Source: Halostella pelagica
Lineage (GTDB): Archaea > Halobacteriota > Halobacteria > Halobacteriales > Natronoarchaeaceae
Length of the DNA stretch: 64,000 bases
Reading direction: 5' to 3'
Assembly (NCBI GenBank): GCA_005954745.1
Contig: CP040678.1
Location: 2,728,001-2,792,000 of the forward strand
A program made the translations under genes and the position numbers. Every line of letters begins with the position of its first letter. Position 1 is the stretch's first letter. Under the pieces are notes generated by a model. The model had not been told where the DNA came from. It ran no database searches and was given only the letters and a program-made list of their open reading frames with translations. Positions 1 through 64,000 of the stretch are shown one piece after another.

Positions 1-48
1 ACTCGGTCGAAAGATCGCCTTATCGGCGGAACCGAGTCGTGATCTTTT
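1..48 (+). terminator. Nested stem-loop with T-run at window start
   Basis: A 7-bp outer inverted repeat (ACTCGGT at 1-7, ACCGAGT at 31-37) encloses an inner 4-bp stem (CGCC at 16-19, GGCG at 25-28). TCTTTT follows at 43-48. It is most simply the terminator of a gene lying left of the window, read on the plus strand. It could instead be the 3' end of a structured RNA. Confidence 0.4.
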
Positions 49-72
49 CCCGCTACAGTGCATGCGGAGCGT

Positions 73-261
73 ATGTCGGGTCGACACACGGAAGAACAGA
101 CGCTCCAGGTCGTCGGCGCCGCCGCCGTCGTCGTCGGACTCGTCGGACTGGCCGTCTTCGGTCTGGAGTTCGGCCCTACCGGGGCCCGCGTGCTGACCGT
201 ACTCGGCGTCGCCGTCGCCGCGGTTGCCGTGGTGGTGGCCGTCCTGTTGCGGGTCGATTAA
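73..261 (+). CDS. Small two-helix membrane protein (62 aa)
   Basis: This 62-aa protein has a short polar start ([10 protein letters not shown]) and two strongly hydrophobic stretches, at about residues 11-31 and 37-59, so it is predicted to be a helical-hairpin membrane protein. I do not recognise a family. An in-frame ATG at 58 would add five residues; 73 is preferred because MSGRHTEE looks like a typical haloarchaeal start. Its stop overlaps the pyrE stop on the other strand by 4 nt, so the two genes converge. No function can be assigned. Confidence 0.6.
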
Positions 262-782
262 TCCTGTTCTGCCAGCAGTTCCTCGGCGGTGACGAGCGAC
301 TCCAGTTCGACGCCGGCGTCGGCGAGGTTCTCCCGGCCGCCCTCCTGACGGTCGACGACGACCAGGGCGCGGTTCACCGTCGCGCCCGCGTCGCGGAGCG
401 CCTCGACCGCGTCGACGGCGCTTTGCCCCGTCGTGGCGATGTCCTCTATCACGACGACTTCCTCGCCCTCCGTCAGGTCGCCCTCGACGAGGTTGGCCGT
501 GCCGTACTCCTTCTGTTGCTTCCGCGCGATGACGTAGGGGGTGCCGGATTTGACCGCCGTCACGGCGACCAGCGGGACGCCGCCAAGCGCCACGCCGCCT
601 AGCTTCGCGGCGTCGACCCGCTCGGCGAACGCCTCCGCGATCAGTTCGAGACAGCGTGGGTCCGTCTCGAAGAGGTACTTGTCGACGTAGTAGTCGCTCG
701 TCCCGCCGTGAGAGAGTTCGAACTCGCCGAACTTCACGGCGTCTGCGTCCCGCAGCGCCTCGATGAGTTCCGCGTTGGCCAT
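258..782 (-). CDS. pyrE: Orotate phosphoribosyltransferase
   Basis: PyrE transfers orotate to PRPP to make orotidine 5'-phosphate in de novo pyrimidine synthesis, in the cytosol. The 174-aa length is normal for the archaeal enzyme. The PRPP-binding signature [11 protein letters not shown] lies at residues 109-119, and KQQKEYG at about 88-94 is the catalytic-loop lysine region. It starts at [10 protein letters not shown]. The gene stands alone, convergent with a small membrane protein and followed upstream by carS on the same strand after about 150 nt. Family assignment is confident. Confidence 0.95.
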
Positions 783-935
783 ACGCGAGCAAGCGCGGCG
801 ACGGGGCTTAAGCGCCGTGGAACGGAGCGAGAACGATCAGCGGACAAATGGCCGTGCTATCGTTCGCGAGCGACGCGAGGCGACGAAGTCCCCTCGGAAC
901 GGCCGAACGGGCGGCATTTTTTGGCAGAAAGTCGT

Positions 936-1481
936 TTACCACGGCTCGTTTTTCAGCCCCAACCAGTATGCGGCGACGTTCGTCGTCACGTGCAGTATCG
1001 GCGTGAGAACCAGAACGACGGCCAACACGGGAAGCGTGAAGGTGTCCATCGCCCAGTCGAACGCGCCGAGAAACGTCAACAGGAGCGCTCCGACGGCGAA
1101 ATCAAGCTGGTCGAGACCGGGGAACGCGGCCCCGCGCTGGCGGCCGGTGCGGCGCTTGAGGAACGAGGCACCGATGTCGCCGAGCATGGCCCCGAGCGGC
1201 AACGCGACGACCGCTGCCGGCGGGAACGTGGGGAGGGAAACGTCAAGCGTCGCTCCGACTTCGCCGGCGGATGCCGAGAGGACGAGCGCCAGGACGGCAC
1301 CGACAAGCGTCCCGAAGAGGGTACCGCGCCAGGTTTTCCCGTCGCCGAGGATCCGGCGACCGTCCCACGTACGCCCGCCGTCTATCGGTTTCCCGCCGCC
1401 GGCGAGCACCGCGACGTTGTTCGGGACGTACGCAGGGAGCATGACCCAGAACGCCACGACAACACTCTCGAATATGTCCAT
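936..1481 (-). CDS. carS: CDP-archaeol synthase
   Basis: CarS (formerly DUF46) activates digeranylgeranylglyceryl phosphate with CTP to give CDP-archaeol, the precursor of archaeal phospholipid head groups, at the membrane. The 181-aa protein has about five hydrophobic segments. It carries the family's N-terminal LPAYVPNNVAVL stretch and the polar motif GDGKTWRGTLFG at about residues 47-58, plus a second conserved loop, GAMLGDIGASFLKRR, at about 97-111. That is full length for the family. It is transcribed in the same direction as pyrE but separated from it, so it probably has its own promoter. Confidence 0.93.
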   Translation of the reverse strand: MDIFESVVVAFWVMLPAYVPNNVAVLAGGGKPIDGGRTWDGRRILGDGKTWRGTLFGTLVGAVLALVLSASAGEVGATLDVSLPTFPPAAVVALPLGAMLGDIGASFLKRRTGRQRGAAFPGLDQLDFAVGALLLTFLGAFDWAMDTFTLPVLAVVLVLTPILHVTTNVAAYWLGLKNEPW

Positions 1482-1650
1482 ACGCGCCGACAGGATTCCG
1501 CGGGTCTTAATGCACCGTGGTTTCCGTAGAAGGGAACCGACAGCGGATTCGATGTGGAGGCTCGTCGGCTGACAGGATGAGAAACGACACAGCCACCGGT
1601 CTCGGCGTCACCGTCTGCGATTGACGTTGGGTCGGATGGAGCATTTGTAA

Positions 1651-1658
1651 TAAATTAA
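1651..1658 (+). promoter_or_regulatory. TATA-like box for proline dehydrogenase
   Basis: TAAATTAA stands in a short AT-rich island, about 26-33 nt before the ATG at 1684. This fits a haloarchaeal promoter giving a transcript with little or no leader. Confidence 0.5.
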
Positions 1659-1683
1659 AAGGGTCGGTGACCTACCCTCGACC

Positions 1684-2520
1684 ATGATCCCGCCGATAGC
1701 GAGCAAGTTTGTTGCGGGCGAGACGCCCGCGGCGGCTCTCGACCACTCCCGTCGCCTGAACGACAGAGATGTCGGAGCCATCCTGAACCTGCTCGGCGAA
1801 CATTACGACGAACCGGAAGCGGCGGCAAGCGACCGGGACGCGTATCTCGATCTGATAGACGACATCGCCCGCATCGACGGCGATATCTGTATCTCGGTCA
1901 AGCCGTCGCAGATCGGTCTGGACATCGGCGAAACGACGTTCAGGGAGAACCTCGAAGCTATCGTCGAACGCGCAGACGACCGAGGGGTGTTCGTCTGGGT
2001 CGACATGGAAGACCACACGACGACGGACACGACGCTCGACGCCTTCGAGGACTTCGCGCGCGAGTACGGCGGAGGCGTCGGAGTGTGCCTCCAGGCGAAT
2101 CTCAAACGAACGCTGGACGACGTCAAACGTCTTGCGGACGTTCCCGGGAAGGTCCGTCTCGTCAAAGGTGCGTACGACGAACCGGAAACGGTCGCCTACA
2201 CTGAGAAATCCCGGGTGAACGAAGCGTACCGAGACCTGTTGGAGTACGCGTTCGAACACTACGACGGCGGTATCGCCGTCGGGAGCCACGACCCGGAAAT
2301 GATCGACTACGCGCGCGACCTGCACGCGGAACACGGCACGGAGTTCGAAGTACAGATGCTGATGGGCGTCCGCGAGGACGCTCAGGACGACCTCGCCGAG
2401 GAGTACGAGGTCTGGCAGTACGTTCCGTACGGCGACAAGTGGATGTCCTACTTCTACCGTCGGGTGATGGAACGCAAGGAGAACCTCCTGTTCGCGCTTC
2501 GAGCGGTCGTCAGCGGGTGA
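1684..2520 (+). CDS. putA: Proline dehydrogenase
   Basis: This is an FAD-dependent proline dehydrogenase of the short, monofunctional type, oxidising proline to pyrroline-5-carboxylate. The 278-aa protein has the (beta/alpha)8 PRODH core, including SVKPSQIGLD at about 77-86 and LVKGAYDEPE at about 160-169. The C-terminal substrate-binding motif YVPYGDKWMSYFYRRVMER is at about 247-265, where the paired arginines contact proline. There is no aldehyde dehydrogenase domain or neighbouring P5C dehydrogenase, so the second step is encoded elsewhere. An AT-rich promoter precedes it. Confidence 0.9.
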   Translation: MIPPIASKFVAGETPAAALDHSRRLNDRDVGAILNLLGEHYDEPEAAASDRDAYLDLIDDIARIDGDICISVKPSQIGLDIGETTFRENLEAIVERADDRGVFVWVDMEDHTTTDTTLDAFEDFAREYGGGVGVCLQANLKRTLDDVKRLADVPGKVRLVKGAYDEPETVAYTEKSRVNEAYRDLLEYAFEHYDGGIAVGSHDPEMIDYARDLHAEHGTEFEVQMLMGVREDAQDDLAEEYEVWQYVPYGDKWMSYFYRRVMERKENLLFALRAVVSG

Positions 2521-2541
2521 AATCTAACTATTGTTACTATT

Positions 2542-2560
2542 TAGCACGATAACCGTGCTA
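2542..2560. terminator. Perfect 7-bp stem-loop after proline dehydrogenase
   Basis: TAGCACG (2542-2548) and CGTGCTA (2554-2560) form a perfect inverted repeat with a 5-nt loop, 22 nt beyond the putA stop codon. It is probably a transcription terminator, although there is no long T-run after it. It could also be an operator for the downstream gene. Confidence 0.4.
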
Positions 2561-2638
2561 CGGCACCGCTTCGTTACGCGACGGCACGGCTAGCAGGAAA
2601 CGAAAGGCCTGATAGTCCCCCGTGAGAATCCGAGAGAT

Positions 2639-3289
2639 ATGACCTCCTGGAAGCGGGACTTCGCAAGTGGACTCATCGTCCTCGTCCCCGTTCTCATCTC
2701 GGCGTACGTCATACGGTGGGTCTACGGTCTCGTGGCCTCCGTCACGCCCGAAGCGATCATCAAAGAGCAGATGCTGGCGGACTACGGCATCAGTACCGCA
2801 TACGCCGAACTGATCCGGGTGTTCGTCACCCTCCTCGTGTTCGTCGTCCTCGTGTTCGCTATCGGCTATCTGATGCGGACGGCCATCGGCGGCTTCTTCG
2901 AAGCGGCGGTCGACGACATGGCGAACCGCGTCCCCGGCCTCCGGGTGGTGTACAACGCGTCGAAGATGGCCGCCGAGACTGCACTCGGCGGTACCGAGGC
3001 GCTCCAGACGCCGGTGAAACTCGAACCGGTGCCGGGAATCCGGATGACGGCGTTCAAAACCGGCCGCGTGACCGACGACGGTCGCGAGATCATCTTCCTG
3101 CCCACGTCACCGAACATCACGACCGGATACGTCATCGAGATAGAGCCGGAGAACCTCACGGAGACCGACGAGCGCGTCGAGGAAGCGCTCACACGGATCC
3201 TGAGCGCCGGGTTCGGGGATTCCGACCAGAACAACAGCCGCGGCATCCCGATAGACGTCATCGAGCGGTCGGTGGACGACGACGACTAG
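2639..3289 (+). CDS. DUF502 family membrane protein
   Basis: This 216-aa membrane protein matches the DUF502 family. It has two transmembrane helices near the N-terminus (about residues 10-30 and 58-82), then a soluble domain with the family motif RVPGLRVVYNASKM at about 97-110 and a conserved FLPTSPNITTGYVIEI segment at about 151-166. The family occurs in bacteria, plants (LCV-like proteins) and haloarchaea; its biochemical role is not established. The C-terminus is acidic. It ends convergent to ilvE with a stem-loop between. Confidence 0.8.
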   Translation: MTSWKRDFASGLIVLVPVLISAYVIRWVYGLVASVTPEAIIKEQMLADYGISTAYAELIRVFVTLLVFVVLVFAIGYLMRTAIGGFFEAAVDDMANRVPGLRVVYNASKMAAETALGGTEALQTPVKLEPVPGIRMTAFKTGRVTDDGREIIFLPTSPNITTGYVIEIEPENLTETDERVEEALTRILSAGFGDSDQNNSRGIPIDVIERSVDDDD

Positions 3290-3302
3290 AAACGACCTGT
3301 CC

Positions 3303-3335
3303 CGCCTCGGGCGCACCGAAGGCACACCCGAGGCG
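3303..3335. terminator. 9-bp stem-loop between convergent genes
   Basis: CGCCTCGGG (3303-3311) and CCCGAGGCG (3327-3335) are perfect inverted repeats with a 15-nt loop. They sit between the stops of the DUF502 gene and ilvE, and probably act as a shared bidirectional terminator. Confidence 0.55.
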
Positions 3336-3378
3336 AAAGAAGGTCGGCGTTAGCAGGCACCCGGCGATGCAACAGCCG

Positions 3379-4308
3379 TTAGACGTAGTCGAACCACTCG
3401 TCGTACTTGTCGGTGCGGCGCTCGACGATGTCGAAGAACTCCTGTTGTATCTCTTCGGTGACGGGGCCGCGGGTTCCGGATCCGATCTCGACGTTGTCGA
3501 CCTTCCGGATCGGCGTGACCTCCGCCGCGGTCCCGGTGAAGAATAGTTCGTCGGCGGTGTTGAGTTCGCCACGCGAGATCGTCGCGTCGTCGTGGACGGT
3601 GTAGCCCAGATCCTCCGCGATGTCGATGACAGTCTGGCGCGTGATGCCGTCGAGGATGCTCTCCGAGAGTCCGGGCGTGTACAGTTCGTCGTCGCGAACC
3701 AAAAACAGGTTCTCGCCCGGGCCTTCGGCGACATCGCCCTCCTTGTTCAGAACGATAGCTTCGACGAAGCCGTTGCGGCGGGCCTCCTCGCCGGCCAGCA
3801 TGCTGTTTACGTACAGTCCGGTGGTCTTGGCGTTGGTCGGGATCTGGCTGGAGGCGTGTTTCCGCCACGAAGAGACCATCACCTCGACGCCGTTTTCCAG
3901 GGCGTCCTCGCCGAGATACGTCCCCCACGGCCAGCACGCGATGGCGACCTCGGTCGGACAGTCGCCCGGGCTAACGCCGAGGCTGTCGTACCCGTAGAAC
4001 GCGATAGGCCGGATATAACAGGATTCGAGGTTCTGCTCCCGGATCAGCGTTTCGGTCGCCTCGGTCAACTCCTCGCGAGAGAAACCGATCTCCATGTCGT
4101 ACGGTTTCGCGGACTCGTAGAAGCGGTCCAGATGTTCCTCCCAGCGGAAGATGGCGGGGCCGTTCTCCGTATCGTAACACCGGACGCCTTCGAAGATGCC
4201 CGTACCGTAGTGAAGCCCGTGCGTCAGGACGTGAATCTGGGCGTCGTCCCAGTCGACGAACTCGCCGTCCATCCAGATCGTGTCGACGTCGCCGAACGCG
4301 TCGCTCAT
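3379..4308 (-). CDS. ilvE: Branched-chain amino acid aminotransferase
   Basis: This is a class IV PLP-dependent transaminase that interconverts leucine, isoleucine or valine with their 2-oxo acids. The 309-aa length is typical. Visible landmarks are DGEFVDWDDA near residue 14, the PLP-lysine region NAKTTGLYVNSMLA at about 158-171, and GPGENLFLVRD at about 195-205, where the cofactor phosphate is bound. The start MSDAFGDVDTIWMDG fits haloarchaeal orthologues. The gene is not next to other ilv/leu genes. Roughly 460 bp of non-coding DNA, including an inverted-repeat element, lie upstream. Confidence 0.93.
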   Translation of the reverse strand: MSDAFGDVDTIWMDGEFVDWDDAQIHVLTHGLHYGTGIFEGVRCYDTENGPAIFRWEEHLDRFYESAKPYDMEIGFSREELTEATETLIREQNLESCYIRPIAFYGYDSLGVSPGDCPTEVAIACWPWGTYLGEDALENGVEVMVSSWRKHASSQIPTNAKTTGLYVNSMLAGEEARRNGFVEAIVLNKEGDVAEGPGENLFLVRDDELYTPGLSESILDGITRQTVIDIAEDLGYTVHDDATISRGELNTADELFFTGTAAEVTPIRKVDNVEIGSGTRGPVTEEIQQEFFDIVERRTDKYDEWFDYV

Positions 4309-4770
4309 CGACGGTCACCTCTCTTCGGTGCCGTGTTTCCAGTTCGAAATTGCTGTCCACGGGTGGCGCTTACGTCCCTGTGTGCCGAGTACATACCGGA
4401 GTCAAGGAAGCCATCCCTAAAGAGTGTTGACGGTCCGCGGTTCCGAGTCCGCTGTAGGTTACGTGTACAGTGCTCTCCGCTCGGATAGGGGATAGAGAGC
4501 GGTCTGAAAAGCGGGGTGAGCAGGGCATCTCGGGGTACAAAGTGAGTATCGTGCGCAGCGTCGCGGGAACTCTGATAGGGACTGTTGTACGTCAGTTCGG
4601 TAGTTCGCCGACCCCGTGTCGGCGAATACCGGCACACAGTTACAACAGTCCCTATGAAACCGTCAAGGAGTGTCCCAACCGAACGGGGATCAATATCCGC
4701 GTCTGAGGACACCAGAAGTGCGAGAACGACGACGAGTGCGTACCGTCGAGAGAGAACGATAAACGGCGAA
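4309..4770. other. 462-bp intergenic region upstream of ilvE
   Basis: This gap lies between the ilvE start (4308) and the ribB stop (4771), both on the minus strand. It holds the ilvE promoter, for which CTTTAG-like sequence near 4418 on the minus strand is the only TATA candidate I see, and one copy of the inverted-repeat element (4575-4655). The rest shows no convincing gene; the short open frames here have no family resemblance. Confidence 0.5.
4575..4655 (+). repeat. 81-bp inverted-repeat element, copy A
   Basis: A perfect 15-bp terminal inverted repeat, ATAGGGACTGTTGTA (4575-4589) against TACAACAGTCCCTAT (4641-4655), bounds an internal part with its own hairpin (CGCCGACCCCGTGTCGGCG). 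Two related copies lie at 6934-7010 and 9605-9671. The form fits a miniature inverted-repeat transposable element or a mobile stem-loop. There is no open reading frame for a transposase inside or nearby. Confidence 0.7.
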
Positions 4771-5439
4771 TCAGACGGAAGACCTGTGCAGTTGCTCGGC
4801 CAGTCGCTCCCCCTCGACGAACGGCGTTTCGGTCCGTCGGCCGTAGCCGCGGGCGTCCTCGGGGCTGAGCGCGTCGCCGGTTTCGTCGTCTAACATTTCG
4901 CAGACGACTGCCGCCGGCGTGCGGTCAGCGGCGAGCGCCAGCGCGACCGCGTATTCGGTGTGGCCGCGGCGGTCGGCCAGGAGGTCGGGGGCGGCCCGCA
5001 GCAGGTGAACGTGGCCGGGCGAGCGGAACGTCTCGGCGAAATCGACGCGTTCGGGGTCGGCGGCCGCCGCCGCGAGTTCGGTGATAGTCAGCGCGCGGTC
5101 GTTGTCCGTGATGCCCGTGTAGGTGTCGCGGTGGTTCACGGTCAGCGAGAACGACGACCGATCGTCGTAGCCGAGTTCGTGGTCGGCCGCGACGGGATGA
5201 TCGACTGCGGACGCGAAAAAGGGGAGGTCGAACGCTCGCGCGATGTCGTCGGACAGCGCGACGCAGACGAGACCACCGGCGTCGTTTCGCATGCGAGCCA
5301 CCGCCTCGGACGTGACGGCGTCGGCCGGGTAAACGATATCCGTCTCCCCCTCGCGGTCGGCGGCGTCGTGGATCAGAACGGGGTCGCCGGTTCGAAACGC
5401 TTCCACGGCGTTGTCGACTGCACTCTGGCGGCGACTCAT
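4771..5439 (-). CDS. ribB: 3,4-dihydroxy-2-butanone 4-phosphate synthase
   Basis: RibB converts ribulose 5-phosphate to dihydroxybutanone phosphate plus formate, giving the four-carbon unit of the riboflavin xylene ring. The protein is 222 aa from the start [10 protein letters not shown]. The acidic metal/substrate loop [13 protein letters not shown] is at about 29-41. A histidine-rich [21 protein letters not shown] segment lies near 140-160. The start codon overlaps the rbkR stop (ATGA), so it is translationally coupled to its regulator-kinase gene. The reading frame stays open farther upstream, but that region codes for RbkR in another frame. Confidence 0.9.
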
Positions 5440-6140
5440 GGTTCGGTCACGCTGATCGTCAGGTGGTCGTCGTCGTCCAGTCCGAGTTCGTCGCGCAACT
5501 TGATCGGCGCGATCAGTTCGATCTGGTCCTCGTCGTGATGGGTTCGCTCCGGGGTGATGATGTGACACTCCTCGTACCGCGTTCCGTCGGTGGTCTCGAT
5601 GGCGGCGGGGTAACAGATCGCCGGCCCGTACGTGCGTTCCTCGTCTTCCCACCCTTCGATCGGAATGGGGTCGAGCGACGCCATCGCGGACCGACGCCGC
5701 ACGCTCGCCTCGGTCAGGTCCACGTTGAGCGTCCCGGCGAACGGTTCATAGCCGAGGCGGTCGACGAACTGCTCCATGTACCCCGGCAGCGAGATGTAGT
5801 GGCGGCCTTCGCCCATCCCGCCCGTGACTGTTCCGGCGAGTTCGACCCCCGCATCGGCCTCGAAGATGCGTCGGTACTCCTCGTACTCGCCGCGGAGCGC
5901 GCGCTGTCCGGCGTCGGTGATAGCGACCCACTGCCCGTCAGAAACCGTGTCGCGTTCGACGTAGTTCTCGTCTTCGAGTCGCTGGAGACGCCGGGACGCG
6001 GTCTGGTTCGACGCGTCGAGGCGGTCCGCGAGCCCCGAACAGGACGTCTTGACCTCGCCGGCGAGTCCGCCGTCCAGTGCGAGAAGCTTCAGAACTGCGA
6101 GTTCGTCGTGTCCGACCGCCGCCGACGCTGCATCTGACAT
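5436..6140 (-). CDS. rbkR: CTP-dependent riboflavin kinase fused to winged-helix regulator
   Basis: The 234-aa protein joins a winged-helix DNA-binding domain (about residues 10-90, with helix-turn-helix [20 protein letters not shown]) to an archaeal riboflavin kinase domain (about 97-230). The kinase part has [19 protein letters not shown], the glycine-rich loop of the CTP-using enzyme, and FAGTLNVDL, where the flavin binds. The known family RbkR both makes FMN from riboflavin and regulates riboflavin genes. Coupling to ribB by an ATGA overlap fits this. Autoregulation is an inference. Confidence 0.9.
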
Positions 6141-6332
6141 ACGAGAACATACTTAGCCGTCGGTGATAAGCATATCGGAAGTGGAACGCATCCCAAATTT
6201 GGAACAGCGTACAACGGGACCGGAGTTGACCAGTTCGCGACGGGAACCGAATAGTCTCTGCCGAAACTGAGTCGAAGTCGTCTAGTCACCAGCGGGGGAA
6301 CTCCCTAAACGCACCGATCCAGTCCGGTGACC

Positions 6333-6345
6333 CCGCTAGCAGCGG
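6333..6345 (-). terminator. Short stem-loop after P19-like gene
   Basis: CCGCT and AGCGG form a 5-bp stem with a 3-nt loop directly beyond the TAA at 6347 on the minus strand. It is a likely terminator for the P19-like gene, but the stem is short and no T-run follows. Confidence 0.35.
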
Positions 6346-6346
6346 T

Positions 6347-6886
6347 TTACTCCTGACCGGTTTCGATTTCGACGTTCTCGAACGTCACTTCGACCGGTTC
6401 GGCGTATCTATCGCCGTTTTCTTGGTCATGGCGCATGTACGCCGGCGGGTCGACCTCGACGGTGATGTCGTACTCGCCGTCGCCGGGTACCTCGACGTTT
6501 TTCCCGTAGTGATGGAGGCCGGGATGCCAGACGAACGGGACTTCGAACGGTCCGACCGTCCCGCCGTCTTCCGGGTCGAGCGTCGCCCGGACGGTCAGTT
6601 CCGGGACGAACCGGCCGTCTGCGGCGTCCGTGACGGCGACCTCGAGGTGACAGTTCTCTTCCTCCGGTTCCGTCCACTCCAGGTCGCCGTCGTCACCGGG
6701 GACGTACATTCCCTCGGCCTCCTCCTGGGCGAATCCGACGACGTAGTCGTCAACGGTCCGCAGACCGCCGATTTCTGCGACCTCGTCTATCATGTAATCC
6801 AGTGCCCGGGTGTACGCCTCGCCCTCCGCTTTCGCTAATTCGAGTTGCCGTTCGTCGACCTCGTCGCTCGTGGTTTTCTCGCTCAT
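6347..6886 (-). CDS. P19/Tpd-like iron-copper binding domain protein
   Basis: The 179-aa protein resembles the P19/Tpd family, periplasmic metal-binding proteins that serve high-affinity iron uptake in bacteria such as Campylobacter. Similar features are the beta-sandwich segment LTVRATLDPEDGG, the motif HPGLHHYGKNV at about 121-131 (P19 has a DGPHYGANI-like stretch), a DITVEVDPP strand, a later MRH (about 151-153), and a C-terminal EPVEVTFENVEI strand. Unlike secreted P19 it has no signal peptide or lipobox; the N-terminus is charged and probably helical, so it should stay in the cytosol. No iron transporter gene is adjacent. Confidence 0.7.
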   Translation of the reverse strand: MSEKTTSDEVDERQLELAKAEGEAYTRALDYMIDEVAEIGGLRTVDDYVVGFAQEEAEGMYVPGDDGDLEWTEPEEENCHLEVAVTDAADGRFVPELTVRATLDPEDGGTVGPFEVPFVWHPGLHHYGKNVEVPGDGEYDITVEVDPPAYMRHDQENGDRYAEPVEVTFENVEIETGQE

Positions 6887-6933
6887 TGAACTCCGGTCGC
6901 CGTACCACGCCAGGCGGTAAAACGGTACGCGTC

Positions 6934-7010
6934 ATAGACTGCTGTCACTGTTTTCCGGTGTTTGCCGACCTGGCCGCCGAAATACCGAACTGACGTACAG
7001 CAGTTCCTCT
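6934..7010 (-). repeat. Inverted-repeat element, copy B
   Basis: ATAGACTGCTGTCA at the left and TACAGCAGTTCCTCT (6996-7010) at the right match the ends of copy A with a few changes. The inside shares ATACCGAACTGACGTAC with copy A read in the opposite direction, so the copies are truly related and inverted relative to each other. The right end touches the taw1 stop codon (7010-7012). Confidence 0.65.
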
Positions 7011-7987
7011 CAGTCGCCGACGACGGGGTCGCGCTCCCAGAAATCGCTCCCCTTCTGGAGTTTGGGGACCCAGGTGTCCTCGTCGCGAGCCAACAGCGCG
7101 ACGCGCGACTGCGGGACGCCGCGGATCTCGTCGTGGTCCGGCATGTGGGCCGCGACGTCCTCGGCGAACGCCATCACGTCCTCGTGGTCCGGCATCGAAT
7201 CGCGGTCGAGACGGCCCTGTGAGTGGCCGACGTGCATGTACGCTTTCAGTTCGACGAAGTCGGGGTCAGCGCGCCGATAGAACCCGGCGTACCAGTCCGG
7301 GTCCTTCATGTTCTGACCGTTGACGAGCGTCGTCCGGAGGACGGTTCGGGTGTCCTCTTTCTCGGCGAGTACGTCCATCGTGTCGACGAGACGCTCCCAG
7401 GCGTCGTCATCGACGGGCTTGACCACGTCGTCGAACGTGTGTCGCTCCGCGGCGTCGACGCTGACGTACAGCTGAGTCGGGTCACATCGGTCCAGCATCT
7501 CGGGTTTCGTCCCGTTGCTCACGAGGAACGTAGTGATGTCGCGGTCGTGGAACTCCTCGATGAGTTCCGGGAGGTACGGGTACAGCGATGGTTCGCCGTC
7601 CAGGCTGATAGCGACGTGACGTGGCTCCATCGCCTGCTCGAACACCTCGCGGGGCACCTCGTCGTTGCCGCCGAACCCGGAGAGCAGTTTCTTCTGGAGT
7701 TCGACGCTCGCGTCCGCGACGGCGGCGGGGTCGTCCCACTCGACGTCGCCGAGTTCGTACGCGTGCCCCGCGTGGTCCCGCCAGCAGAACACGCAGCGTT
7801 CGTTGCATTTGACGACCGGCGTCATCTGGATACAGCGGTGGGACTCGATGCCGTAGAACGCGTACTTGTAGCATTTCCCCTCGCCGCGCAGGGCGTTCGC
7901 CGTCCACCCGCAGGTCTGTGCCGCGGTGTGGTTCTCGCTGTGGTAGTCGGGATTCCCGACCTGTTTGGGCCCGTCCGAATCGCTCAT
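7010..7987 (-). CDS. taw1: tRNA 4-demethylwyosine synthase (Taw1/TYW1)
   Basis: Taw1 is a radical SAM enzyme that builds the tricyclic wyosine core on 1-methylguanosine-37 of tRNA-Phe, using pyruvate. The 325-aa protein has the radical SAM cluster CNERCVFC (Cys61, Cys65, Cys68). The extra upstream cysteines at 26, 39 and 52 are typical of the second Fe-S cluster of this family. SLDGEPSLYPYLPEL and FLVSNGTKPEML follow. The start MSDSDGPKQV at 7987 is preferred; the frame is open to 8089 but that part looks non-coding. A repeat element abuts its stop. Confidence 0.92.
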   Translation of the reverse strand: MSDSDGPKQVGNPDYHSENHTAAQTCGWTANALRGEGKCYKYAFYGIESHRCIQMTPVVKCNERCVFCWRDHAGHAYELGDVEWDDPAAVADASVELQKKLLSGFGGNDEVPREVFEQAMEPRHVAISLDGEPSLYPYLPELIEEFHDRDITTFLVSNGTKPEMLDRCDPTQLYVSVDAAERHTFDDVVKPVDDDAWERLVDTMDVLAEKEDTRTVLRTTLVNGQNMKDPDWYAGFYRRADPDFVELKAYMHVGHSQGRLDRDSMPDHEDVMAFAEDVAAHMPDHDEIRGVPQSRVALLARDEDTWVPKLQKGSDFWERDPVVGD

Positions 7988-8148
7988 TGGAGAAACGAAT
8001 GCGGTCGGACCTGAAACATCCTTTCCTCCCGTGGGACGTCTCGGAACGTTCTCCCCGCTCGAAAAATGAGACACGACACCAGATATCATGCTCTATAGGA
8101 ATAAAATCCTGTTCTTTAATTCACTCCAGTTATTAGCAGGAGACACAC

Positions 8149-9606
8149 GTGCCTTCGCTGAACCACGATCCGCTCACGTACGAGGACATCACACCGGAAC
8201 GCCGTCCGAGTCTCCGGCAGGCGCTCGTGCCTGTACTCGGCGTTGTCCTGTTCCTCGGCGTGGGCTCTGGCTATCTGAAGCTCGCTCCCCACGGTCCGTT
8301 GCTGTGGAGTATCGTTCTGACCGGGGCCGTCGGTAAGTACTGGCTCGGGTTCACCTGGGACGACCTCTACGAGGGAATCGCCGACAGCCTCCTAATGGGG
8401 CTCCAGGCGATCCTCATCCTGTTCGTCATCTACGCGCTCATCGCCACGTGGGTCAGTGCGGGGACCATTCCCGGGCTGATGTACTACGGCCTCGCGGTGC
8501 TGACGCCGGACGTGTTTCTCCCCGTGACTGCGGTGCTTGCGGCCGTGGTCGCGTTCTCCATCGGGTCGTCGTGGACCACGGCGGGGACGCTCGGCGTCGC
8601 GTTCATTGGGATCGGCTCCGGCCTCGGCATCCCGGAGCCGATGACCGCCGGCGCGATCCTCACCGGCGCGTACGCCGGCGACAAGCAGTCGCCGCTGTCG
8701 GACACGACGAACCTCGCGGCGGCGGTGACTAACACCGACCTCTACGACCACATCCGCGGGATGCGGAACGGCACGGCCGTTGCGTTCGGCCTGTCGATCC
8801 TGCTCTATGCCGTCCTCGGCCTCCGCGCGGGTGGCGCTATCCCCGCCGGTCGCGTCACGGAGATACAGGGCGCGCTGGCCGGCACCTACGACCTCTCGGT
8901 GCTGGTGTTTCTGCCCCTGGTCGTCACGTTCGGCCTGGCGCTGTACGGCTACCCGGCGCTTCCGACACTCGTCGCGGGCGTCTTCGCCGGGACCACCGTT
9001 ACGACCCTCGTACAGGGCAGGTCGTTCACCGACGCCTGGGCGGTCTTTCTCTCGGGGACGGAACCCGAGACCGGCGTGAGCCTCGTAAACGAGTTGCTTG
9101 CGAGCGGCGGACTCTCCGGGTCGGCGTGGACCGTCTCAGTAGTGGTCGCCGCGCTCTCGCTCGGCGGACTGCTCGAACGGACCGGCGTGCTGGCGGTGCT
9201 CGCTCAGTATCTCGCCAGCGCTATCCGGGACACGACCGGTCTCGTAGCCGGGACGGGAGCCGCCGCCATCGCGGTGAACGTGTTCTCGGCCCAGCAGTAC
9301 ATGAGCATCGTCGTGCCTGGCATGACGCTCCGGAACCTCTACGACGAGTACGGCCTCGACAGCGCCGACCTCTCCCGGGCGATCGAGTCCGCGGGGACAC
9401 CCACCGGCGCGCTCATCCCGTGGCACGCCGGCGGCGTGTTCATGGCCAGCGTCTTCGGCGTGAGTACGCTCTCGTACGCTCCGTACTACTTCTTCGCCTA
9501 CCTCTCGCCGCTGGTGCTTTTCGCCACCGCCCTGACCGGGCGCGGCTTCGTTACTGACGATCCGGAAGCGGCCCGGTCCGACGCGCCCGCCGTCGCCGAC
9601 GACTGA
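8149..9606 (+). CDS. nhaC: Na+/H+ antiporter of the NhaC family
   Basis: This 485-aa protein is highly hydrophobic, with about 11-12 predicted membrane helices. It shows NhaC-type features: FSIGSSWTTAGTLGVAFIGI near residue 141, and GAYAGDKQSPLSDTTNLAA near 177 with polar residues inside helices. It should exchange sodium for protons across the membrane, for pH and sodium balance. Specific substrate is uncertain, because NhaC relatives include malate-lactate and lysine antiporters. The start is GTG at 8149 with GGAG six bases before it. The gene is divergent from taw1. Confidence 0.88.
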   Translation: MPSLNHDPLTYEDITPERRPSLRQALVPVLGVVLFLGVGSGYLKLAPHGPLLWSIVLTGAVGKYWLGFTWDDLYEGIADSLLMGLQAILILFVIYALIATWVSAGTIPGLMYYGLAVLTPDVFLPVTAVLAAVVAFSIGSSWTTAGTLGVAFIGIGSGLGIPEPMTAGAILTGAYAGDKQSPLSDTTNLAAAVTNTDLYDHIRGMRNGTAVAFGLSILLYAVLGLRAGGAIPAGRVTEIQGALAGTYDLSVLVFLPLVVTFGLALYGYPALPTLVAGVFAGTTVTTLVQGRSFTDAWAVFLSGTEPETGVSLVNELLASGGLSGSAWTVSVVVAALSLGGLLERTGVLAVLAQYLASAIRDTTGLVAGTGAAAIAVNVFSAQQYMSIVVPGMTLRNLYDEYGLDSADLSRAIESAGTPTGALIPWHAGGVFMASVFGVSTLSYAPYYFFAYLSPLVLFATALTGRGFVTDDPEAARSDAPAVADD

Positions 9607-9671
9607 GAGATTGTTGTCACGGTTCCCAGGTATTCGCCCGCGCGTGGTCGACAAAGTACGACAGTCCCTAT
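9605..9671 (-). repeat. Inverted-repeat element, copy C (shortened)
   Basis: The right end TACGACAGTCCCTAT (9657-9671) matches the terminal repeat of copy A with one change. The left end, GAGATTGTTGTCA, is more degenerate and starts on the nhaC stop codon. Internal GGTATTCGCCCG matches copy A in reverse orientation. About 14 bp of the middle are missing relative to copy A. Confidence 0.55.
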
Positions 9672-9963
9672 GAGGCCCTGGAGACAGGTATTTGCCCTCC
9701 TGCTGACGTGCTCTCGGATTTCGACCCGAACGGGACGCGTTCGGATTCCTCGTCGTCGATGTCGGTATCGTCGCCCGCACCACGTCCGTGTATCCAGTCC
9801 CGCCCGTCGTCTCGGCTGGCGACGGATCGACTGACAGCGACGAGGTGAGACCTCTCCCCGTCTATATTCTGTTTCGTTCACTGCCGCCGAGCGGTCGAAC
9901 GCGGTCGCTCTCCGGTACGTTGCTGCTCAGAAAATACAGTAGTCTACGCGCTGAAGAGACGAA
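9607..9963. other. 357-bp gap between nhaC and cspA
   Basis: The gap holds repeat copy C and a perfect 7-bp stem-loop, CCGAACG (9726-9732) with CGTTCGG (9738-9744). The stem-loop could terminate nhaC transcripts, but no T-run follows. I see no credible gene in the remainder. Confidence 0.5.
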
Positions 9964-10158
9964 TTACTGCCGAACGACGTTCGTCGCGCGCGGTCCCTTG
10001 TCTGCCTGTTCTATATCGAACTCTACGTCAGTACCTTCCTCGAGATCGGGGCCGCCGACGTCTTCCATGTGGAAGAACACGTCCTCGTCCTCGTCCTCAG
10101 TTTCGATAAAGCCGTAACCGCCTGTGTCGTTGAAGAAGTCAACCGTTCCGTTTGCCAT
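9964..10158 (-). CDS. cspA: Cold-shock domain protein
   Basis: This 64-aa single cold-shock domain protein should bind single-stranded RNA or DNA as an RNA chaperone. The RNP-1-like motif is GGYGFIE (residues 13-19) and the RNP-2-like motif is VFFHMED (about 27-33), followed by the usual KGPRATNV end. The start MANGTVDFFND at 10158 gives the family's normal length. The acidic run EDEDED in the first loop is a halophilic adaptation. The gene is monocistronic and divergent from argS. Confidence 0.95.
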   Translation of the reverse strand: MANGTVDFFNDTGGYGFIETEDEDEDVFFHMEDVGGPDLEEGTDVEFDIEQADKGPRATNVVRQ

Positions 10159-10326
10159 TGCTTCTAAAGAGAGAGGCCCTCCACGGATAACCCTTCCGAG
10201 AGTCGCGTTACCACAGGCCGGGCCCGGCAGGAGTACTCGTCCGTTCCTCTTCGCGCACGCTCGCCGACCCCAGAGACGCCACACCAACCCGTTACCCCTT
10301 TACTCGCCGGCCGAAAACAGGGGCGT

Positions 10327-12096
10327 ATGTTCATAGCCGTTCGAGAGGAAGTCGAAGCCGCGGTCGAGGACGCCCTGACCGCGCTCGACCTCCCGACTGA
10401 CGACCTCGGTATCGAGGAGCCGCCGGAAGACGTCGAGGCCGTGCTGGCGTCGAGCGTCGCCTACCGGCTGGCCGGCGAGGTCGGTGCGCCACCGCCCGAG
10501 GTCGCCGCCGACATCGCAGCCGAAATCGACGCGAGCGACTACGGGTACGTCGCCGAGGCCGTCCCGCAGGGCGCGTACGTCAACTTCCTGCCGAGCGACC
10601 GCTTCTTCGCGGACACGCTCGGTGAGGCACAGAACGACGGCTACGGCCGTCTGGAGCCGAAAGACACCTCCGTCGTCGTCGAACACACCAGCGCCAACCC
10701 GACCGGTCCGGTTCACGTCGGCCGCGCGCGAAACCCGATCGTCGGCGACGCCGTCGCCAACGTTATCGACTACGCCGGGTACGACGTCTCTCGGCACTAC
10801 TACGTCAACGACGCGGGCCGACAGATGGCCGTGTTCACGTGGGCGTACGAGACGTTCGACGAGGCGGACCTGGAGGAAGCCCCGGAGCGCGACCGCATCG
10901 AGTACGACCTCGTACGCTACTACCGCAAGGGCAACGCGTTCTTAGAGGAAGGCGACACCGACGAGGTCGAAGCGGCCGAGGCCGAGATCGAATCGATCAT
11001 GCAGGGCCTCGAAGCGGGCGACGAGGAGACGTACGAGCGCGTCAGCGAGGTCGTCGACCAGGTGCTCGGCGGGATGCGCGAGTGTCTCGGACGCCTCCCA
11101 GCCGAGTTCGACCGGTTCGTCAAGGAGACGAAGTTCATGTTCGACGGTTCGACCGACGACGTGGTCGACCGTCTGCAGGACCTGGACGAAGCCGTCTACG
11201 AGGAGGACGCCTGGCAACTCGACCTGGAGGCACACGGCATCGACAAGAACCTCGTGTTCCTCCGCTCGGACGGCACCAGCCTCTACCCTACCCGCGACCT
11301 CGCCCACCACGAATGGAAGTTCGAGAACTACGACCGCGCGGTGACCGTCCTCGGCGAGGACCACAACCTCCAGGCCGAACAGCTCCGGACGACGCTCGAC
11401 CTCCTTGGCAACGACACAGACCAGCTAGAGCAGGTGCTGTACTCGTACGTGAACCTTCCCGAGGGGAAGATGAGCACCCGCGAGGGAACCGGCGTCGACC
11501 TGGACGACCTCCTCGACGAAGCCGTCGCCCGCGCGCGTAAGGAAGTCGAGACGCGCCTCGACGACCGCATCCGCGACGACGAACTGGACGAGGACGACGT
11601 CGAGCGGATCGCACGACAGGTCGGCATCGGTGCGGTTCGCTACGACATCGTCTCGAAACAACCGAGCAAGGCGATCACCTTCGAGTGGGACCGCGCGCTG
11701 GACTTCGAGGCGCAGTCCGCGCCATACGTGCAGTACGTCCACGCACGGTGTTGCGGGATCCTGAGCGAGGCGGCGCGGGACGACGAAGCCGACGACCTGT
11801 CCGACGTCGACGCTGACCGCCTCGACACGGAGTACGAACGCGACCTGCTCCGGGCAGTCGCGCGATTCCCCGCCGTCATCGAGGAGGCCGCTGACGACCT
11901 GAAACCCCACGTCGTCGCCACCTACACCCGGACGCTCGCCGAGCGGTTCAACGCGTTCTACCGCGAGTGCCCAGTGCTTTCCGACGACGTGGACCCGGAG
12001 CTACGGGACGCTCGTCTCGCGTTAGTGACGGCGGCCAAACATTCGGTCGGGAACGCCCTCGACGTTCTCGGAGTCGAAGCGCCCGACTCGATGTGA
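10327..12096 (+). CDS. argS: Arginyl-tRNA synthetase
   Basis: ArgS is a class I aminoacyl-tRNA synthetase charging tRNA-Arg with arginine. The 589-aa length is normal. The N-terminal Add-1 domain (about 1-110) recognises the tRNA D-loop. The HIGH-type motif reads HVGR at about 130-133 within [15 protein letters not shown], and the KMSKS-like motif is KMSTR at about 381-385. The C-terminal DALR anticodon-binding domain ends [20 protein letters not shown]. There is no sign of truncation. Confidence 0.96.
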
Positions 12097-12207
12097 TCAG
12101 AACACGCTGCCGCCGACGAAGGAGATAGCGGCGATCGCCGAACCGATAACTAACAGGACGAACAACAGTATCCAACCGAGCGGAACGGAGTTATCCCTAT
12201 CTGCCAT
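12097..12207 (-). CDS. 36-aa single-helix membrane protein
   Basis: Reading the minus strand from ATG at 12207 gives a 36-aa peptide, MADRDNSVP followed by a hydrophobic helix (about residues 10-34, GWILLFVLLVIGSAIAAISF) and a short GGSVF end. The charged start and single helix are typical of haloarchaeal small membrane proteins. It fills the gap between argS, with which it converges, and the MinD gene downstream on the same strand. I do not know a family or function; conservation in relatives would decide whether it is real. Confidence 0.55.
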   Translation of the reverse strand: MADRDNSVPLGWILLFVLLVIGSAIAAISFVGGSVF

Positions 12208-12246
12208 ACCCGAAGTTGTCGGAACTCCCTGTTCAACCTTCCCGTT

Positions 12247-13635
12247 TCAGCCGAGGAGACGACCGAAGAACCCGCCGTCCTCGTCCTCGTCGTCCTCGTC
12301 GTTCGCGTCTCCGTCGCCGTTCTCGGGGTCCGGCTTCGGCGGTTCGCGGTCGCTGAACGGGATCGCGTCCTCGTCGATGTCGTCGCTCTCCTGGCTCTCC
12401 TCGTCCCCCTCCGCGAAGGTAACGCCCTCGGACCCGTCCGCGGTCTCTGTGTCGGTGTCGGACTCCGCGTCGGGGATAGTGACACCGTCGTCCCCCGCGT
12501 CGGCGGTTTCGTCCGTCTCCGCTTCGGCCTCCGAGCCGTCGGGGGTTTCCCCCTCGGCGGGTGCGTCGCCGTCGACGGTATCCTCGCTGGCCGTCTCGCT
12601 GTCGGCCGAGGTATCGTCAGCAACGACGTCGTCGGCCGCGTCGTCCGCGGGTGATTTCGGCGGACTGTCGGACGTCTCTGCCGATACCGACGCGTCGCGG
12701 TCCGCGGACGCGTCCGTCTCAGCCGTACCCGTATCGGCGTCCGACGGTTCGGTTCCGTCGGCGTCAGCCGTCTCGTTTCCCGTGTTACCGCCGCTCTCGT
12801 CGGTGCCTTCGTCCGGAGTCGTCCCCTCGGTAGAAGAGGCGGCGTCCGCTTCGGCTTCCGACTCCACGGGGTCGGTCGCGTCGGCACCGTCGTCCGCAAG
12901 AGCGCCGTCTGCCGGCGCGGCGTCTCCGGTGCCGTCGATCCGGTCGGCGAGGCCGCGGTACGCGACCCCTGCGGGGCTTTCGGGCGCGTCGACGACGACC
13001 GGTGTCCCGGAATAGATGGCCTCGTGAACCGCGTCGTCTTCCGGGATGGTTCCGAGCAGGGGGACACCGAGTTTCGACGCGATGGCCTCGAAGTCGATGC
13101 CCCGGTCGTCCCGCGCCCGGGTCAAAACGAGACCGGCGACGTGTCCGTCGGCGCGGTCGGTCAGGTCTACCGTCTTCTCCGCGTCGCGAACGGCGGCCGG
13201 GTCGGGCGTCGAAACGAGGAAAACGGCGTCCGCGAGGCCCAGGGGAAGCACTGTCTCGTGGCTCACTCCCGCGCCGACGTCTAACAGGACGTAGTCGAAC
13301 TCCTCACGGAGGCGGTCGACGACAGCACCGAGTTCGGTCGCGTCGACGCCCGCGTAACTCTCTAGGTCGCCGCCGCTCGGGACCGCAGCGATGTTGTCGG
13401 CGAGTTCGTACGTCGCTTCTTCGACGGACGCCTCGCCGGCGAGTACCTCGTGCAGTGTCGTCGAGTCCGGAGAGAGACTGACGAATCCGGCGAGGTTCGC
13501 CATCCCCAGGTCCGCGTCGACCACGGCGACGGTGTGGCCGGCGCCGGCCAGTGCCGTACCAAGGTTCACGGTCGTCGTCGTTTTCCCGACACCCCCCTTC
13601 CCGCTCGCGATAGCGTAAACCGTCTTGTGAGACAT
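12247..13635 (-). CDS. MinD/ParA-type ATPase with long acidic tail
   Basis: The 462-aa protein has a deviant Walker A, GKGGVGKT (residues 12-19), and the MinD fold up to about residue 250 (VVDADLGMANLAGF, DYVLLDVGAGVSHETV). Then comes a roughly 200-residue tail almost entirely of D, E, S, T, A and G. Haloarchaea have several MinD paralogues; the Haloferax MinD4, which positions archaella and chemosensory arrays, also has a long C-terminal extension, so this may be a MinD4 homologue. That link is inference. The ATG at 13635 is chosen; a TTG nine bases earlier is possible. There is no MinE or MinC nearby. Confidence 0.85.
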   Translation of the reverse strand: MSHKTVYAIASGKGGVGKTTTTVNLGTALAGAGHTVAVVDADLGMANLAGFVSLSPDSTTLHEVLAGEASVEEATYELADNIAAVPSGGDLESYAGVDATELGAVVDRLREEFDYVLLDVGAGVSHETVLPLGLADAVFLVSTPDPAAVRDAEKTVDLTDRADGHVAGLVLTRARDDRGIDFEAIASKLGVPLLGTIPEDDAVHEAIYSGTPVVVDAPESPAGVAYRGLADRIDGTGDAAPADGALADDGADATDPVESEAEADAASSTEGTTPDEGTDESGGNTGNETADADGTEPSDADTGTAETDASADRDASVSAETSDSPPKSPADDAADDVVADDTSADSETASEDTVDGDAPAEGETPDGSEAEAETDETADAGDDGVTIPDAESDTDTETADGSEGVTFAEGDEESQESDDIDEDAIPFSDREPPKPDPENGDGDANDEDDEDEDGGFFGRLLG

Positions 13636-13929
13636 ATTAGTCAATATCCCGAATGTGTAGCGGGAGCTTTATAAATCGTAACCTCCGGAAACGAGCCCGG
13701 CGAAAATATAAACCCTATATCATTTCAGCGGGAAACGTCACTCGCCCGCGGCGGCTTTCGGCCTTGGCCTGGGAACGCTCTCCCTCGGTCCGCCACCCGG
13801 CCGAGAGGTTGCGGAGCGGGCGGTCCCATGGGCTCGCAGCAGTCCACGGCGGCCGACCCGCCGGCCGTCCGACCTATCGCCCCTGGGAAGACAAAGGATA
13901 CTTAGCCACTCCGGGCCGTAAAATGGACA
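13636..13929. promoter_or_regulatory. Divergent promoter region with GC-rich structured segment
   Basis: TTTATAAA at 13668-13675 fits a promoter for the MinD gene. AAATATAAA near 13704-13712 and GATACTTAG at about 13898-13906 are two plus-strand TATA candidates; the second is about 28 nt before the prf1 ATG. Between them is a GC-rich stretch with nested inverted repeats: CGCCCGC (13743-13749) with GCGGGCG (13816-13822), and CTCGG (13784-13788) with CCGAG (13801-13805). It might be a long leader or a small RNA. Confidence 0.45.
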
Positions 13930-15183
13930 ATGAGCCAGCAGGAGAGCGAGCAGTCCGACCGGAAGAAATACGAGTTCCGGAAGGTCATCGAGGACCTGAA
14001 GGAGTACGAGGGGTCGGGGACGCAACTCGTCACCATCTACATCCCGGACGACAAGCAGATCAGCTCCGTCGTCGCGCACGTCACGCAGGAACACAGCGAA
14101 GCAAGCAACATCAAATCCAAGCAGACCCGGACGAACGTCCAGGACGCCCTCTCTTCGATCAAGTCGCGTCTCCGCTACTTCGACACCTTTCCGCCCGAAA
14201 ACGGTATCGTCATCTTCTCCGGGGCGGTCGACTCCGGCGGCGGCCAGACCGACATGATCACGAAGGTGCTGGAGAGTCCGCCGATGGAGATCGAGTCCTT
14301 CCGCTACCACTGCGACTCGGAGTTCCTGACCGAACCGTTAGAGGACATGCTCGCGGACAAGGGCCTCTACGGCCTCATCGTCCTCGACCGCCGCGAGGCG
14401 AACGTCGGGTGGCTCCGGGGCAAGCGCGTCGAACCCGTCAAGTCCGCCTCCTCGCTCGTGCCGGGCAAACAGCGCAAAGGTGGCCAGTCCGCCCAGCGAT
14501 TCGCCCGCCTCCGCCTCGAAGCCATCGACAACTTCTATCAGGAAGTCGCCGGGATGGCGAACGACCTGTTCGTCGAAAAGCGCCACGAACTCGACGGCAT
14601 CCTCGTCGGCGGTCCCTCGCCGACCAAAGACGAGTTCCTAGACGGCGACTATCTCCACCACGAACTCGGGGACTCGGTACTCGGGAAGTTCGACGTCTCC
14701 TACACCGACGAGTCCGGGCTCTACGACCTGGTCGACGCCGCGGAGGAAGCGCTCGCCGACGCCGAGGTGATGAAGGACAAGAACCTGATGCAGGATTTCT
14801 TCAAGGAACTCCACGCCGGCGACGAGGCCACCTACGGCTTCGATCAGACCCGGCAGAACCTCATCATGGGGTCCGTCGAGACGCTCCTCATCAGTGAAGA
14901 CCTTCGGGAGGACGTCGTTACCTACGAGTGCCCCAACGGTCACGAGGAACGGACAGTCATCGACCGCCGCAAGGACACGCCCAACCACACCTGCTCGGAG
15001 TGCGGCGAGGAAGTCCCCGCCGAGGATGGCGAACGCGAGGACGCGATCGACCACCTCATCGACATCGCCGAACAGCGCGGCACCGAGACGAAGTTCATCT
15101 CGACCGACTTCGAGAAAGGCGAACAGCTATACGACGCCTTCGGTGGCGTCGCCGGCCTGCTGAGGTACTCTACCGGCGTCTAA
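13930..15183 (+). CDS. prf1: Peptide chain release factor aRF1
   Basis: aRF1 recognises all three stop codons in the ribosomal A site and triggers peptide release. The 417-aa length is normal. The NIKS stop-codon motif is at about 59-62 (SEASNIKSKQTR), and the catalytic GGQ is at about 184-186 (RKGGQSAQRFARLR). The C-terminal domain, which binds aRF3/ABCE1-type partners, contains a zinc-ribbon-like insert with CPNGHE and CSECGEE around 333-360. The start MSQQESEQSD follows a TATA-like box at leaderless distance. Confidence 0.96.
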   Translation: MSQQESEQSDRKKYEFRKVIEDLKEYEGSGTQLVTIYIPDDKQISSVVAHVTQEHSEASNIKSKQTRTNVQDALSSIKSRLRYFDTFPPENGIVIFSGAVDSGGGQTDMITKVLESPPMEIESFRYHCDSEFLTEPLEDMLADKGLYGLIVLDRREANVGWLRGKRVEPVKSASSLVPGKQRKGGQSAQRFARLRLEAIDNFYQEVAGMANDLFVEKRHELDGILVGGPSPTKDEFLDGDYLHHELGDSVLGKFDVSYTDESGLYDLVDAAEEALADAEVMKDKNLMQDFFKELHAGDEATYGFDQTRQNLIMGSVETLLISEDLREDVVTYECPNGHEERTVIDRRKDTPNHTCSECGEEVPAEDGEREDAIDHLIDIAEQRGTETKFISTDFEKGEQLYDAFGGVAGLLRYSTGV

Positions 15184-15291
15184 TCGGTCTGTCCTCTTTC
15201 GCTGTACTCTCCGGATCGAAGTTCCCGTTATCGCTCCCTCCGCTGAGAGTGCAACTGCTACGTCGAGTGACACGTTCTGACAAGGCCCGGA

Positions 15292-15301
15292 GTATATATA
15301 C
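15292..15301 (+). promoter_or_regulatory. TATA box of first FilR1-like gene
   Basis: GTATATATAC, itself palindromic, is centred 33 nt before the ATG at 15330, giving a transcript with a very short leader. A symmetric TATA box could also serve as a binding site for a dimeric regulator. Confidence 0.5.
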
Positions 15302-15329
15302 GTAAAGCGAGAACAACCGGATAGATCAG

Positions 15330-16148
15330 ATGACCGAGATGGACACGATGGAGGGCGTCGTCGATCTCGTTACGCGGCGTATCGACGTGTTACAATACCT
15401 CGACGGGTCGACCGCCGGAAAAGAGACGCTCGTCGAGGAACTCGATATCTCCCGGTCGACGGTAAACCGCTCGCTTCGGGAACTCGAAAGCGCGGGTTTC
15501 GTCACGCGTTCCGAGGGTGGGTTCACCGCGTCGGCGACCGGTCGTACGGTCGCTGAACTGTACCGCGAGTTCCGGACGACGCTAACCGAGGCGGTTGGCG
15601 CTCAGCCGCTGCTTTCGGCACTTCCGCCGTCGGCGACAGTGAGCCACGCTATGATCCGTGGCAGTGACATCCACGTCTCGGAACCGCCGACTCCGTACAG
15701 ACCTATCGAACGTGTCACCGATCTCGTCACCGCCGCCGAGACGTTCCGGAGCCTCTCGACGGCGGTGGCCCGACCGGAGAGCTTCGACCGTATCACGAAA
15801 GCGGTGGTCGACGACGGCCTCGACGCCGAAATCGTGTTCGAGGTGTCGGTGGCCGAGCAGATCCGTACGTCGCGTGCGGATCCGATCCGGGAAGCGATGG
15901 AGAGCGATCAGTTCGCGATGTACGCGACTGCGGAGCTCCCGTACAGCCTCGGTATCGTCCGCGACTCCGGGACCTCACACGCCTTTCTCGTCGTATCCAG
16001 CCCGGAGTCGGAGCTCCGCGGCGTCGTTATCAACGATTCGGCTGCGGCCATCGCGTGGGCCGAGAAGGTGTACCGAAACCACCGAGCGGCGGCGACTGAA
16101 CTCCCTCCGCCTGAAACACGCGACGACGCCGACGGCCACTACACATAA
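15330..16148 (+). CDS. FilR1-like winged-helix transcriptional regulator (first of tandem pair)
   Basis: The 272-aa protein has an N-terminal winged helix (about 10-75, with VEELDISRSTVNRSLREL as helix-turn-helix) followed by a middle/C-terminal domain like that of the archaeal regulator FilR1 (about 125-255). The latter runs from YRPIERVTDLVTAAETF through AEIVFEVSV to a final IAWAEKVYRNHR helix. Such haloarchaeal proteins are usually annotated as HTH regulators with a FilR1-type domain; their ligands are mostly unknown. It lies 29 bp before a clear paralogue, so the two probably form an operon. Confidence 0.85.
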   Translation: MTEMDTMEGVVDLVTRRIDVLQYLDGSTAGKETLVEELDISRSTVNRSLRELESAGFVTRSEGGFTASATGRTVAELYREFRTTLTEAVGAQPLLSALPPSATVSHAMIRGSDIHVSEPPTPYRPIERVTDLVTAAETFRSLSTAVARPESFDRITKAVVDDGLDAEIVFEVSVAEQIRTSRADPIREAMESDQFAMYATAELPYSLGIVRDSGTSHAFLVVSSPESELRGVVINDSAAAIAWAEKVYRNHRAAATELPPPETRDDADGHYT

Positions 16149-16162
16149 CAACCCCCTGTGAG

Positions 16163-16176
16163 TACCAGTACTGGTA
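16163..16176. promoter_or_regulatory. 14-bp perfect palindrome at regulator start codon
   Basis: TACCAGTACTGGTA is a perfect palindrome ending 1 bp before the ATG at 16178, in the 29-bp gap between the two FilR1-like regulator genes. Its position, overlapping the translation start, is typical of an autoregulatory operator. Binding by either regulator is inference. Confidence 0.5.
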
Positions 16177-16177
16177 T

Positions 16178-16963
16178 ATGAACCGTGACGATATTTCTGG
16201 GGTCGTACAGACCCTGTGTACCCGTCACGAGTTCCTCGTCTCGCTGCGGGCCGGACCTCGCGAGAAGCGCGCCCTCGTCGAGACGCTGGACGTCTCCCGG
16301 TCGACTGTCGACCGAGCGATCCGCGAACTCCAGTCCGAGGGGCTGGTCGAGCGCGAACCGCGAGGGTTCCGGTTGTCCGCCGCCGGGCACCTCGCGGTGT
16401 CGCTCACCGAGGCGATACTGTCGGTAACCGCCGACCTTCGTGCCGCTGCCGAGGTGCTCGAACCCGTGCCCGCGAGCGCGCCGATAGACGGGCGCGTCGT
16501 TCGCGACGCCGCCGTCGCAGAAGCGACGCAGGAAACGCGGTATCGGCCGCTTTCCGCGGTCGACGAGCTATTGGCCGAGGCCACGCAGATATACGGATTC
16601 GCGCCGCTTGTCACCCGACGGGGCTCGATGGACCGTCTGGCGGAGGCCGTCACCGACCGCGGTGCCGACGCGGAGATCGTTTTCGGCGACTCCCTCGCCG
16701 TGCAGTTGCTTCCGTCGGTGGGCGAGGAGGTTCGGACGATGGTTCGGAACGGGTTCACCCCGCTTTCGACGGGCAACCTCCCGTTCGGCATGGTCCTCGG
16801 AGAGACGCCCGAAGGCTGGCGAGTTCGCGTGATCACGTACGGCGACGACGGCACTCTCTGCGGCGTGCTCAGTAACGATACGCCCGAGGCGGCGACGTGG
16901 GCGTGGGACGTGTATCAGACCTACCGCCGCGACGCTGTCGACCTCTCGCCCGCGTTCTCATAG
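16178..16963 (+). CDS. FilR1-like winged-helix transcriptional regulator (second of tandem pair)
   Basis: This 261-aa protein is a paralogue of the preceding gene, with the same plan: winged helix at about 15-75 (VETLDVSRSTVDRAIREL, nearly the same recognition helix), then a FilR1-like domain (YRPLSAVDELLAEATQIYG, AEIVFGDSLAVQL, AATWAWDVYQTYRR). The recognition helices share SRSTV-R-REL, so both could bind similar DNA. The start at 16178 follows a 14-bp palindrome. The last 6 nt overlap the stop of the convergent zinc-protein gene. Confidence 0.85.
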   Translation: MNRDDISGVVQTLCTRHEFLVSLRAGPREKRALVETLDVSRSTVDRAIRELQSEGLVEREPRGFRLSAAGHLAVSLTEAILSVTADLRAAAEVLEPVPASAPIDGRVVRDAAVAEATQETRYRPLSAVDELLAEATQIYGFAPLVTRRGSMDRLAEAVTDRGADAEIVFGDSLAVQLLPSVGEEVRTMVRNGFTPLSTGNLPFGMVLGETPEGWRVRVITYGDDGTLCGVLSNDTPEAATWAWDVYQTYRRDAVDLSPAFS

Positions 16964-17344
16964 GGTCTGCTCCAGTTGCCGTCTGCGGCGCTCGATGTCG
17001 ACGGCGGGATCGATATCCGGGGCTGCCGCCAGGCGGTCGAGCACGAGCAGCGGGTCGGTGCCGGCGGCTTCGACGCGCCCGACGAGCGTCGCTATCTCCT
17101 CGCTGTAGAGCGCGAGCGACGAGAGCAGTCCGACGAGTAGCGCCATCGGCACTGCGGCGTTTCCCTGGGGAAACCCGTCGCTTACCGAGCCGAGGTCGGG
17201 ATCGGAGTCGGGGTCTTCGGCCGGGTGAAGTCGCAGACAGCCCGTACACAGCGCCGCGGCAGTTGCGCTCTCGGGGACACACTCGCGCAGGTCCGGCGGG
17301 ACGGCGAACGAGACGGCCGGCGCTCCGCAGTCGGGACAGTCCAT
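16958..17344 (-). CDS. Haloarchaeal zinc-ribbon protein of unknown function
   Basis: The 128-aa protein starts with a CxxC (MDCPDCGAP, Cys3 and Cys6). It continues with a second pair, CTGC, near residue 33-36, so one zinc can be bound by four cysteines. A hydrophobic segment (about 66-82, AVPMALLVGLLSSLALY) and a helical end, DIERRRRQLEQTL, follow. I recall such proteins next to ATP synthase genes in haloarchaea (DUF6276 is a possible name, not certain). It lies 40 bp downstream of atpD on the same strand and may share its transcript. Confidence 0.65.
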   Translation of the reverse strand: MDCPDCGAPAVSFAVPPDLRECVPESATAAALCTGCLRLHPAEDPDSDPDLGSVSDGFPQGNAAVPMALLVGLLSSLALYSEEIATLVGRVEAAGTDPLLVLDRLAAAPDIDPAVDIERRRRQLEQTL

Positions 17345-17384
17345 ATGGGAAAGAGACGAGAGAAAGCGTAAAAACTACGCCGGG

Positions 17385-18077
17385 TTAGTCGTCGGCTGTG
17401 AGACGGTCTTGTTCGGCCTCGGCCTCCTCGGTGGCGCGGTCCTCCGCCTCCTCTTCCTCTTTTTTCGCCTTGATCTTCTTCATGCGGAAGATCTCTTCGC
17501 GTTCCTGCTCTTCGAGTTTCTGTTCGATGTACTCCTGGTTGGTGTACAGTTCGGGCAGTAGCTTGAACTCCAGAGCGTTGACGCGGCGCTTCGTCTTCTC
17601 GATCTCGTCTAACATCTTCTTCATCGCGGTCTCGACCTCAGCCGCGAGGATGATCGAGTCGAGGAGCTCCTCGTACGCCTCGGCGGCCTCGTCGATCCGG
17701 GCGCTGGTGCCGACGACGCCGTACCCGCGCTCGTCGAGGCTCTTCTGGACCTTGCTCGATTCGATCTGCGGGACGACGACGCCCATGATGTTGTGCGATT
17801 CCGTCGTGATCTCGGGGTGTTCTTTCAGCGCCGCGGCGGCACCGCGAACCGAGACGTCGCCCTCCATGGCGCGAGCCATGTCGATCTTCTTCTGGGCCGT
17901 CTCGTAGTTCCCCTCGACGTTCTCCCGGACGTCCTGGGCCTGGTCCAGGATATCCATGAACTCCATGATGAGGCCGTCGCGCTTTTGCTCCAGCGTGTCG
18001 TGGCCCCGCTCGGAGAGTTCGATGCGGTCCTCGATCTGCATCAACTCCTTGCGAGTGGGTTTGACGTCCTTGGCCAT
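17385..18077 (-). CDS. atpD: A-type ATP synthase subunit D (central stalk)
   Basis: Subunit D is the coiled-coil rotor shaft inside the A3B3 catalytic head of the archaeal A1Ao ATP synthase. The 230-aa length fits. The N-terminal helix ([25 protein letters not shown]) and the C-terminal helix around [17 protein letters not shown] at about 165-181 would pair as the antiparallel coiled coil. The end is a long charged E/K-rich stretch. It is separated from atpB by 135 bp that contain an AT-rich patch, so it may have a promoter of its own. Confidence 0.95.
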
Positions 18078-18212
18078 CTTGGGTTTGGTTTGCGCGCCCG
18101 CACGGATAACTGTTTACAGTTTCGCCGATAACGCACCGGCACTTCGGCGACAGAAATATAGTGTCAGCCCGGTCTCCCTGTTCCCGACAACGAAAAACGG
18201 CCGACTGGAACG

Positions 18213-19639
<1,427 letters not shown>

Positions 19640-19640
<1 letters not shown>

Positions 19641-21397
19641 TAGTAGAGGTCCCGTAGTTCGTCGGTCATGTCTGCTTCTATCTCATCGATGAACGACTCG
19701 TACTCCTCGGTCGTTCCGATGCGGTTCAGACGTGGAGCGGCCTCGATGGCCGTGATCTCGTCGACGGGTACGCCGGCGTCGAGCGCCTCGAACGCCTCGT
19801 CGTTGAACGTCTTGATCGCCTGGAGGATCTGGTAGGACTTGTCCGGGGAGCAGAACGTGTCCACGTCGTGCAGCGCGTTCTGCTGGAGGAACGACTCGCG
19901 GATGTAGCGAGCGACCTCAAGGGTGAGCTGCTGGTCCTCCGGCAGGGCGTCCTTGCCGACGAGCTGGACGATCTCTTCGAGTTCGGACTCTTCGTCCAGC
20001 ACGTCGACCGCCCACTGGCGCACCTCGGGCCAGTCCTGAGCGACGTTCTCCCGGAACCAGGGGTCGAGTTGCTCCTTGTACAGCGAGTAGGAGTCGTTCC
20101 AGTTGATCGCCGGGAAGTGACGCCGTTCCGCGAGGTCGGCGTCGAGCGCCCAGAACGTCTTCACGATACGGAGCGTGTTCTGTGTGACCGGCTCCGAGAA
20201 GTCGCCGCCGGGCGGGGAAACCGCGCCGACGACGGAGACGGACCCCTCCGTCCCGTTCAGGTTCTCGAACAGGCCGGCGCGCTCGTAGAACTCCGAAAGC
20301 CGCGCGGCCAGATACGCCGGGTAGCCCTCTTCGCCGGGCATCTCCTCCAGTCGCGAGGAGATCTCACGCATGGCCTCGGCCCACCGCGAGGTGGAGTCGG
20401 CCATCAGCGCGACGTCGTAACCCATGTCGCGGTAGAACTCCGCGATGGTGATCCCGGTGTACACACAGGACTCGCGGGCCGCGACGGGCATGTTCGACGT
20501 GTTGGCGATTAGACAGGTTCGGGACATCAGCGGCTTCCCGGTCTTGGGGTCTTCCAGTTCCGGGAAGTCGTCGATGACCTCGGTCATCTCGTTACCGCGC
20601 TCGCCGCAGCCAATGTAGACGACGATGTCGGCGTCGGACCACTTGGCAAGTTGCTGCTGGGTGACGGTCTTCCCGGACCCGAACGGACCCGGAATCGCCG
20701 CCGTCCCGCCTTTCGCGAGCGGGAATAGACCGTCCTGGACGCGCTGGCCCGTCACCAGCGGCTTGGTCGGCGACTGCTTGTCGACGGAGGGGCGGGCCTC
20801 GCGGACCGGCCACTCCTGGTGCATCTGGATCTCCTCGCCTGAATCGAGTTCGACGACCGTCTCCTCGACGGTGAAGTTCCCGGAGTCGGCAGCGACGACT
20901 TCGCCGCCCTCGTAATCCGGCGGGACCATGACCTTGTGCTCGATGCTCTCAGTCTCCGGCACGGTGCCGACGATGTCGCCGGCGCGTACCTCGTCGCCCT
21001 CCGCGACGGTGGGTTCGAACTCCCAGGTCCGCTCCAGGTCGATACCGGGCGCGTCGACGCCGCGGTCCAGGAACGCACCCATCTTGTCTTCCAGGACTGC
21101 GAGCGGGCGCTGGACGCCGTCGTAGATAGAGTCCAGCATCCCCGGGCCGAGGTCGACCGAGAGCGGTTCTCCCGTGTTCTCGACGGGTTCGCCCGGGGAA
21201 ACCCCGGACGTCTCCTCGTACACCTGGATGGTCGTTACGTTGCCTTCGATCTCGATGACCTCTCCCATCAGCCCTTCCGAACCGACGTACACCACGTCGT
21301 TCATCCGAGCGTCGAGGTCCGCGGCGGTCACGACGGGACCGCTCACGCTGTCGATGACGCCGTCCTCGCTGACGTCTGTGTCTGTTGCTTGACTCAT
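19640..21397 (-). CDS. atpA: A-type ATP synthase subunit A (catalytic)
   Basis: Subunit A is the catalytic subunit that makes ATP from ADP and phosphate. The 585-aa length is normal, with no intein. The P-loop GPFGSGKT is at 237-244. The family's non-homologous insert lies at about 115-185. [15 protein letters not shown] and [17 protein letters not shown] are the conserved nucleotide-site loops. The order of neighbours is the standard C-F-A-B. The start [13 protein letters not shown] is preceded by a short gap after atpF. Confidence 0.97.
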
Positions 21398-21404
21398 GAT
21401 TGTG

Positions 21405-21728
21405 TTAGTCTTCCTCCATCAGGTCGATACCGATCGCACGCTTGATCTTGTCGCGCAGTCCGCCACTCCCGGCACCGCCGCCGAGCATCACGACGGTCGG
21501 TTCGACGCTCGTCTCTACGTCGTTGCGGACGCCCCGCGAGAGATACTCGATGTCGTCGTTGTGCATCACGACGATACCGATGTTCTCGTCGGTCAGGACG
21601 CGCTCGACTGCCTCGTCCAGTTCCTCTGCCTTCCGGTCGTCCGGGACGTTCTCGAACTCACGGACGCCGGCGAGCCGGAAGCCGGTCGTGAACTCGGGAC
21701 TGCCGACGACTGCGATCTCCTGGCTCAT
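21405..21728 (-). CDS. atpF: A-type ATP synthase subunit F
   Basis: Subunit F is a small Rossmann-like protein that docks on the D rotor shaft. The 107-aa protein has the conserved start [20 protein letters not shown], and [16 protein letters not shown] at about 48-63. It overlaps the atpC stop by 4 nt (ATGA) and precedes atpA by 7 nt. The assignment follows from both motif and position. Confidence 0.95.
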
Positions 21729-22780
21729 ACGATCACCAGCTCCTCGTTTATCTCCTCCTCGGAGAGTCCCGCCTCCTTCCCTCGTGCCACGGCGCGGATG
21801 TTCTCGACTTCACGCTCTTTCGCGAGAACGTATCCGAGCACCGGGCAGATCGAGATCGGGAAGCGACTCGATAGCCCTCGGGAGTACTCTAGCAACGCAC
21901 GATCAAGAGCGTGCTCGAACCCGATGAGGCTGTCGGCGGTTTCCAGTTCGTCTAAGGCGTTCGATAGCTCGTCGCCGTACTTGCTGTCGCGGATGTGAGT
22001 GACGAGTTGGTCGCGGTTGCCGACCAGCCGAACGAGTTCGTTCGGGGTGAACAGCTCTCCACCCTCGATGTAGTACTCCGAAGGGTCCATGTCGGCCCCG
22101 CTCCGGGCGAGCCGGAGCGCGTTCCGCGCGTTCCGGAAGTCTATCTCGGCCTGCAGGAACTCGACGTACAGCTTCGTCGGCTCGTCCGAGCCGCTGACGC
22201 CGCCGAGCAGGTTCTCGTAGAACGCGCGGTCGACCGCGTTTTCGAGCGGCACCAGCACGCCGGTCTCCTCGTACTCCTCGAAGGCCGCCGGCAGCGATTC
22301 ACCGAACAGCGTCCCGTCGAGCAGTTCGACGGCGTCCTCGATGGTCCCGGCGTTCGCCAGGCGTTCGAGAAAGCGGTCGTCGAACTCCCCGGCACGGATG
22401 TAGTCCGTCTCTATCTCCTCGGCGCTCGCGCCGGAGTAGAGTCCACGGAACGTCGTCTTCGCGTTCCAAGCGTCGAACTTCCGGAGGTAACTCGCGATCC
22501 GGTCGTACATCTCGCCGCCCGACCAGCGAAGCAGGTCGTCGAAGTGCTTCGCCATGTTTCGGGTCAGTGCGTACTCGATGAGGTCGACGCCGCTATGGCG
22601 CGAACCAAGGGCGTTGACCTCCGACTCGTACTCGGTTTCCTCCATGAACCGAGCGATCTCGCTCGGCCCCATGCGGACCAGCTTTCGGTAGTCCTCGTCG
22701 TCGAACAGCTTCGCCCGGCGGGCCCGGACGCGGGAGTTCACGTACTCGGGGTTCGACCCGGTGGCGCTCACGCGAACCAC
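21725..22780 (-). CDS. atpC: A-type ATP synthase subunit C
   Basis: Subunit C is the funnel-shaped central-stalk socket that couples the D/F shaft to the membrane c-ring; it is homologous to V-ATPase subunit d. The 351-aa length is normal. The protein is helical, with the start YVNSRVRARRAKLFDDEDY at about 13-31 and the conserved end CPVLGYVLAKEREVENIRAV near 317-336. The start MVRVSATGSNPEYV at 22780 is favoured. It overlaps atpF by an ATGA and follows atpE after 46 bp. Confidence 0.95.
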   Translation of the reverse strand: MVRVSATGSNPEYVNSRVRARRAKLFDDEDYRKLVRMGPSEIARFMEETEYESEVNALGSRHSGVDLIEYALTRNMAKHFDDLLRWSGGEMYDRIASYLRKFDAWNAKTTFRGLYSGASAEEIETDYIRAGEFDDRFLERLANAGTIEDAVELLDGTLFGESLPAAFEEYEETGVLVPLENAVDRAFYENLLGGVSGSDEPTKLYVEFLQAEIDFRNARNALRLARSGADMDPSEYYIEGGELFTPNELVRLVGNRDQLVTHIRDSKYGDELSNALDELETADSLIGFEHALDRALLEYSRGLSSRFPISICPVLGYVLAKEREVENIRAVARGKEAGLSEEEINEELVIV

Positions 22781-22826
22781 CCCACGACGGACGGGAGTCC
22801 GGCGATACGAGTTGCGATGACTTCGG

Positions 22827-23411
22827 TCATTGCTCCTCGAACAGGCGGGAACTGATTTCCTTCAGATTGTCCTCCCACACGTCCTCCAGCACGGAATCGA
22901 ACGTGTTGTTGACGCGAACTCTGCTCTCGTCGCTCTCGACGACGACGCCGCCGAGGCAGTCGACCTCGCCGGCGTACTCGTAGCCGTCGTAGTCCTCAAG
23001 CACGTCGCTCAGCAGCGCCTCGTCTTCGGGTCGAGCGTAGACGAGCACGTCGTCGCCCTCGTCGAACTCGACCGACGCAGCGGAAAGCAGGTTTCGCGTC
23101 AGTTCTTCGCGCTCGTCGCCGTCGAGGGCCGCAAGCTCCGCCTCGACCGCCTCGCGGACCTCTTCGAGGAGGTCCCGACGCGCTTCGAGCCGCTGCTGTT
23201 TGGCCTCGAGTTTCGCGCTGGAGAGTTGCTGCTCGCGCTCTTGGGCGATCTCGGTTTCGACCGCCTCCTCGGCTTCGGCGAGCGTCTCCTCGGCGTCTTC
23301 CTCCGCCTCGGATAGTATCTCCGCAGCGCGCTCTTCACCCTGTGCGCGAATTTCCTCCGCACGCGCGCGGGCTTCGTCTCGGATGTCCTCAACGACTGTG
23401 TCCAAACTCAT
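22827..23411 (-). CDS. atpE: A-type ATP synthase subunit E (peripheral stalk)
   Basis: Subunit E pairs with H to form the peripheral stalk that keeps the head from rotating. The 194-aa protein has a long E/A/R-rich helix (about 1-95, DTVVEDIRDEARARAEEIR onward) and a globular C-terminal part (about 110-190) with DCLGGVVVESDESRVRVNNT. Length and composition match the family. It starts 21 bp after the atpK stop. Confidence 0.94.
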   Translation of the reverse strand: MSLDTVVEDIRDEARARAEEIRAQGEERAAEILSEAEEDAEETLAEAEEAVETEIAQEREQQLSSAKLEAKQQRLEARRDLLEEVREAVEAELAALDGDEREELTRNLLSAASVEFDEGDDVLVYARPEDEALLSDVLEDYDGYEYAGEVDCLGGVVVESDESRVRVNNTFDSVLEDVWEDNLKEISSRLFEEQ

Positions 23412-23432
23412 TGTGAGAAAATGGGACTGCGG

Positions 23433-23720
23433 TTAGACGAAGAGTGCGACCAGCGCGAAGATGACCAGTGTCTCCGGCAGGACCGTCATGACGATCCCGA
23501 TACCGGTAGAGATCGAGTCCTCGGCGAGGGCACCAACGGCCGCGGCACCGATACCGCGCTCCGCGTATCCTGCACCGATGGCAGCCAGACCGATGCCGAT
23601 CGCGGTGGCACCGTCCGTCGTAATACCGGGCTCTGCGTTGCCCTGAAGGCCTCCTTCCTGCAGGATTATGTTGCTGAATTGTTCCGCTGCAAGTGCGACG
23701 TCAAGGGAGTTCTCAATCAT
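23433..23720 (-). CDS. atpK: A-type ATP synthase subunit K (c-ring proteolipid)
   Basis: Subunit K forms the membrane rotor ring. The 95-aa protein, from MIENSLDVAL at 23720, has two hydrophobic helices: GATAIGIGLAAIGAGYAERG at about 37-56 and GIVMTVLPETLVIFALVALF at about 75-94. The glutamate in PETLVI is the ion-carrying carboxylate. The frame remains open upstream to about 23891, but that region contains a TATA-like box and a hairpin, so the short start is right. A dedicated promoter would suit the need for many c-subunits per complex. Confidence 0.94.
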   Translation of the reverse strand: MIENSLDVALAAEQFSNIILQEGGLQGNAEPGITTDGATAIGIGLAAIGAGYAERGIGAAAVGALAEDSISTGIGIVMTVLPETLVIFALVALFV

Positions 23721-23987
23721 GTTTGCGTATACCTCGTAGTTGCGACCGAACAAGCCGTACTTCACCCGCCAGTGTTCATAAAACTTCCCAAACGAAACCG
23801 GCAGATACGGCGGTCTCAACCCCCCAGCGAGGGGTTTTCCAGAGACATTATAGTTTCGATTTTTGGCTCCCGGTGTGGATGACCGTTCCAACAGTTTAGA
23901 CGATACCGTTCCAGTAGAAAACGTGCGGCATCAGCGTGGTGAATAAAAACCGAGACGTCAGGGATTCCCCGACTGAGGACGCGGCTG
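23721..23987 (-). promoter_or_regulatory. Terminator and internal promoter between atpI and atpK
   Basis: Reading the minus strand after the atpI stop, a stem GTCGGGGA/TCCCTGAC (23957-23973) is followed by GGTTTTTA (23943-23950), a good terminator. Further on, CCCC-TCGCT-GGGG (about 23821-23833) makes a second hairpin, and AGTTTTATGAAC (about 23783-23794) is a TATA candidate some 65 nt before the atpK start. The gap is by far the longest within the otherwise tightly packed H-to-B cluster. Confidence 0.5.
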
Positions 23988-26210
23988 TCAGTCCTCGGCG
24001 GTGTGTTCGCGGTCGTACCCGAACGGTTTGAACACGCGACCGCCGCCATCGTAGAACTTGTCGAAGAACTCGACGTACTCGAGACGAATCCCCTGCAGGC
24101 CGGCGCTCGTCACGCCGAGCAGTAGGACGACGATGTGACCGAGGACGAAGATGAGCACGCCGGCGATCACCGACCCTACGCCGCCGTGGAGCAGACCCCC
24201 GAACATGACTTCGCTCACTTCGTGACCGTGGTATCCGTGTTCGACGTAGTACTGCGGCGCGTGACTCGTCGCGAAGTGCCACTCGCCGTCGACGACGTAC
24301 ACGCCGAAGAAGAGGAGGTTGACGACGAACGCCATCCCCGCCTTCGCCAGGATAACCGCGCCGATCCGGAGATACGATAGCACGTCACCGAGCACGCTGA
24401 AGCTCTCAAGGAAGCCGACGAGACTACCGATGGCAACCCCGAAGTGCTTGATTTCGCCGTACACCATCGTCAGGAAGCCGACCGCGGCGATCGGCAGTCC
24501 GACGGAAAGGCCGATCTCGGCGGGCAACCCGTTGAAACCAAGCGCGTACGCGGCCTGCTCGCCCTCGTTGAGCACCTCGAACAGGAAGTCCGGTTTCGGA
24601 CCGCGAGCGTGCCGGCTAAAGATCCAGACCCACACGCCGATCATCAGCGTCGCCCAGGATCCTTTCTCCAGGTAAGCGTCGACGAATCCGTGGTCGAGGT
24701 CGTTGACGAACCCGAACACGTACCCCAGAGTCAGGTGGAGCAAGCCGAGCAGGACGCTCACGAGCAGCCAGGCACGGCCGTAGGCGGCGAAGTGCGGCTG
24801 GAGCCCCTTATGCATCGGCGGATGACCGTTGAACAGGATCTCGCCGAGTACGTGTAGTCCGAACACCTCACCGTAGAGGACGCCGAACAACATTGTGAAC
24901 CCGCCGAGCCACATTCCGATAGCGCCGAGACTGCGGAAGACGGCCTCGTCTAAGCGGCTGTACAACAGATAGCCGACGCCGAGATAGAGCAGTCCGTACC
25001 CGAGGTCCCCGATCATGAACCCGAAGAACGCCGGGAACGTCAGAAACAGAACGATCGTGGGATCGAGTTCCGTGTACTTCGGCCGGTTTATCATCTTGAG
25101 GAGGAACTCGAAGGGCTCTGCGGCCTTGTTGTTCTTCTGGATGACCGGCGGTTCGTCGTTGACGGTAACGGCGCTGCCGCCGTCCGTCACGGCCTGTGCG
25201 CCGTCGCCCGGCTGAGCCTCGTCGCCGGGCTCCGAAACGGGTTCGGAGTGGGTCGGACGACCCTCATCGTATTTGGCGCGTTCTAGCTCCTCGACCTCGA
25301 CGCGGTCGCCGACGGCCGTTTCGAGTGCGCCTTCCAAGTCGTCGTAGCGCTCAGTCGGGATCCATCCCTCGGCGATGAAGCTGTTCGCTGTCGTGGCGAA
25401 CTGTAGCGGCGCTTCCGACTTCTGGACCTCGATAGTGAGTTTCTCCTCGGCGGCGAGCAGAAAGCCCGCCGCGTCGATCCGGAGTTCCTCGAGTTCGTCC
25501 TCGACGGTGTTGCGCTGGGACTCCAGTTGTTGCCGTTCGTGGCGGAGTTCGTCGACGTACTCCTCGGGACTGCCTTCGGCGTCCGGCACTTCGACGTACG
25601 CGAAGTCGACGCCAACCAGCGCGTCGTCGAGAACGTCGTCCGACTCCGCCGAGTTCCGCTCGCTCGGATACGCGAAGACGGCGACGACAGAATCGCCGGT
25701 GAACGTCTCGTAAGCGTCGATCCCCTCGGCGTCGGAGAGCGCTTCCTCGATCTGCGCTCTGTCACCCTCGCCGACCGCGACTTCGAGGGTGTCATAGCCC
25801 GTGAGGAGATCCAGGTCGATACCCAGATCGACGAACGGTTCGACCGACGCTATCTCCTCTTCGACGGTTCGGAGTTCAGCGTCGATGTCGTCGAGACGGT
25901 CGTCGAGGTCGTTCGCCTCGCTGCGGATGTCCTCGAGTTCCGAGTCGAGCGCCTCGTCGGTGACGATCCGGCTCGGCCCGGCGTCGGCCTCGTCGACGTC
26001 GAGAATGCTTTCGAGCGAACGGACCGTGATCAGCTTCTCGGAGGCCTCGTCGGCACCCTCGATCGGGTCGCCGTTGTCGAAGCCCTCCCAGGAGCCGTCG
26101 TAGTCGCTCAAGTCGAGGAGGTTCAGGTCGAACGTCGCCTCGATGACGTCGTCCATGACGGCCTTCGACCCCGTCACGGACACCTTGCTCATTTGTTCAG
26201 GTCTGAGCAT
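23988..26210 (-). CDS. atpI: A-type ATP synthase subunit I (a-subunit)
   Basis: Subunit I is the membrane stator, equivalent to V-ATPase subunit a, holding the proton or sodium half-channels. The 740-aa protein has a cytosolic N-terminal half (about 1-375) with coiled coil (DIRSEANDLDDRLDDIDAEL near 113) and a C-terminal membrane half with about eight helices. FGFMIGDLGYGLLYLGVGYL near 404 and DVLSYLRIGAVILAKAGMAF near 593 carry the functional arginine region. The start MLRPEQMSKVSV at 26210 overlaps atpH and matches haloarchaeal orthologues. Confidence 0.95.
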   Translation of the reverse strand: MLRPEQMSKVSVTGSKAVMDDVIEATFDLNLLDLSDYDGSWEGFDNGDPIEGADEASEKLITVRSLESILDVDEADAGPSRIVTDEALDSELEDIRSEANDLDDRLDDIDAELRTVEEEIASVEPFVDLGIDLDLLTGYDTLEVAVGEGDRAQIEEALSDAEGIDAYETFTGDSVVAVFAYPSERNSAESDDVLDDALVGVDFAYVEVPDAEGSPEEYVDELRHERQQLESQRNTVEDELEELRIDAAGFLLAAEEKLTIEVQKSEAPLQFATTANSFIAEGWIPTERYDDLEGALETAVGDRVEVEELERAKYDEGRPTHSEPVSEPGDEAQPGDGAQAVTDGGSAVTVNDEPPVIQKNNKAAEPFEFLLKMINRPKYTELDPTIVLFLTFPAFFGFMIGDLGYGLLYLGVGYLLYSRLDEAVFRSLGAIGMWLGGFTMLFGVLYGEVFGLHVLGEILFNGHPPMHKGLQPHFAAYGRAWLLVSVLLGLLHLTLGYVFGFVNDLDHGFVDAYLEKGSWATLMIGVWVWIFSRHARGPKPDFLFEVLNEGEQAAYALGFNGLPAEIGLSVGLPIAAVGFLTMVYGEIKHFGVAIGSLVGFLESFSVLGDVLSYLRIGAVILAKAGMAFVVNLLFFGVYVVDGEWHFATSHAPQYYVEHGYHGHEVSEVMFGGLLHGGVGSVIAGVLIFVLGHIVVLLLGVTSAGLQGIRLEYVEFFDKFYDGGGRVFKPFGYDREHTAED

Positions 26211-26529
26211 GCACCGCCTCCTTGAACGTATCGACGATATGTTCTATCACCTCGTCCTTTCTGAATTCGGCGCGTTCGACGAGCTCATCGCGCTCTGTAG
26301 CGCCTTCTTCGAGGATCTGCTCCCGCTTCGCTTCGTTCTCCTCGCGGGCTTCCTCGAGTCGCTGTTCGCGTAGCTCACGCGCCTCGGCCTCTGCTTCCTG
26401 ACGGATCTCCTCTGCTTCCTCGCGCGCCTCGGCGACGCGCTCCTCGCGCTCTTCCTCGGCCAGCGCGACGATTTCGTCCGCCTCCTGTTCGACGTCCTGT
26501 ATTCGTTCGAGAACCTCTGGCCTCGGCAT
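26197..26529 (-). CDS. atpH: A-type ATP synthase subunit H (peripheral stalk)
   Basis: Subunit H forms the peripheral-stalk coiled coil with E. The 110-aa protein is almost entirely one E/A/R-rich helix (PRPEVLERIQDVEQEADEIV onward) with heptad spacing. It is the first gene of the cluster. A TATA-like element, CCTTATAGA on the minus strand (about 26560-26568), lies 32-40 nt before the start. It overlaps the start of atpI by 14 nt. Confidence 0.93.
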   Translation of the reverse strand: MPRPEVLERIQDVEQEADEIVALAEEEREERVAEAREEAEEIRQEAEAEARELREQRLEEAREENEAKREQILEEGATERDELVERAEFRKDEVIEHIVDTFKEAVHAQT

Positions 26530-26649
26530 ACTATTAGCAGGCGTGACTTGCAGAAGCGTCTATAAGGTAGTTGCGAAAGGGACCCGAGAACTGGACCGCG
26601 TCCGGCCGGAACAGCAGAATTATTTGCGCCGCGACCAAACGTCAGAACG

Positions 26650-27273
26650 ATGGGTATCCTCGAGAACAAGGCTCGCGCGCGATTATTCTACAAATACCTC
26701 TCGAAGGTGTACGACCCGGTGAACACGTTCATCTGGAACGAAGAGATGCGCACGGAAGCGCTCGGGATGCTCGACCTCGACCCTGACGACCGCGTCCTCG
26801 ACGTGGGCTGTGGAACCGGGTTCGGAACCGCGGGATTACTCGACCACGTCGACGAAGTCCATGGGTTAGACCAGAGCGTCCACCAGATGGAGAAAGCGTG
26901 GGCGAAGTTCGGCAAAACCGACGGTCCGGTGCGGTTCTACCGCGGCGACGCCGAGCGTCTACCGTTCAAAACGGACAGCTTCGACGTGATCTGGTCGTCG
27001 GGATCCATCGAGTACTGGCCACACCCCGTGCGGGCGCTTCGGGAGTTCCGCCGCGTCGTAAAACCCGGCGGGCAGGTGCTCGTCGTCGGGCCGAACTCGC
27101 CGGACAGCGGCATCATGCAACGGATCGCCGACAGCATCATGCTCTTTTACGACGCCGAGGAGGCCGACCGGATGTTCCACGAGGCCGGATTCGAATCCGT
27201 CGAACACCGACTGATGGGTCCGAGCTACGACCCCGACGTTGCTATCACGACCGCGGCACGCGCTCCCGAGTAA
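26650..27273 (+). CDS. SAM-dependent methyltransferase (quinone-type)
   Basis: This 207-aa class I methyltransferase has the SAM-binding motif VLDVGCGTGFGTAGLL at about 49-64 and post-I motif LDQSVHQ. It also has DAERLPFKTDSFDVIWSSG at about 101-119, the layout seen in MenG/UbiE-like and MPBQ/MSBQ methyltransferases. The start GILENKARARLFYKYLSKVYDP also resembles that group. A role in methylating menaquinone or another lipid-soluble quinone is plausible but not proven. The gene is divergent from the ATP synthase cluster, whose energy partners include quinones. Confidence 0.75.
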   Translation: MGILENKARARLFYKYLSKVYDPVNTFIWNEEMRTEALGMLDLDPDDRVLDVGCGTGFGTAGLLDHVDEVHGLDQSVHQMEKAWAKFGKTDGPVRFYRGDAERLPFKTDSFDVIWSSGSIEYWPHPVRALREFRRVVKPGGQVLVVGPNSPDSGIMQRIADSIMLFYDAEEADRMFHEAGFESVEHRLMGPSYDPDVAITTAARAPE

Positions 27274-27313
27274 GTTCCGCGGCTACGGATCGCACTGTTT
27301 CCACGGCTACGGC

Positions 27314-27772
27314 TCACGCTGTCGCCGTCGCCGACCCGACCAGTCCGCCGTTCGCATACACTTCCACGCGGACCCGGTCGCCGTCGTCGATACCGGGTGC
27401 GTTCGTACTCGCAACTCGGAACGCCGCCGCATCGCCCGCGCTCCAGGTAGTGCCTCCTTTTGGGTTGAACGGTCCGGTCGGCCCGCCGCGGAACCCGTCC
27501 GCCGCGAAAAACGGGACCGGCGGCTGCTCGTCGAGCGGCGTGCCGTCGACAGTGACTCGGAGTCGGATCTCGCTGGCGTCGAGTACGTCGCCGCCGTGGT
27601 GTTCGAGTACGATCCGGTCGTCCGCCGCGTCAGCGCCGACGGAAATCGACGCGGTCGGCGTGGGGTCGGCCGGCGCGCCGATAGCCAGCAGGGCAACTGT
27701 GCTTCCGAGAACGACGGTAATCGCAAGGAGAGACGCGGTAGCGAGGACTGGGGCGATGGCACGGTCGGTCAC
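27314..27772 (-). CDS. Type IV pilin-like secreted protein
   Basis: The 152-aa protein starts with the archaeal type IV pilin N-terminal pattern: a short charged leader, MTDRA, then IAPVLATASLLAITVVLGST as the hydrophobic assembly helix (about 6-32). A cleavage site for prepilin peptidase is expected near the start of that helix. The rest is a beta-rich domain with ISVGADAADDRIVLEHHGGD, usual in haloarchaeal pilins of the Pilin_N family. It could be a minor pilin or an unrelated surface protein using the same export route. It lies 33 bp downstream of the next secreted protein gene. Confidence 0.8.
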   Translation of the reverse strand: MTDRAIAPVLATASLLAITVVLGSTVALLAIGAPADPTPTASISVGADAADDRIVLEHHGGDVLDASEIRLRVTVDGTPLDEQPPVPFFAADGFRGGPTGPFNPKGGTTWSAGDAAAFRVASTNAPGIDDGDRVRVEVYANGGLVGSATATA

Positions 27773-27805
27773 AGCGAGTCGTCGCCGCGGCTTCGCTGAA
27801 AAACG

Positions 27806-29038
27806 CTACGAACTGACGGTCGCGTTTATCGTCGTCGTCTCCGTGGAGACGCTGACGAGGTAGTACGAGCGTGGCTGTAGCGTCCACAACACCCCATCAG
27901 TGCCGGTCCGGCCGACCTCCTTCCCGTTTATTTCAACGACGCCGTTGACCGGGTCACCATCAGTAGTGGTGAGGTTGAACCGCATCGGACCGTTGTTCGG
28001 CGTTTTGTTTATCGTCAGGTTCAGGCCGTCTTTGGTCGTCGTCAAGGACCCAGAGTGCGGGAGTTCCACGAGTCGGAGGCGCTGTGATTCGCGGAACACC
28101 TCGCGCGTGTTGCCGTCGATGTAGGCCGAGACAGTCCCCTGTGAGTGTCCGATCGAGAGTCGGTACCGGCTTTCACTGATGCCACCGAAACTGATAGACG
28201 GGTTGTTAGAGAACGACCACGGGTAGAGTTCGGTCTGCGTGTACTCGTGTAGCGCGGACGTGTCGCCATCGAAGGTGTCGGACGTGTTTGCGTTGGTGTT
28301 GTCGAAGCGAACGGCCTCGCGCAGGTACTCGCCGTCTGCGATAGATTCGACGACGATGCCGTTCGAAGAGGCGACGACGTACGTTACGGTACTCCGCTGG
28401 TCCGCGGACCCGTCGTACACCCGGTCGAGTCGCTGTCTGACGGGAGAGCGGAGCATTTCGAGTTCGTCAGCGATGGTGGACCGACGGTCGCTCTCGGAGT
28501 AGTCCAAAAGCGACGACTCCAGTTGCTCGTGGTTGGTCAGTGTGTCGTCGAGCGTCTGAGAGCGGGCGTGGACGCTAGCCAGCGTCCGGAGCAGGTCGCT
28601 CTCGGATATCGAACCGTTGACGTATGCTCGAACCGCATTGCGTTCTTCCGACTTCAGCTGTTCAGTCCGCCGTTCGATATCGTCGAGCATCGCACTGGCG
28701 ACTGCGGACCGGCTAGCTGCCGAACTCGCCTTCGAGAACTGTGTTTGGAACGTTCTGTTTCGGAATCGCAACTCCATCCGGTTGTCCGCCTCTGTTAGCA
28801 CCTGTGACATATCAGTCCCGGAGGAAACGTGCGACGAGACGACGTTTCCGGTGGGACTCAATCTACTCGTTGTGTTGCCAGCCTCGTTTTCGTCCTGAGA
28901 CAGCGTCTCGACTGCCGGTCGATCATCGGGACCAACTACCTGTTCTCCTGGGGGTACGGTGTCGGTGGGAGGAACACCGGCAACCTGTCCCGGGACGGCG
29001 AGGAGGAGGACCAGGGCGACGGTCGTCAATCGCTTCAT
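27806..29038 (-). CDS. Secreted haloarchaeal protein of unknown function
   Basis: The protein is 410 aa from ATG at 29038 (a GTG at 29047 would add three residues). It has a signal peptide, MKRLTTVALVLLLAVPGQVAG, and many N-glycosylation sequons (for example NTTSR, NGSIS, NRTFQ, NTSDT, NATVSS). A helical region (about 80-200) precedes a beta-rich half ending in a PEGA-like carboxypeptidase-type repeat (VEINGKEVGRTGTDGVLWTL). There is no transmembrane anchor at the C-terminus. Its start faces a membrane-anchored HTH gene across a 190-bp promoter region, suggesting a signalling pair. Confidence 0.65.
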   Translation of the reverse strand: MKRLTTVALVLLLAVPGQVAGVPPTDTVPPGEQVVGPDDRPAVETLSQDENEAGNTTSRLSPTGNVVSSHVSSGTDMSQVLTEADNRMELRFRNRTFQTQFSKASSAASRSAVASAMLDDIERRTEQLKSEERNAVRAYVNGSISESDLLRTLASVHARSQTLDDTLTNHEQLESSLLDYSESDRRSTIADELEMLRSPVRQRLDRVYDGSADQRSTVTYVVASSNGIVVESIADGEYLREAVRFDNTNANTSDTFDGDTSALHEYTQTELYPWSFSNNPSISFGGISESRYRLSIGHSQGTVSAYIDGNTREVFRESQRLRLVELPHSGSLTTTKDGLNLTINKTPNNGPMRFNLTTTDGDPVNGVVEINGKEVGRTGTDGVLWTLQPRSYYLVSVSTETTTINATVSS

Positions 29039-29229
29039 CGAGGGCACCTACATGCTACTGATACAAAAACCGGTCGGCGTTCGGAGAAAGATCCAGTTGT
29101 CCCGATTCGGGGGGTGTTGTTAGGCCGCTTAACGACACTATGAGCGCGCCGGAAACCATTCAAAGCCGCGTCTGACGTTTTATCGACCGATAGAAAACAT
29201 TTTGCCTCCAGAGATACCACCGGGGATGT

Positions 29230-30384
29230 ATGCGGTTACGCGCCGCCGTTTCATACGCCCTCCTCATCTCTTTGATCCTCGCTCCCGTCGGTACGGGGGT
29301 AGCCGTTGCTGTGTCTGGCGGGACCGGTGGGTCCCCTTCTCCCACCGGGTCCGACATCCAACCGGCTACCCACGCCGCCGAACCGGGGCAAGTGATCCGG
29401 ATCAACGTCACGGACACCGGTGACGCCCGCTGGTCCGTCGAGTTCCGACAGCACCTCCACGACGAAAACGAGACTGAAGCGTTCCGCGATACGATCGACG
29501 CCGTCGTTTCCGGCGAGGAACGCCCGCCTATCAGGGAGCGTGAGTTCCAGCGCTTCGTCAACGAGTCAGAAGATGCAACGGGCCGCGAGATGGCCATCCG
29601 AGACACCGAGTACACGGGACGGATCGACAACGAAACCGGGATCATCACCATCCACTTCACCTGGACCAACTTCGCTGAGGTCGAGAACGACGGTGACCGA
29701 CTGGTCGTCGGAGATGCCTTCAACGGGACATCGGGGCGGTGGCTTCCCTCACTCACCGAGACGCAGCGGCTTATAATCGATGCGCCGGACGGGTACTACG
29801 CCTCGACGGCCCCGCGAGCGCACGAGAGCGGTACCTTCCAGTGGGACGGCCCCCACGATTTCACACCGGATGACACGCCTATCGTCTACTCCGCCCAGAA
29901 CGATCCCGGCACCTCGACTCCGCTCGGCGAAGAAAACGACCCGCTCCCGATGACGCTCATCGGCGTCGGCATCTTCACTCTCGTCATCGCAGTCGGGACC
30001 GGCGGCTACCTCCTCGCACGCCGACAAACCGCTGACAGCAGTGGTGGGGCCATCTCCAGAACGACCGTGGCCCCGCCCGACCAGTCCGACGAGTCGACCG
30101 AACCGTCGACAGCACCGACAGACGACACGGGGACAGACGACGCCGAGAACGACGACGAAATAGACGAGTCTCTCCTCTCCGACGAGGAGCGAGTCACCCG
30201 CCTGCTGGAAGCGAACGGGGGACGGATGAAACAGGCCAATATTGTCAAGGAGACGGGATGGTCCAACGCGAAAGTGTCCCAACTGCTCTCGTCGATGGAC
30301 GAGGACGACCAGGTAGACAAACTGCGGATCGGCCGCGAGAACCTCATTACGCTCCCGGACGAGGACATCGGCGACCTGAACTGA
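29230..30384 (+). CDS. Membrane-anchored winged-helix regulator with extracellular domain
   Basis: The 384-aa protein has a signal sequence (about 1-29, AAVSYALLISLILAPVGTGV) and an extracellular beta-rich domain (about 35-235). A transmembrane helix lies at about 241-260 (LIGVGIFTLVIAVGTGGYLL). A D/T/S-rich cytosolic linker and a winged helix at about 318-375 (LLEANGGRMKQANIVKETGW and NAKVSQLLSSMDEDD) complete it. This is a one-component sensor that could read the outside and act directly on DNA. The likely targets are itself and the divergent secreted protein. The family is common in haloarchaea; ligand unknown. Confidence 0.8.
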   Translation: MRLRAAVSYALLISLILAPVGTGVAVAVSGGTGGSPSPTGSDIQPATHAAEPGQVIRINVTDTGDARWSVEFRQHLHDENETEAFRDTIDAVVSGEERPPIREREFQRFVNESEDATGREMAIRDTEYTGRIDNETGIITIHFTWTNFAEVENDGDRLVVGDAFNGTSGRWLPSLTETQRLIIDAPDGYYASTAPRAHESGTFQWDGPHDFTPDDTPIVYSAQNDPGTSTPLGEENDPLPMTLIGVGIFTLVIAVGTGGYLLARRQTADSSGGAISRTTVAPPDQSDESTEPSTAPTDDTGTDDAENDDEIDESLLSDEERVTRLLEANGGRMKQANIVKETGWSNAKVSQLLSSMDEDDQVDKLRIGRENLITLPDEDIGDLN

Positions 30385-30387
30385 CAG

Positions 30388-30422
30388 AACGAGTGAGTCG
30401 CCGACCTTGTCAGGCACTCGTT
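30388..30422 (+). terminator. 8-bp inverted repeat after HTH gene
   Basis: AACGAGTG (30388-30395) and CACTCGTT (30415-30422) are perfect inverted repeats with a 19-nt loop, starting just after the stop at 30384. It is a probable terminator, although no T-run follows. Confidence 0.35.
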
Positions 30423-30461
30423 CCAGAAACACCGTCTTCGTACTCTTGCGTTTCGAAAACG

Positions 30462-30467
30462 TTTATC
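30462..30467 (+). promoter_or_regulatory. TATA box for etfBA
   Basis: TTTATC within AAAACGTTTATCTCAC lies 27-32 nt before the etfB ATG at 30494, consistent with a leaderless or near-leaderless transcript. Confidence 0.5.
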
Positions 30468-30493
30468 TCACAGAGGGTAGAACCACTCCGACG

Positions 30494-31285
30494 ATGAAGG
30501 TTCTCGTAACGGTAAAGGAGGTCGCCGAGGTTCAGGACGACTTCGAGATCGAGGGGACCGAGATCGGATCGCAGTACCTCGACTACGATTTGAACGAGTG
30601 GGACGACTACGCGATCGAAGAGGGCGTCCAGATAAGCGAAAACGTAGACGACGTGGAGGTGGTGACCGTCACCATCGGCCCCGAGCGCAGCGACGAGACG
30701 ATCCGCATGGCGCTTGCGAAAGGCGCGGACCGTGCCGTCCGCGTCTGGGACGAGGCACTCGCAGAGGCGGACCTGCTGGACGTGGGCGCGAAAGTACAAC
30801 TCCTGCGCGCCGTCGTCGAGGAGGAGGAACCCGACCTGATCCTCTCCGGCGTTCAGGCTGGCGACGACGCCTTCGGCGCGACGGGCGTAGCGCTCGCGGA
30901 CGCCATCGACTTCGAGTGGGCCGCAGTCGTCAACCACCTCGACTTCGACGCGGACGAGAGCGTGGCGCACGTTCACCGCGAACTCGAAGGCGGCGTCGAC
31001 GAGGTGACTGACGTGGAGACCCCCGCGGTACTGACGATCCAGACTGGTATCAACGAACCGCGGTACGCCAGCCTGCGCGGCATCCGGCAGGCCCAGAGCA
31101 AGGAGATCGCCCCGATGGACCTCGACGACCTCGGCCTGTCCCCGGCCGACGTCGAGAGCGACCTGGCGTTGACCGGGATGTACGAACCCGAGACCGAAAG
31201 CGACGCGACGTACTTCGAGGGAAGTCCCGAGGAGGAGGCCTCACAGCTCGGTGACGTTCTCCGCGAGAAGGGGGTGAGCCAATGA
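30494..31285 (+). CDS. etfB: Electron transfer flavoprotein subunit beta
   Basis: EtfB with EtfA carries electrons from acyl-CoA and related dehydrogenases toward the quinone pool. The 263-aa protein starts MKVLVTVKEVAEVQDDFEIE and has the AMP/FAD-site region DLILSGVQAGDDAFGATGVALAD (about 115-137), followed by LTIQTGINEPRYASLRGI near 183-200. Length and order (B then A, ATGA overlap) are typical. The upstream in-frame codons are ignored because the promoter lies inside them. No fixC/fixX (ETF-quinone oxidoreductase) genes follow here. Confidence 0.93.
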   Translation: MKVLVTVKEVAEVQDDFEIEGTEIGSQYLDYDLNEWDDYAIEEGVQISENVDDVEVVTVTIGPERSDETIRMALAKGADRAVRVWDEALAEADLLDVGAKVQLLRAVVEEEEPDLILSGVQAGDDAFGATGVALADAIDFEWAAVVNHLDFDADESVAHVHRELEGGVDEVTDVETPAVLTIQTGINEPRYASLRGIRQAQSKEIAPMDLDDLGLSPADVESDLALTGMYEPETESDATYFEGSPEEEASQLGDVLREKGVSQ

Positions 31286-32241
31286 CGAACGTTCTCGCCG
31301 TCGCGGAACACCGCCGCGGCGACCTGCGCGACGTGAGCTACGAGGCGATCACGGCCGGCCGCGAACTCGCCGACGAAGCCGGCGGAGAGCTTCACGTCGC
31401 CGTGATAAGCGGCGATACCGACGAGTTCGCGGAGCGTCTGAACCGCGAGGGCGTCGACCGGGTCCACACGGTCGACTACGGGGAGGAGTTCAACCACGAC
31501 GTGTACCACCAGGCAGTCACGCAACTGTTCGACGCCGTCGACGCCGGCTATCTCCTCACACCGAACAGCGTCAACGCCCTGGACTACGTCCCCGCCGCGG
31601 CGAACGCGCTCGACCTTCCGGTCGTGACGGACGTCATCGATCTGGACGGCGGCGACGAGAGCCTCGTCGCCACCCGGGAGATGTACGGCTCGAAAGTCGA
31701 GACGACGACGGAACTGGACACCGGCCGGGCCGCGGTCACCATCCGCGGCGGCGAGTGGCCTGCGACCGAGGACGGCGGCGACGCCGCAGTCGAATCTTTC
31801 GACGCCGACATCGACGAATCCGCGGTGCGGTCGACCGTGACCGGCTTCGAGGAGGCCGGCGGCGGCGACGTCGACATCAGCGACGCGGACGTTCTCGTCA
31901 GCGTCGGCCGCGGTATCGAGGAGGAGGAGAACCTCGACCTCATCTTCGACCTCGCCGACGCGCTGGACGCCACCGTCTCCTCGTCGCGACCGATCGTCGA
32001 CAACGACTGGCTGCCGGCGAACCGGCAGGTCGGCCAATCTGGGAAGGTCGTTACCCCCGACGTGTACATCGCCATCGGTATCTCGGGCGCCGTCCAGCAC
32101 GTCGCCGGAATGAAAGGGAGCGACACCATCATCGCTATCAACACGGACCCCAACGCGCCTATCTTCGACCTGGCTGACTACGGCGTCGTCGATGACCTGT
32201 TCGACGTGGTGCCGGCGCTGATCGAGGAGTTCGGCGGGTAG
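31282..32241 (+). CDS. etfA: Electron transfer flavoprotein subunit alpha
   Basis: EtfA is the FAD-binding partner of EtfB. The 319-aa protein has the N-terminal domain (about 1-190) and the C-terminal FAD domain with the signature YIAIGISGAVQHVAGMKGSD at about 262-281. INTDPNAPIFDLADYGVVDD follows at about 286-305. It lacks the N-terminal ferredoxin extension found in some archaeal EtfA proteins. It is translationally coupled to etfB and followed by a strong terminator. Confidence 0.94.
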   Translation: MTNVLAVAEHRRGDLRDVSYEAITAGRELADEAGGELHVAVISGDTDEFAERLNREGVDRVHTVDYGEEFNHDVYHQAVTQLFDAVDAGYLLTPNSVNALDYVPAAANALDLPVVTDVIDLDGGDESLVATREMYGSKVETTTELDTGRAAVTIRGGEWPATEDGGDAAVESFDADIDESAVRSTVTGFEEAGGGDVDISDADVLVSVGRGIEEEENLDLIFDLADALDATVSSSRPIVDNDWLPANRQVGQSGKVVTPDVYIAIGISGAVQHVAGMKGSDTIIAINTDPNAPIFDLADYGVVDDLFDVVPALIEEFGG

Positions 32242-32301
32242 GTCCGCGGAGAAGCGATGGGACCGAGCGGCACTCTTCGCGATCAACTCGTCGGGAACTC
32301 G

Positions 32302-32328
32302 ACCCGGTAGTGTTTTTAGCCGGGTTTT
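32302..32328 (+). terminator. Stem-loop and T-run after etfA
   Basis: ACCCGG (32302-32307) and CCGGGT (32320-32325) form a 6-bp stem followed directly by TTTT, about 60 nt beyond the etfA stop. This is one of the clearest terminators in the window. Confidence 0.6.
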
Positions 32329-32650
32329 CCCCGTCTAGTTTCCCCGTTCAGTTTACTCACTACAGAAACCTACTGTTAAAAACGACAGTCGTGCACGGAG
32401 CCGACGCTGACCGGGGAATTCAACGGACAGCGGCGCGACATAACGTCGTATTCCGTCCGTCTCGTTGAACCGCGGTCTCGAAACTCGTCGAACAGTATCC
32501 GGAGTAACGGGACGCTACCGATAGCATTCTACCCATTTTACTGGAAAGGGTCATCTACCGCGGGCGTTTGACCAAACTACTGGCCTATTCGTTCGCGTTA
32601 CTGTTCACGCAATCGTGATACTTTCAGTTGGAACAACGGTGAACGACCGT

Positions 32651-32665
32651 CCCGGTTAATCCGGG
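32651..32665 (+). promoter_or_regulatory. Palindrome containing TATA-like sequence
   Basis: CCCGG and CCGGG flank TTAAT, 25-39 nt before the ATG at 32690. The centre is at the distance expected of a TATA box, so a dimeric protein binding the palindrome would block or alter promoter use. Promoter function is inference. Confidence 0.4.
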
Positions 32666-32689
32666 AACCTACCGTCGACCACGACTGCT

Positions 32690-33646
32690 ATGGCACGACA
32701 AAACCAGGGTCGACAGCGAGGCGGCCGACACTCCGCACAGAAACAGCAGCGAGACGAACAGGGACAGTTCCAAGGGACACAGAGTGGTTCCCAGCAGGGC
32801 CGCCAGAGCCAACGTGGCGGACAGCAACACGGTCAGCACCAGCAAGGCGGACAGCATCAGCAGGGCCAGGGCGGCCGCCAGACGCAGGGGCAGCGAGGGG
32901 AACACCAGCAACACCGACAGCACAGCGGACATCAGGGTACGCTGCAAGGACAGGGTCAGCATCAGGGTGGACGCCAGCAGGATCAGCACGGCCAACAGGA
33001 TGGCGGTCAGCAGCAACGGCACGGCGGCCGTCACGAAGGCCAGCATCAGCAACACAGCGGTCGGCGGAGCCAGCAGACCGGCGGGCACTCCGGCGGTCGG
33101 ACGAGTCAACGACAGGGACGACAGAGTCAGCAGCATCAGCAAAGCGGCCGACAACGCGGTAGTCAGCAGGGCCAGCGGCATCAGCAAGGTAGCCAGCATC
33201 AGCAGGGTCAGCGGGGTCAGATGGGCCAAGGCCGGCAGGGCCAGCAGCACGGCCAACACCAGCAGGGCGGTCGCCAGCGCGGCGGTCAGCAAGGTCGGCG
33301 CAGTCAGACTGGCCAACAGAGTCAGCAGCGACGCGGCGGACAGCAGCACGGACAGCGCCAGCAGAGTCAGCGCGGACAGATGGGGCAGCAGCACCGACAA
33401 CAGCACCAGCAGGGCGGCCAACAACATCGTGGCGCTCAGCAGGGCGGACGAATGGGACAGCGCCAGGGACGCCAGAGCGGTCAGCAGCGCCGCGGCGGAC
33501 AGCAGCACGAACAGCACCAGCAGGGTCAGCGAGGTAGTCAGCAGCAGGGCCAGCAGAGTCACCAGGGCGGTCAGACCCACCAGCGAAGACAGCAGCAGGG
33601 CCGACGGAGTCAGCAGGGCCAACACGGCGGCCAGCACCAGTACTGA
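32690..33646 (+). CDS. Low-complexity Gln/Gly/Arg/His-rich (RGG, prion-like) protein
   Basis: By hand count this 318-aa protein has about 124 Gln (39%), 75 Gly, 43 Arg, 30 His, only 7 Asp/Glu and 1 Lys, so it is strongly basic and disordered. It contains five RGG boxes and repeated motifs such as GQQHGQHQQGG and RGQMGQ. There is no signal peptide, membrane helix or folded domain. The first 35 residues are less repetitive and it ends HGGQHQY. I do not recognise a family. Composition resembles eukaryotic RGG/prion-like RNA-binding or condensate proteins; that is analogy only. The plus frame is chosen because the TATA-like palindrome and the terminator both fit it, though all frames here lack stops. 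Confidence 0.6.
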   Translation: MARQNQGRQRGGRHSAQKQQRDEQGQFQGTQSGSQQGRQSQRGGQQHGQHQQGGQHQQGQGGRQTQGQRGEHQQHRQHSGHQGTLQGQGQHQGGRQQDQHGQQDGGQQQRHGGRHEGQHQQHSGRRSQQTGGHSGGRTSQRQGRQSQQHQQSGRQRGSQQGQRHQQGSQHQQGQRGQMGQGRQGQQHGQHQQGGRQRGGQQGRRSQTGQQSQQRRGGQQHGQRQQSQRGQMGQQHRQQHQQGGQQHRGAQQGGRMGQRQGRQSGQQRRGGQQHEQHQQGQRGSQQQGQQSHQGGQTHQRRQQQGRRSQQGQHGGQHQY

Positions 33647-33722
33647 CGCGTCGTAACTGTCGCCGACCTGGTTCGGTCGAGTGAACGTCGGGTCGACCAG
33701 CCACTACGGCCGGTGACCGTCG

Positions 33723-33735
33723 AAAGCGCTTTTTT
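33723..33735 (+). terminator. Palindrome with T-run after low-complexity gene
   Basis: AAAGCGCTTT (33723-33732) is a perfect palindrome running into TTTTTT (33730-33735) on the plus strand, between the convergent low-complexity and GlpA-like genes. The T-run favours termination of plus-strand transcripts. Confidence 0.5.
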
Positions 33736-33742
33736 CAGTCGA

Positions 33743-34978
33743 TCAGTGGCTCGACGACCGCTGTGCATCCTCGTCAGCCGGTGAGAGCGCGTGGAATTCG
33801 CGGATCGCGTCCTGAACTGCACCGGGACCCCCAGCGCCGTACAGCGGTTCGTCCGGGGTGCGACACGGTACGTCGACACCGAACCGACCGCAGACGTGGT
33901 CCGCCACGGCCTCGGCCATGAGGCGGTGAGTCGTGAGTTTACCGCCGACGACCGTGGTGAACCCGTCCAGACCGTCGCGGTCGGCGTGGTCGAGGACGAA
34001 AAACCCCCGAGAGATGCCGCGTTCGCCCTCGCGTTCGTCCTCGTCCGGGCCGTACAGCGGTCTGACCCCCCAGTACGTCCGTTCGACGGCGGCGTCGGCG
34101 ACCGGTGGGAGCATCCGGGCGCACTCCTCGATACAGCGCTCTACCTCCCAGCGCTCCTCGTCGAACTCGTCGGGGTCGTCCACGGCGACGCTCGTCGTGC
34201 CGAGGACGACCTCGCCCTCGTGGGGGACCACGATGTCGCCGTCGGCGGGCGGACGACAGCGGTTCAGGACGACCGGTAGGTCCGGGTAGTCGACGGCGAC
34301 CATCACGCCCTTCGCCGGGCGCATCGCTACGTCGACGGCCGCCATGTCAGCGACCTCTCCGGCCCACGCGCCGGCGGCGTTGACGACGTGGTCCGCGCGG
34401 ATCGTCTCCTCGCCGTCGTCAGTCTCGACGCGCGCTCCGACGACGGCGTCGTTTTCGACCAGTAGATCCCGCACCGGGGCGTTCGGTCGGATCGTCGCGC
34501 CGTGCTCGCGGGCGCTCGCCGCCGTGGCCGCGACGAGTCGCGACGGGTAGATCACGCCGTCCGGAACCACCATGATGCGCTCGGCGTCGTCGGTCAGGTC
34601 CGGCACCTCGTCCCCGACTTCGTCGGGCGTACGCACCTCGGCGGGGACGTTCAGGTCGCGACAGGCGGAGAGTTTCTCGTCGAAGTACGCCGGGTCGTCG
34701 TCAGTCAGTTGCACGAAGTAGCCGCAGTCGCACCCGATGCAGTGCCCGGCGATGTCCCGCAAGATTCGGTTTTCCCGGATGCACTCACTGGCCCCGCTCG
34801 GGTCGTTCTCTGCGTAGCGCGCGCCGCTGTGGAGGAGGCCGTGCGACCGGCCGGTCGTCCCGCTCCCGAGGCCGCCACGGTCGACCAGCGTCACGTCGAC
34901 GCCGCGCATCGCGAGGTCCCGGGCGGTTCCGACGCCGGTGCCGCCGCCGCCGACCACGAGCGCGTGTGAACTGTCCAT
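33743..34978 (-). CDS. GlpA-like FAD-dependent glycerol-3-phosphate dehydrogenase
   Basis: This 411-aa flavoprotein of the DAO/GlpA family has the dinucleotide motif VVGGGGTGVGTARDL at about 8-22 and GSGTTGRSHGLLHSGARYAE at about 38-57. The C-terminal FAD contact is DGFTTVVGGKLTTHRLMAE at about 341-359. GlpA oxidises sn-glycerol 3-phosphate to dihydroxyacetone phosphate. Full GlpA carries an extra C-terminal Fe-S domain; this one stops before it, and no glpB, glpC or glycerol kinase is adjacent. A different 2-hydroxy substrate is therefore possible. The start is MDSSHALVVGG at 34978. Confidence 0.75.
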   Translation of the reverse strand: MDSSHALVVGGGGTGVGTARDLAMRGVDVTLVDRGGLGSGTTGRSHGLLHSGARYAENDPSGASECIRENRILRDIAGHCIGCDCGYFVQLTDDDPAYFDEKLSACRDLNVPAEVRTPDEVGDEVPDLTDDAERIMVVPDGVIYPSRLVAATAASAREHGATIRPNAPVRDLLVENDAVVGARVETDDGEETIRADHVVNAAGAWAGEVADMAAVDVAMRPAKGVMVAVDYPDLPVVLNRCRPPADGDIVVPHEGEVVLGTTSVAVDDPDEFDEERWEVERCIEECARMLPPVADAAVERTYWGVRPLYGPDEDEREGERGISRGFFVLDHADRDGLDGFTTVVGGKLTTHRLMAEAVADHVCGRFGVDVPCRTPDEPLYGAGGPGAVQDAIREFHALSPADEDAQRSSSH

Positions 34979-35133
34979 AGCCGTCGTACGGACGCCAGTG
35001 ACAAGAGTGGGCGGCCACAGAAAGACGGCGACGTGATCGAGCGCGACGGCGACGGGACGCCCCGCGCGCCGGCGGACGCCGGCAACACGCGATTCCGTCA
35101 CGTACTTGCGGGACCGGTCCTAACGCCGCAGTA

Positions 35134-35976
35134 ATGGAGTTTCTCGAGCGTCGACAGTCGCTCATCGAAGACCGGCTCACGGCCGTCATCGACGGCGTCG
35201 AGCCGGCGGAGCTCGAAGACGAGGTTCGCCACGTGGCGCTGTCCGGCGGCAAGCGGGTTCGACCGATGGTGACGCTGCTCGCCTGTGAGGCCGCAAGCGG
35301 CGAGGCCGAGGACGCCGTCGACTTCGGCGTGGGCGTGGAACTCGTCCACAACGCCTCGCTCGTCGTCGACGACATCATCGACCGGTCGGACGTCCGCCGC
35401 GGCGTCGACAGCGCCTGGGCCAAGTACGGCTACGGACCAGCGATTATCTCTAGCGACGGGCTACTCGGAGAGGCGTTCGACCTGTTTTCCCCGAACCCGC
35501 AGGCGATGCAGATCGTCGCCGAGGCGATGGTCGAACTCGGAGAGGGCGAAGCGACGGAACTCGTGGCGAAACCCGAGTCCGAATCCGAGTACATGGAACT
35601 GGCCCGCCGGAAGACGGGCGCACTGTTTCGTGCCGCGGCCGAACTCGGCGCGGTAGCCGCCGACGCCGACGCGTTCACAGTCGAGGCGTTCGGCGAGTAC
35701 GCCGAGCGCGTCGGCGTCGCGTTCCAGATCCGGGACGACGTACTGGACGCGACGGCTGACGCCGAGGAACTGGGCAAGCCGACCGGTCTCGACGCGGAGA
35801 TGGACCGCCCCTCGGTCGTTCAGGTGACGGACCTGACGCCGGACGGAGCCAACGAACGCGCCCGACACGAAGCGGACCAAGCGCTCGCCGCGTTAGAGCG
35901 CGTGGATACGACGGACACGCAAGCGGAGGAGTATCTGCGTGATCTGGCGAAGTTCGTTGTCGTTCGCGAGCGGTGA
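35134..35976 (+). CDS. idsA: Polyprenyl (geranylgeranyl-type) diphosphate synthase
   Basis: This is a trans-prenyltransferase that joins isopentenyl diphosphate units for archaeal lipid and quinone chains. The first aspartate-rich motif is DDIID (79-83) and the second is RDDVLD (about 198-203, within FQIRDDVLDATAD). SGGKRVRP at about 37-44 binds the diphosphate. At 280 aa it is shorter than the roughly 340-aa main haloarchaeal GGPP synthase. The aromatic residues before the first motif that set chain length read VELVHNASLVV, so product length is unsure. It is divergent from the GlpA-like gene. Confidence 0.85.
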   Translation: MEFLERRQSLIEDRLTAVIDGVEPAELEDEVRHVALSGGKRVRPMVTLLACEAASGEAEDAVDFGVGVELVHNASLVVDDIIDRSDVRRGVDSAWAKYGYGPAIISSDGLLGEAFDLFSPNPQAMQIVAEAMVELGEGEATELVAKPESESEYMELARRKTGALFRAAAELGAVAADADAFTVEAFGEYAERVGVAFQIRDDVLDATADAEELGKPTGLDAEMDRPSVVQVTDLTPDGANERARHEADQALAALERVDTTDTQAEEYLRDLAKFVVVRER

Positions 35977-36007
35977 CCGCGAGGCACTGACGAGTCACGC
36001 GCCGCCG

Positions 36008-37114
36008 TCAGACCGGTTCGCCGTCGCGGTCTGCCTCCGCGTCCTGGGGGAACCGAGACTCCACGATAGCGAACACGAGCGTACTCACGAGTCCGAGCAG
36101 CGTCCCGCCCGTCAGCGCGGCCGCGAGGACGGAAAGGCCCGCCATATCGAGGAAAAAGGCGCTGACGGCGTCTAACACGATGGCGATAGAGAGCACGTAA
36201 AACGGCGCGTTCAGGTATCGCCACTCCAGACGGTCGGCGAGATACTCGTCGGTGATCTGGCCGAGACTCGTGGTGATTCCGGCGGCCGCAAACCACTGGA
36301 CGGAGCCGTGGACGAGCGCGGCGGCTACTTCGATCGCCCCGAGCGTCCCGTTCGTCTCCATCTGCGTCGCTTCGAGTTGGTTCAGACCGTCGACGCCGCC
36401 GATAACGAGTAACACGGCGGCGACGAGGTAGGTGATGATCGTCACTCGGCCCGCGTAGAGGCTGTTTCGTGCCCGACCGACGAGCGTGTCGAGCGTCTCC
36501 GCGATACCGAGTCCACGAGAGAGGAAGTAGAGTCCGAGCATCGCAGACACGATTCCGAACACGGCACCGCCGGGGAGTTCCAGCATGCTGGCGATGACCG
36601 CGAGCGGATAGATCAACAGCAGGATCCCGAGCGGTACGAGCACCGTCCCGCGCGTTTCGGGGTCGTTCAGCACCTGCTTCATCGTGTAGTAGACGGACTC
36701 CAGGTCCTGGGCCTGCCGGACGACGACGCGTCTGACGCCGTCGATCGTGACCCGAGAGCGGATCACCGGGACGACGCTCTCGTCCTGCGCGCCGTCGGTG
36801 ACCACGAGCGCCGTGACGCCCTCGCCGGTGCTCAGGCTGGCGAGCACCTCGTCGACCTCCTCGCCGACCTCGCGGTTGGCGCTCACGTCGCCGCCGTCGT
36901 TGCCCGTCACGGCAGCGACTTCGACCTCTTCGTCGGTTATCTCCTCGGCGATGTGTAACCCCTGGAACAGCACGTTGACGTCGCTGTCCTCCGGGTCGGT
37001 CGTGGCGAGGGCGACTGCGGCCTCCTCGACCGGATCTCGACCGACGACCGGGGTTCCGACGGTGGTCTTTCGACCGATGTCGTCGTCCAGGTCGACACAG
37101 AGCACCAACAGCAT
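36008..37114 (-). CDS. DUF373 family membrane protein
   Basis: This 368-aa archaeal protein has a soluble N-terminal domain with the start MLLVLCVDLDDDIGRKTTV, typical of DUF373, and GLHIAEEITDEEVEVAAVTG at about 54-73. It continues with about six membrane helices from residue 150 onward, including VLVPLGILLLIYPLAVIASM. The function is unknown. The start at 37114 is taken because LLVLCVDLDDD is the conserved family beginning; five more residues are possible upstream. It ends 31 bp from the convergent idsA gene. Confidence 0.85.
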   Translation of the reverse strand: MLLVLCVDLDDDIGRKTTVGTPVVGRDPVEEAAVALATTDPEDSDVNVLFQGLHIAEEITDEEVEVAAVTGNDGGDVSANREVGEEVDEVLASLSTGEGVTALVVTDGAQDESVVPVIRSRVTIDGVRRVVVRQAQDLESVYYTMKQVLNDPETRGTVLVPLGILLLIYPLAVIASMLELPGGAVFGIVSAMLGLYFLSRGLGIAETLDTLVGRARNSLYAGRVTIITYLVAAVLLVIGGVDGLNQLEATQMETNGTLGAIEVAAALVHGSVQWFAAAGITTSLGQITDEYLADRLEWRYLNAPFYVLSIAIVLDAVSAFFLDMAGLSVLAAALTGGTLLGLVSTLVFAIVESRFPQDAEADRDGEPV

Positions 37115-37196
37115 CGGGTGACAGTTCACGGCTTGCGCTTATTTGCTTTTGGGGACGGCGGTCAGCCGCGCCGAGTGGCATGGTTTCGGAGAGCGG

Positions 37197-38204
37197 TCAC
37201 GGTCGCGGCGCTGCCCGCTGCAGCGCCGTCTCGGCGACGTTGCCGCCGTAGTCGGCGCTCCGCGACAGCGAGTCGACGACCAGTCCGAGGAGCTGAGCCT
37301 CTCCGGGGTCCAGATCGCGGAGATGCCTGTGTAGCTCGCGGGTGTGTTCGTCGATAGCGAGAATGGATTCGCGCGCCTCGTTGGCGAGTTCCTCCGACCG
37401 GTCGGAGTCGTCCATGAACAGCGCGTCCATGGCGTTGTTGATCACCGTGGTGGAGTCCTCGTGGAGAGCCTCTAATCCCGAGGCAACGTCGTCAGTGACG
37501 CCGTCGGGAACGTCGCCGAGTTCCAGCGCGAGGTGGGCTATCTTCGCGGCGTGGTCGGCGATCCGTTCGAGTTGGCGGGCGGAAGAGTGATAGTCAAAAC
37601 ACACCTCTCGCGGGAGTCCGAGTTCCTTGGCCGCTCGCGGCGAGCGTAGCGTTGCCCGGAAAATGCGCGATACCACGAAGTACAGCCTGTCCACGTCGTC
37701 GTCGCGCTCGATCACGTCCCGTGCCAGGTCGTCGTCGTTCTCGACCAGCGCCGTCACCGCGTCTTCGAGCATCGACCGGGAGATGAGCCGCATCCGCGTC
37801 ACCGCGTTCTTGATCGACAGTTCGGAGGAGTCGAGTAGCTCCTGAAGGACTACCCGCTCGCTGGTCTCTTCGAGCACTTCGAGGCCGACGAGGCCCTGGA
37901 CCGCGTCGCGGATGGCCCGGCGCTGGTCCGTCGTGATGCGGTTAGCCTCCAGCGCGATGATGTCGAACCCGCTGACGTACATCGTCATCACCGCGCGGGT
38001 CAGCTGTTCGCCCTCCAGTTCCGACACGTCGAGTGACCCTTCGACTCGCTCGGAGTCGCTGCGCGGCGTGAGCAAGAGCGTGTCCTCTTCCGGATAGAAC
38101 TCGACTTCGCTTCCGGCGCTAACCTCGTTGTCGTTCGCCCACGACTTGGGAAGCGAAACAGTAAACGTCGATCCGCCGGTGACCTGGACCTTTCGGGTCT
38201 CCAT
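37197..38204 (-). CDS. phoU: AbrB-PhoU fusion regulator of phosphate uptake
   Basis: The 335-aa protein joins a SpoVT/AbrB-type DNA-binding domain (about 1-45, METRKVQVTGGSTFTVSLPK) to PhoU helical-bundle repeats (about 90-200 and 200-330). The PhoU parts contain DRLYFVVSRIFRATLRSP and SARQLERIADHAAKIAHLAL, the metal-binding helices. It is divergent from pstSCAB across 290 bp, so regulation of the Pst transporter genes is likely. The start at METRKVQ (38204) matches the family; the frame extends to 38273 but covers a TATATA-rich promoter. Confidence 0.9.
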   Translation of the reverse strand: METRKVQVTGGSTFTVSLPKSWANDNEVSAGSEVEFYPEEDTLLLTPRSDSERVEGSLDVSELEGEQLTRAVMTMYVSGFDIIALEANRITTDQRRAIRDAVQGLVGLEVLEETSERVVLQELLDSSELSIKNAVTRMRLISRSMLEDAVTALVENDDDLARDVIERDDDVDRLYFVVSRIFRATLRSPRAAKELGLPREVCFDYHSSARQLERIADHAAKIAHLALELGDVPDGVTDDVASGLEALHEDSTTVINNAMDALFMDDSDRSEELANEARESILAIDEHTRELHRHLRDLDPGEAQLLGLVVDSLSRSADYGGNVAETALQRAAPRP

Positions 38205-38422
38205 ATCCGACAGTGCCGGCTCGTCAGGAATAAATCCACCTATTTCTATATATCCATGGTTCTTTACAGCCATATTCTATCCTTTAACTACTCCGTCCGC
38301 CAGTACCTACGTATACGTCTGAATGTACAGATCACTTTCAGAACGCTACTGAGACGGCCAATTACCCCAATTTACCGCCTATTACGTCCCATATCATCTC
38401 AGAAACGACTGAATTTGTAGTG

Positions 38423-38462
38423 GTGTTGGTATCAATCCATACCACCACATACATCTATATAG
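38423..38462 (+). promoter_or_regulatory. Inverted repeat and TATA box before pstS
   Basis: GTGTTGGTAT (38423-38432) and ATACCACCAC (38439-38448) are inverted repeats with one mismatch and a 6-nt spacer. CTATATAG (38455-38462), the TATA box, follows about 34-41 nt before the pstS start. A site just upstream of BRE/TATA is where an archaeal activator would bind. Control by phosphate and by the divergent AbrB-PhoU protein is inference. Confidence 0.5.
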
Positions 38463-38495
38463 ATTTCATAGCAGATTACTTATTATGACTACAGG

Positions 38496-39479
38496 ATGGT
38501 TCAGATGATGCCAGAGCACACTGACAAGGTGCCCGGCGTGTCGCGACGTAAGTTCCTCGCCGCATCCGGCGTGGCAAGCGCAACGGCGCTTGCAGGGTGT
38601 AACGTACTCGGGGACGAAAGTAGTGACCTCTCCGGAGAGGTCAACATAACCGGATCGAGCACGGTGTACCCGATTTCCGTGGCGTTCGCCGAGGAGTTCA
38701 AGAAAGACCACTCGGACGTGGACATCTCGGTGGACCCGACCGGGAGCGGCGGCGGTTTCGAGAACCACTTCTGTCCGGGAAATAGCCACATCAACGGTGC
38801 CTCCCGCCCGATCAAGGACGAGGAGGTCGACCACTGCAGCGAGAACGGCGTGGAACCGCTCGAGTTCGAGATAGCGGGCGACGCGCTGACGGTCGCAGTG
38901 AACCAGAACGCGGACTGGGTCGACTGTCTCACGGTGGACGAACTCCACCAGATCTGGCAACCCGACGGCGCGGAAACCTGGAGCGACGTCCGCGACGAGT
39001 GGCCCGACAAGGAGTTCGAACTGTACGGCGCGGCCTCGACATCGGGGACGTTCGACTGGTTCACGGAGTACGTCAACGGCGAGGTCGGTGCCCACCGCGA
39101 CGACTACGAGGCGACGGAGGAGGACAACCGCATCGTTCAGGGTATCGAAGGCTCCGATTACGCGATGGGGTATTTCGGCTACGCGTACTACGCCGAGAAC
39201 AAGGACCGCATCAAAGCCGTCGAGATCGACGCCGGGGATGGCTGCACCGAGCCGAGTCTCGAAAACGCGAAGGACGGCTCGTACCCGATGGCGCGACCGC
39301 TGTTCATCTACCCCGCTAAGGACGCCCTCGAAGAGGAACAGGTCCAGGAGTTCCTGAAGTACTACCTCGAGAGCGCCGAAACCGACATGGTGAGCGAGAT
39401 CGGCTACGTCCCCTCCAGCGAGGAACAGATGAACGAGAACCTGGACAAACTCGAATCGAACATCGAGGACGTCTCGTAA
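38496..39479 (+). CDS. pstS: Phosphate ABC transporter substrate-binding lipoprotein
   Basis: PstS captures phosphate outside the cell for the PstCAB importer. The 327-aa protein has a Tat signal, SRRKFLAASG at about 16-25, and a lipobox LAGC ending at Cys35, so it is exported folded and lipid-anchored. ITGSSTVYPISVAF at about 51-64 and PTGSGGGFENHFC are the phosphate-loop regions of the PstS family. Alternative starts lie at residues 4 and 5. It is the first gene of pstSCAB. Confidence 0.94.
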   Translation: MVQMMPEHTDKVPGVSRRKFLAASGVASATALAGCNVLGDESSDLSGEVNITGSSTVYPISVAFAEEFKKDHSDVDISVDPTGSGGGFENHFCPGNSHINGASRPIKDEEVDHCSENGVEPLEFEIAGDALTVAVNQNADWVDCLTVDELHQIWQPDGAETWSDVRDEWPDKEFELYGAASTSGTFDWFTEYVNGEVGAHRDDYEATEEDNRIVQGIEGSDYAMGYFGYAYYAENKDRIKAVEIDAGDGCTEPSLENAKDGSYPMARPLFIYPAKDALEEEQVQEFLKYYLESAETDMVSEIGYVPSSEEQMNENLDKLESNIEDVS

Positions 39480-39509
39480 CGTAACGCGGGCGCTTCTTTC
39501 TCCCATCTC

Positions 39510-40448
39510 ATGAGTAGAGAATCCACTCACGTCGATCTGACAGGGGACGCAGTGAGCCGCTCGGCGAAAGAACGCGGCGTGTGGCTGTTGTTGCTCACCT
39601 GCGCAGCCCTGTCGGTGTTCGTCACGTTCGGTATCATCGGTACCTTGCTCTTCGACGCGATTGATTTCTTCACCGAGGTGTCCCCGGTGGCGTTTTTCAC
39701 CGGTACCGACTGGAGTCCGGCGATCAAGCCCTACTCGTTCGGGGTCCTACCGCTCGTGACGAACACACTGTTGGTCACGGTCCTGTCTGCCCTGATCGCA
39801 CTGCCGCTCGGCGTGGCATCGGCGATCTACCTGAGCGAGTACGCGAGCGACCGCGTCCGCTCGGTTCTTAAACCCGGTCTGGAGGTTCTGGCGGGGATCC
39901 CGACGGTCGTCTACGGCTACTTCGGGCTCGTGTACATCACGCCAGCGCTCGACGTCGTACTTCCGGTGAGCACGTTCAACGCGCTCTCGGCGTCCATCGT
40001 CGTCGGCATCATGATCATCCCAATGGTGTCGTCGATCAGCGAGGACGCGATGAGTTCCGTCCCGGACTCGCTCAGAGAGGCGGGGTACGGACTGGGCGCG
40101 ACGAAGTTCGAGGTGTCGACCGGCGTGGTCGTTCCGGCCGCAGCCTCCGGGATCGTCTCGTCGTTCGTCCTCGCGCTGTCGCGGGCGATCGGCGAGACGA
40201 TGGCAGTCGTCGTCGCGGCCGGGCAGTCGCCGACGATGATCACCGCGTCGAACGTCGACACCGTGTTGTTCAACTCGATCCAGACGATGACATCCGCGAT
40301 GATCGAACTCGGCGTCAGCGACCTGTCGGGCGGAACGACCGCGTACAAGGCGCTGTTCGCTATCGGTCTGACACTGTTTTCGATCACGTTCGTCATGAAC
40401 CTCATCAGCACTCTCGTTGCCAGGCGCTTCCAGGAGGAGTACCAATGA
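39510..40448 (+). CDS. pstC: Phosphate ABC transporter permease PstC
   Basis: PstC is one of two membrane permeases of the phosphate importer. The 312-aa protein has six predicted helices and the ABC-coupling EAA-like loop, REAGYGLGATKFEVSTGVVV at about 189-208. The phosphate-permease sequence LSRAIGETMAVVVAAG is at about 226-241. It lies 30 bp after pstS and is followed by pstA within 37 bp. Confidence 0.94.
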   Translation: MSRESTHVDLTGDAVSRSAKERGVWLLLLTCAALSVFVTFGIIGTLLFDAIDFFTEVSPVAFFTGTDWSPAIKPYSFGVLPLVTNTLLVTVLSALIALPLGVASAIYLSEYASDRVRSVLKPGLEVLAGIPTVVYGYFGLVYITPALDVVLPVSTFNALSASIVVGIMIIPMVSSISEDAMSSVPDSLREAGYGLGATKFEVSTGVVVPAAASGIVSSFVLALSRAIGETMAVVVAAGQSPTMITASNVDTVLFNSIQTMTSAMIELGVSDLSGGTTAYKALFAIGLTLFSITFVMNLISTLVARRFQEEYQ

Positions 40449-40485
40449 CGCTACACGCTCGTTTCCGAACGGAGGTGACCGCCTG

Positions 40486-41394
40486 ATGGCGACTGACAGC
40501 GGGCGGGACTGGTTCGGGTCCGAGAAGACGACCGGCTACGCGAAAGGTCGCGCGTTCGAACTCGGCTGTCTCGCGGCGACAGTGTTCGGCATCTTCATGG
40601 TGTTCGTGTTACTGCTGTACGTCGTCGTCGACGCGTTCGCGCTGACCACTCCCGAGTACGGGCCGTGGCTCGACGGCGACTTCCTCACGAGCGCGCACTC
40701 GCGGTTCCCCGAGAAGGCCGGAATCTACCCCGCGCTGGTCGGGTCTGTAATGATGCTCATCGTGATCGCGCTGTCGGCCTTTCCGATCGGCGTCGGAACT
40801 GCGATCTATCTGGAGGAGTACGCGTCCGACAACCCGATAGCGACGCTCATCGAGATCAACATCGGGAACCTCGCCGGCGTCCCATCGGTCGTGTACGGCC
40901 TCCTCGGTCTCGCGCTGTTCATCCGGTTCGTCGGCCTCGGCACCGGGACGGTCGTCGTCGGCGGGTTCACGGTCGGCCTGCTCATCCTTCCGATCATCAT
41001 TATCTCCGCTCAGGAGGCGATCCGGAGCGTGCCGGATTCGATGAGAACGGCGTCGTACGGGATGGGCGCGACCCGCTGGCAGACCGTCTGGCGAGTCGTC
41101 CTTCCGGAGGCGCTGCCGGGTATCCTCACGGGGACTATCCTGGCGCTCGGTAGAGCGATCGGCGAAACGGCCCCGCTGATCATGATCGGTGCGGCGGCGA
41201 CGGTGTTTAGCCCGCCGTCGTCCTTCTTCGACCGGTTCAGCGCGATGCCCCGGCAGATCTACGCCTGGGTCAGCTTCCCGAAATACGAGTTCCAGTACGG
41301 TGTGATGGCCGCGGGCGTCGTGACGCTGCTGACCGTGTTGCTCCTGATGAACGCCACGGCGATACTCATCCGAAACAGATACCAGCGGCAGTGA
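40486..41394 (+). CDS. pstA: Phosphate ABC transporter permease PstA
   Basis: PstA is the second permease. The 302-aa protein, from ATG at 40486 ([13 protein letters not shown]) with GGAGGTGA just before it, has six helices. Its coupling loop is [20 protein letters not shown] at about 187-206, and [18 protein letters not shown] is at about 222-239. A longer frame begins inside pstC but the Shine-Dalgarno-like sequence supports the chosen start. Confidence 0.93.
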
Positions 41395-41399
41395 TACCC

Positions 41400-42275
41400 A
41401 TGTCACAGGAAACCATATCCGGCACCGACCCCAGTCCCGACGCGGACGACGAATCGCTGATCTCGCCGTCGCCGGGAGCCGACGCGGTCGGACACGAGCG
41501 AACCACTGGCGAACAGAGCGAAACCAGAACAGTCGTCGAAACGCAGGCGCTTGACGTGTACTACGGCGAAGAGCGAGCGCTCCAGGAGATAGACATCGAG
41601 ATACCCGCGGAGAAGGTGACGGCGATAATCGGGCCGTCCGGTTGCGGGAAGTCGACGTTCCTGCGGTGTATCAACCGGATGAACGACCTGGTTGATTCGG
41701 CGCGCGTCGAAGGCGAGTTGCTGTTCGAGGGGAAAAACGTCTACGACGCGGACGTGGACCCGGTCGCGCTCCGGCGGCGGATCGGGATGGTGTTTCAGGC
41801 ACCGAACCCGTTCCCCAAGAGCATCTACGACAACGTCGCGTACGGACTCCGAGTGCAAGACGACACGGAGAACCTCGACGAGCGCGTGGAGACGGCGCTG
41901 CGCCGCGCGGCGCTGTGGGACGAGGTCAACGACCGCCTCGACGAATCGGCGCTCGACCTCTCGGGGGGCCAACAACAACGGCTCTGTATCGCCCGCGCCA
42001 TCGCGCCCGACCCCGACGTCCTCCTGATGGACGAACCCGCCAGCGCGCTCGACCCCGTCGCCACTTCCCAGATCGAAGACCTCATCGAAGAACTCGCCCA
42101 GGACTACACCGTCGTCATCGTCACCCACAACATGCAACAGGCCGCACGCATCTCCGACAAAACCGCCGTCTTCCTCACCGGCGGTGAACTCGTCGAGTTC
42201 GACGACACCGGCGTCGTCTTCGAAAACCCCGAACACCAGCGCGTCGAAGATTACATCACCGGTAAGTTCGGTTAG
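41400..42275 (+). CDS. pstB: Phosphate ABC transporter ATP-binding protein
   Basis: PstB powers phosphate import. The 291-aa protein has Walker A GPSGCGKS (78-85), the Q-loop near [12 protein letters not shown], signature LSGGQQQR (about 187-194), and Walker [14 protein letters not shown]. An unusual acidic N-terminal extension of about 45 residues precedes the ATPase core. ATG at 41400 is preferred over a GTG nine bases upstream that overlaps pstA. It is the last gene of the operon; a PhoU gene lies divergent rather than downstream. Confidence 0.95.
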
Positions 42276-42345
42276 CGACGCGTATCAGGAAGTCGCAACC
42301 GCGTTCCGGATAGCTTTTGAGCGTGCGACGTGTATCGGGAGACGA

Positions 42346-43338
42346 ATGATATCGGAGGGCTGCGAACAGTGCGCCAAGGGCGGGAAGATGGTGATGTTCG
42401 TCTACGGTTACTGTGACCAGCGGGACTGTTTCTACTGTCCGCTCGGCGAGAACCGCAAGAACGTCACTGACGTGTACGCCAACGAGCGGAAAGTCGAGTC
42501 GGACGAGGACGTCATCACCGAAGCCAAGCGCATGGATGCGCTCGGCACCTCTATCACGGGCGGCGAACCGCAGGAAGCGCTGGACCGCACCTGCCACTAC
42601 CTCGAACTGCTGACCGAGGAGTTCGGGGACGAGCACCACACGCACCTCTATACGGGTATCCCCGGCGGACGGGAGAACATGCGCCGCCTCTCCGAAGCGG
42701 GACTGGACGAGATCCGATTCCACCCGCCGCTGGAACTCTGGGGCGACATGCACGGCACGGAGTGGGAGGAGATCCTCTACATCGCCCGCGAGGAAGGGCT
42801 CACGCCCGCCTTCGAGATCCCGGGCATCCGCGCCGAGGAGGAGTTCCTGGAGTTCCTCGACGAGGGGGCCGCCGACTTCTGTAACGTCAACGAGTTCGAG
42901 ATGAGCGACGGCAACTACCGCCGGATGCAGGAGAAAGGGTACGAACTGCAGGACGGCCACATGAGTGCCGTCGACGGGTCGAAGGAGATACTGGACGTGA
43001 TGGGCGACCACGAGCGCGTGTACTTCTGTACGAGCGTATTCAAAGACGCCGCTCAGCACCGCAACCGCATGAAACGGATGGCCGAGAACATCCAGCGCGA
43101 GTTCGACGAGGTGACCGACGACGGGACGCTCGTCTACGGCAAGACCCGAGCACCGGTCGAACGTCTCGACGAACTCGGCGTCCCCGAGGAGTTCTACACT
43201 GTGAAGACGGAACACGTCGAACTCGCGTGGTGGCTACTTGAGGAGATGGTCGAGGAAGGCGACGTCGAGGACGGCGAAATCGTCGAGCAGTATCCGACCG
43301 TCGACGGCACCGTCGTAGAGCGCACGCCGCTGGCGTAA
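42346..43338 (+). CDS. Radical SAM protein of unknown function
   Basis: The 330-aa protein has a radical SAM-type cluster with an unusual CX4CX2C spacing, CDQRDCFYC (Cys23, Cys28, Cys31). It is preceded by a CxxC pair (Cys6, Cys9). GTSITGGEPQEALDRT at about 65-80 is the SAM-binding GGEP motif, and the beta-barrel continues through EIRFHPPLELWG and TPAFEIPGI. Related proteins occur across haloarchaea and methanogens without a known reaction. It starts 70 bp after pstB on the same strand and may be read with the pst operon, but a functional tie is unproven. Confidence 0.8.
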   Translation: MISEGCEQCAKGGKMVMFVYGYCDQRDCFYCPLGENRKNVTDVYANERKVESDEDVITEAKRMDALGTSITGGEPQEALDRTCHYLELLTEEFGDEHHTHLYTGIPGGRENMRRLSEAGLDEIRFHPPLELWGDMHGTEWEEILYIAREEGLTPAFEIPGIRAEEEFLEFLDEGAADFCNVNEFEMSDGNYRRMQEKGYELQDGHMSAVDGSKEILDVMGDHERVYFCTSVFKDAAQHRNRMKRMAENIQREFDEVTDDGTLVYGKTRAPVERLDELGVPEEFYTVKTEHVELAWWLLEEMVEEGDVEDGEIVEQYPTVDGTVVERTPLA

Positions 43339-43350
43339 CGAACGTCGCTT

Positions 43351-43464
43351 GTGCCTCGAACGTCACTGGTGGACCTATCGTACACCTGCAAGCACCCGAG
43401 CGCCGCGAGGATCGAGCGGTTTGTGGCCGAGTTTTTCGACGAGCGATTCGCCGAAGACGAATAG
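43351..43464 (+). CDS. Possible 37-aa small protein
   Basis: A GTG at 43351 opens a 37-codon frame reading PRTSLVDLSYTCKHPSAAR then an acidic, aromatic helix RIERFVAEFFDERFAEDE. Third codon positions are mostly G or C, as in real genes here, and it sits just after the radical SAM gene. There is no visible ribosome site or known family, so this is tentative. Confidence 0.3.
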   Translation: MPRTSLVDLSYTCKHPSAARIERFVAEFFDERFAEDE

Positions 43465-43623
43465 GTGAAAAGGTCGTCCAGCGTCGCTGAATCCTGATAG
43501 ACACGTTCCGGCGGGTCGAGTCTGACCGGAACTCTCGGCGTACGTCACCTTGTCGGAACGAATTCCTCTCAAGGACAAATTTAATACGTGTCTGAGTGAT
43601 TCTTAATTACTCGTATTTGACCT

Positions 43624-44454
43624 ATGGATTTCGAAATAGACGACGTCAAGATACTGTACGGACTCGGCGTGCTGTTCGGTCTGGGCGCGTTGGTCTACTT
43701 CGGCCGCGATCTGGTGTTCGAGCTGTCGGTACCGGTCAAATCGCTGCTGCTGTTGCTCGGATTCGTCGCGTTTTTCGCGGCCGCAAGCACGATCGATCGC
43801 CCGACGCTCGACAGCGTGCTCTACGTACTGAGTGGGGGTGCGTACCTCATGTTTCTCGGCTACACGATCGACCGGTACGACGTCGGCGACACCGGCGTCT
43901 TTCTGGCGCTCGTTTTCTCCTCGATGCTGTTCATCGGGCTCGGCTACCTGCTGCGAGAACGAGAGGCCGGCCTACCGTGGCGACAGAGCCGGTACGTACT
44001 CGCCGTCGTCGCGGTTGTCGCCGGCCTACTGATCGTCGCCGACCTGCTCGGCGGTGGCGTCGTCTACACGGCCGCACTAGAAAACGAGGTGACGAGTACC
44101 CCCGACGATCCACAGATGATCGTCGGGACCGTCACCGCGAAAAACGAGTTCGTCGGAGCGCGGAAACTGTCACCGCCCTCAGTCAGCGCCTGTGTCTACA
44201 CGCCTGACCGACGGGACTCTGACGCACAACTCGTCTGGCCCGATGACTACTCGTACGCAACGGCGGAGGTGATCGGGGGTGGAGAGGAAGTCGAACTGGA
44301 TATTCGAGTGTGGCACCGTGTCCCCGGCGAAAACAACGAGACGGCACAGCAGTTCACCGTCGAGCGCGCCGCGGAGTGTCCCGACGAAACGTCCGTCACG
44401 GAGCCGACAATCGTCGTCGTTCTCGACGAATCAGTCGGTACCGAGCGACGATAG
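43624..44454 (+). CDS. Membrane protein with extracellular domain, unknown function
   Basis: The 276-aa protein has about five membrane helices in its first 150 residues (for example LYGLGVLFGLGALVYFG, LLLLLGFVAFFAAAS, YVLAVVAVVAGLLIVADLL). A soluble C-terminal domain (about 155-276) follows, containing an NETA sequon and two or three cysteines (SACVY, AAECPD). A short promoter-like AT-rich stretch (TTAATAC, TTAATTAC) precedes it. I do not recognise the family. Confidence 0.65.
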   Translation: MDFEIDDVKILYGLGVLFGLGALVYFGRDLVFELSVPVKSLLLLLGFVAFFAAASTIDRPTLDSVLYVLSGGAYLMFLGYTIDRYDVGDTGVFLALVFSSMLFIGLGYLLREREAGLPWRQSRYVLAVVAVVAGLLIVADLLGGGVVYTAALENEVTSTPDDPQMIVGTVTAKNEFVGARKLSPPSVSACVYTPDRRDSDAQLVWPDDYSYATAEVIGGGEEVELDIRVWHRVPGENNETAQQFTVERAAECPDETSVTEPTIVVVLDESVGTERR

Positions 44455-44565
44455 GCTGAGAGGACACGTTCACGCGAGCGCGTAGCACGTGGTTCTCGTA
44501 CACCGAGGAGAAAACAGATGCCGTGGGAGAAGCGTCGATACAGAGACACGGGGCATTGACGCGGC

Positions 44566-45162
44566 TCAGCCGCCGATGAGGACGTGTTCGACGACGAAGA
44601 GCGCGAGCGAAGTCGAGACGACGGCTCCGGCGCGGCGCTGTGCCCGCCGCCCCGGGGTCCGCGACGTGTAGTAACCGCCGCCGAGCAGGACAAGGACGGA
44701 GCCGAGAAGGGCCGGGAGCAGGGGGTCCGCGCCGCTGAACGCGCTGACCCCGACGACGGTGACGGCGACGAGCGCCGACCCGACCAGAACCGGGAACGGG
44801 GGGAGCGATTCGAGACTGCCACCGTACTCCGCGTTGTAGACCACCGGCGGGAGAGCGAGCAGTGCTGCCACCACCGCGGCGAACACCGGGTCCGCCGACG
44901 CTCCGACGAGACCGACGCCGGCCGCCAGGACGGTAGCGACCAAGAGAAGTCGGTCCGGCGGGAGGAGCCAGGTCGGGTCCTCCATCCGAACGACGGCGAA
45001 CGTCGCAAAGGGGTACAACAGGGCGAGAACGAACGTCACTGTGACCAGCAGGAACTCAGGATCGGTGACGAACGCGGGTTCCAGTACGACGACCGCGGCG
45101 AGAACGGTCCCGGCGAGAACCAGTCCGACGAGCACGGCGAGTTCGGGGACGCGACGTGTCAC
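44566..45162 (-). CDS. Hydrophobic membrane protein, about six helices
   Basis: This 198-aa protein, from GTG at 45162 (VTRRVPELAV), is very rich in V, L and A, with about six predicted membrane helices, including LVGLVLAGTVLAAVVVL and FLLVTVTFVLALLYPFATF. A longer frame upstream would add 35 residues that look non-coding. Its product is unknown. It converges with the previous membrane protein gene and is divergent from the TRAM gene. Confidence 0.6.
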   Translation of the reverse strand: MTRRVPELAVLVGLVLAGTVLAAVVVLEPAFVTDPEFLLVTVTFVLALLYPFATFAVVRMEDPTWLLPPDRLLLVATVLAAGVGLVGASADPVFAAVVAALLALPPVVYNAEYGGSLESLPPFPVLVGSALVAVTVVGVSAFSGADPLLPALLGSVLVLLGGGYYTSRTPGRRAQRRAGAVVSTSLALFVVEHVLIGG

Positions 45163-45251
45163 TGATCGTGATTCGGAGGGGGCGTGAAAAAGCGTTATGC
45201 AGTGATCGCCCAAACGCAAGCGTTTAATCGCCCGGTAAAGTACCATGCCGC

Positions 45252-45728
45252 ATGGCGGACTGTCCACTCGCCGACGAATGCCCCAGTTTCTCCGAACGGA
45301 TCGAAGGGATGGGGTGCCAACACTACGGCGACCGCGGCGGCAAGGAGTGGTGTAATCACTACAGCCAGCCCATCGAAGACCTGCAAACGCAACCGGTCCA
45401 GCAACAGGAGGAACTCGTCGTCGACGTCGAAGACATCCACGAGAGCGGTGCCGGCGTCGGGCGGACCGAGGACGGCTTCATCGTGCTGGTCGACGGGGTC
45501 CTTCCGGAGGCTCGCGCCCGAGTGAAGATAACCGAGGTGCACTCGAACCACGCTCGCGCCGACGAGGTCGAGCGCCTCCCGATGGACGACGAGGAAGGAC
45601 CCGACGAGGAGACGGACGGAGAAGAGACCGACGAAGCCGTCAGCGATGACAATGACGACGAAGACAGCGGGGGCCGCGGCCCCGACCGCGAGCGTCTGGG
45701 AAGCCGCGACAACTTCTGGGGCTCCTGA
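45252..45728 (+). CDS. TRAM domain protein with N-terminal cysteine cluster
   Basis: The 158-aa protein has four cysteines near the start (Cys4, Cys10, Cys22, Cys34), probably binding a metal. A TRAM domain follows at about 52-108 (EELVVDVEDIHESGAGVGRT then VDGVLPEARARVKITEV), an OB-like fold that binds RNA. The end is a D/E-rich disordered tail. Small TRAM proteins are common in archaea, where some act as RNA chaperones or cold-shock-like proteins. TTTAAT at 45223-45228 gives a leaderless promoter. An ATG 7 nt earlier is out of frame. Confidence 0.85.
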   Translation: MADCPLADECPSFSERIEGMGCQHYGDRGGKEWCNHYSQPIEDLQTQPVQQQEELVVDVEDIHESGAGVGRTEDGFIVLVDGVLPEARARVKITEVHSNHARADEVERLPMDDEEGPDEETDGEETDEAVSDDNDDEDSGGRGPDRERLGSRDNFWGS

Positions 45729-45801
45729 ACGGCCGTTTCGGCCCGGTCGGCGCGTGGACAGTCCCGACCGTTTTTCGCATTGGGGTTCGTAGCCACACCC
45801 G

Positions 45802-46290
45802 ATGAGCGACGCAGACGGTGACGAGGAAGCCGTGACCGCGAACGTCGACGAGTTGCTGGACCGGGTCGGATTCGACCCGACTGAGAGCGCGCTGACGCGT
45901 CGTCAGGCCGAGGTGCTCGCCCTGCGCCAGCGGGGCGCGTCGCAGTCCGCTATCGCCGAACTGCTCGGTACCTCGCGTGCCAACGTCTCCAGCGTCGAGG
46001 CGAGCGCTCGAACGAACGTCGAGAAGGCGCGCGAAACGGTGGCGTTCGCGGAAGCGCTGAAAGCGCCGGTACAGGTCGAGGTCGAGACCGAAACCGACCT
46101 GTACGACGTTCCCCAGCGCGTCTACGACGCCTGCGACGAGGCAGGTGTGAAGGTGAGCCACACCGCACCGGACCTGATGAAGATCGTCAGCGACGAGGCG
46201 GGCGACGCCATCAGCGGCCGGAAGGTGAGCGAGGCGCTGCTGGTCGGCGTCTCCAACGACGGCAGCGTCCGGGTCCGGCGGTCCGAGTGA
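45802..46290 (+). CDS. Tfx family DNA-binding protein
   Basis: The 162-aa protein has an N-terminal helix-turn-helix (about 30-75, LTRRQAEVLALRQRGASQSA then IAELLGTSRANVSSVEASAR) and the Tfx C-terminal domain (about 80-158, YDVPQRVYDACDEAGVKVSH onward). Tfx was described in a methanogen as binding the molybdenum formylmethanofuran dehydrogenase promoter. In haloarchaea no such target exists, so the regulated genes are unknown. It is 73 bp after the TRAM gene. Confidence 0.88.
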   Translation: MSDADGDEEAVTANVDELLDRVGFDPTESALTRRQAEVLALRQRGASQSAIAELLGTSRANVSSVEASARTNVEKARETVAFAEALKAPVQVEVETETDLYDVPQRVYDACDEAGVKVSHTAPDLMKIVSDEAGDAISGRKVSEALLVGVSNDGSVRVRRSE

Positions 46291-46390
46291 ACGGTCGGGC
46301 CAGATCCCGGTGAATGGGCCGGACAGATCCGGCCGTCCGAGCGGATCCGGAGTCCCGAAAGATTAGTGCGCCCGCCGCGTTGGCCACGAT

Positions 46391-47176
46391 ATGGATCTCG
46401 GAATCGACGGCAACGCGGCACTGGTCACGGCGAGTTCGAGCGGTCTCGGCCTCGCGAGCGCCAAAGCCCTCGCCCGGGAGGGCGCGAACGTCAGTATCTG
46501 CGGGCGGTCGACCGACCGCCTCGAAGCGGCGCGCGAGGAGGTGGCGTCGGTCGCGGACGGCGAGGTACGCGCCCAGCAGGCGGACATCACTAGCCGGAGC
46601 GACATCGTGTCGCTGGTCGAGGAGACCGTCGACGCCTTCGGTGGCCTCGACCACGTGGTTACCTCTGCCGGGGGCGTTCCGAGCGGCGCGTTCGTGGACA
46701 TGGACGAGCGCGACTGGTACGCGGCGTACGACATGCTCGTGATGAGTCACGTCTGGACGCTGAAGGAGGCACACCCCTACCTGGAAGACAGCGACGCGGG
46801 CAGTATCGTCTCGATCACGTCCACCAGCGTCCGCGAGGCCATCGAGGGGCTTGTCCTCTCGAACGCGGTGCGTCGGGCCGTCATCGGCACGGTCAAAACC
46901 GTTTCGCGAGAGTTCGCGCCGGGCGTGCGGGCCAACGCCGTGTTGCCCGGTGCCCACGAGACGCCCAGGATCGAGGAACTCATCGAACAGGGCCTCGACC
47001 GCGGCGAGTACGGCAGTTACGAGGAGGGACTCGAAGACTGGTCGGCGGACATCCCGCTCGACCGCATCGGCGACCCGATGGAACTGGGCGACGCTATCGC
47101 CTTCCTCTCCAGCGACCGTGCGAGTTTCGTCAACGGCGTGGCGATGCCGGTCGACGGCGGCCGCCTGCGCTCCTGA
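46391..47176 (+). CDS. Atypical SDR oxidoreductase lacking the usual catalytic Tyr/Lys
   Basis: The 261-aa protein has the short-chain dehydrogenase fold: nucleotide loop TASSSGLGLASA at about 13-24, ADIT near 63, and an SDR-like end, FLSSDRASFVNGVAMPVDGG. At the position of the active-site YxxxK (as in YSASKAAVIG), it reads SNAVRRAVIG, so both Tyr and Lys are replaced. The first glycine of TGxxxGxG is Ala. This matches the BKR-like atypical SDR subgroup, whose chemistry is unclear. It may bind a nucleotide without the standard reaction. Confidence 0.8.
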   Translation: MDLGIDGNAALVTASSSGLGLASAKALAREGANVSICGRSTDRLEAAREEVASVADGEVRAQQADITSRSDIVSLVEETVDAFGGLDHVVTSAGGVPSGAFVDMDERDWYAAYDMLVMSHVWTLKEAHPYLEDSDAGSIVSITSTSVREAIEGLVLSNAVRRAVIGTVKTVSREFAPGVRANAVLPGAHETPRIEELIEQGLDRGEYGSYEEGLEDWSADIPLDRIGDPMELGDAIAFLSSDRASFVNGVAMPVDGGRLRS

Positions 47177-47199
47177 GCGGCGGTGACCGCCGTCCCGGC

Positions 47200-48228
47200 T
47201 CAGAACTCGCCGGCGTCGCGCAGTCGCTCGACGACCTCCCGGACGCGCTGTGCGTCGTCTTTCGGTACGACCAGCACGCGGTCGCCGTACGCGGCGACGA
47301 CCAGGTCGTCGGCTCCGACGACTGAGACGTGGGTGTCACCGTCGCTGGCGACGACGTTGTCCGCGGCGTCTATCGTCAGCGCGTCGCCGAGGACGGCGTT
47401 GTCGTCACCTCCGACGACCCGCTCTAGGGCGTCCCACGACCCGAGGTCGTCCCACTCGAACGAGACGGGAACGACGTACGCGTCGTCCGTGCGCTCCAGA
47501 ACGGCGTAGTCGACGCTTACCGGGTCGGTCTCGCGGACGGCAGCGGCGAGCGGGTCGGCGTCTCGGCGGTTCGGAGCCGTTTCCCCACCGTTTTCGGCCG
47601 CCGCGACGACGGTCGAGAGCGGCGAGTCCCGCGCCTCGCGCAGGAAGGCGTCGGGCGTCCACGCGAAGATGCCGGCGTTCCAGTAACAGTCGTCGACGAG
47701 TTCCGCGGCGGTTTCGCGGTCCGGTTTCTCCCGGAACCGGCGGACAGGCGCGTAGCCGTCCTGTTCCCGTCGCGGTTCGACGTAGCCGTACTCGGTCGCC
47801 GGCCGAGTCGGTTCGACACCGAGCGTGACGAGGCCGTCAGTCTCGACGGCGACGCGGGCGGCGCGGCGAGCGGGGGACTCGAAATCGCCCCGGAGCCGGT
47901 GGTCGCTTGGCACGCACAGGAGAACGGCGTCGTCGACCCGTTCGCGGAGTCGAGCGGCGGCGTACGTCAGCGCGGGGCCGGTGTCTCGTGGCGCGGGTTC
48001 GACCAGTACGTCGGCGTCTGGAGCGTGGGCGGGCACCGCGTCGGCGTAGGCGTCGCGCGTGAGGACGACGGTTTCGTCGGCGAAATCGACCCTGTCGGCG
48101 GTCCGGGCGAGCAGCGAGCGGTCGCCGCCGAACGACTGGAACTGCTTGGGGCGATCGCTTCGACTCGCGGGGTAGAGTCGCGTCCCGGTACCGCCGGCGA
48201 GTATCACTGCGACGATGGGGCGGTCCAT
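47200..48228 (-). CDS. manC: Mannose-1-phosphate guanylyltransferase
   Basis: The enzyme makes GDP-mannose from mannose 1-phosphate and GTP, for glycan synthesis. The 342-aa protein has the nucleotidyltransferase signature ILAGGTGTRLYPASRSDRPK at about 9-28. VEPAPRDTGPAL at about 76-87 and FEWDDLGSWDALERV near 278 are typical. There is no C-terminal isomerase domain, so it is the monofunctional type. The neighbours to the right on the same strand (phosphatase-like, methyltransferase and glycosyltransferase genes) suggest a surface-glycan setting. Confidence 0.9.
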   Translation of the reverse strand: MDRPIVAVILAGGTGTRLYPASRSDRPKQFQSFGGDRSLLARTADRVDFADETVVLTRDAYADAVPAHAPDADVLVEPAPRDTGPALTYAAARLRERVDDAVLLCVPSDHRLRGDFESPARRAARVAVETDGLVTLGVEPTRPATEYGYVEPRREQDGYAPVRRFREKPDRETAAELVDDCYWNAGIFAWTPDAFLREARDSPLSTVVAAAENGGETAPNRRDADPLAAAVRETDPVSVDYAVLERTDDAYVVPVSFEWDDLGSWDALERVVGGDDNAVLGDALTIDAADNVVASDGDTHVSVVGADDLVVAAYGDRVLVVPKDDAQRVREVVERLRDAGEF

Positions 48229-48258
48229 ACCGGCCAGAGCGACGCCGGGCGGGAAAAG

Positions 48259-48537
48259 TCACCAGGTCTCGATACGACCCTCGCGCACGTCCTCGGCACA
48301 GCCTTCGCAGTCCGGATGGCCCGCCTCGAAGCAGGCTGGGTGGCCCTGGTCGTCTATGTTCGCGGTTCGCTTCTCGGCGTAGCGTCGGCAGACTATCTTC
48401 GCTCGTCCGGCGTCGTCCGTCGGCAGACCGTGTTGCAGGCGGGCGGACCGGTACGCGCGCTTCGCCTCGCCGTACTGTTTGCCCGCTTTGCGCGCGGTCG
48501 ACTGGACGAACCGTGAGAGACGGCTATCGTCACTCAC
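48259..48537 (-). CDS. Small cysteine-containing haloarchaeal protein
   Basis: The 92-aa protein (GTG start at 48537, VSDDSRLSRFVQS) is basic in its first half, with AGKQYGEAKRAYRSARLQHG. It ends with a cysteine/histidine cluster, HPACFEAGHPDCEGCAEDV, that could bind zinc, after an earlier IVCRRYAEKR. I recall such proteins as a conserved haloarchaeal family of unknown role (a DUF7091-like name is likely but uncertain). It lies between manC and the phosphatase-like gene on the same strand. Confidence 0.65.
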   Translation of the reverse strand: MSDDSRLSRFVQSTARKAGKQYGEAKRAYRSARLQHGLPTDDAGRAKIVCRRYAEKRTANIDDQGHPACFEAGHPDCEGCAEDVREGRIETW

Positions 48538-48601
48538 GCCGATTCCCTCCGAGCGACATACGTGAGCGTTGTCGGCGAGGCATATATACTGTCGGCCGCG
48601 G

Positions 48602-49453
48602 CTACTCCGCGTATCCGAGGGCGCGTAGCTTCTCCTCGACGGAGCCGGCACCGTTCTGGACCTTCCGACGCGGTTTGAAAACCGCGAACGGGACGGTGAC
48701 GAGCGCCGGGACGTAACACCGGGTCGGGTGAACGTACAGGCCGAACTCGCGGTAGCGACCGAACAGTTCGCCGTGGTCCGCGGTCACGACGACAGTCTGT
48801 CCGTCGCTGACCCACCGTCCGACGTACTCTCTCGTCACCGCCCACGTGCTGCGGACTGAGGTCCGGTACGCTTGCCAGGCCTTCTCCGGGTCTATCTCAC
48901 CGGAGGAGAACAGCCGCTGGGACCTCGAACCGGGGTTCGCCGCCTGTTCACCGTGCCATTCCTCGACATCGGGAAACAGGGGAAGCCACTCCTCGCCACA
49001 CACGCCGACGTACGGGGCGTGCGGGGGGAGTACGTGCGCCACGGCCGGCGTCTTGCCGTCGGAGACGCGCTCGTCGGTCGCCTCAAGCACCGGTTCGGGC
49101 AACACGGTGTTGAGGTAGTCGTCCCAGTGGGTCTCCCAGCAGGCGCGGACCTCGCTCCCGACGTCGACTTTCGAATACTGTACGTTCGCCGTCGAGACGT
49201 AGGCATCGTGCATCGTCCCCGCCGCCTTGACGGACGACAGCCACTCGGACGTGTTACTTCCGGGTGACTGAACCGCGTCGACGGGCCACTCGGCGACCTC
49301 GCGGAGCACGTCGTATCGGCAGGCGTCGAGGACGACCAGTACGTCCCACTCGGTCTCCTCCAGTCGCTCCAACTGATCCGGACGGTGCCACACCGGCGAG
49401 ATCTGTTGGACAGCCCACTTTCTCGCACGGTAGGTGAACGGTTCTGCCGCCAC
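48602..49453 (-). CDS. Alkaline-phosphatase-superfamily protein (sulfatase/LtaS-like)
   Basis: The 283-aa protein has a metal-site region WDVLVVLDACRYDVL (about 36-50) and VVVTADHGELFGRYREFGLY (about 220-239), which are the two metal-binding ends of the alkaline phosphatase fold. HVLPPHAPYVG at about 140-150 supplies another histidine loop. The residue after the first aspartate suggests an Asp/Cys nucleophile area (DACRYD). No signal peptide is visible. Such proteins sit in haloarchaeal surface-glycan loci; a role in transferring or removing phospho- or sulfo-groups is inference. It is 3 bp from the next phosphatase-like gene. Confidence 0.75.
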   Translation of the reverse strand: MAAEPFTYRARKWAVQQISPVWHRPDQLERLEETEWDVLVVLDACRYDVLREVAEWPVDAVQSPGSNTSEWLSSVKAAGTMHDAYVSTANVQYSKVDVGSEVRACWETHWDDYLNTVLPEPVLEATDERVSDGKTPAVAHVLPPHAPYVGVCGEEWLPLFPDVEEWHGEQAANPGSRSQRLFSSGEIDPEKAWQAYRTSVRSTWAVTREYVGRWVSDGQTVVVTADHGELFGRYREFGLYVHPTRCYVPALVTVPFAVFKPRRKVQNGAGSVEEKLRALGYAE

Positions 49454-49456
49454 GGC

Positions 49457-50473
49457 TCAGAGGTAGCCCAGGTCTTCGAGTTGGTCCCGGACGTCCGACG
49501 CGTCCCGGGACGTGACGGCGCTGTCCGCGCGGAACGCCTCGCGGACGGGCGGGTCGTCCGTCTCCCCGGTCGATGGCGTGACCCGCTCGATTCCGTCGCG
49601 AACGTCTACCACCGACTCGACGCCCCGAAGCGCTTCTGTGTTGGACGCCGCGGCGTACGGGTCGTGTGTGTGGTGGCCGTCCGTCAGGCCGTGGTCCGAC
49701 ACGCAAAGTAGCGTGTCGTCGGGCGCGAGCGCTGCGGCTACCTCTCCGGTCAAGGCGGCGGCGAGACGGTATGCCCGCTCCTGCCATCCGTCCTCGTCTA
49801 CGACCGGCGCGAGGTGACCGACGGTGTCGAGGTAGCCGAGCCAGGCGAACACGAGATCGTAGTCGCGCTGGAGGCAAGAGCGGACGATGCCGAGTTTCTC
49901 GGTGGCCTCGCTCACCAGACGCTCTTCGAGTTCGGGGACGGACACCCGGGGTTCGTGTGCCGTCTCGTCGTCGGCGCCCTCGTCGATCGAGAGGAACTCG
50001 CCGAGCGCGGCCCCGCGGTCGGCGTCTAGCCCGAGGCGCTCGTCGCGTTCGGTCGCGTAGTTCGGCACCGTGATAGCGCGGGCCGTGCGTCCGTCGAAGA
50101 CGGTGTCGACGCCGCGTTCGCGGTAGTACGCCGGCGATTTGAAATCGAGACCGGCACCGCGCTCGCGGAGCAACGCGCCGATACGCGTGCGGAGGTCGTC
50201 GGGGACGACGCGGCGACCGATCCGCGCGGCGACGCTGATCGCCGGATTCCCCCAGGCGACGCCCTCCTCCTCGGTGGCCGCGTGGATGCCGTGGTCGTCA
50301 GGGTGAAGTCCGGTGATCATCGACGGCCAGACCTCGTAGGTGTGTGGCTTGCCGAGCGTCGGATTGTCGAACGTCGACAGCCGACGCCCGTGTTCGCCGA
50401 ACGCGCCGTCGAGGTCGAACGCCTCGACCAGGTTCGCGTCGAGGGCGTCCCAGCCGAGAACGACGGTTGTCAC
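49457..50473 (-). CDS. Alkaline phosphatase family protein (type I phosphodiesterase-like)
   Basis: This 338-aa protein starts at GTG 50473 (VTTVVLGWDALDAN), with the first metal aspartate in GWDALD. TYEVWPSMITGLHPDDHGIH at about 39-58 holds the nucleophile-region threonine/serine, and LLCVSDHGLTDGHHTHDPYA near 269-288 carries the metal-binding DHG and histidines. It resembles the nucleotide pyrophosphatase/phosphodiesterase group. Start and the methyltransferase stop overlap (GTGA), so the genes are coupled. The upstream open frame is rejected as overlapping the methyltransferase gene. Confidence 0.8.
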   Translation of the reverse strand: MTTVVLGWDALDANLVEAFDLDGAFGEHGRRLSTFDNPTLGKPHTYEVWPSMITGLHPDDHGIHAATEEEGVAWGNPAISVAARIGRRVVPDDLRTRIGALLRERGAGLDFKSPAYYRERGVDTVFDGRTARAITVPNYATERDERLGLDADRGAALGEFLSIDEGADDETAHEPRVSVPELEERLVSEATEKLGIVRSCLQRDYDLVFAWLGYLDTVGHLAPVVDEDGWQERAYRLAAALTGEVAAALAPDDTLLCVSDHGLTDGHHTHDPYAAASNTEALRGVESVVDVRDGIERVTPSTGETDDPPVREAFRADSAVTSRDASDVRDQLEDLGYL

Positions 50474-51036
50474 TTCCGCACCTCCAGTTCGAACTCGACC
50501 GGGCAGGACTTCCAGAACTGTATCCTGTCGATCCGTTCGGCCCTCCGCACGCGGAAGTCGGGGTCGAAGTAGCCGCGCGAACCCAGTTCGGTCGTCGAGT
50601 CCCAGAAGTCGAACGTGCGCTCGTCGAACCCGGCGACCATCGTCACGGGCGGCGCGCTCGGCAGGTTCTCCTCGGACAGCGTCCACGGGAGCGTCACCGG
50701 CTCGCCGCCGTCGGTCACAGTGTCTCGGGGATGAGCGACGTGCGTCGGGTCGACGTACGCGTTGCGGTCCTCCCAGTGCGGGGCGTTCCCCGTCAGGGTC
50801 GCACCGTCGCGGCAGACGCGGTGTATCTCCGCCATTACCTCAGGGAGGTTCGGCAGGTGTTCGAGAACAGAGTACGCGTACACTTCGTCGAACGTCTCGT
50901 CGGCGAACGGCCACGGCGTTTCTGACACGTCGTACACCACGTCCGTAGCGTCGTACGGCCGGACGTCCATGCCGACGGCATCGGCGTCGCGCTTGGTATC
51001 ACCGCACCCGATGTCAAGCGCTCGCCGCGTCGACAT
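50470..51036 (-). CDS. SAM-dependent methyltransferase
   Basis: The 188-aa class I methyltransferase has SAM motif I, ALDIGCGDTKRDADAVGMDV at about 6-25. DETFDEVYAYSVLEHLPNLP at about 46-65 is the acceptor-side loop typical of the Methyltransf_11 type. The C-terminal half with FDFWDSTTELGSRGYFDPDF is of the kind seen in sugar or lipid methylases of glycan loci, but the substrate is unknown. It overlaps the glycosyltransferase by 23 nt upstream and the phosphatase-like gene downstream. Confidence 0.82.
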   Translation of the reverse strand: MSTRRALDIGCGDTKRDADAVGMDVRPYDATDVVYDVSETPWPFADETFDEVYAYSVLEHLPNLPEVMAEIHRVCRDGATLTGNAPHWEDRNAYVDPTHVAHPRDTVTDGGEPVTLPWTLSEENLPSAPPVTMVAGFDERTFDFWDSTTELGSRGYFDPDFRVRRAERIDRIQFWKSCPVEFELEVRK

Positions 51037-51802
51037 CCGACTCACCTCCGTCACGGGCGATCCGGCCGGCGATCCACCCGGCCGCACGGCTCGCGTGGGG
51101 GACCGGATTCCGTCCCGTCGCGGCCGCGTAAGGGACGTTTAACGCGACATCCTGAAACCGCGAAAGGTCGTACTTCGCGCCGAGATACCCCTCCTGCCAG
51201 CCGATAGGGTGACGCTCCTGGTTCGCGTGTTCGAAGCGGGCCCGGTGGTTGAACACCCAGACGTTCCCGCGAGATTCGACGTACCTGCGGAGGTACTCGT
51301 CCTCTAGCACGTGCAGGTCCGGCGGGAACGATACACCTCCTACGGCGTCCCGTCGGAGGAGAGTCGCGTGCGTGCCGGCGCGTCGCGAGCGGCGCTGGAC
51401 CCAGTCGGATGGGTTCTCAGTGCGCGAGGCTTTCCGACCCTGAATCCCGCCGACCAGCGGTGCCGCGGCGTCCAGCATGTGGTCGAGGTAGTGTTCGGTC
51501 AGGCGGACGTCGTCGTCGAGAAAGAGGAACCAGTCCGCCTCGACGGTGTCGACGGCGAGTTCCCGCGCTCTCGGCAGCGAACACGGCAGGGACCGTATCA
51601 CCGGTTCCCACCCCGCTTCCTCGGCGTGTCTGCGGGCGATAGATCGCGTCTCGTCGGTACTCTCGTCGTCTATCAGGATCAGTCGGTCGACCTGTACGTC
51701 CGCCGCCTCGGCGCTTACCCGTAATCGCTCTACGGTCCCGTCGAGGACGTCACCGCTATCGGCGGTCGGCATCGCCACGTCTATCGTATCAATTTCGTTC
51801 AT
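51014..51802 (-). CDS. Family 2 glycosyltransferase
   Basis: The 262-aa protein has a GT-A fold start with DVAMPTADSGDVLDGTVERL at about 8-27. LILIDDESTDETRSIARRHA at about 41-60 and the metal-binding DXD-like FLFLDDDVRLTEHYLDHML at about 91-109 follow. The acceptor region HVLEDEYLRRYVESRG near 165 has the catalytic ED. It should transfer a nucleotide sugar to a cell-surface glycan acceptor. It is the first gene of a minus-strand run of five (GT2, methyltransferase, two phosphatase-like, small protein). Confidence 0.85.
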   Translation of the reverse strand: MNEIDTIDVAMPTADSGDVLDGTVERLRVSAEAADVQVDRLILIDDESTDETRSIARRHAEEAGWEPVIRSLPCSLPRARELAVDTVEADWFLFLDDDVRLTEHYLDHMLDAAAPLVGGIQGRKASRTENPSDWVQRRSRRAGTHATLLRRDAVGGVSFPPDLHVLEDEYLRRYVESRGNVWVFNHRARFEHANQERHPIGWQEGYLGAKYDLSRFQDVALNVPYAAATGRNPVPHASRAAGWIAGRIARDGGESDVDAASA

Positions 51803-51892
51803 TCCCCACAACCCGGTTTCTCGGATCGACGCGGGTGACGGGTTTTGTTCTATAGTGCCTACCGAGTTTTCGAGAAGCTTTACGTAGATATC

Positions 51893-51955
51893 CGGATTCG
51901 ACTGGGAAGAACACGGATTCGGCTGGAAAGCATACGGACTCAACTGGTAACAAAT
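51893..51955. repeat. Three tandem 21-bp repeats upstream of rpa
   Basis: Three imperfect direct repeats of exactly 21 bp run at 51893-51913, 51914-51934 and 51935-51955. Each begins CGGATTCG or CGGACTCA and continues ACTGG or GCTGG at the same phase. They lie between the divergent glycosyltransferase (start 51802) and rpa (start 52071) genes. Twenty-one bases is two helical turns, so proteins bound to them would lie on one face. Confidence 0.6.
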
Positions 51956-52070
51956 CCGGATCCACCTCCAGACCGTTCCACTTCCACCACGCTCTACGAG
52001 AGTTTTTATGTGAAGGCGACCAAACGAGCACTGTCTCCCGACGAAACCAAGGTGGAGACACGAGGAAACG

Positions 52071-53000
52071 ATGAATCTACGCGAACACGCGGAAGACGTA
52101 CACGGACAGTTTTCGGACCAGTTAGAGATAACGGTCGACGACGTAGAGGACCGACTCTCGACGCTGGTCGACGAGTACAAAGTACCGGTCGACGAGGCGC
52201 GCCGGAGCGTCACGAACCACTACCTCGACGAGGCGGACATGGACCGCGACGCCCTCGGGAGCGGCGGCGACAACGAGGAGCGCGGCCTCGGCGAAGTCGA
52301 CGAGGCAGAGGAGTGGATCGACGTCACGGCCAAGGTCGTCGACCTCTGGGACCCCCGCAGCGACGCGGTCGGCCAGGTCGGTCTCATCGGAGACCCAACC
52401 GGCACGATCAAGTTCACCAAGTGGGCCAAATCCGACCTCGCGGAACTCGAAGCCGGCGAAGTGTACCGCCTCGAAAACGTCGTCACCGACGAGTACGAAG
52501 GGCAGTACTCCGTGAAGCTCAACCGGACGACGAACATCGAGAAACTCGACGAAGACATCGAGGTCGGCGACGACACGACCGAAGTCGAGGGCGCGCTGGT
52601 CGACATTCAGAGCGGCAGCGGCCTCATCAAGCGCTGTCCCGACGAGGACTGCACGCGCGTCCTCCAGAACGGCCGGTGTCAGGAACACGGCGAGGTCGAG
52701 GGCGAGTTCGACCTCCGAATCAAGGGCGTACTGGACGACGGCAACGACGCTCACGAGGTCATCTTCGACAAGGAAGCCACCGAGGAACTGACCGGCATGA
52801 ACCTAGAGGAGGCCAAGGACATGGCGATGGACGCGCTGGACACCACCGTGGTCGCGGACGAAATGGCCGAGGACACGCTCGGCCATTACTACCGCGTCGC
52901 TGGTCCGGTGTTCGGTCGCTACGTCCTCGCGGACGAACTGGAGAAACTGGACGAGCCAGCGGACCACGAGGAACTGCTGATCAAAGCGAGGTCGATATAG
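52071..53000 (+). CDS. rpa3: Replication protein A (RPA3-like single-stranded DNA-binding protein)
   Basis: RPA coats single-stranded DNA in replication and repair. The 309-aa protein has an N-terminal helical part (about 1-65), an OB fold (about 82-175, WIDVTAKVVDLWDPRSDAVG and PTGTIKFTKWAKSD), and a zinc-finger-bearing domain with CPDEDC and CQEHG (about 188-204). In Haloferax, rpa3 is followed by a COG3390 gene with no phosphoesterase gene; the same two-gene plan here suggests the Rpa3 type. It starts ATG at 52071 and is immediately followed by its partner gene. Confidence 0.85.
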   Translation: MNLREHAEDVHGQFSDQLEITVDDVEDRLSTLVDEYKVPVDEARRSVTNHYLDEADMDRDALGSGGDNEERGLGEVDEAEEWIDVTAKVVDLWDPRSDAVGQVGLIGDPTGTIKFTKWAKSDLAELEAGEVYRLENVVTDEYEGQYSVKLNRTTNIEKLDEDIEVGDDTTEVEGALVDIQSGSGLIKRCPDEDCTRVLQNGRCQEHGEVEGEFDLRIKGVLDDGNDAHEVIFDKEATEELTGMNLEEAKDMAMDALDTTVVADEMAEDTLGHYYRVAGPVFGRYVLADELEKLDEPADHEELLIKARSI

Positions 53001-53639
53001 ATGAGCGACGCACCCACCCGCGAGGTCGCACGGCGCACCTTCGCGAGCGAGTTCAACGACGCGAGTTACACGTTCAAAGAATCCGACGACGAGCGCGCGC
53101 CCAACTACGCGCTTTTGCCGACTGGCGAACGCGCGAACCGGGTGTTCGTGGTCGGCACCGTCACCGAGAAAGAAGACGTCGGCGAGGACAGCGAGTACTG
53201 GCGCGGTCGCGTGGTCGATCCCACCGGCACGTTCTTCATGTACGCCGGGCAGTACCAGCCCGACGCTGCGAGCGTACTCCGTGACCTCGAACCACCGGAG
53301 TACGTCGCCGTTGTCGGCAAGCCCCGGACCTACGAAACCGACGACGGCACGGTCAACGTCTCGGTCCGGCCCGAATCGATATCTATCGTCGACGCCGCGA
53401 CGCGCGACCGCTGGGTCGTCGAGACGGCCGACCGGACTCTCGACCGCCTCCAACGGTTCGAGGCGGGCGAAACGTCGGAGGAGTCACCCGACCCCAGCGG
53501 CGTCTACGAGTACGTCGAGATGGCCCGCGAGCAGTACGACCTGCCCGTCGAGAACTATCGGCGCGACCTCGTCACCGCCCTCGAAAGTTTAGACGAAGGC
53601 GAAGCGCCCGAGGACGACGCGCAAGTCGAAGCGGAGTAG
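53001..53639 (+). CDS. RPA-associated protein (COG3390 family)
   Basis: This 212-aa protein begins on the base after the rpa stop. It belongs to the family that co-occurs with and binds haloarchaeal RPA (Rpap3). It contains an OB-like domain (about 28-125, NRVFVVGTVTEKEDVGEDSE and WRGRVVDPTGTFFMYAGQYQ) and an acidic C-terminal half. REVARRTFASEFNDAS at the start is characteristic. It probably stabilises RPA or modulates DNA binding. Identity as the Rpa3 rather than Rpa1 partner follows from the operon layout. Confidence 0.85.
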   Translation: MSDAPTREVARRTFASEFNDASYTFKESDDERAPNYALLPTGERANRVFVVGTVTEKEDVGEDSEYWRGRVVDPTGTFFMYAGQYQPDAASVLRDLEPPEYVAVVGKPRTYETDDGTVNVSVRPESISIVDAATRDRWVVETADRTLDRLQRFEAGETSEESPDPSGVYEYVEMAREQYDLPVENYRRDLVTALESLDEGEAPEDDAQVEAE

Positions 53640-53745
53640 ACGAAGCCGTCCCGACGCCGCTGTTTTGCGCGGTTCCCGACCGTTGTACGGCCCGCTCCCG
53701 GCCGAGGCGCTGCCGATCCAGTATTATTACTTGGTAATCGAATAA

Positions 53746-53752
53746 TTTAATA
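53746..53752 (+). promoter_or_regulatory. TATA box of small zinc protein gene
   Basis: TTTAATA in a strongly AT-rich 40-bp patch lies 30-36 nt before the ATG at 53782 and only 9-15 nt before the ATG at 53761. The spacing therefore favours 53782 as the true start of the small zinc protein. Confidence 0.5.
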
Positions 53753-53781
53753 CTATCAAAATGATTCTTGAAAACAGTCAG

Positions 53782-53904
53782 ATGCCCAACCGGAATATCT
53801 GCGAATGCCCGGACTGTGGCCGCCTGGTGAACCAGAACGTCAACCAGTGCTGTCCAGAGTGCCGAGCAAGCCTATCTGAGGCGGGCAGTCCGAAGATCGC
53901 CTGA
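53782..53904 (+). CDS. Small double-CxxC zinc-ribbon protein (40 aa)
   Basis: From MPNRNICECPDCG the product has CxCPxC and CCPEC (two cysteine pairs about 14 residues apart), the hallmark of haloarchaeal small zinc-finger proteins. It ends SPKIA. The ATG at 53782 is preferred on TATA spacing; an in-frame ATG at 53761 would give 47 aa. Small CPxCG proteins in Haloferax influence biofilm and motility in some cases, but this member has no known role. Confidence 0.65.
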   Translation: MPNRNICECPDCGRLVNQNVNQCCPECRASLSEAGSPKIA

Positions 53905-54061
53905 GCGAACCCGACGAGTCGGGGTCTCCGGCAGCGGCCAGAGACGACCGATACGCCTCCGGAACCAGTCAGGTCGGCGAACGCGTCGGTGCGCATAGCC
54001 CGACGAACAAGTGCCGGAACCGGAGGTTCGCGGAACTGTCCGGTCCGTAGACAGTTCAGCA

Positions 54062-54976
54062 TCAGACGCGATCGATTACCTCCTCGGCGAACACGGACAG
54101 CGCCCGCTCCGGGTCGTCGTTTTCCAGGGAGACGAGAACGTGGTCGACGCCCGTCCGGTCGAGTCGGCGGAAGTAATCGCGGAACCACTCGACGCCGGCG
54201 CAGTAGCCCTGATGCAACGGTTCGGGGCCGGCGTCGTGGTCGTCCGCGAGTTCCGCGCGGACGACCATCGCGAACGGCTTCTCACCGCCCGCGTCGCGCC
54301 AATCGGCGAGATAGGAGTCGAGCGTGTCCTCAGGGAGGTGATAGAACAGCCAGCCGTCGCCGTGGTCGCCGATCCACTCGACGGTTTGCCTGGCGTGGCC
54401 GGTCGGAAACAGCGGGAGCGTCTCGGTCGTCGGGTCGGGGACGACGGAGAGGTCGCCGTCGAGCGTTCCCCACTGCGAGTCGACGACCGGAAACTCCTCG
54501 CTCCAGACTGACCGGAGGACGGCAACGCTCTCGCGGAACAGCGCCCCGCGGTCCGACGGGTCGACGTCGAACGCGGGGTATTCGGGGTCGCGGTCGCCCG
54601 TGGCGACGCCCAGAACGAGGCGACCGTCAGAGAGTCGGTCGACGGACGCGGCGGCTTTGGCGACGTGGAGAGGGTGCCGGAGCGTCAGGACGACGCTTGC
54701 GGTGCCGAGCGCGATGTCGTCCGTTCGCGCGGCGACCCGAGTGAGCCACGGCCAAACGTCGAACGTCTGGCCGGCATCGCCGAACTTCGGCCAGTACGTC
54801 GGTACGTCGCGAGCCCAGAGGGCGTCGAACCCGACCGCTTCGGCGCGGGCAGCGAGTCGCATCTCCTCGTCGACGTCCGGGGGCGACTCGTTTGCACCGG
54901 TTAGCGGGAACCCCGTTCCGAACGTGATGCCGTCAGTGCTGAACAGCCGTCGGTAGCCGGCGTTCTCGTGGCCCAT
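54062..54976 (-). CDS. LLM-class flavin-dependent oxidoreductase
   Basis: The 304-aa protein belongs to the luciferase-like monooxygenase family and resembles the BA3436-type subgroup. Landmarks are GITFGTGFPLTGANESPPDV near residue 12, RAEAVGFDALWARDVPTYWP at about 45-64, and LRHPLHVAKAAASVDRLSDG then LVLGVATGDRDPEYPAFDV (about 99-140). It would use FMN or F420; which one cannot be told. ATG at 54976 is favoured over a TTG four codons upstream. The gene is divergent from a membrane protein gene. Confidence 0.85.
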   Translation of the reverse strand: MGHENAGYRRLFSTDGITFGTGFPLTGANESPPDVDEEMRLAARAEAVGFDALWARDVPTYWPKFGDAGQTFDVWPWLTRVAARTDDIALGTASVVLTLRHPLHVAKAAASVDRLSDGRLVLGVATGDRDPEYPAFDVDPSDRGALFRESVAVLRSVWSEEFPVVDSQWGTLDGDLSVVPDPTTETLPLFPTGHARQTVEWIGDHGDGWLFYHLPEDTLDSYLADWRDAGGEKPFAMVVRAELADDHDAGPEPLHQGYCAGVEWFRDYFRRLDRTGVDHVLVSLENDDPERALSVFAEEVIDRV

Positions 54977-55045
54977 CGAGTGCGACAAGGTGGCGGTCGG
55001 CCATTACGGTAGCGCTGTCGTTTCCTCCGGTCGTTCTAACGTTTT

Positions 55046-55630
55046 ATGTATCACTGGTCAGACGGTAGCACCGTGTCACGAGAAACATCGAAGGAGCAGT
55101 CGGAGGAACCGGTCGCAAATCAGAGCGTCGCCCCGGCCAACAAACGGTCGTTCGGCGACGTACTCTCCGACAGGAAGAACAAAAAGCTGCTGAAGTACGC
55201 GGTAACCGTTATGGCCATCGTGGGTGCCGGGTTCGGTCTGACAGGGTCGATCGGAGCCGGCCAACTCGTCGACGGGTCGTCCGACAGTGAGTTCCTCGGT
55301 GCCATGTTCTTCCTTTCGGTGTTCGTCTTCATGCTTCTGTCCGGGCCGATCCTCGGCGCACTCGTTGGACTGGAGTTCGACCGACGTATTGCAAACACCC
55401 GCGAGGCGCTGATAACGTCGTTCGCCAGCGGTGCGGTCGGCTACGTAGCGATGGTGATCACCGGCGTGTTGCTCGCGACCGTACTGATGCCCGATAACCT
55501 GTCTTCGTCAGGCGGCGAAGGCGGAGCGTTCGACCTCGGGGAACTCATCGTTCCGCTCCTACTGATGGCTATCCCGATAGGGGCGGTGGCCGCTGGTATC
55601 GTGTACGCCAGCGATACGATTCTGGACTGA
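55046..55630 (+). CDS. Four-helix membrane protein, unknown function
   Basis: The 194-aa protein has a polar 50-residue start (ETSKEQSEEPVANQSVAPAN) and about four membrane helices: LKYAVTVMAIVGAGFGLTGS (about 48-67), LGAMFFLSVFVFMLLSGPIL (83-102), AVGYVAMVITGVLLATVLM (129-147) and IVPLLLMAIPIGAVAAGIVY. A GTG at 55073 would shorten it by nine codons. TTTTATG just before the ATG suggests the promoter ends very near it. I do not recognise a family. Confidence 0.6.
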   Translation: MYHWSDGSTVSRETSKEQSEEPVANQSVAPANKRSFGDVLSDRKNKKLLKYAVTVMAIVGAGFGLTGSIGAGQLVDGSSDSEFLGAMFFLSVFVFMLLSGPILGALVGLEFDRRIANTREALITSFASGAVGYVAMVITGVLLATVLMPDNLSSSGGEGGAFDLGELIVPLLLMAIPIGAVAAGIVYASDTILD

Positions 55631-55811
55631 AGACAGACGAAGAGAGCCACGGTTCCGTCTATCCGGAGCCGGTTTCACATCTACTGTCGGTTCGTTGGCT
55701 TCGGTGTGCCGAATGCGTCCGGTCAGTCGGAGAGCGTCGGCCCGTACGGACCGGGCCGGTCGTCAGTCACCTCGTTCATGTGACCGAGGTCTGGTGTGAC
55801 GGACGCGGCCG

Positions 55812-56141
55812 TCACTCCAGCGCGTCCAGATACTGTTCCACCTGCTCGGTGTTGTCGCCGAGCGCGATCGTGTCCGTCTCCTGGTCGTACTCAACGACGT
55901 TTGCCTCAGCGAGTTTCGGGACGTGGTTGTGATAGAGCGCCATGTACACTCGCTTGACCGTTTCGGCCGGTATCTCGCCGATCGGCGTCTCGCATTCGCG
56001 GACCGCGACTTCGTCCGCGAGGTCGGCCAGAGTCAACTGTGTCGCGTGCTCACAGAGACAGCGAAGGGCGTAACGCCGACGGCTGTCTGCGAGCAGATGG
56101 AAAAGCCGGTCAGTGGCGGGCGGGTTCGAATCCTCACCCAT
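55812..56141 (-). CDS. DUF7344-like helix-turn-helix protein
   Basis: This 109-aa protein from MGEDSNPPATDRLFHLLADS has the haloarchaeal plan RRRYALRCLCEHATQLTLADLA (about 19-40) and then ETVKRVYMALYHNHVPKLAE (about 58-77), ending with NVVEYDQETDTIAL. This is the single-domain winged helix common in haloarchaea (DUF7344), with unknown targets. It could bind its own promoter region, which it shares with the divergent zinc protein. The frame is open to 56210, but the ATG at 56141 gives the family start. Confidence 0.8.
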   Translation of the reverse strand: MGEDSNPPATDRLFHLLADSRRRYALRCLCEHATQLTLADLADEVAVRECETPIGEIPAETVKRVYMALYHNHVPKLAEANVVEYDQETDTIALGDNTEQVEQYLDALE

Positions 56142-56202
56142 TCCTCCGAATCCCCATTGTGGCGCTAGTTTCGACAAGTGGATTTGAGAGTTGCGATAAA
56201 CG

Positions 56203-56253
56203 GTCCACATTCGAGTGGTGGACTTATCAACTGCCGACGGATCCTGTTTTATC
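56203..56253 (+). promoter_or_regulatory. Inverted repeat and TATA box in divergent region
   Basis: GTCCAC (56203-56208) and GTGGAC (56218-56223) are perfect inverted repeats with a 9-nt spacer. TTTTATC (56247-56253) is a TATA box 25-31 nt before the ATG at 56278. The repeat lies between divergent genes, so it may be an operator for the HTH protein. Binding is inference. Confidence 0.4.
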
Positions 56254-56277
56254 TCGCTTGCAGTCGAGAGAGGTAGT

Positions 56278-56466
56278 ATGGTACGAGTGCTAAATAGTCA
56301 CACGGACACGATCCACAAGTCACGGACGGACGAACATTACCACCGGACGGAGTGTGGCGCGCTCTCACACGTAGACCATCACGAGGTAGAGGCGGTCGGC
56401 GACGAATTCGGCGACGACGCGGTCTCGCTGTGCGGCCGCTGTTTCGACACGTCGGGTGGGTACTGA
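56278..56466 (+). CDS. Small zinc-binding protein (62 aa)
   Basis: The protein starts MVRVLNSHTDTIHKSRTDEH and contains Cys/His positions YHRTECGALSHVDHHEVEAV and VSLCGRCFDTSGGY that could bind one zinc (two cysteines in CGRC plus HxxxC upstream). It is acidic in the middle. I take it as one of the small haloarchaeal zinc-finger proteins. A leaderless promoter fits the chosen ATG at 56278. The function is unknown. Confidence 0.65.
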   Translation: MVRVLNSHTDTIHKSRTDEHYHRTECGALSHVDHHEVEAVGDEFGDDAVSLCGRCFDTSGGY

Positions 56467-56562
56467 TACCGTCTGACGGACCGTCGTGACGAGATTCGCA
56501 CCCCCGTGTGTCGACAGTCTGCATCGGTCTCCGTCCGGAAGTATGGGGTCCGCGGCCAGGCC

Positions 56563-57483
56563 TCACAGTTCGGGAAGGCCCGCCTCTATCTCGTCGCGTC
56601 TGTCCTCTAACCACTCGGGAAGCACGAGTCGGTCCCCCAGTTCGTCGACGTCCTCGTCGACAGTGTATCCGGGCTCTTCGGTGGCGAATTCGAAGAGAAT
56701 GCCGCCCTCTTCCCGAACGTACACCGATTCGAACCACTTCCGGTCGATGATCTCGGTCGGTCTGAGACCCTGTTCCATCAGAACGTCGCGCCACTCGGAC
56801 TGGTCGTCGGCCGTCACGCGGAACGCGACGTGGTGGACAGTGCCCGCGCCGGGTTGTCCACGGGGTGCCTGCGGGTCTTCGCAAACGTCGACGACGTAAC
56901 CGAGGTCGCCGTCTGATTCGAACCGACGGCGGTCGCGCTCGGACGCCGTTTCGCTGAACCCCATCGTTTTCAGGAGGTTCGCGGTCGGGTCGGCGGCCGA
57001 CAGCGACAGGGTCACGCCGAAGAAACCGCAGATTGCGTGTTCCGCGGGTACCGTTCCCGCCGGCGGATCGCCGTCCGGCACGTCCTCGCGGGCGACTAGT
57101 TCCAACTGGAGACCGTCCGGGTCGCAAAACGGGATCACGGTGTCGCCGAATCGCTCGCGCGGGTCGTCCGCGTCCACGCCCTTGTCGGCGAGGCGGTCGA
57201 CCCAGTAGTCGGTCGAAGCGGCGGGTATCAGAAACGAGACCGTACTCGCCTGGCCGGTGCCGGCCCGTCCCTGGCGGGCGTTCCCGTACGGGAAAAACGT
57301 CATGCTCGTTCCGGGCGTACCGGTGCGGTCGGCGTAGAACAGGTGATACACCGACACGTCGTCCTGATTGACGCTCTTCTTGACGAGCCGAAGCCCGAGC
57401 GTCTCCGTGTAGAACGAGAGGTTTCGTCCCGGGTCGCTCCCGATGGCCGTGACGTGGTGGATGCCGGGAATGTCTCTGGGCAT
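56563..57483 (-). CDS. VOC-family ring-cleaving dioxygenase-like protein
   Basis: This 306-aa protein has two tandem glyoxalase/VOC modules. The first begins IPGIHHVTAIGSDPGRNLSF (about 5-24), the second has AGTVHHVAFRVTADDQSEWR (about 198-217). The metal ligands are probably His in HHVTA, His in HHVAF and Glu in GILFEFATEEPGY near 261. Related proteins are annotated as ring-cleaving dioxygenases (MhqA/MhqO/LinE-like) acting on hydroquinone-type compounds. The real substrate is unknown. It is monocistronic on the minus strand. Confidence 0.8.
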   Translation of the reverse strand: MPRDIPGIHHVTAIGSDPGRNLSFYTETLGLRLVKKSVNQDDVSVYHLFYADRTGTPGTSMTFFPYGNARQGRAGTGQASTVSFLIPAASTDYWVDRLADKGVDADDPRERFGDTVIPFCDPDGLQLELVAREDVPDGDPPAGTVPAEHAICGFFGVTLSLSAADPTANLLKTMGFSETASERDRRRFESDGDLGYVVDVCEDPQAPRGQPGAGTVHHVAFRVTADDQSEWRDVLMEQGLRPTEIIDRKWFESVYVREEGGILFEFATEEPGYTVDEDVDELGDRLVLPEWLEDRRDEIEAGLPEL

Positions 57484-57651
57484 ACCGTGACGTAGAGCGC
57501 GTCCGGAGATAACTGTGGGGCCGATCGCCGGGTTTCAGTCGGCTGGCGTATCTGACACCGTCAAGACTGGAGGAGACGACGAATATCGCGCTTGGGGTCG
57601 ACCATCGGATATGGGTGCGCCCGAGGGGGACTTCGAGACCGCAGTCGAGCC

Positions 57652-59286
57652 TCACTCGACGAGGTCGCCGAGCGCCGCGTCCAGCGTGCCCGACGTGATG
57701 ACGGCCGCCGTGAGGTCGACATCCTCGTGAACCGGCCGGTCCTCAGTCAGGGGAGTCACGACCTCGCGGACCGCCTCGTAGACGCGGGCGGTTCCGACGC
57801 CGTGGGCGAGGTCGCCGTCCCCGTCGGCGTCGACCTCGTCGGGGTCGACGCCGGGTGCCGCCTCCCGGACTGCTTCGGGGGTGACGAACTCCGCGGCCTG
57901 GGCCGCACAGAGCAGTTCGGTGGCGACGATACGCGTGGCGTTGTCGACCGCCCGCCGCGCGTTCAGCGCGGACTGGCCGCTCATGCTGACGTGGTCCTCC
58001 TGCCCGCCGCTGACCGGCGTGTTGTCCATCGACGGTCGGCCGGTAGAACGGTTCTCGTTCAGCAGCGCCGCGGCGGTGTACTGTGCGATCATGTACCCCG
58101 ACTGGAGGCCGCTGTCCGGCGCGAGAAACGGCGGGAGGTGCGGTTCCTGCAGGTTCGGGTTGAGCATGCGGTCGGTCCGGCGCTCGCAGATCGCCGCGAG
58201 TTCTGTGACGGCGTTGGTCAGGTAATCGAGGCGGAGCGCGAGCGGTTCGCCGTGGAAGTTCCCACCCGAGAGGACGGCCGCGCGGTCGGTGCCGCTGGCG
58301 CGGTCGTCGACCGCGTCCGGCGGGAAAACGAGCGGGTTGTCGGTAGCGCTGTTGAGTTCCGTCTCGACCGCTTCGCGGAGGTGAGTGACCGCGTCGCGGA
58401 CGGCACCGTGGACCTGTGGAAGACAGCGCACAGAGTAGGCGTCCTGCACGCGGTCGCAGTTGCGGTGCGACTCCACTATCTCCGAGTCCTCGGTGAGTCG
58501 CTTGACGTTCCGTGCGCTGATCCGCTGGCCGCGGTGGGGTCGAACGGCCTGGATGGCGTCGTCGCAGGCGGCGGTCGTTCCCATCGTCACCTCCGTCGTC
58601 AGCGCGCCGGCGGCGTCGGCGGCGCGAACGGTTCGTTCGGCGTCGTGGACCGCGAGCGCGGCGAGACCGACCGTCAGTTGGGTGCCGTTGATGAGCGCCA
58701 GTCCCTCCTTCGCGGTGAGGGTCAACGGGTCGAGGTCGGCGTGGGAAAGTGCGCCGTCGCCCGCGAGGCGGCGCGTTTCCCCCTCGCTCTCGACGAGGGC
58801 CTCCCCTTCGCCGATCAGCACGAGCGCCATGTGCGCAAGCGGTGCGAGGTCGCCGCTCGCACCGAGGCTCCCGCGGGATTTGACTACCGGGTGTATCCCG
58901 TGGTTGAGCATCGCCGCGAGGTGGTCGACGACGACCTCGCGTATCCCGGAGTACCCCTTGACAAGCGCGTTGATGCGGGTCAGCAACAGCACACGGACCT
59001 CTTCTCTGTCGAGTTCCCGACCAGCGCCGGCGGCGTGGCTACGGACGAGGTTCGTCTGCAACTGCTCGACGTCCTCGGGCGGGATGCGCTGGTCGACGAG
59101 TTCGCCGAACCCGGTGTTTAGCCCGTACACCGTCTCGCCGCTGTCGAGGACGTCCTCGACGCGCTGGCGGGCCTCACGGACCGCCTCGCGGGCGTCGTCC
59201 GCGATACGAACCGTCGCGTCCTCCCGCGCGACGGCGACGACGTCCTCGGGCGTCAGCGACTCGCCGTCGAGGACGACGTCAGTCAC
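57652..59286 (-). CDS. hutH: Histidine ammonia-lyase
   Basis: HutH deaminates histidine to urocanate, the first step of histidine breakdown. The 544-aa protein carries the self-made MIO cofactor triad Ala-Ser-Gly at 143-145 (SRGSLGASGDLAPLAH), the catalytic YGLNTGFG at about 54-61, and QEPHLPPFLAPDSGLQSGYM near 371. Length is normal. It is the last gene of the hutU-G-I-H run, overlapping hutI by 8 nt. Confidence 0.96.
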   Translation of the reverse strand: MTDVVLDGESLTPEDVVAVAREDATVRIADDAREAVREARQRVEDVLDSGETVYGLNTGFGELVDQRIPPEDVEQLQTNLVRSHAAGAGRELDREEVRVLLLTRINALVKGYSGIREVVVDHLAAMLNHGIHPVVKSRGSLGASGDLAPLAHMALVLIGEGEALVESEGETRRLAGDGALSHADLDPLTLTAKEGLALINGTQLTVGLAALAVHDAERTVRAADAAGALTTEVTMGTTAACDDAIQAVRPHRGQRISARNVKRLTEDSEIVESHRNCDRVQDAYSVRCLPQVHGAVRDAVTHLREAVETELNSATDNPLVFPPDAVDDRASGTDRAAVLSGGNFHGEPLALRLDYLTNAVTELAAICERRTDRMLNPNLQEPHLPPFLAPDSGLQSGYMIAQYTAAALLNENRSTGRPSMDNTPVSGGQEDHVSMSGQSALNARRAVDNATRIVATELLCAAQAAEFVTPEAVREAAPGVDPDEVDADGDGDLAHGVGTARVYEAVREVVTPLTEDRPVHEDVDLTAAVITSGTLDAALGDLVE

Positions 59287-60517
59287 GGACGACCACCCCG
59301 TCTTTCAGGACAGTGTCGACGGGTGACCCGTCGAACCGGTACGGAACGTGGACGTGTGACGGCGCGTCGAGGACGACGAGGTCACCGGGCGCGCCCTCTC
59401 TGAGCGTCCCGCTCCCGTCGTCGCGGGAAAGCGAAAGCGCCGCGTTCCGCGTCACGCCGAGAAGGGCGTCCGCGGGCGTCATTCCCATCTCGACGCAGGC
59501 GAGCGTCGCGGTGAACCCCTGGCTCCGCGAGAAGCAGTTCGGGTTGAAGTCAGTGGCGAGTGCGACCGGTGCGCCCGCCTCGCGGAACGGCTGGGGATCA
59601 GCGTAGTCCGCGCCGAGGCCGAAGGCCGTCCCCGGTAGGAGGACGGGGACGACATCGCTCTCGGCGAGGGCGCGGGCGTCCTCGGCGCTCGCGTGAAGCA
59701 GATGGTCGGCGCTCGCCGCGTCGACGTCCGCTGCGAGCCTCGCCCCGCCGAGATGCGTGAACTCCTCGGCGTGGACCTTCGGCGTCATGCCAGCCGCTCG
59801 GCCGGCTTCGAGGACGCGCCGGGACTGCTCGACCGAGAAGACGTCCTCCTCGCAGAACACGTCGCAGAATTCGGCGACGCCCTGGTCGGCGACGGCCGGG
59901 ATCTGGTCCTCGACCACTCTGTCGACGTAGTCGTCTCCGTCCTGCCCTTCGGGGACGGCGTGGGCCCCCATGAACGTCGGCACGACGTCGACGGGATGCC
60001 GTTCGTCCGCCCGCCTGACCGCATCAAGCAGGCGGAGTTCGGTGTCGGTGTCGAGGCCGTACCCCGACTTCACCTCGACCGTAGTCGATCCGTGGTCGAG
60101 CATCGCGTCGAGATGTCCCAGCAGGTTCGCGAGTAGCGTCTCGTCGCTCGCCTCGCGAGTCGAACGCACGGTCCTGAGGATGCCGCCGCCCTCCGCGAGG
60201 ATCTCCTGATACGGCTTCCCGCGGAGTTTCGCCGCGAACTCGTCCGAGCGGTCGCCTGCGAACACGGCGTGGGTGTGCGGGTCGACGAACCCCGGAACGA
60301 CAGCCTGTCCTGCCGCATCGATAGAACGGTCGGCGTTCTCCGGCGGGTACTCGCGAGTGACGGCGTCGGTGTCGCCGACCCGAACGACTCGGCCGTCGTC
60401 GACGACGACCGCCGCGTGTTCGCGAACGTCGAGCGCGGACCCCCCGTCGCTCTCGGCCTCGTCCGGGCCGACGACGACCTCCCGGGCGTCGTACACGACC
60501 GCGTCGACGCCGCTCAT
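59279..60517 (-). CDS. hutI: Imidazolonepropionase
   Basis: HutI opens the imidazolone ring to N-formimino-glutamate. It belongs to the amidohydrolase superfamily and has the metal motif [19 protein letters not shown] and [14 protein letters not shown] lie near 150-190, and the later His/Asp ligands are [14 protein letters not shown] and [12 protein letters not shown]. The protein is 412 aa from ATG at 60517 ([10 protein letters not shown]). The frame continues upstream, but that is another frame of hutG. ATGA overlap with hutG shows coupling. Confidence 0.95.
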
Positions 60518-61476
60518 CGTCCCACCCCCGCGCCGGCGAGGAAGTGTGCGAGAGCCCGGCCGCCGGCCGCGGCGGTGCGTCCGCCCTCGTCCAGCGGCGG
60601 TGCGCACTCGACGACTTCGAACCCGGCGACGCGGTCGTCCTCGGCGACGAGCCTGAGCGCGCGGAACAGCTCTCTGGTCGTGAGCCCGCCCGGCGTCGGC
60701 GCGCTGACGCCCGGCGCGGCGGCCGCATCGAGGACGTCCAGGTCGACGCTGACGTACAGTTGACTGGCGTCCCGGAGCGAGTCGAGCGCCCGGTCGACGG
60801 CGTCGACCACGTCGTCGCCCACCTCCTCCGCGGTGACTATCTCGTCGCCTCGCTCGCGAACGCTGTCGGCGTACGCCGTCGACGTTTCGAAGTGTCGAGC
60901 GCCGACGCAGGCGTAGCCGTCGAGCCCTTGGTCGTACAGCTGGCGGTACGGCGTCCCGCTGGTCGCGTCCTCGCGCACCTCTCGGACATCGAGGTGTGCG
61001 TCGAAGTTGACGACGCCGAGAGTTCCCTCGTCCAACAGCGGCGCCGCGTTCGGATACGTGAGCGAGTTGTCGCCGCCGAGAAACACCGGGAGCGCGTCGA
61101 CCGCGTGGACGCGCGCCGTCGTCTCCGCGACGCGCTCCTGCCGCGCCAGGGTAGTCTCTTCGGCGTCGGCATCGGCCCCCGCCGCGTCGACTAGCCCCGC
61201 CACGTCGCCGATATCCGCCACTGCGGCGACGGGGCCGGCGTCGAAGTGGTGCGTCTTGACACCGGCGAGCGCGTCGCGGAGGGCGGTTGGACCCTGCCGC
61301 GCGCCTTTCCGTCCGATGACGGCGCTGTCGGTCGGTTCGCCGACGAGGACGGCGTCGTACCTGTCTGCGGCCGCGAGGTCCACCGTCTCGATCACGTCGC
61401 CGAACTGCTCGTCGTTGGGGTCGCCCGACGTACCGGTCCACCCGTCCCAGCCGCGGGGGTCGGTGAGCGCGGTCAT
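60514..61476 (-). CDS. hutG: Formiminoglutamase
   Basis: HutG hydrolyses formiminoglutamate to glutamate and formamide, finishing this version of the pathway. The 320-aa ureohydrolase-family protein has [11 protein letters not shown] and [14 protein letters not shown], which supply most Mn ligands. At the first ligand loop it reads GGDNS instead of the usual GGDHS, so the first metal His is Asn. Known formiminoglutamases vary here, so it may still be active. It overlaps hutU by ATGA. Confidence 0.92.
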
Positions 61477-63284
61477 CGCGTCGGGTCCCGCTGGCCGTTG
61501 TCCATCGGCACGTCGACGTTCGATTCTCGGGCTTCCGTGATCGCCTCGTCGTATCCCGCGTCGGCGTGGCGGATCACGCCCATACCGGGGTCGGTGGTGA
61601 ACACTCGCCGCGCCTTCTCGGCGGCCAGGTCCGTCCCGTCCAGCACGACGTGGTTGTTGGCATGAATCGCGTTGCCGATGCCGACTCCGCCGCCGTCGTG
61701 GACTGAGACGATGTCCGCGCCCGCCGCACAGTTCAGCAAGGCGTTGAGGATCGGCCAGTCGGCGACGGCGTCGCTGCCGTCTTTCATCGCCTCCGTCTCC
61801 CGGTTGGGACTGGCGACGCTGCCCGCGTCCAGGTGGTCGCGCGTGACCACGATGGGTGCGGATATGTCGCCCTCGCGGACGAGGTCGTTTATCCGGAGCG
61901 CGAACCGGGCGCGCTCGGTGAGGTTCTCGCGGTCAGCGTCCGCGCCGTCGCTCTCGCCGGTCTGATACCCTAGCCAGCACACCCGCGCCGGGAGACCCTG
62001 GAACTCGACCTGTTCCTGCGCGAGGTCGATCCAGCGGTGAAGCGACTCCTTTTCCGGAAACAGTTCTTTGACCGCCTCGTCGGTGCGGTGGATATCGTCG
62101 GGGTCGCCGGACAGCGCCATCCAGCGGAACGGGCCCCGTCCGCGGCAGAACTGCGGGCGGATGTACGCCGGGACGAACCCCGGATAATCGAACGCGTCTC
62201 CCCTGTCGCGGTGGGTTTCTACCTGTCCGCGGATGTTGTTCCCGTACTCGAACGCCGTTGCGCCGCGCTCTTGCAGTTCGAGGGTGGCGTCGACGTGGCG
62301 TTCCATCGTGTCTATCGATTCTTCGACGTAGCGCTCTGGGTCGTCCTCGCGGAGTTCGTCGGCTTCGGCGACCGTGTAGCCGCTGGGGTAGTACCCTTCG
62401 AGTTCGTCGTGGGCGCTGGTCTGGTCCGTGACGACGTCCGGGACGAATCCGCGGTCGAGCATCGCTTCGAGCATGTCCGCGGCGTTGATGTGGACGCCGA
62501 CGCTGTACGGTTCGCCGTTCTCGGCCGCCTCTTTCGCTCGTTCGAGCGCGTCGTCGAGGTCGTCCGCCTTCTCCATGCAGTACCCCGTCTCGATGCGGCG
62601 GTCGATCCGCGACTCGTCGACCTCAGCGGCGATACAGACCCCCTTGTTCATCGTGACGGCGAGCGGTTGCGCGCCGCCCATGCCGCCGAGACCGCCCGTG
62701 GCGACGATCTTGCCGCGCAAGTCCGCACCGGAAGACGTCCCGTCTTCCGAATCTTCGCTCGCGGAGACGCCGTACTCCTGTCTGGCGAGTTCCGCGAGCG
62801 TCTCGAAGGTGCCCTGGATGATACCCTGCGTTCCGATGTACGCCCACGACCCCGCGGTCATCTGGCCGTACATGATGAGACCCTCCGCCTCAAGTTCGTG
62901 GAAGTGGTCCCAGTTGTCCCACTTGCCGACGAGGTTGGAGTTCGCGATGAGCACTCTAGGTGCCTTCTCGTGCGTGCGGAACCTGCCGACCGGCTTGCCG
63001 CTTTGGACGAGGAGCGTCTCGTCGTCCTGAAGCGACCTGAGTTCGCCGAGGATCGAGTCGTAGGCGTCCCAGCTACGGGCGGCCCGGCCCGTCCCGCCGT
63101 AGACGACGAGGTCCTCGGGGTTTTCGGCGACCTCGGGGTCTAGGTTGTTGTTGAGGACGCGGAGCGCGGCCTCCTGTCGCCAGCCCTCACACTCTATGTC
63201 CGTGCCCGTGGGGGCACCCTGGTACTCGCGCCACTGGTCGCTCGGTTCTCCCAGTCGATCTGAACGCGCTTCCTGTCCAGCCAT
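61473..63284 (-). CDS. hutU: Urocanate hydratase
   Basis: HutU adds water to urocanate to give imidazolonepropionate, using tightly bound NAD+ as an electrophile. The 603-aa length is slightly above the bacterial norm because of an acidic insert near 170-190 ([19 protein letters not shown]). [19 protein letters not shown] at about 188-206 is the NAD loop. [19 protein letters not shown] at about 386-404 and [19 protein letters not shown] near 535 are active-site regions. The start [10 protein letters not shown] at 63284 is used; the open upstream frame holds the promoter. It is the first gene of the operon. Confidence 0.96.
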
Positions 63285-63295
63285 ATCACGTGATA
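63284..63295. promoter_or_regulatory. 12-bp palindrome at hutU start
   Basis: TATCACGTGATA is a perfect palindrome that begins at the first base of the hutU start codon and runs upstream. It is a candidate operator controlling the hut operon, possibly for the divergent HTH-10 protein. Binding is inference. Confidence 0.45.
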
Positions 63296-63335
63296 GGACC
63301 TCCCACGGCGAAAGCACAGGACCGCCACACGGAGG

Positions 63336-63347
63336 TATATTTATAAG
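63336..63347 (+). promoter_or_regulatory. TATA box of HTH-10 regulator gene
   Basis: TATATTTATAAG lies with its centre about 27 nt before the ATG at 63370, giving a leaderless transcript. The same AT-rich element is some 55-60 nt upstream of hutU and might also serve that operon. Confidence 0.5.
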
Positions 63348-63369
63348 CAAGCCGGGGGACTACCCGATA

Positions 63370-64000
63370 ATGTACGAGGCGACGATGCGGGTGAGAGATT
63401 CGGATCAGCCGGTGCCGACGGCCGGCCGGGACGTCCGCGTCGACCTGTGGTGTAACGACCACTGCGACCTGGTTCGCGCAGTCGGAAGCGACGCGGACGC
63501 CGTCCTCGAAGAAGTCGCAGACGGTGTCGGGATCGCGGACCGGATCGACCAGGGGGACGAACGGGTCGCGATCACGGCGGACTGCCTGGCGGCCGAGCGG
63601 ACAGACAACGTCGAGCGCTACGTGGCCGAACACGGCTGTCTGCTTCTCCCGCCGCTCCGGTACGTCGACGACGACCGCGTCTGTCGCATCCTGGCGCTCG
63701 ATTCGACTGCGTTGCGCGACGTGTACCGCGACCTGATCGCGGACGGCCACGACGTCACGGTGGTGTCGAAGCGGGACGTGACGACTGTGACGGGCGATCG
63801 ACCGCTGCTCGACCCGGGCGGACTCGTCCCGGATCTGACCAGCCGTCAGCGCGAGGTGGTTCTGACGGCGATAGAGAACGGCTACTACGAGATCCCGCGA
63901 GAAGTTTCGACCGAAGCGATCGCCGACGAGGTCGGTATCGGACGGCGGACCACCGAGGACCACCTCCGCAGGGCGGAGAAGAAACTCGTGACGGCGTTAC
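63370..64000 (+). CDS. HTH-10 (Bat-like) regulator, cut by window end
   Basis: The visible 210 residues start MYEATMRVRDSDQPVPTAGR. They contain a haloarchaeal sensor-like domain (about 5-155) and a bacterio-opsin-activator type HTH: LTSRQREVVLTAIENGYYEI (about 156-175) and STEAIADEVGIGRRTTEDHL (about 179-198). The gene runs off the window at 64000 only shortly before its expected end (EKKLVTAL). Its position divergent from hutUGIH makes it a likely regulator of histidine use. The sequence itself does not show what it senses. Confidence 0.85.
   Translation, partial: MYEATMRVRDSDQPVPTAGRDVRVDLWCNDHCDLVRAVGSDADAVLEEVADGVGIADRIDQGDERVAITADCLAAERTDNVERYVAEHGCLLLPPLRYVDDDRVCRILALDSTALRDVYRDLIADGHDVTVVSKRDVTTVTGDRPLLDPGGLVPDLTSRQREVVLTAIENGYYEIPREVSTEAIADEVGIGRRTTEDHLRRAEKKLVTAL

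Follow-up and report, generated by a model that had tools for sequence, protein, structure and literature searches.

Low-complexity proteins of unrelated folds share a predicted promoter class in the haloarchaeon Halostella pelagica

At least five genes of the Halostella pelagica genome encoding Q/G-rich low-complexity (LC) sequences share a predicted promoter class: LC1, a stand-alone LC protein encoded in the 64,000-nucleotide stretch of contig CP040678.1 analysed here (the window; Table 1), a second protein of this type (LC2), and three proteins in which LC sequence is appended to a Csp, a CBS or a phasin domain (Csp-LC, CBS-LC and phasin-LC). Because score comparisons for the phasin, Csp and CBS genes all agree, the promoter class tracks the LC sequence across unrelated folds, and not the fold itself. 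LC1 had been put forward from its sequence alone as a candidate for an undescribed system (hereafter, the sequence-only reading), and it does look like part of an undescribed co-regulated assembly, since its unusual promoter is common to at least four other LC proteins, a set that the sequence-only reading missed.

Table 1. Coordinates of the features at the LC1 locus and of two related LC genes; positions are those of the window unless another contig or locus is named.
Feature	Position	Strand	Remarks
ETF beta- and alpha-subunit genes (fixA/fixB, etfBA), upstream neighbours	30407..32241	+	Synteny anchor; outside the LC set
Upstream half of conserved block, GGAAC..CGG (approximate limits)	32627..32638	+	Five upstream regions compared by eye
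Promoter element of the LC gene set, GTGAACGACCGTCCCGGTTAATCC, with TATA-like GGTTAATCC	32639..32662	+	Matrix rank 1
LC1, stand-alone low-complexity Q/G/R/H-rich protein	32690..33646	+	318 aa, ATG...TGA, C-terminal Tyr
Oligo-T run, possible terminator	33731..33737 (approx.)	+	Between convergent genes; no conservation among orthologues
FAD-dependent oxidoreductase, GlpA-like, convergent downstream neighbour	33743..35101	-	PF01266, E=7.4e-60; outside the set
LC2	1708-2304 of plasmid locus L197	-	Near Csp-LC
CBS-LC, window genome	C1:324602-325624		Related promoter upstream

The sequence-only reading had described LC1 as a disordered, basic, Q/G/R-rich haloarchaeal protein with a promoter of its own, and this description holds for a gene that is kept across the genus; the coordinates, length, Q/G/R/H make-up, five RGG motifs and seven acidic residues that it listed were all exact on recount. 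Gln accounts for 39.0% of the residues, Gly for 23.6%, Arg for 13.5% and His for 9.4% (30 His). With 3 Asp, 4 Glu and a single Lys, the protein carries a net charge of +37; it lacks Cys, contains few Met and is extremely hydrophilic (GRAVY -2.5). Its sequence is of low complexity over the whole length and groups with the Q/G-rich proteins in a composition table of 28 set members. The label 'prion-like' fits it only loosely: beside the Q+N enrichment and few charged residues of yeast-type Q/N-rich prion domains, LC1 has abundant Gln but 0.3% Asn, about 16% charged residues and two aromatics. Neither Pfam nor NCBIfam (to E=1) nor the PDB yielded a match to LC1, LC1 contains no helical phasin domain, the KGG motif that marks the KGG/YciG family occurs zero times, and Rfam gave nothing above gathering at the locus.

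Synteny and the promoter were used to search for relatives because composition-corrected searches miss even a syntenic orthologue of LC1. A direct homology search across haloarchaeal genomes, as the sequence-only reading had proposed, found nothing in 59 relatives, phages and plasmids, and the orthologues emerged by synteny instead. The etfBA anchor, of which positions 31282-32241 match Pfam ETF / ETF_alpha, has orthologues in 58 of the 59 genomes searched; the downstream oxidoreductase scores below the TIGR03377 cutoff. Each of the other four genomes in the genus has a syntenic LC1 orthologue adjoining etfBA, in one case, the metagenome-assembled genome QS_9_68_17 (G003), with a disrupted frame. 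The LC open reading frames downstream of etfA in G001, G002 and G004 (356, 268 and 195 aa, respectively) have the same make-up, and each keeps the MAR start and the C-terminal Tyr. Residue order and length diverge fast, while composition, both termini and the promoter persist. In QS_9_68_17 the start and the promoter are intact and the frame is broken, which reflects either decay or (repeat) misassembly, the two being indistinguishable. An intact Q-rich open reading frame was absent from all 80 named haloarchaeal etfA loci, so that LC1 at the etf locus is a genus-level gene.

Judged from these comparisons, LC1 is confirmed as a real gene, more than a chance open frame. All internal repeats and all cross-species nucleotide matches of LC1 lie at offsets that are multiples of three, and 117 of the 193 mismatches in such matches fall on codon position 3 (binomial versus 1/3, p ~1e-14), a bias that is supportive, not decisive, because it partly reflects position-specific composition. 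Frame -3 is likewise stop-free in all four orthologues; coding in that frame is disfavoured because the most variable base would be its codon position 2. Coding on the minus strand or in another frame, an RNA gene, and a phage or plasmid origin were each considered and rejected. The short repeats of which the DNA was said to be made are borne out in part: there is a modest excess in the window species (10 internal nucleotide matches versus 2.3 +/- 2.1 after codon shuffling), and no clear excess over codon shuffling in G002 or G004. Such repeats, together with the fast change in length and order and the disrupted copy in QS_9_68_17, are what would be expected if LC1 were merely drifting triplet-rich DNA, a neutral or selfish open reading frame devoid of function. 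That explanation is the least probable that we weighed, as it is contradicted by a promoter at identical spacing in five species, by a frame kept over 195-356 codons with conserved N- and C-termini, by the bias of mismatches towards codon position 3, and by a promoter common to other LC genes.

The five RGG motifs of LC1 (at 10, 42, 197, 215 and 268; smallest gap 15) had been emphasised as a sign of RNA binding, and this emphasis finds no support. Their number is not conserved (5, 8, 1 and 3 among the orthologues), and a close pair of the di-/tri-RGG kind occurs solely in the G004 orthologue, none being paired in LC1 of the window. An RGG protein residing in an RNA granule would account for the basic, Arg/Gly-rich composition and for the RG and RGG motifs, but it is improbable, given the variable number and spacing of these motifs and a co-regulated set that includes neither an RNA-processing gene nor an RNA-binding fold; moreover, molar salt weakens charge-driven contacts, RNA binding among them.

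The promoter was evaluated with a 24-position matrix built from 15 sites of the Csp-LC, LC2 and CBS-LC genes, LC1 being left out. With this matrix the LC1 promoter ranks first of the 127,954 window positions (17.4 bits, the next reaching 13.2 bits) and scores 17.4-24.3 bits across five species; within 853 kb of haloarchaeal DNA from elsewhere, only the LC1 promoter of QS_9_68_17 exceeds 17 bits. The second-best window match (27808-27831, plus strand) lies inside a minus-strand gene and was judged to be due to chance. The distance from the end of the site to the ATG is exactly 27 nt in each of the five species, for which reason the LC1 transcript is probably leaderless. Matrix rank and constant spacing together confirm the claim that LC1 has its own promoter, and the upstream half of the conserved block is also common to the LC1 orthologues. 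A terminator had also been claimed; the oligo-T run that follows LC1 may be one, although it sits between convergent genes and lacks conservation.

The pattern AACRRYSGNNNCSGTTTAWYC, drawn partly from the very genes it retrieves, has three matches with at most one mismatch in the whole genome, those of LC2, LC1 and Csp-LC (control 0), and in G002 and G004 it also retrieves CBS-LC. A pattern taken from LC1 promoters only likewise matched upstream of the Csp-LC gene in three genomes of the genus. Some of the one-mismatch matches in other genomes are chance sites, and some belong to genes of surface proteins. In other families (G046, G024) the promoter class also lies upstream of secreted, mostly acidic surface proteins; it is therefore not exclusive to LC genes, and the regulon there seems to include envelope proteins. 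Two LC genes are without the promoter, CBS-LC of G008 (2.8 bits) and LC2 of G037 (1.0 bit). In G024 and G046 the promoter also occurs with disordered, charged proteins in which an RYGS motif is repeated, and a RYG[QSE]-like motif recurs in LC2, phasin-LC and LC1 of G004. On contig C6 of G001, identical promoter-like sites were observed at 4932 and 150519 within a segment present at both ends, perhaps the overlap of a circular plasmid.

Csp-LC, encoded on plasmid contig C4 of the window genome, consists of a four-helix core flanked by Q/G-rich tails, and its 155-residue query is 100% identical to a product of plasmid CP046868.1 (Salinibaculum litoreum HD8-45). The profile of the core matches the Csp3 structure PDB 5fig (E=5.8e-15), as well as 6q6b and 5arm, and the core is thus predicted to adopt the four-helix Csp fold, with TIGR04401 scoring below the NCBIfam cutoff. 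Most Cys of the tail-less paralogues are replaced, only three Cys columns being invariant in the alignment, and Csp-LC does not possess the Cys-lined core that stores Cu(I). When scored with a matrix devoid of Csp sites, the upstream regions of tailed Csp genes exceed those of tail-less ones (p=6e-6). LC2, the second free LC protein (MPHHQHEG...TGGRH), is encoded on the plasmid 2.6 kb from Csp-LC and has homologues in G001 and, more distantly related, in G037. The pattern QQGxQQG missed LC1 and retrieved this distant LC2, and ATGNCNCAYCAYCARCAY, run over 292 genomes of the class, found LC2 in G000 and G037 only, its remaining two matches being rejected as unrelated open reading frames. CBS-LC combines two CBS domains (E=3e-25) with a disordered Q/G/P/R-rich LC arm, and its promoter scores 20-26 bits in four of the five genomes with a matrix from which the CBS sites were removed. 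In overall charge, the folded proteins that carry LC tails range from neutral to mildly acidic. A C-terminal aromatic residue ends LC1 (Y), Csp-LC (W, Y or F) and CBS-LC (F or Y), and is absent from LC2, the phasins and Csp-LC of G014, G051 and G058.

The Csp-like fold, the 30 His of LC1 and the Met-rich tails of Csp-LC in G001 raise the question of copper buffering, in which His-rich LC1 and LC2 and the Met/His-rich tails would join the Csp bundle in binding Cu. This role is highly doubtful, though, as most Cys lining the Cu-storing bundle of the tail-less paralogues have been lost from Csp-LC, LC1 has neither Cys nor more than a few Met, and the phasin and CBS members would go unexplained.

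Phasin-LC, the fifth Q-rich gene, was recovered in a Gln-codon census of the genome and encodes a PhaP-like helical domain with a Q-rich LC tail. As the gene was found by composition alone and not by its promoter, its upstream region constitutes an independent test, and the site found there (22.9 bits) exceeds every window position. The helical domain is 33% identical over 66 aa (E=1e-5) to the product of a Haloferax larsenii gene located directly upstream of phaE-phaC; the genome of H. pelagica holds phaE-phaC with an ordinary phasin, and the phasin-LC gene lies outside this pha cluster. Relatives provided 30 phasin homologues for comparison. Five of these have Q/G-rich tails, a class set by eye after the sequences had been viewed (Q >=13%, G >=7%, no strongly acidic coiled coil); they have the five best upstream scores (22.9, 29.7, 11.6, 12.1 and 17.7 bits, with no score above 8.9 among the remaining 25), and the chance of five such proteins holding the top five ranks is 1/142,506. 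A phasin-LC of a distant family was also noted in G015, where the promoter had matched the pattern before the gene was recognised. Some phasin-domain proteins carry another type of tail on the same domain, a C-terminal helix-hairpin-helix-like segment.

A protective role has to be considered for the set, with stress-induced, disordered LC proteins of the hydrophilin type guarding other proteins or membranes against drying or osmotic shock, and the promoter being a stress promoter. The extreme hydrophilicity and high Gly content of LC1, its fast-evolving order under constant composition, and a promoter class that serves envelope proteins too would all suit such protectants. We nevertheless consider this role unlikely, since LC1 matches neither Pfam nor NCBIfam and lacks the KGG motif, and since it would be left unexplained why LC tails, all behind one promoter, are joined to the Csp, CBS and phasin domains.

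The reading that we prefer, at about even confidence, is that LC1 serves as the free, domain-less scaffold of a co-expressed LC assembly, either a granule coat or a condensate formed at high KCl. The haloarchaeal cytoplasm contains molar KCl, which would screen charge, and Arg/Gln-rich chains would tend toward self-association under such conditions, so that the LC segments of the different proteins may associate with each other. The folded parts would thereby be drawn into one body, comprising the oligomer-forming Csp bundle, the ligand-sensing CBS pair and the granule-binding phasin, with LC1 and LC2 acting as abundant free filler or linker. Arg-rich chains have been found to phase-separate at ~2.75 M KCl or NaCl through hydrophobic contacts (PMC9705477), and re-entrant behaviour of a related kind has been reported for several proteins, FUS among them (PMC7889641). 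Several observations speak against this scaffold reading. LC1 is nearly without aromatics, the residues that ordinarily act as strong stickers in eukaryotic condensates; it is very basic (+37), whereas the tailed proteins are neutral or mildly acidic; phasin-LC lies outside the pha cluster; the promoter class is not LC-exclusive; and two LC genes are without the promoter. Given the phasin member and the presence of PHA synthase genes, the surface of the PHA granule is the most specific first place to look. More tentatively, and with a lower probability than the scaffold itself, a promoter-defined programme could place interchangeable Q/G/R-rich LC segments on unrelated oligomeric folds and, together with free LC proteins, generate a membraneless body or granule coat tuned for phase separation in molar KCl, which would be the archaeal equivalent of the LC-network organelles of eukaryotes, defined by a single regulon.

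LC proteins, LC-tailed phasins, Csp proteins and CBS proteins are already known kinds, and in the limited open-access literature covered, no archaeal set of Q/G-rich LC genes linked by a promoter is described; archaeal proteomes rich in LC sequence are typified by acidic, Thr- and Val-rich segments (PMC8153834). A co-regulated Q/G/R-rich set in haloarchaea would offer a compact and genetically tractable test of regulated archaeal condensates, and would also probe the behaviour of such chains at molar salt and a possible LC mesh on PHA granules, with the promoter element providing a concrete handle for finding further members.

The closest layout to phasin-LC is that of the granule coat proteins PhaF and PhaM of Pseudomonas and Ralstonia, in which a phasin domain is followed by a basic low-complexity tail; PhaF binds both granule and DNA and is largely disordered unless bound (PMC5658603). 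Their tails consist of AAKP repeats, whereas that of phasin-LC is Q/G/P-rich, LC1 has no phasin domain, and the LC sequence described here is spread across several folds that have a single promoter class in common. Haloarchaeal PhaP, encoded next to phaE-phaC, has a helical domain homologous to that of phasin-LC, but proteins of the ordinary PhaP type are short, acidic and devoid of both the LC tail and such a promoter, and phasin-LC is encoded apart from the pha cluster. Csp-LC resembles the copper storage proteins Csp1/Csp3 (TIGR04401, PDB 5fig) in the profile of its core and differs from them in the loss of most Cys, the added Q/G-rich tails and the score below the NCBIfam cutoff. With KGG/YciG proteins, GsiB and LEA hydrophilins, LC1 has in common that it is Gly-rich, hydrophilic, disordered and composed of short repeated motifs, and it is set apart from them by the lack of KGG and of any family match, and by Gln and Arg in place of Lys/Glu. 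Finally, eukaryotic Q-rich/RGG condensate proteins display the same combination of a biased composition and a common LC type on unrelated folds; the set described here, in contrast, belongs to an archaeon living with molar KCl, has few aromatics and no RNA-binding domain, and is united by one promoter class.
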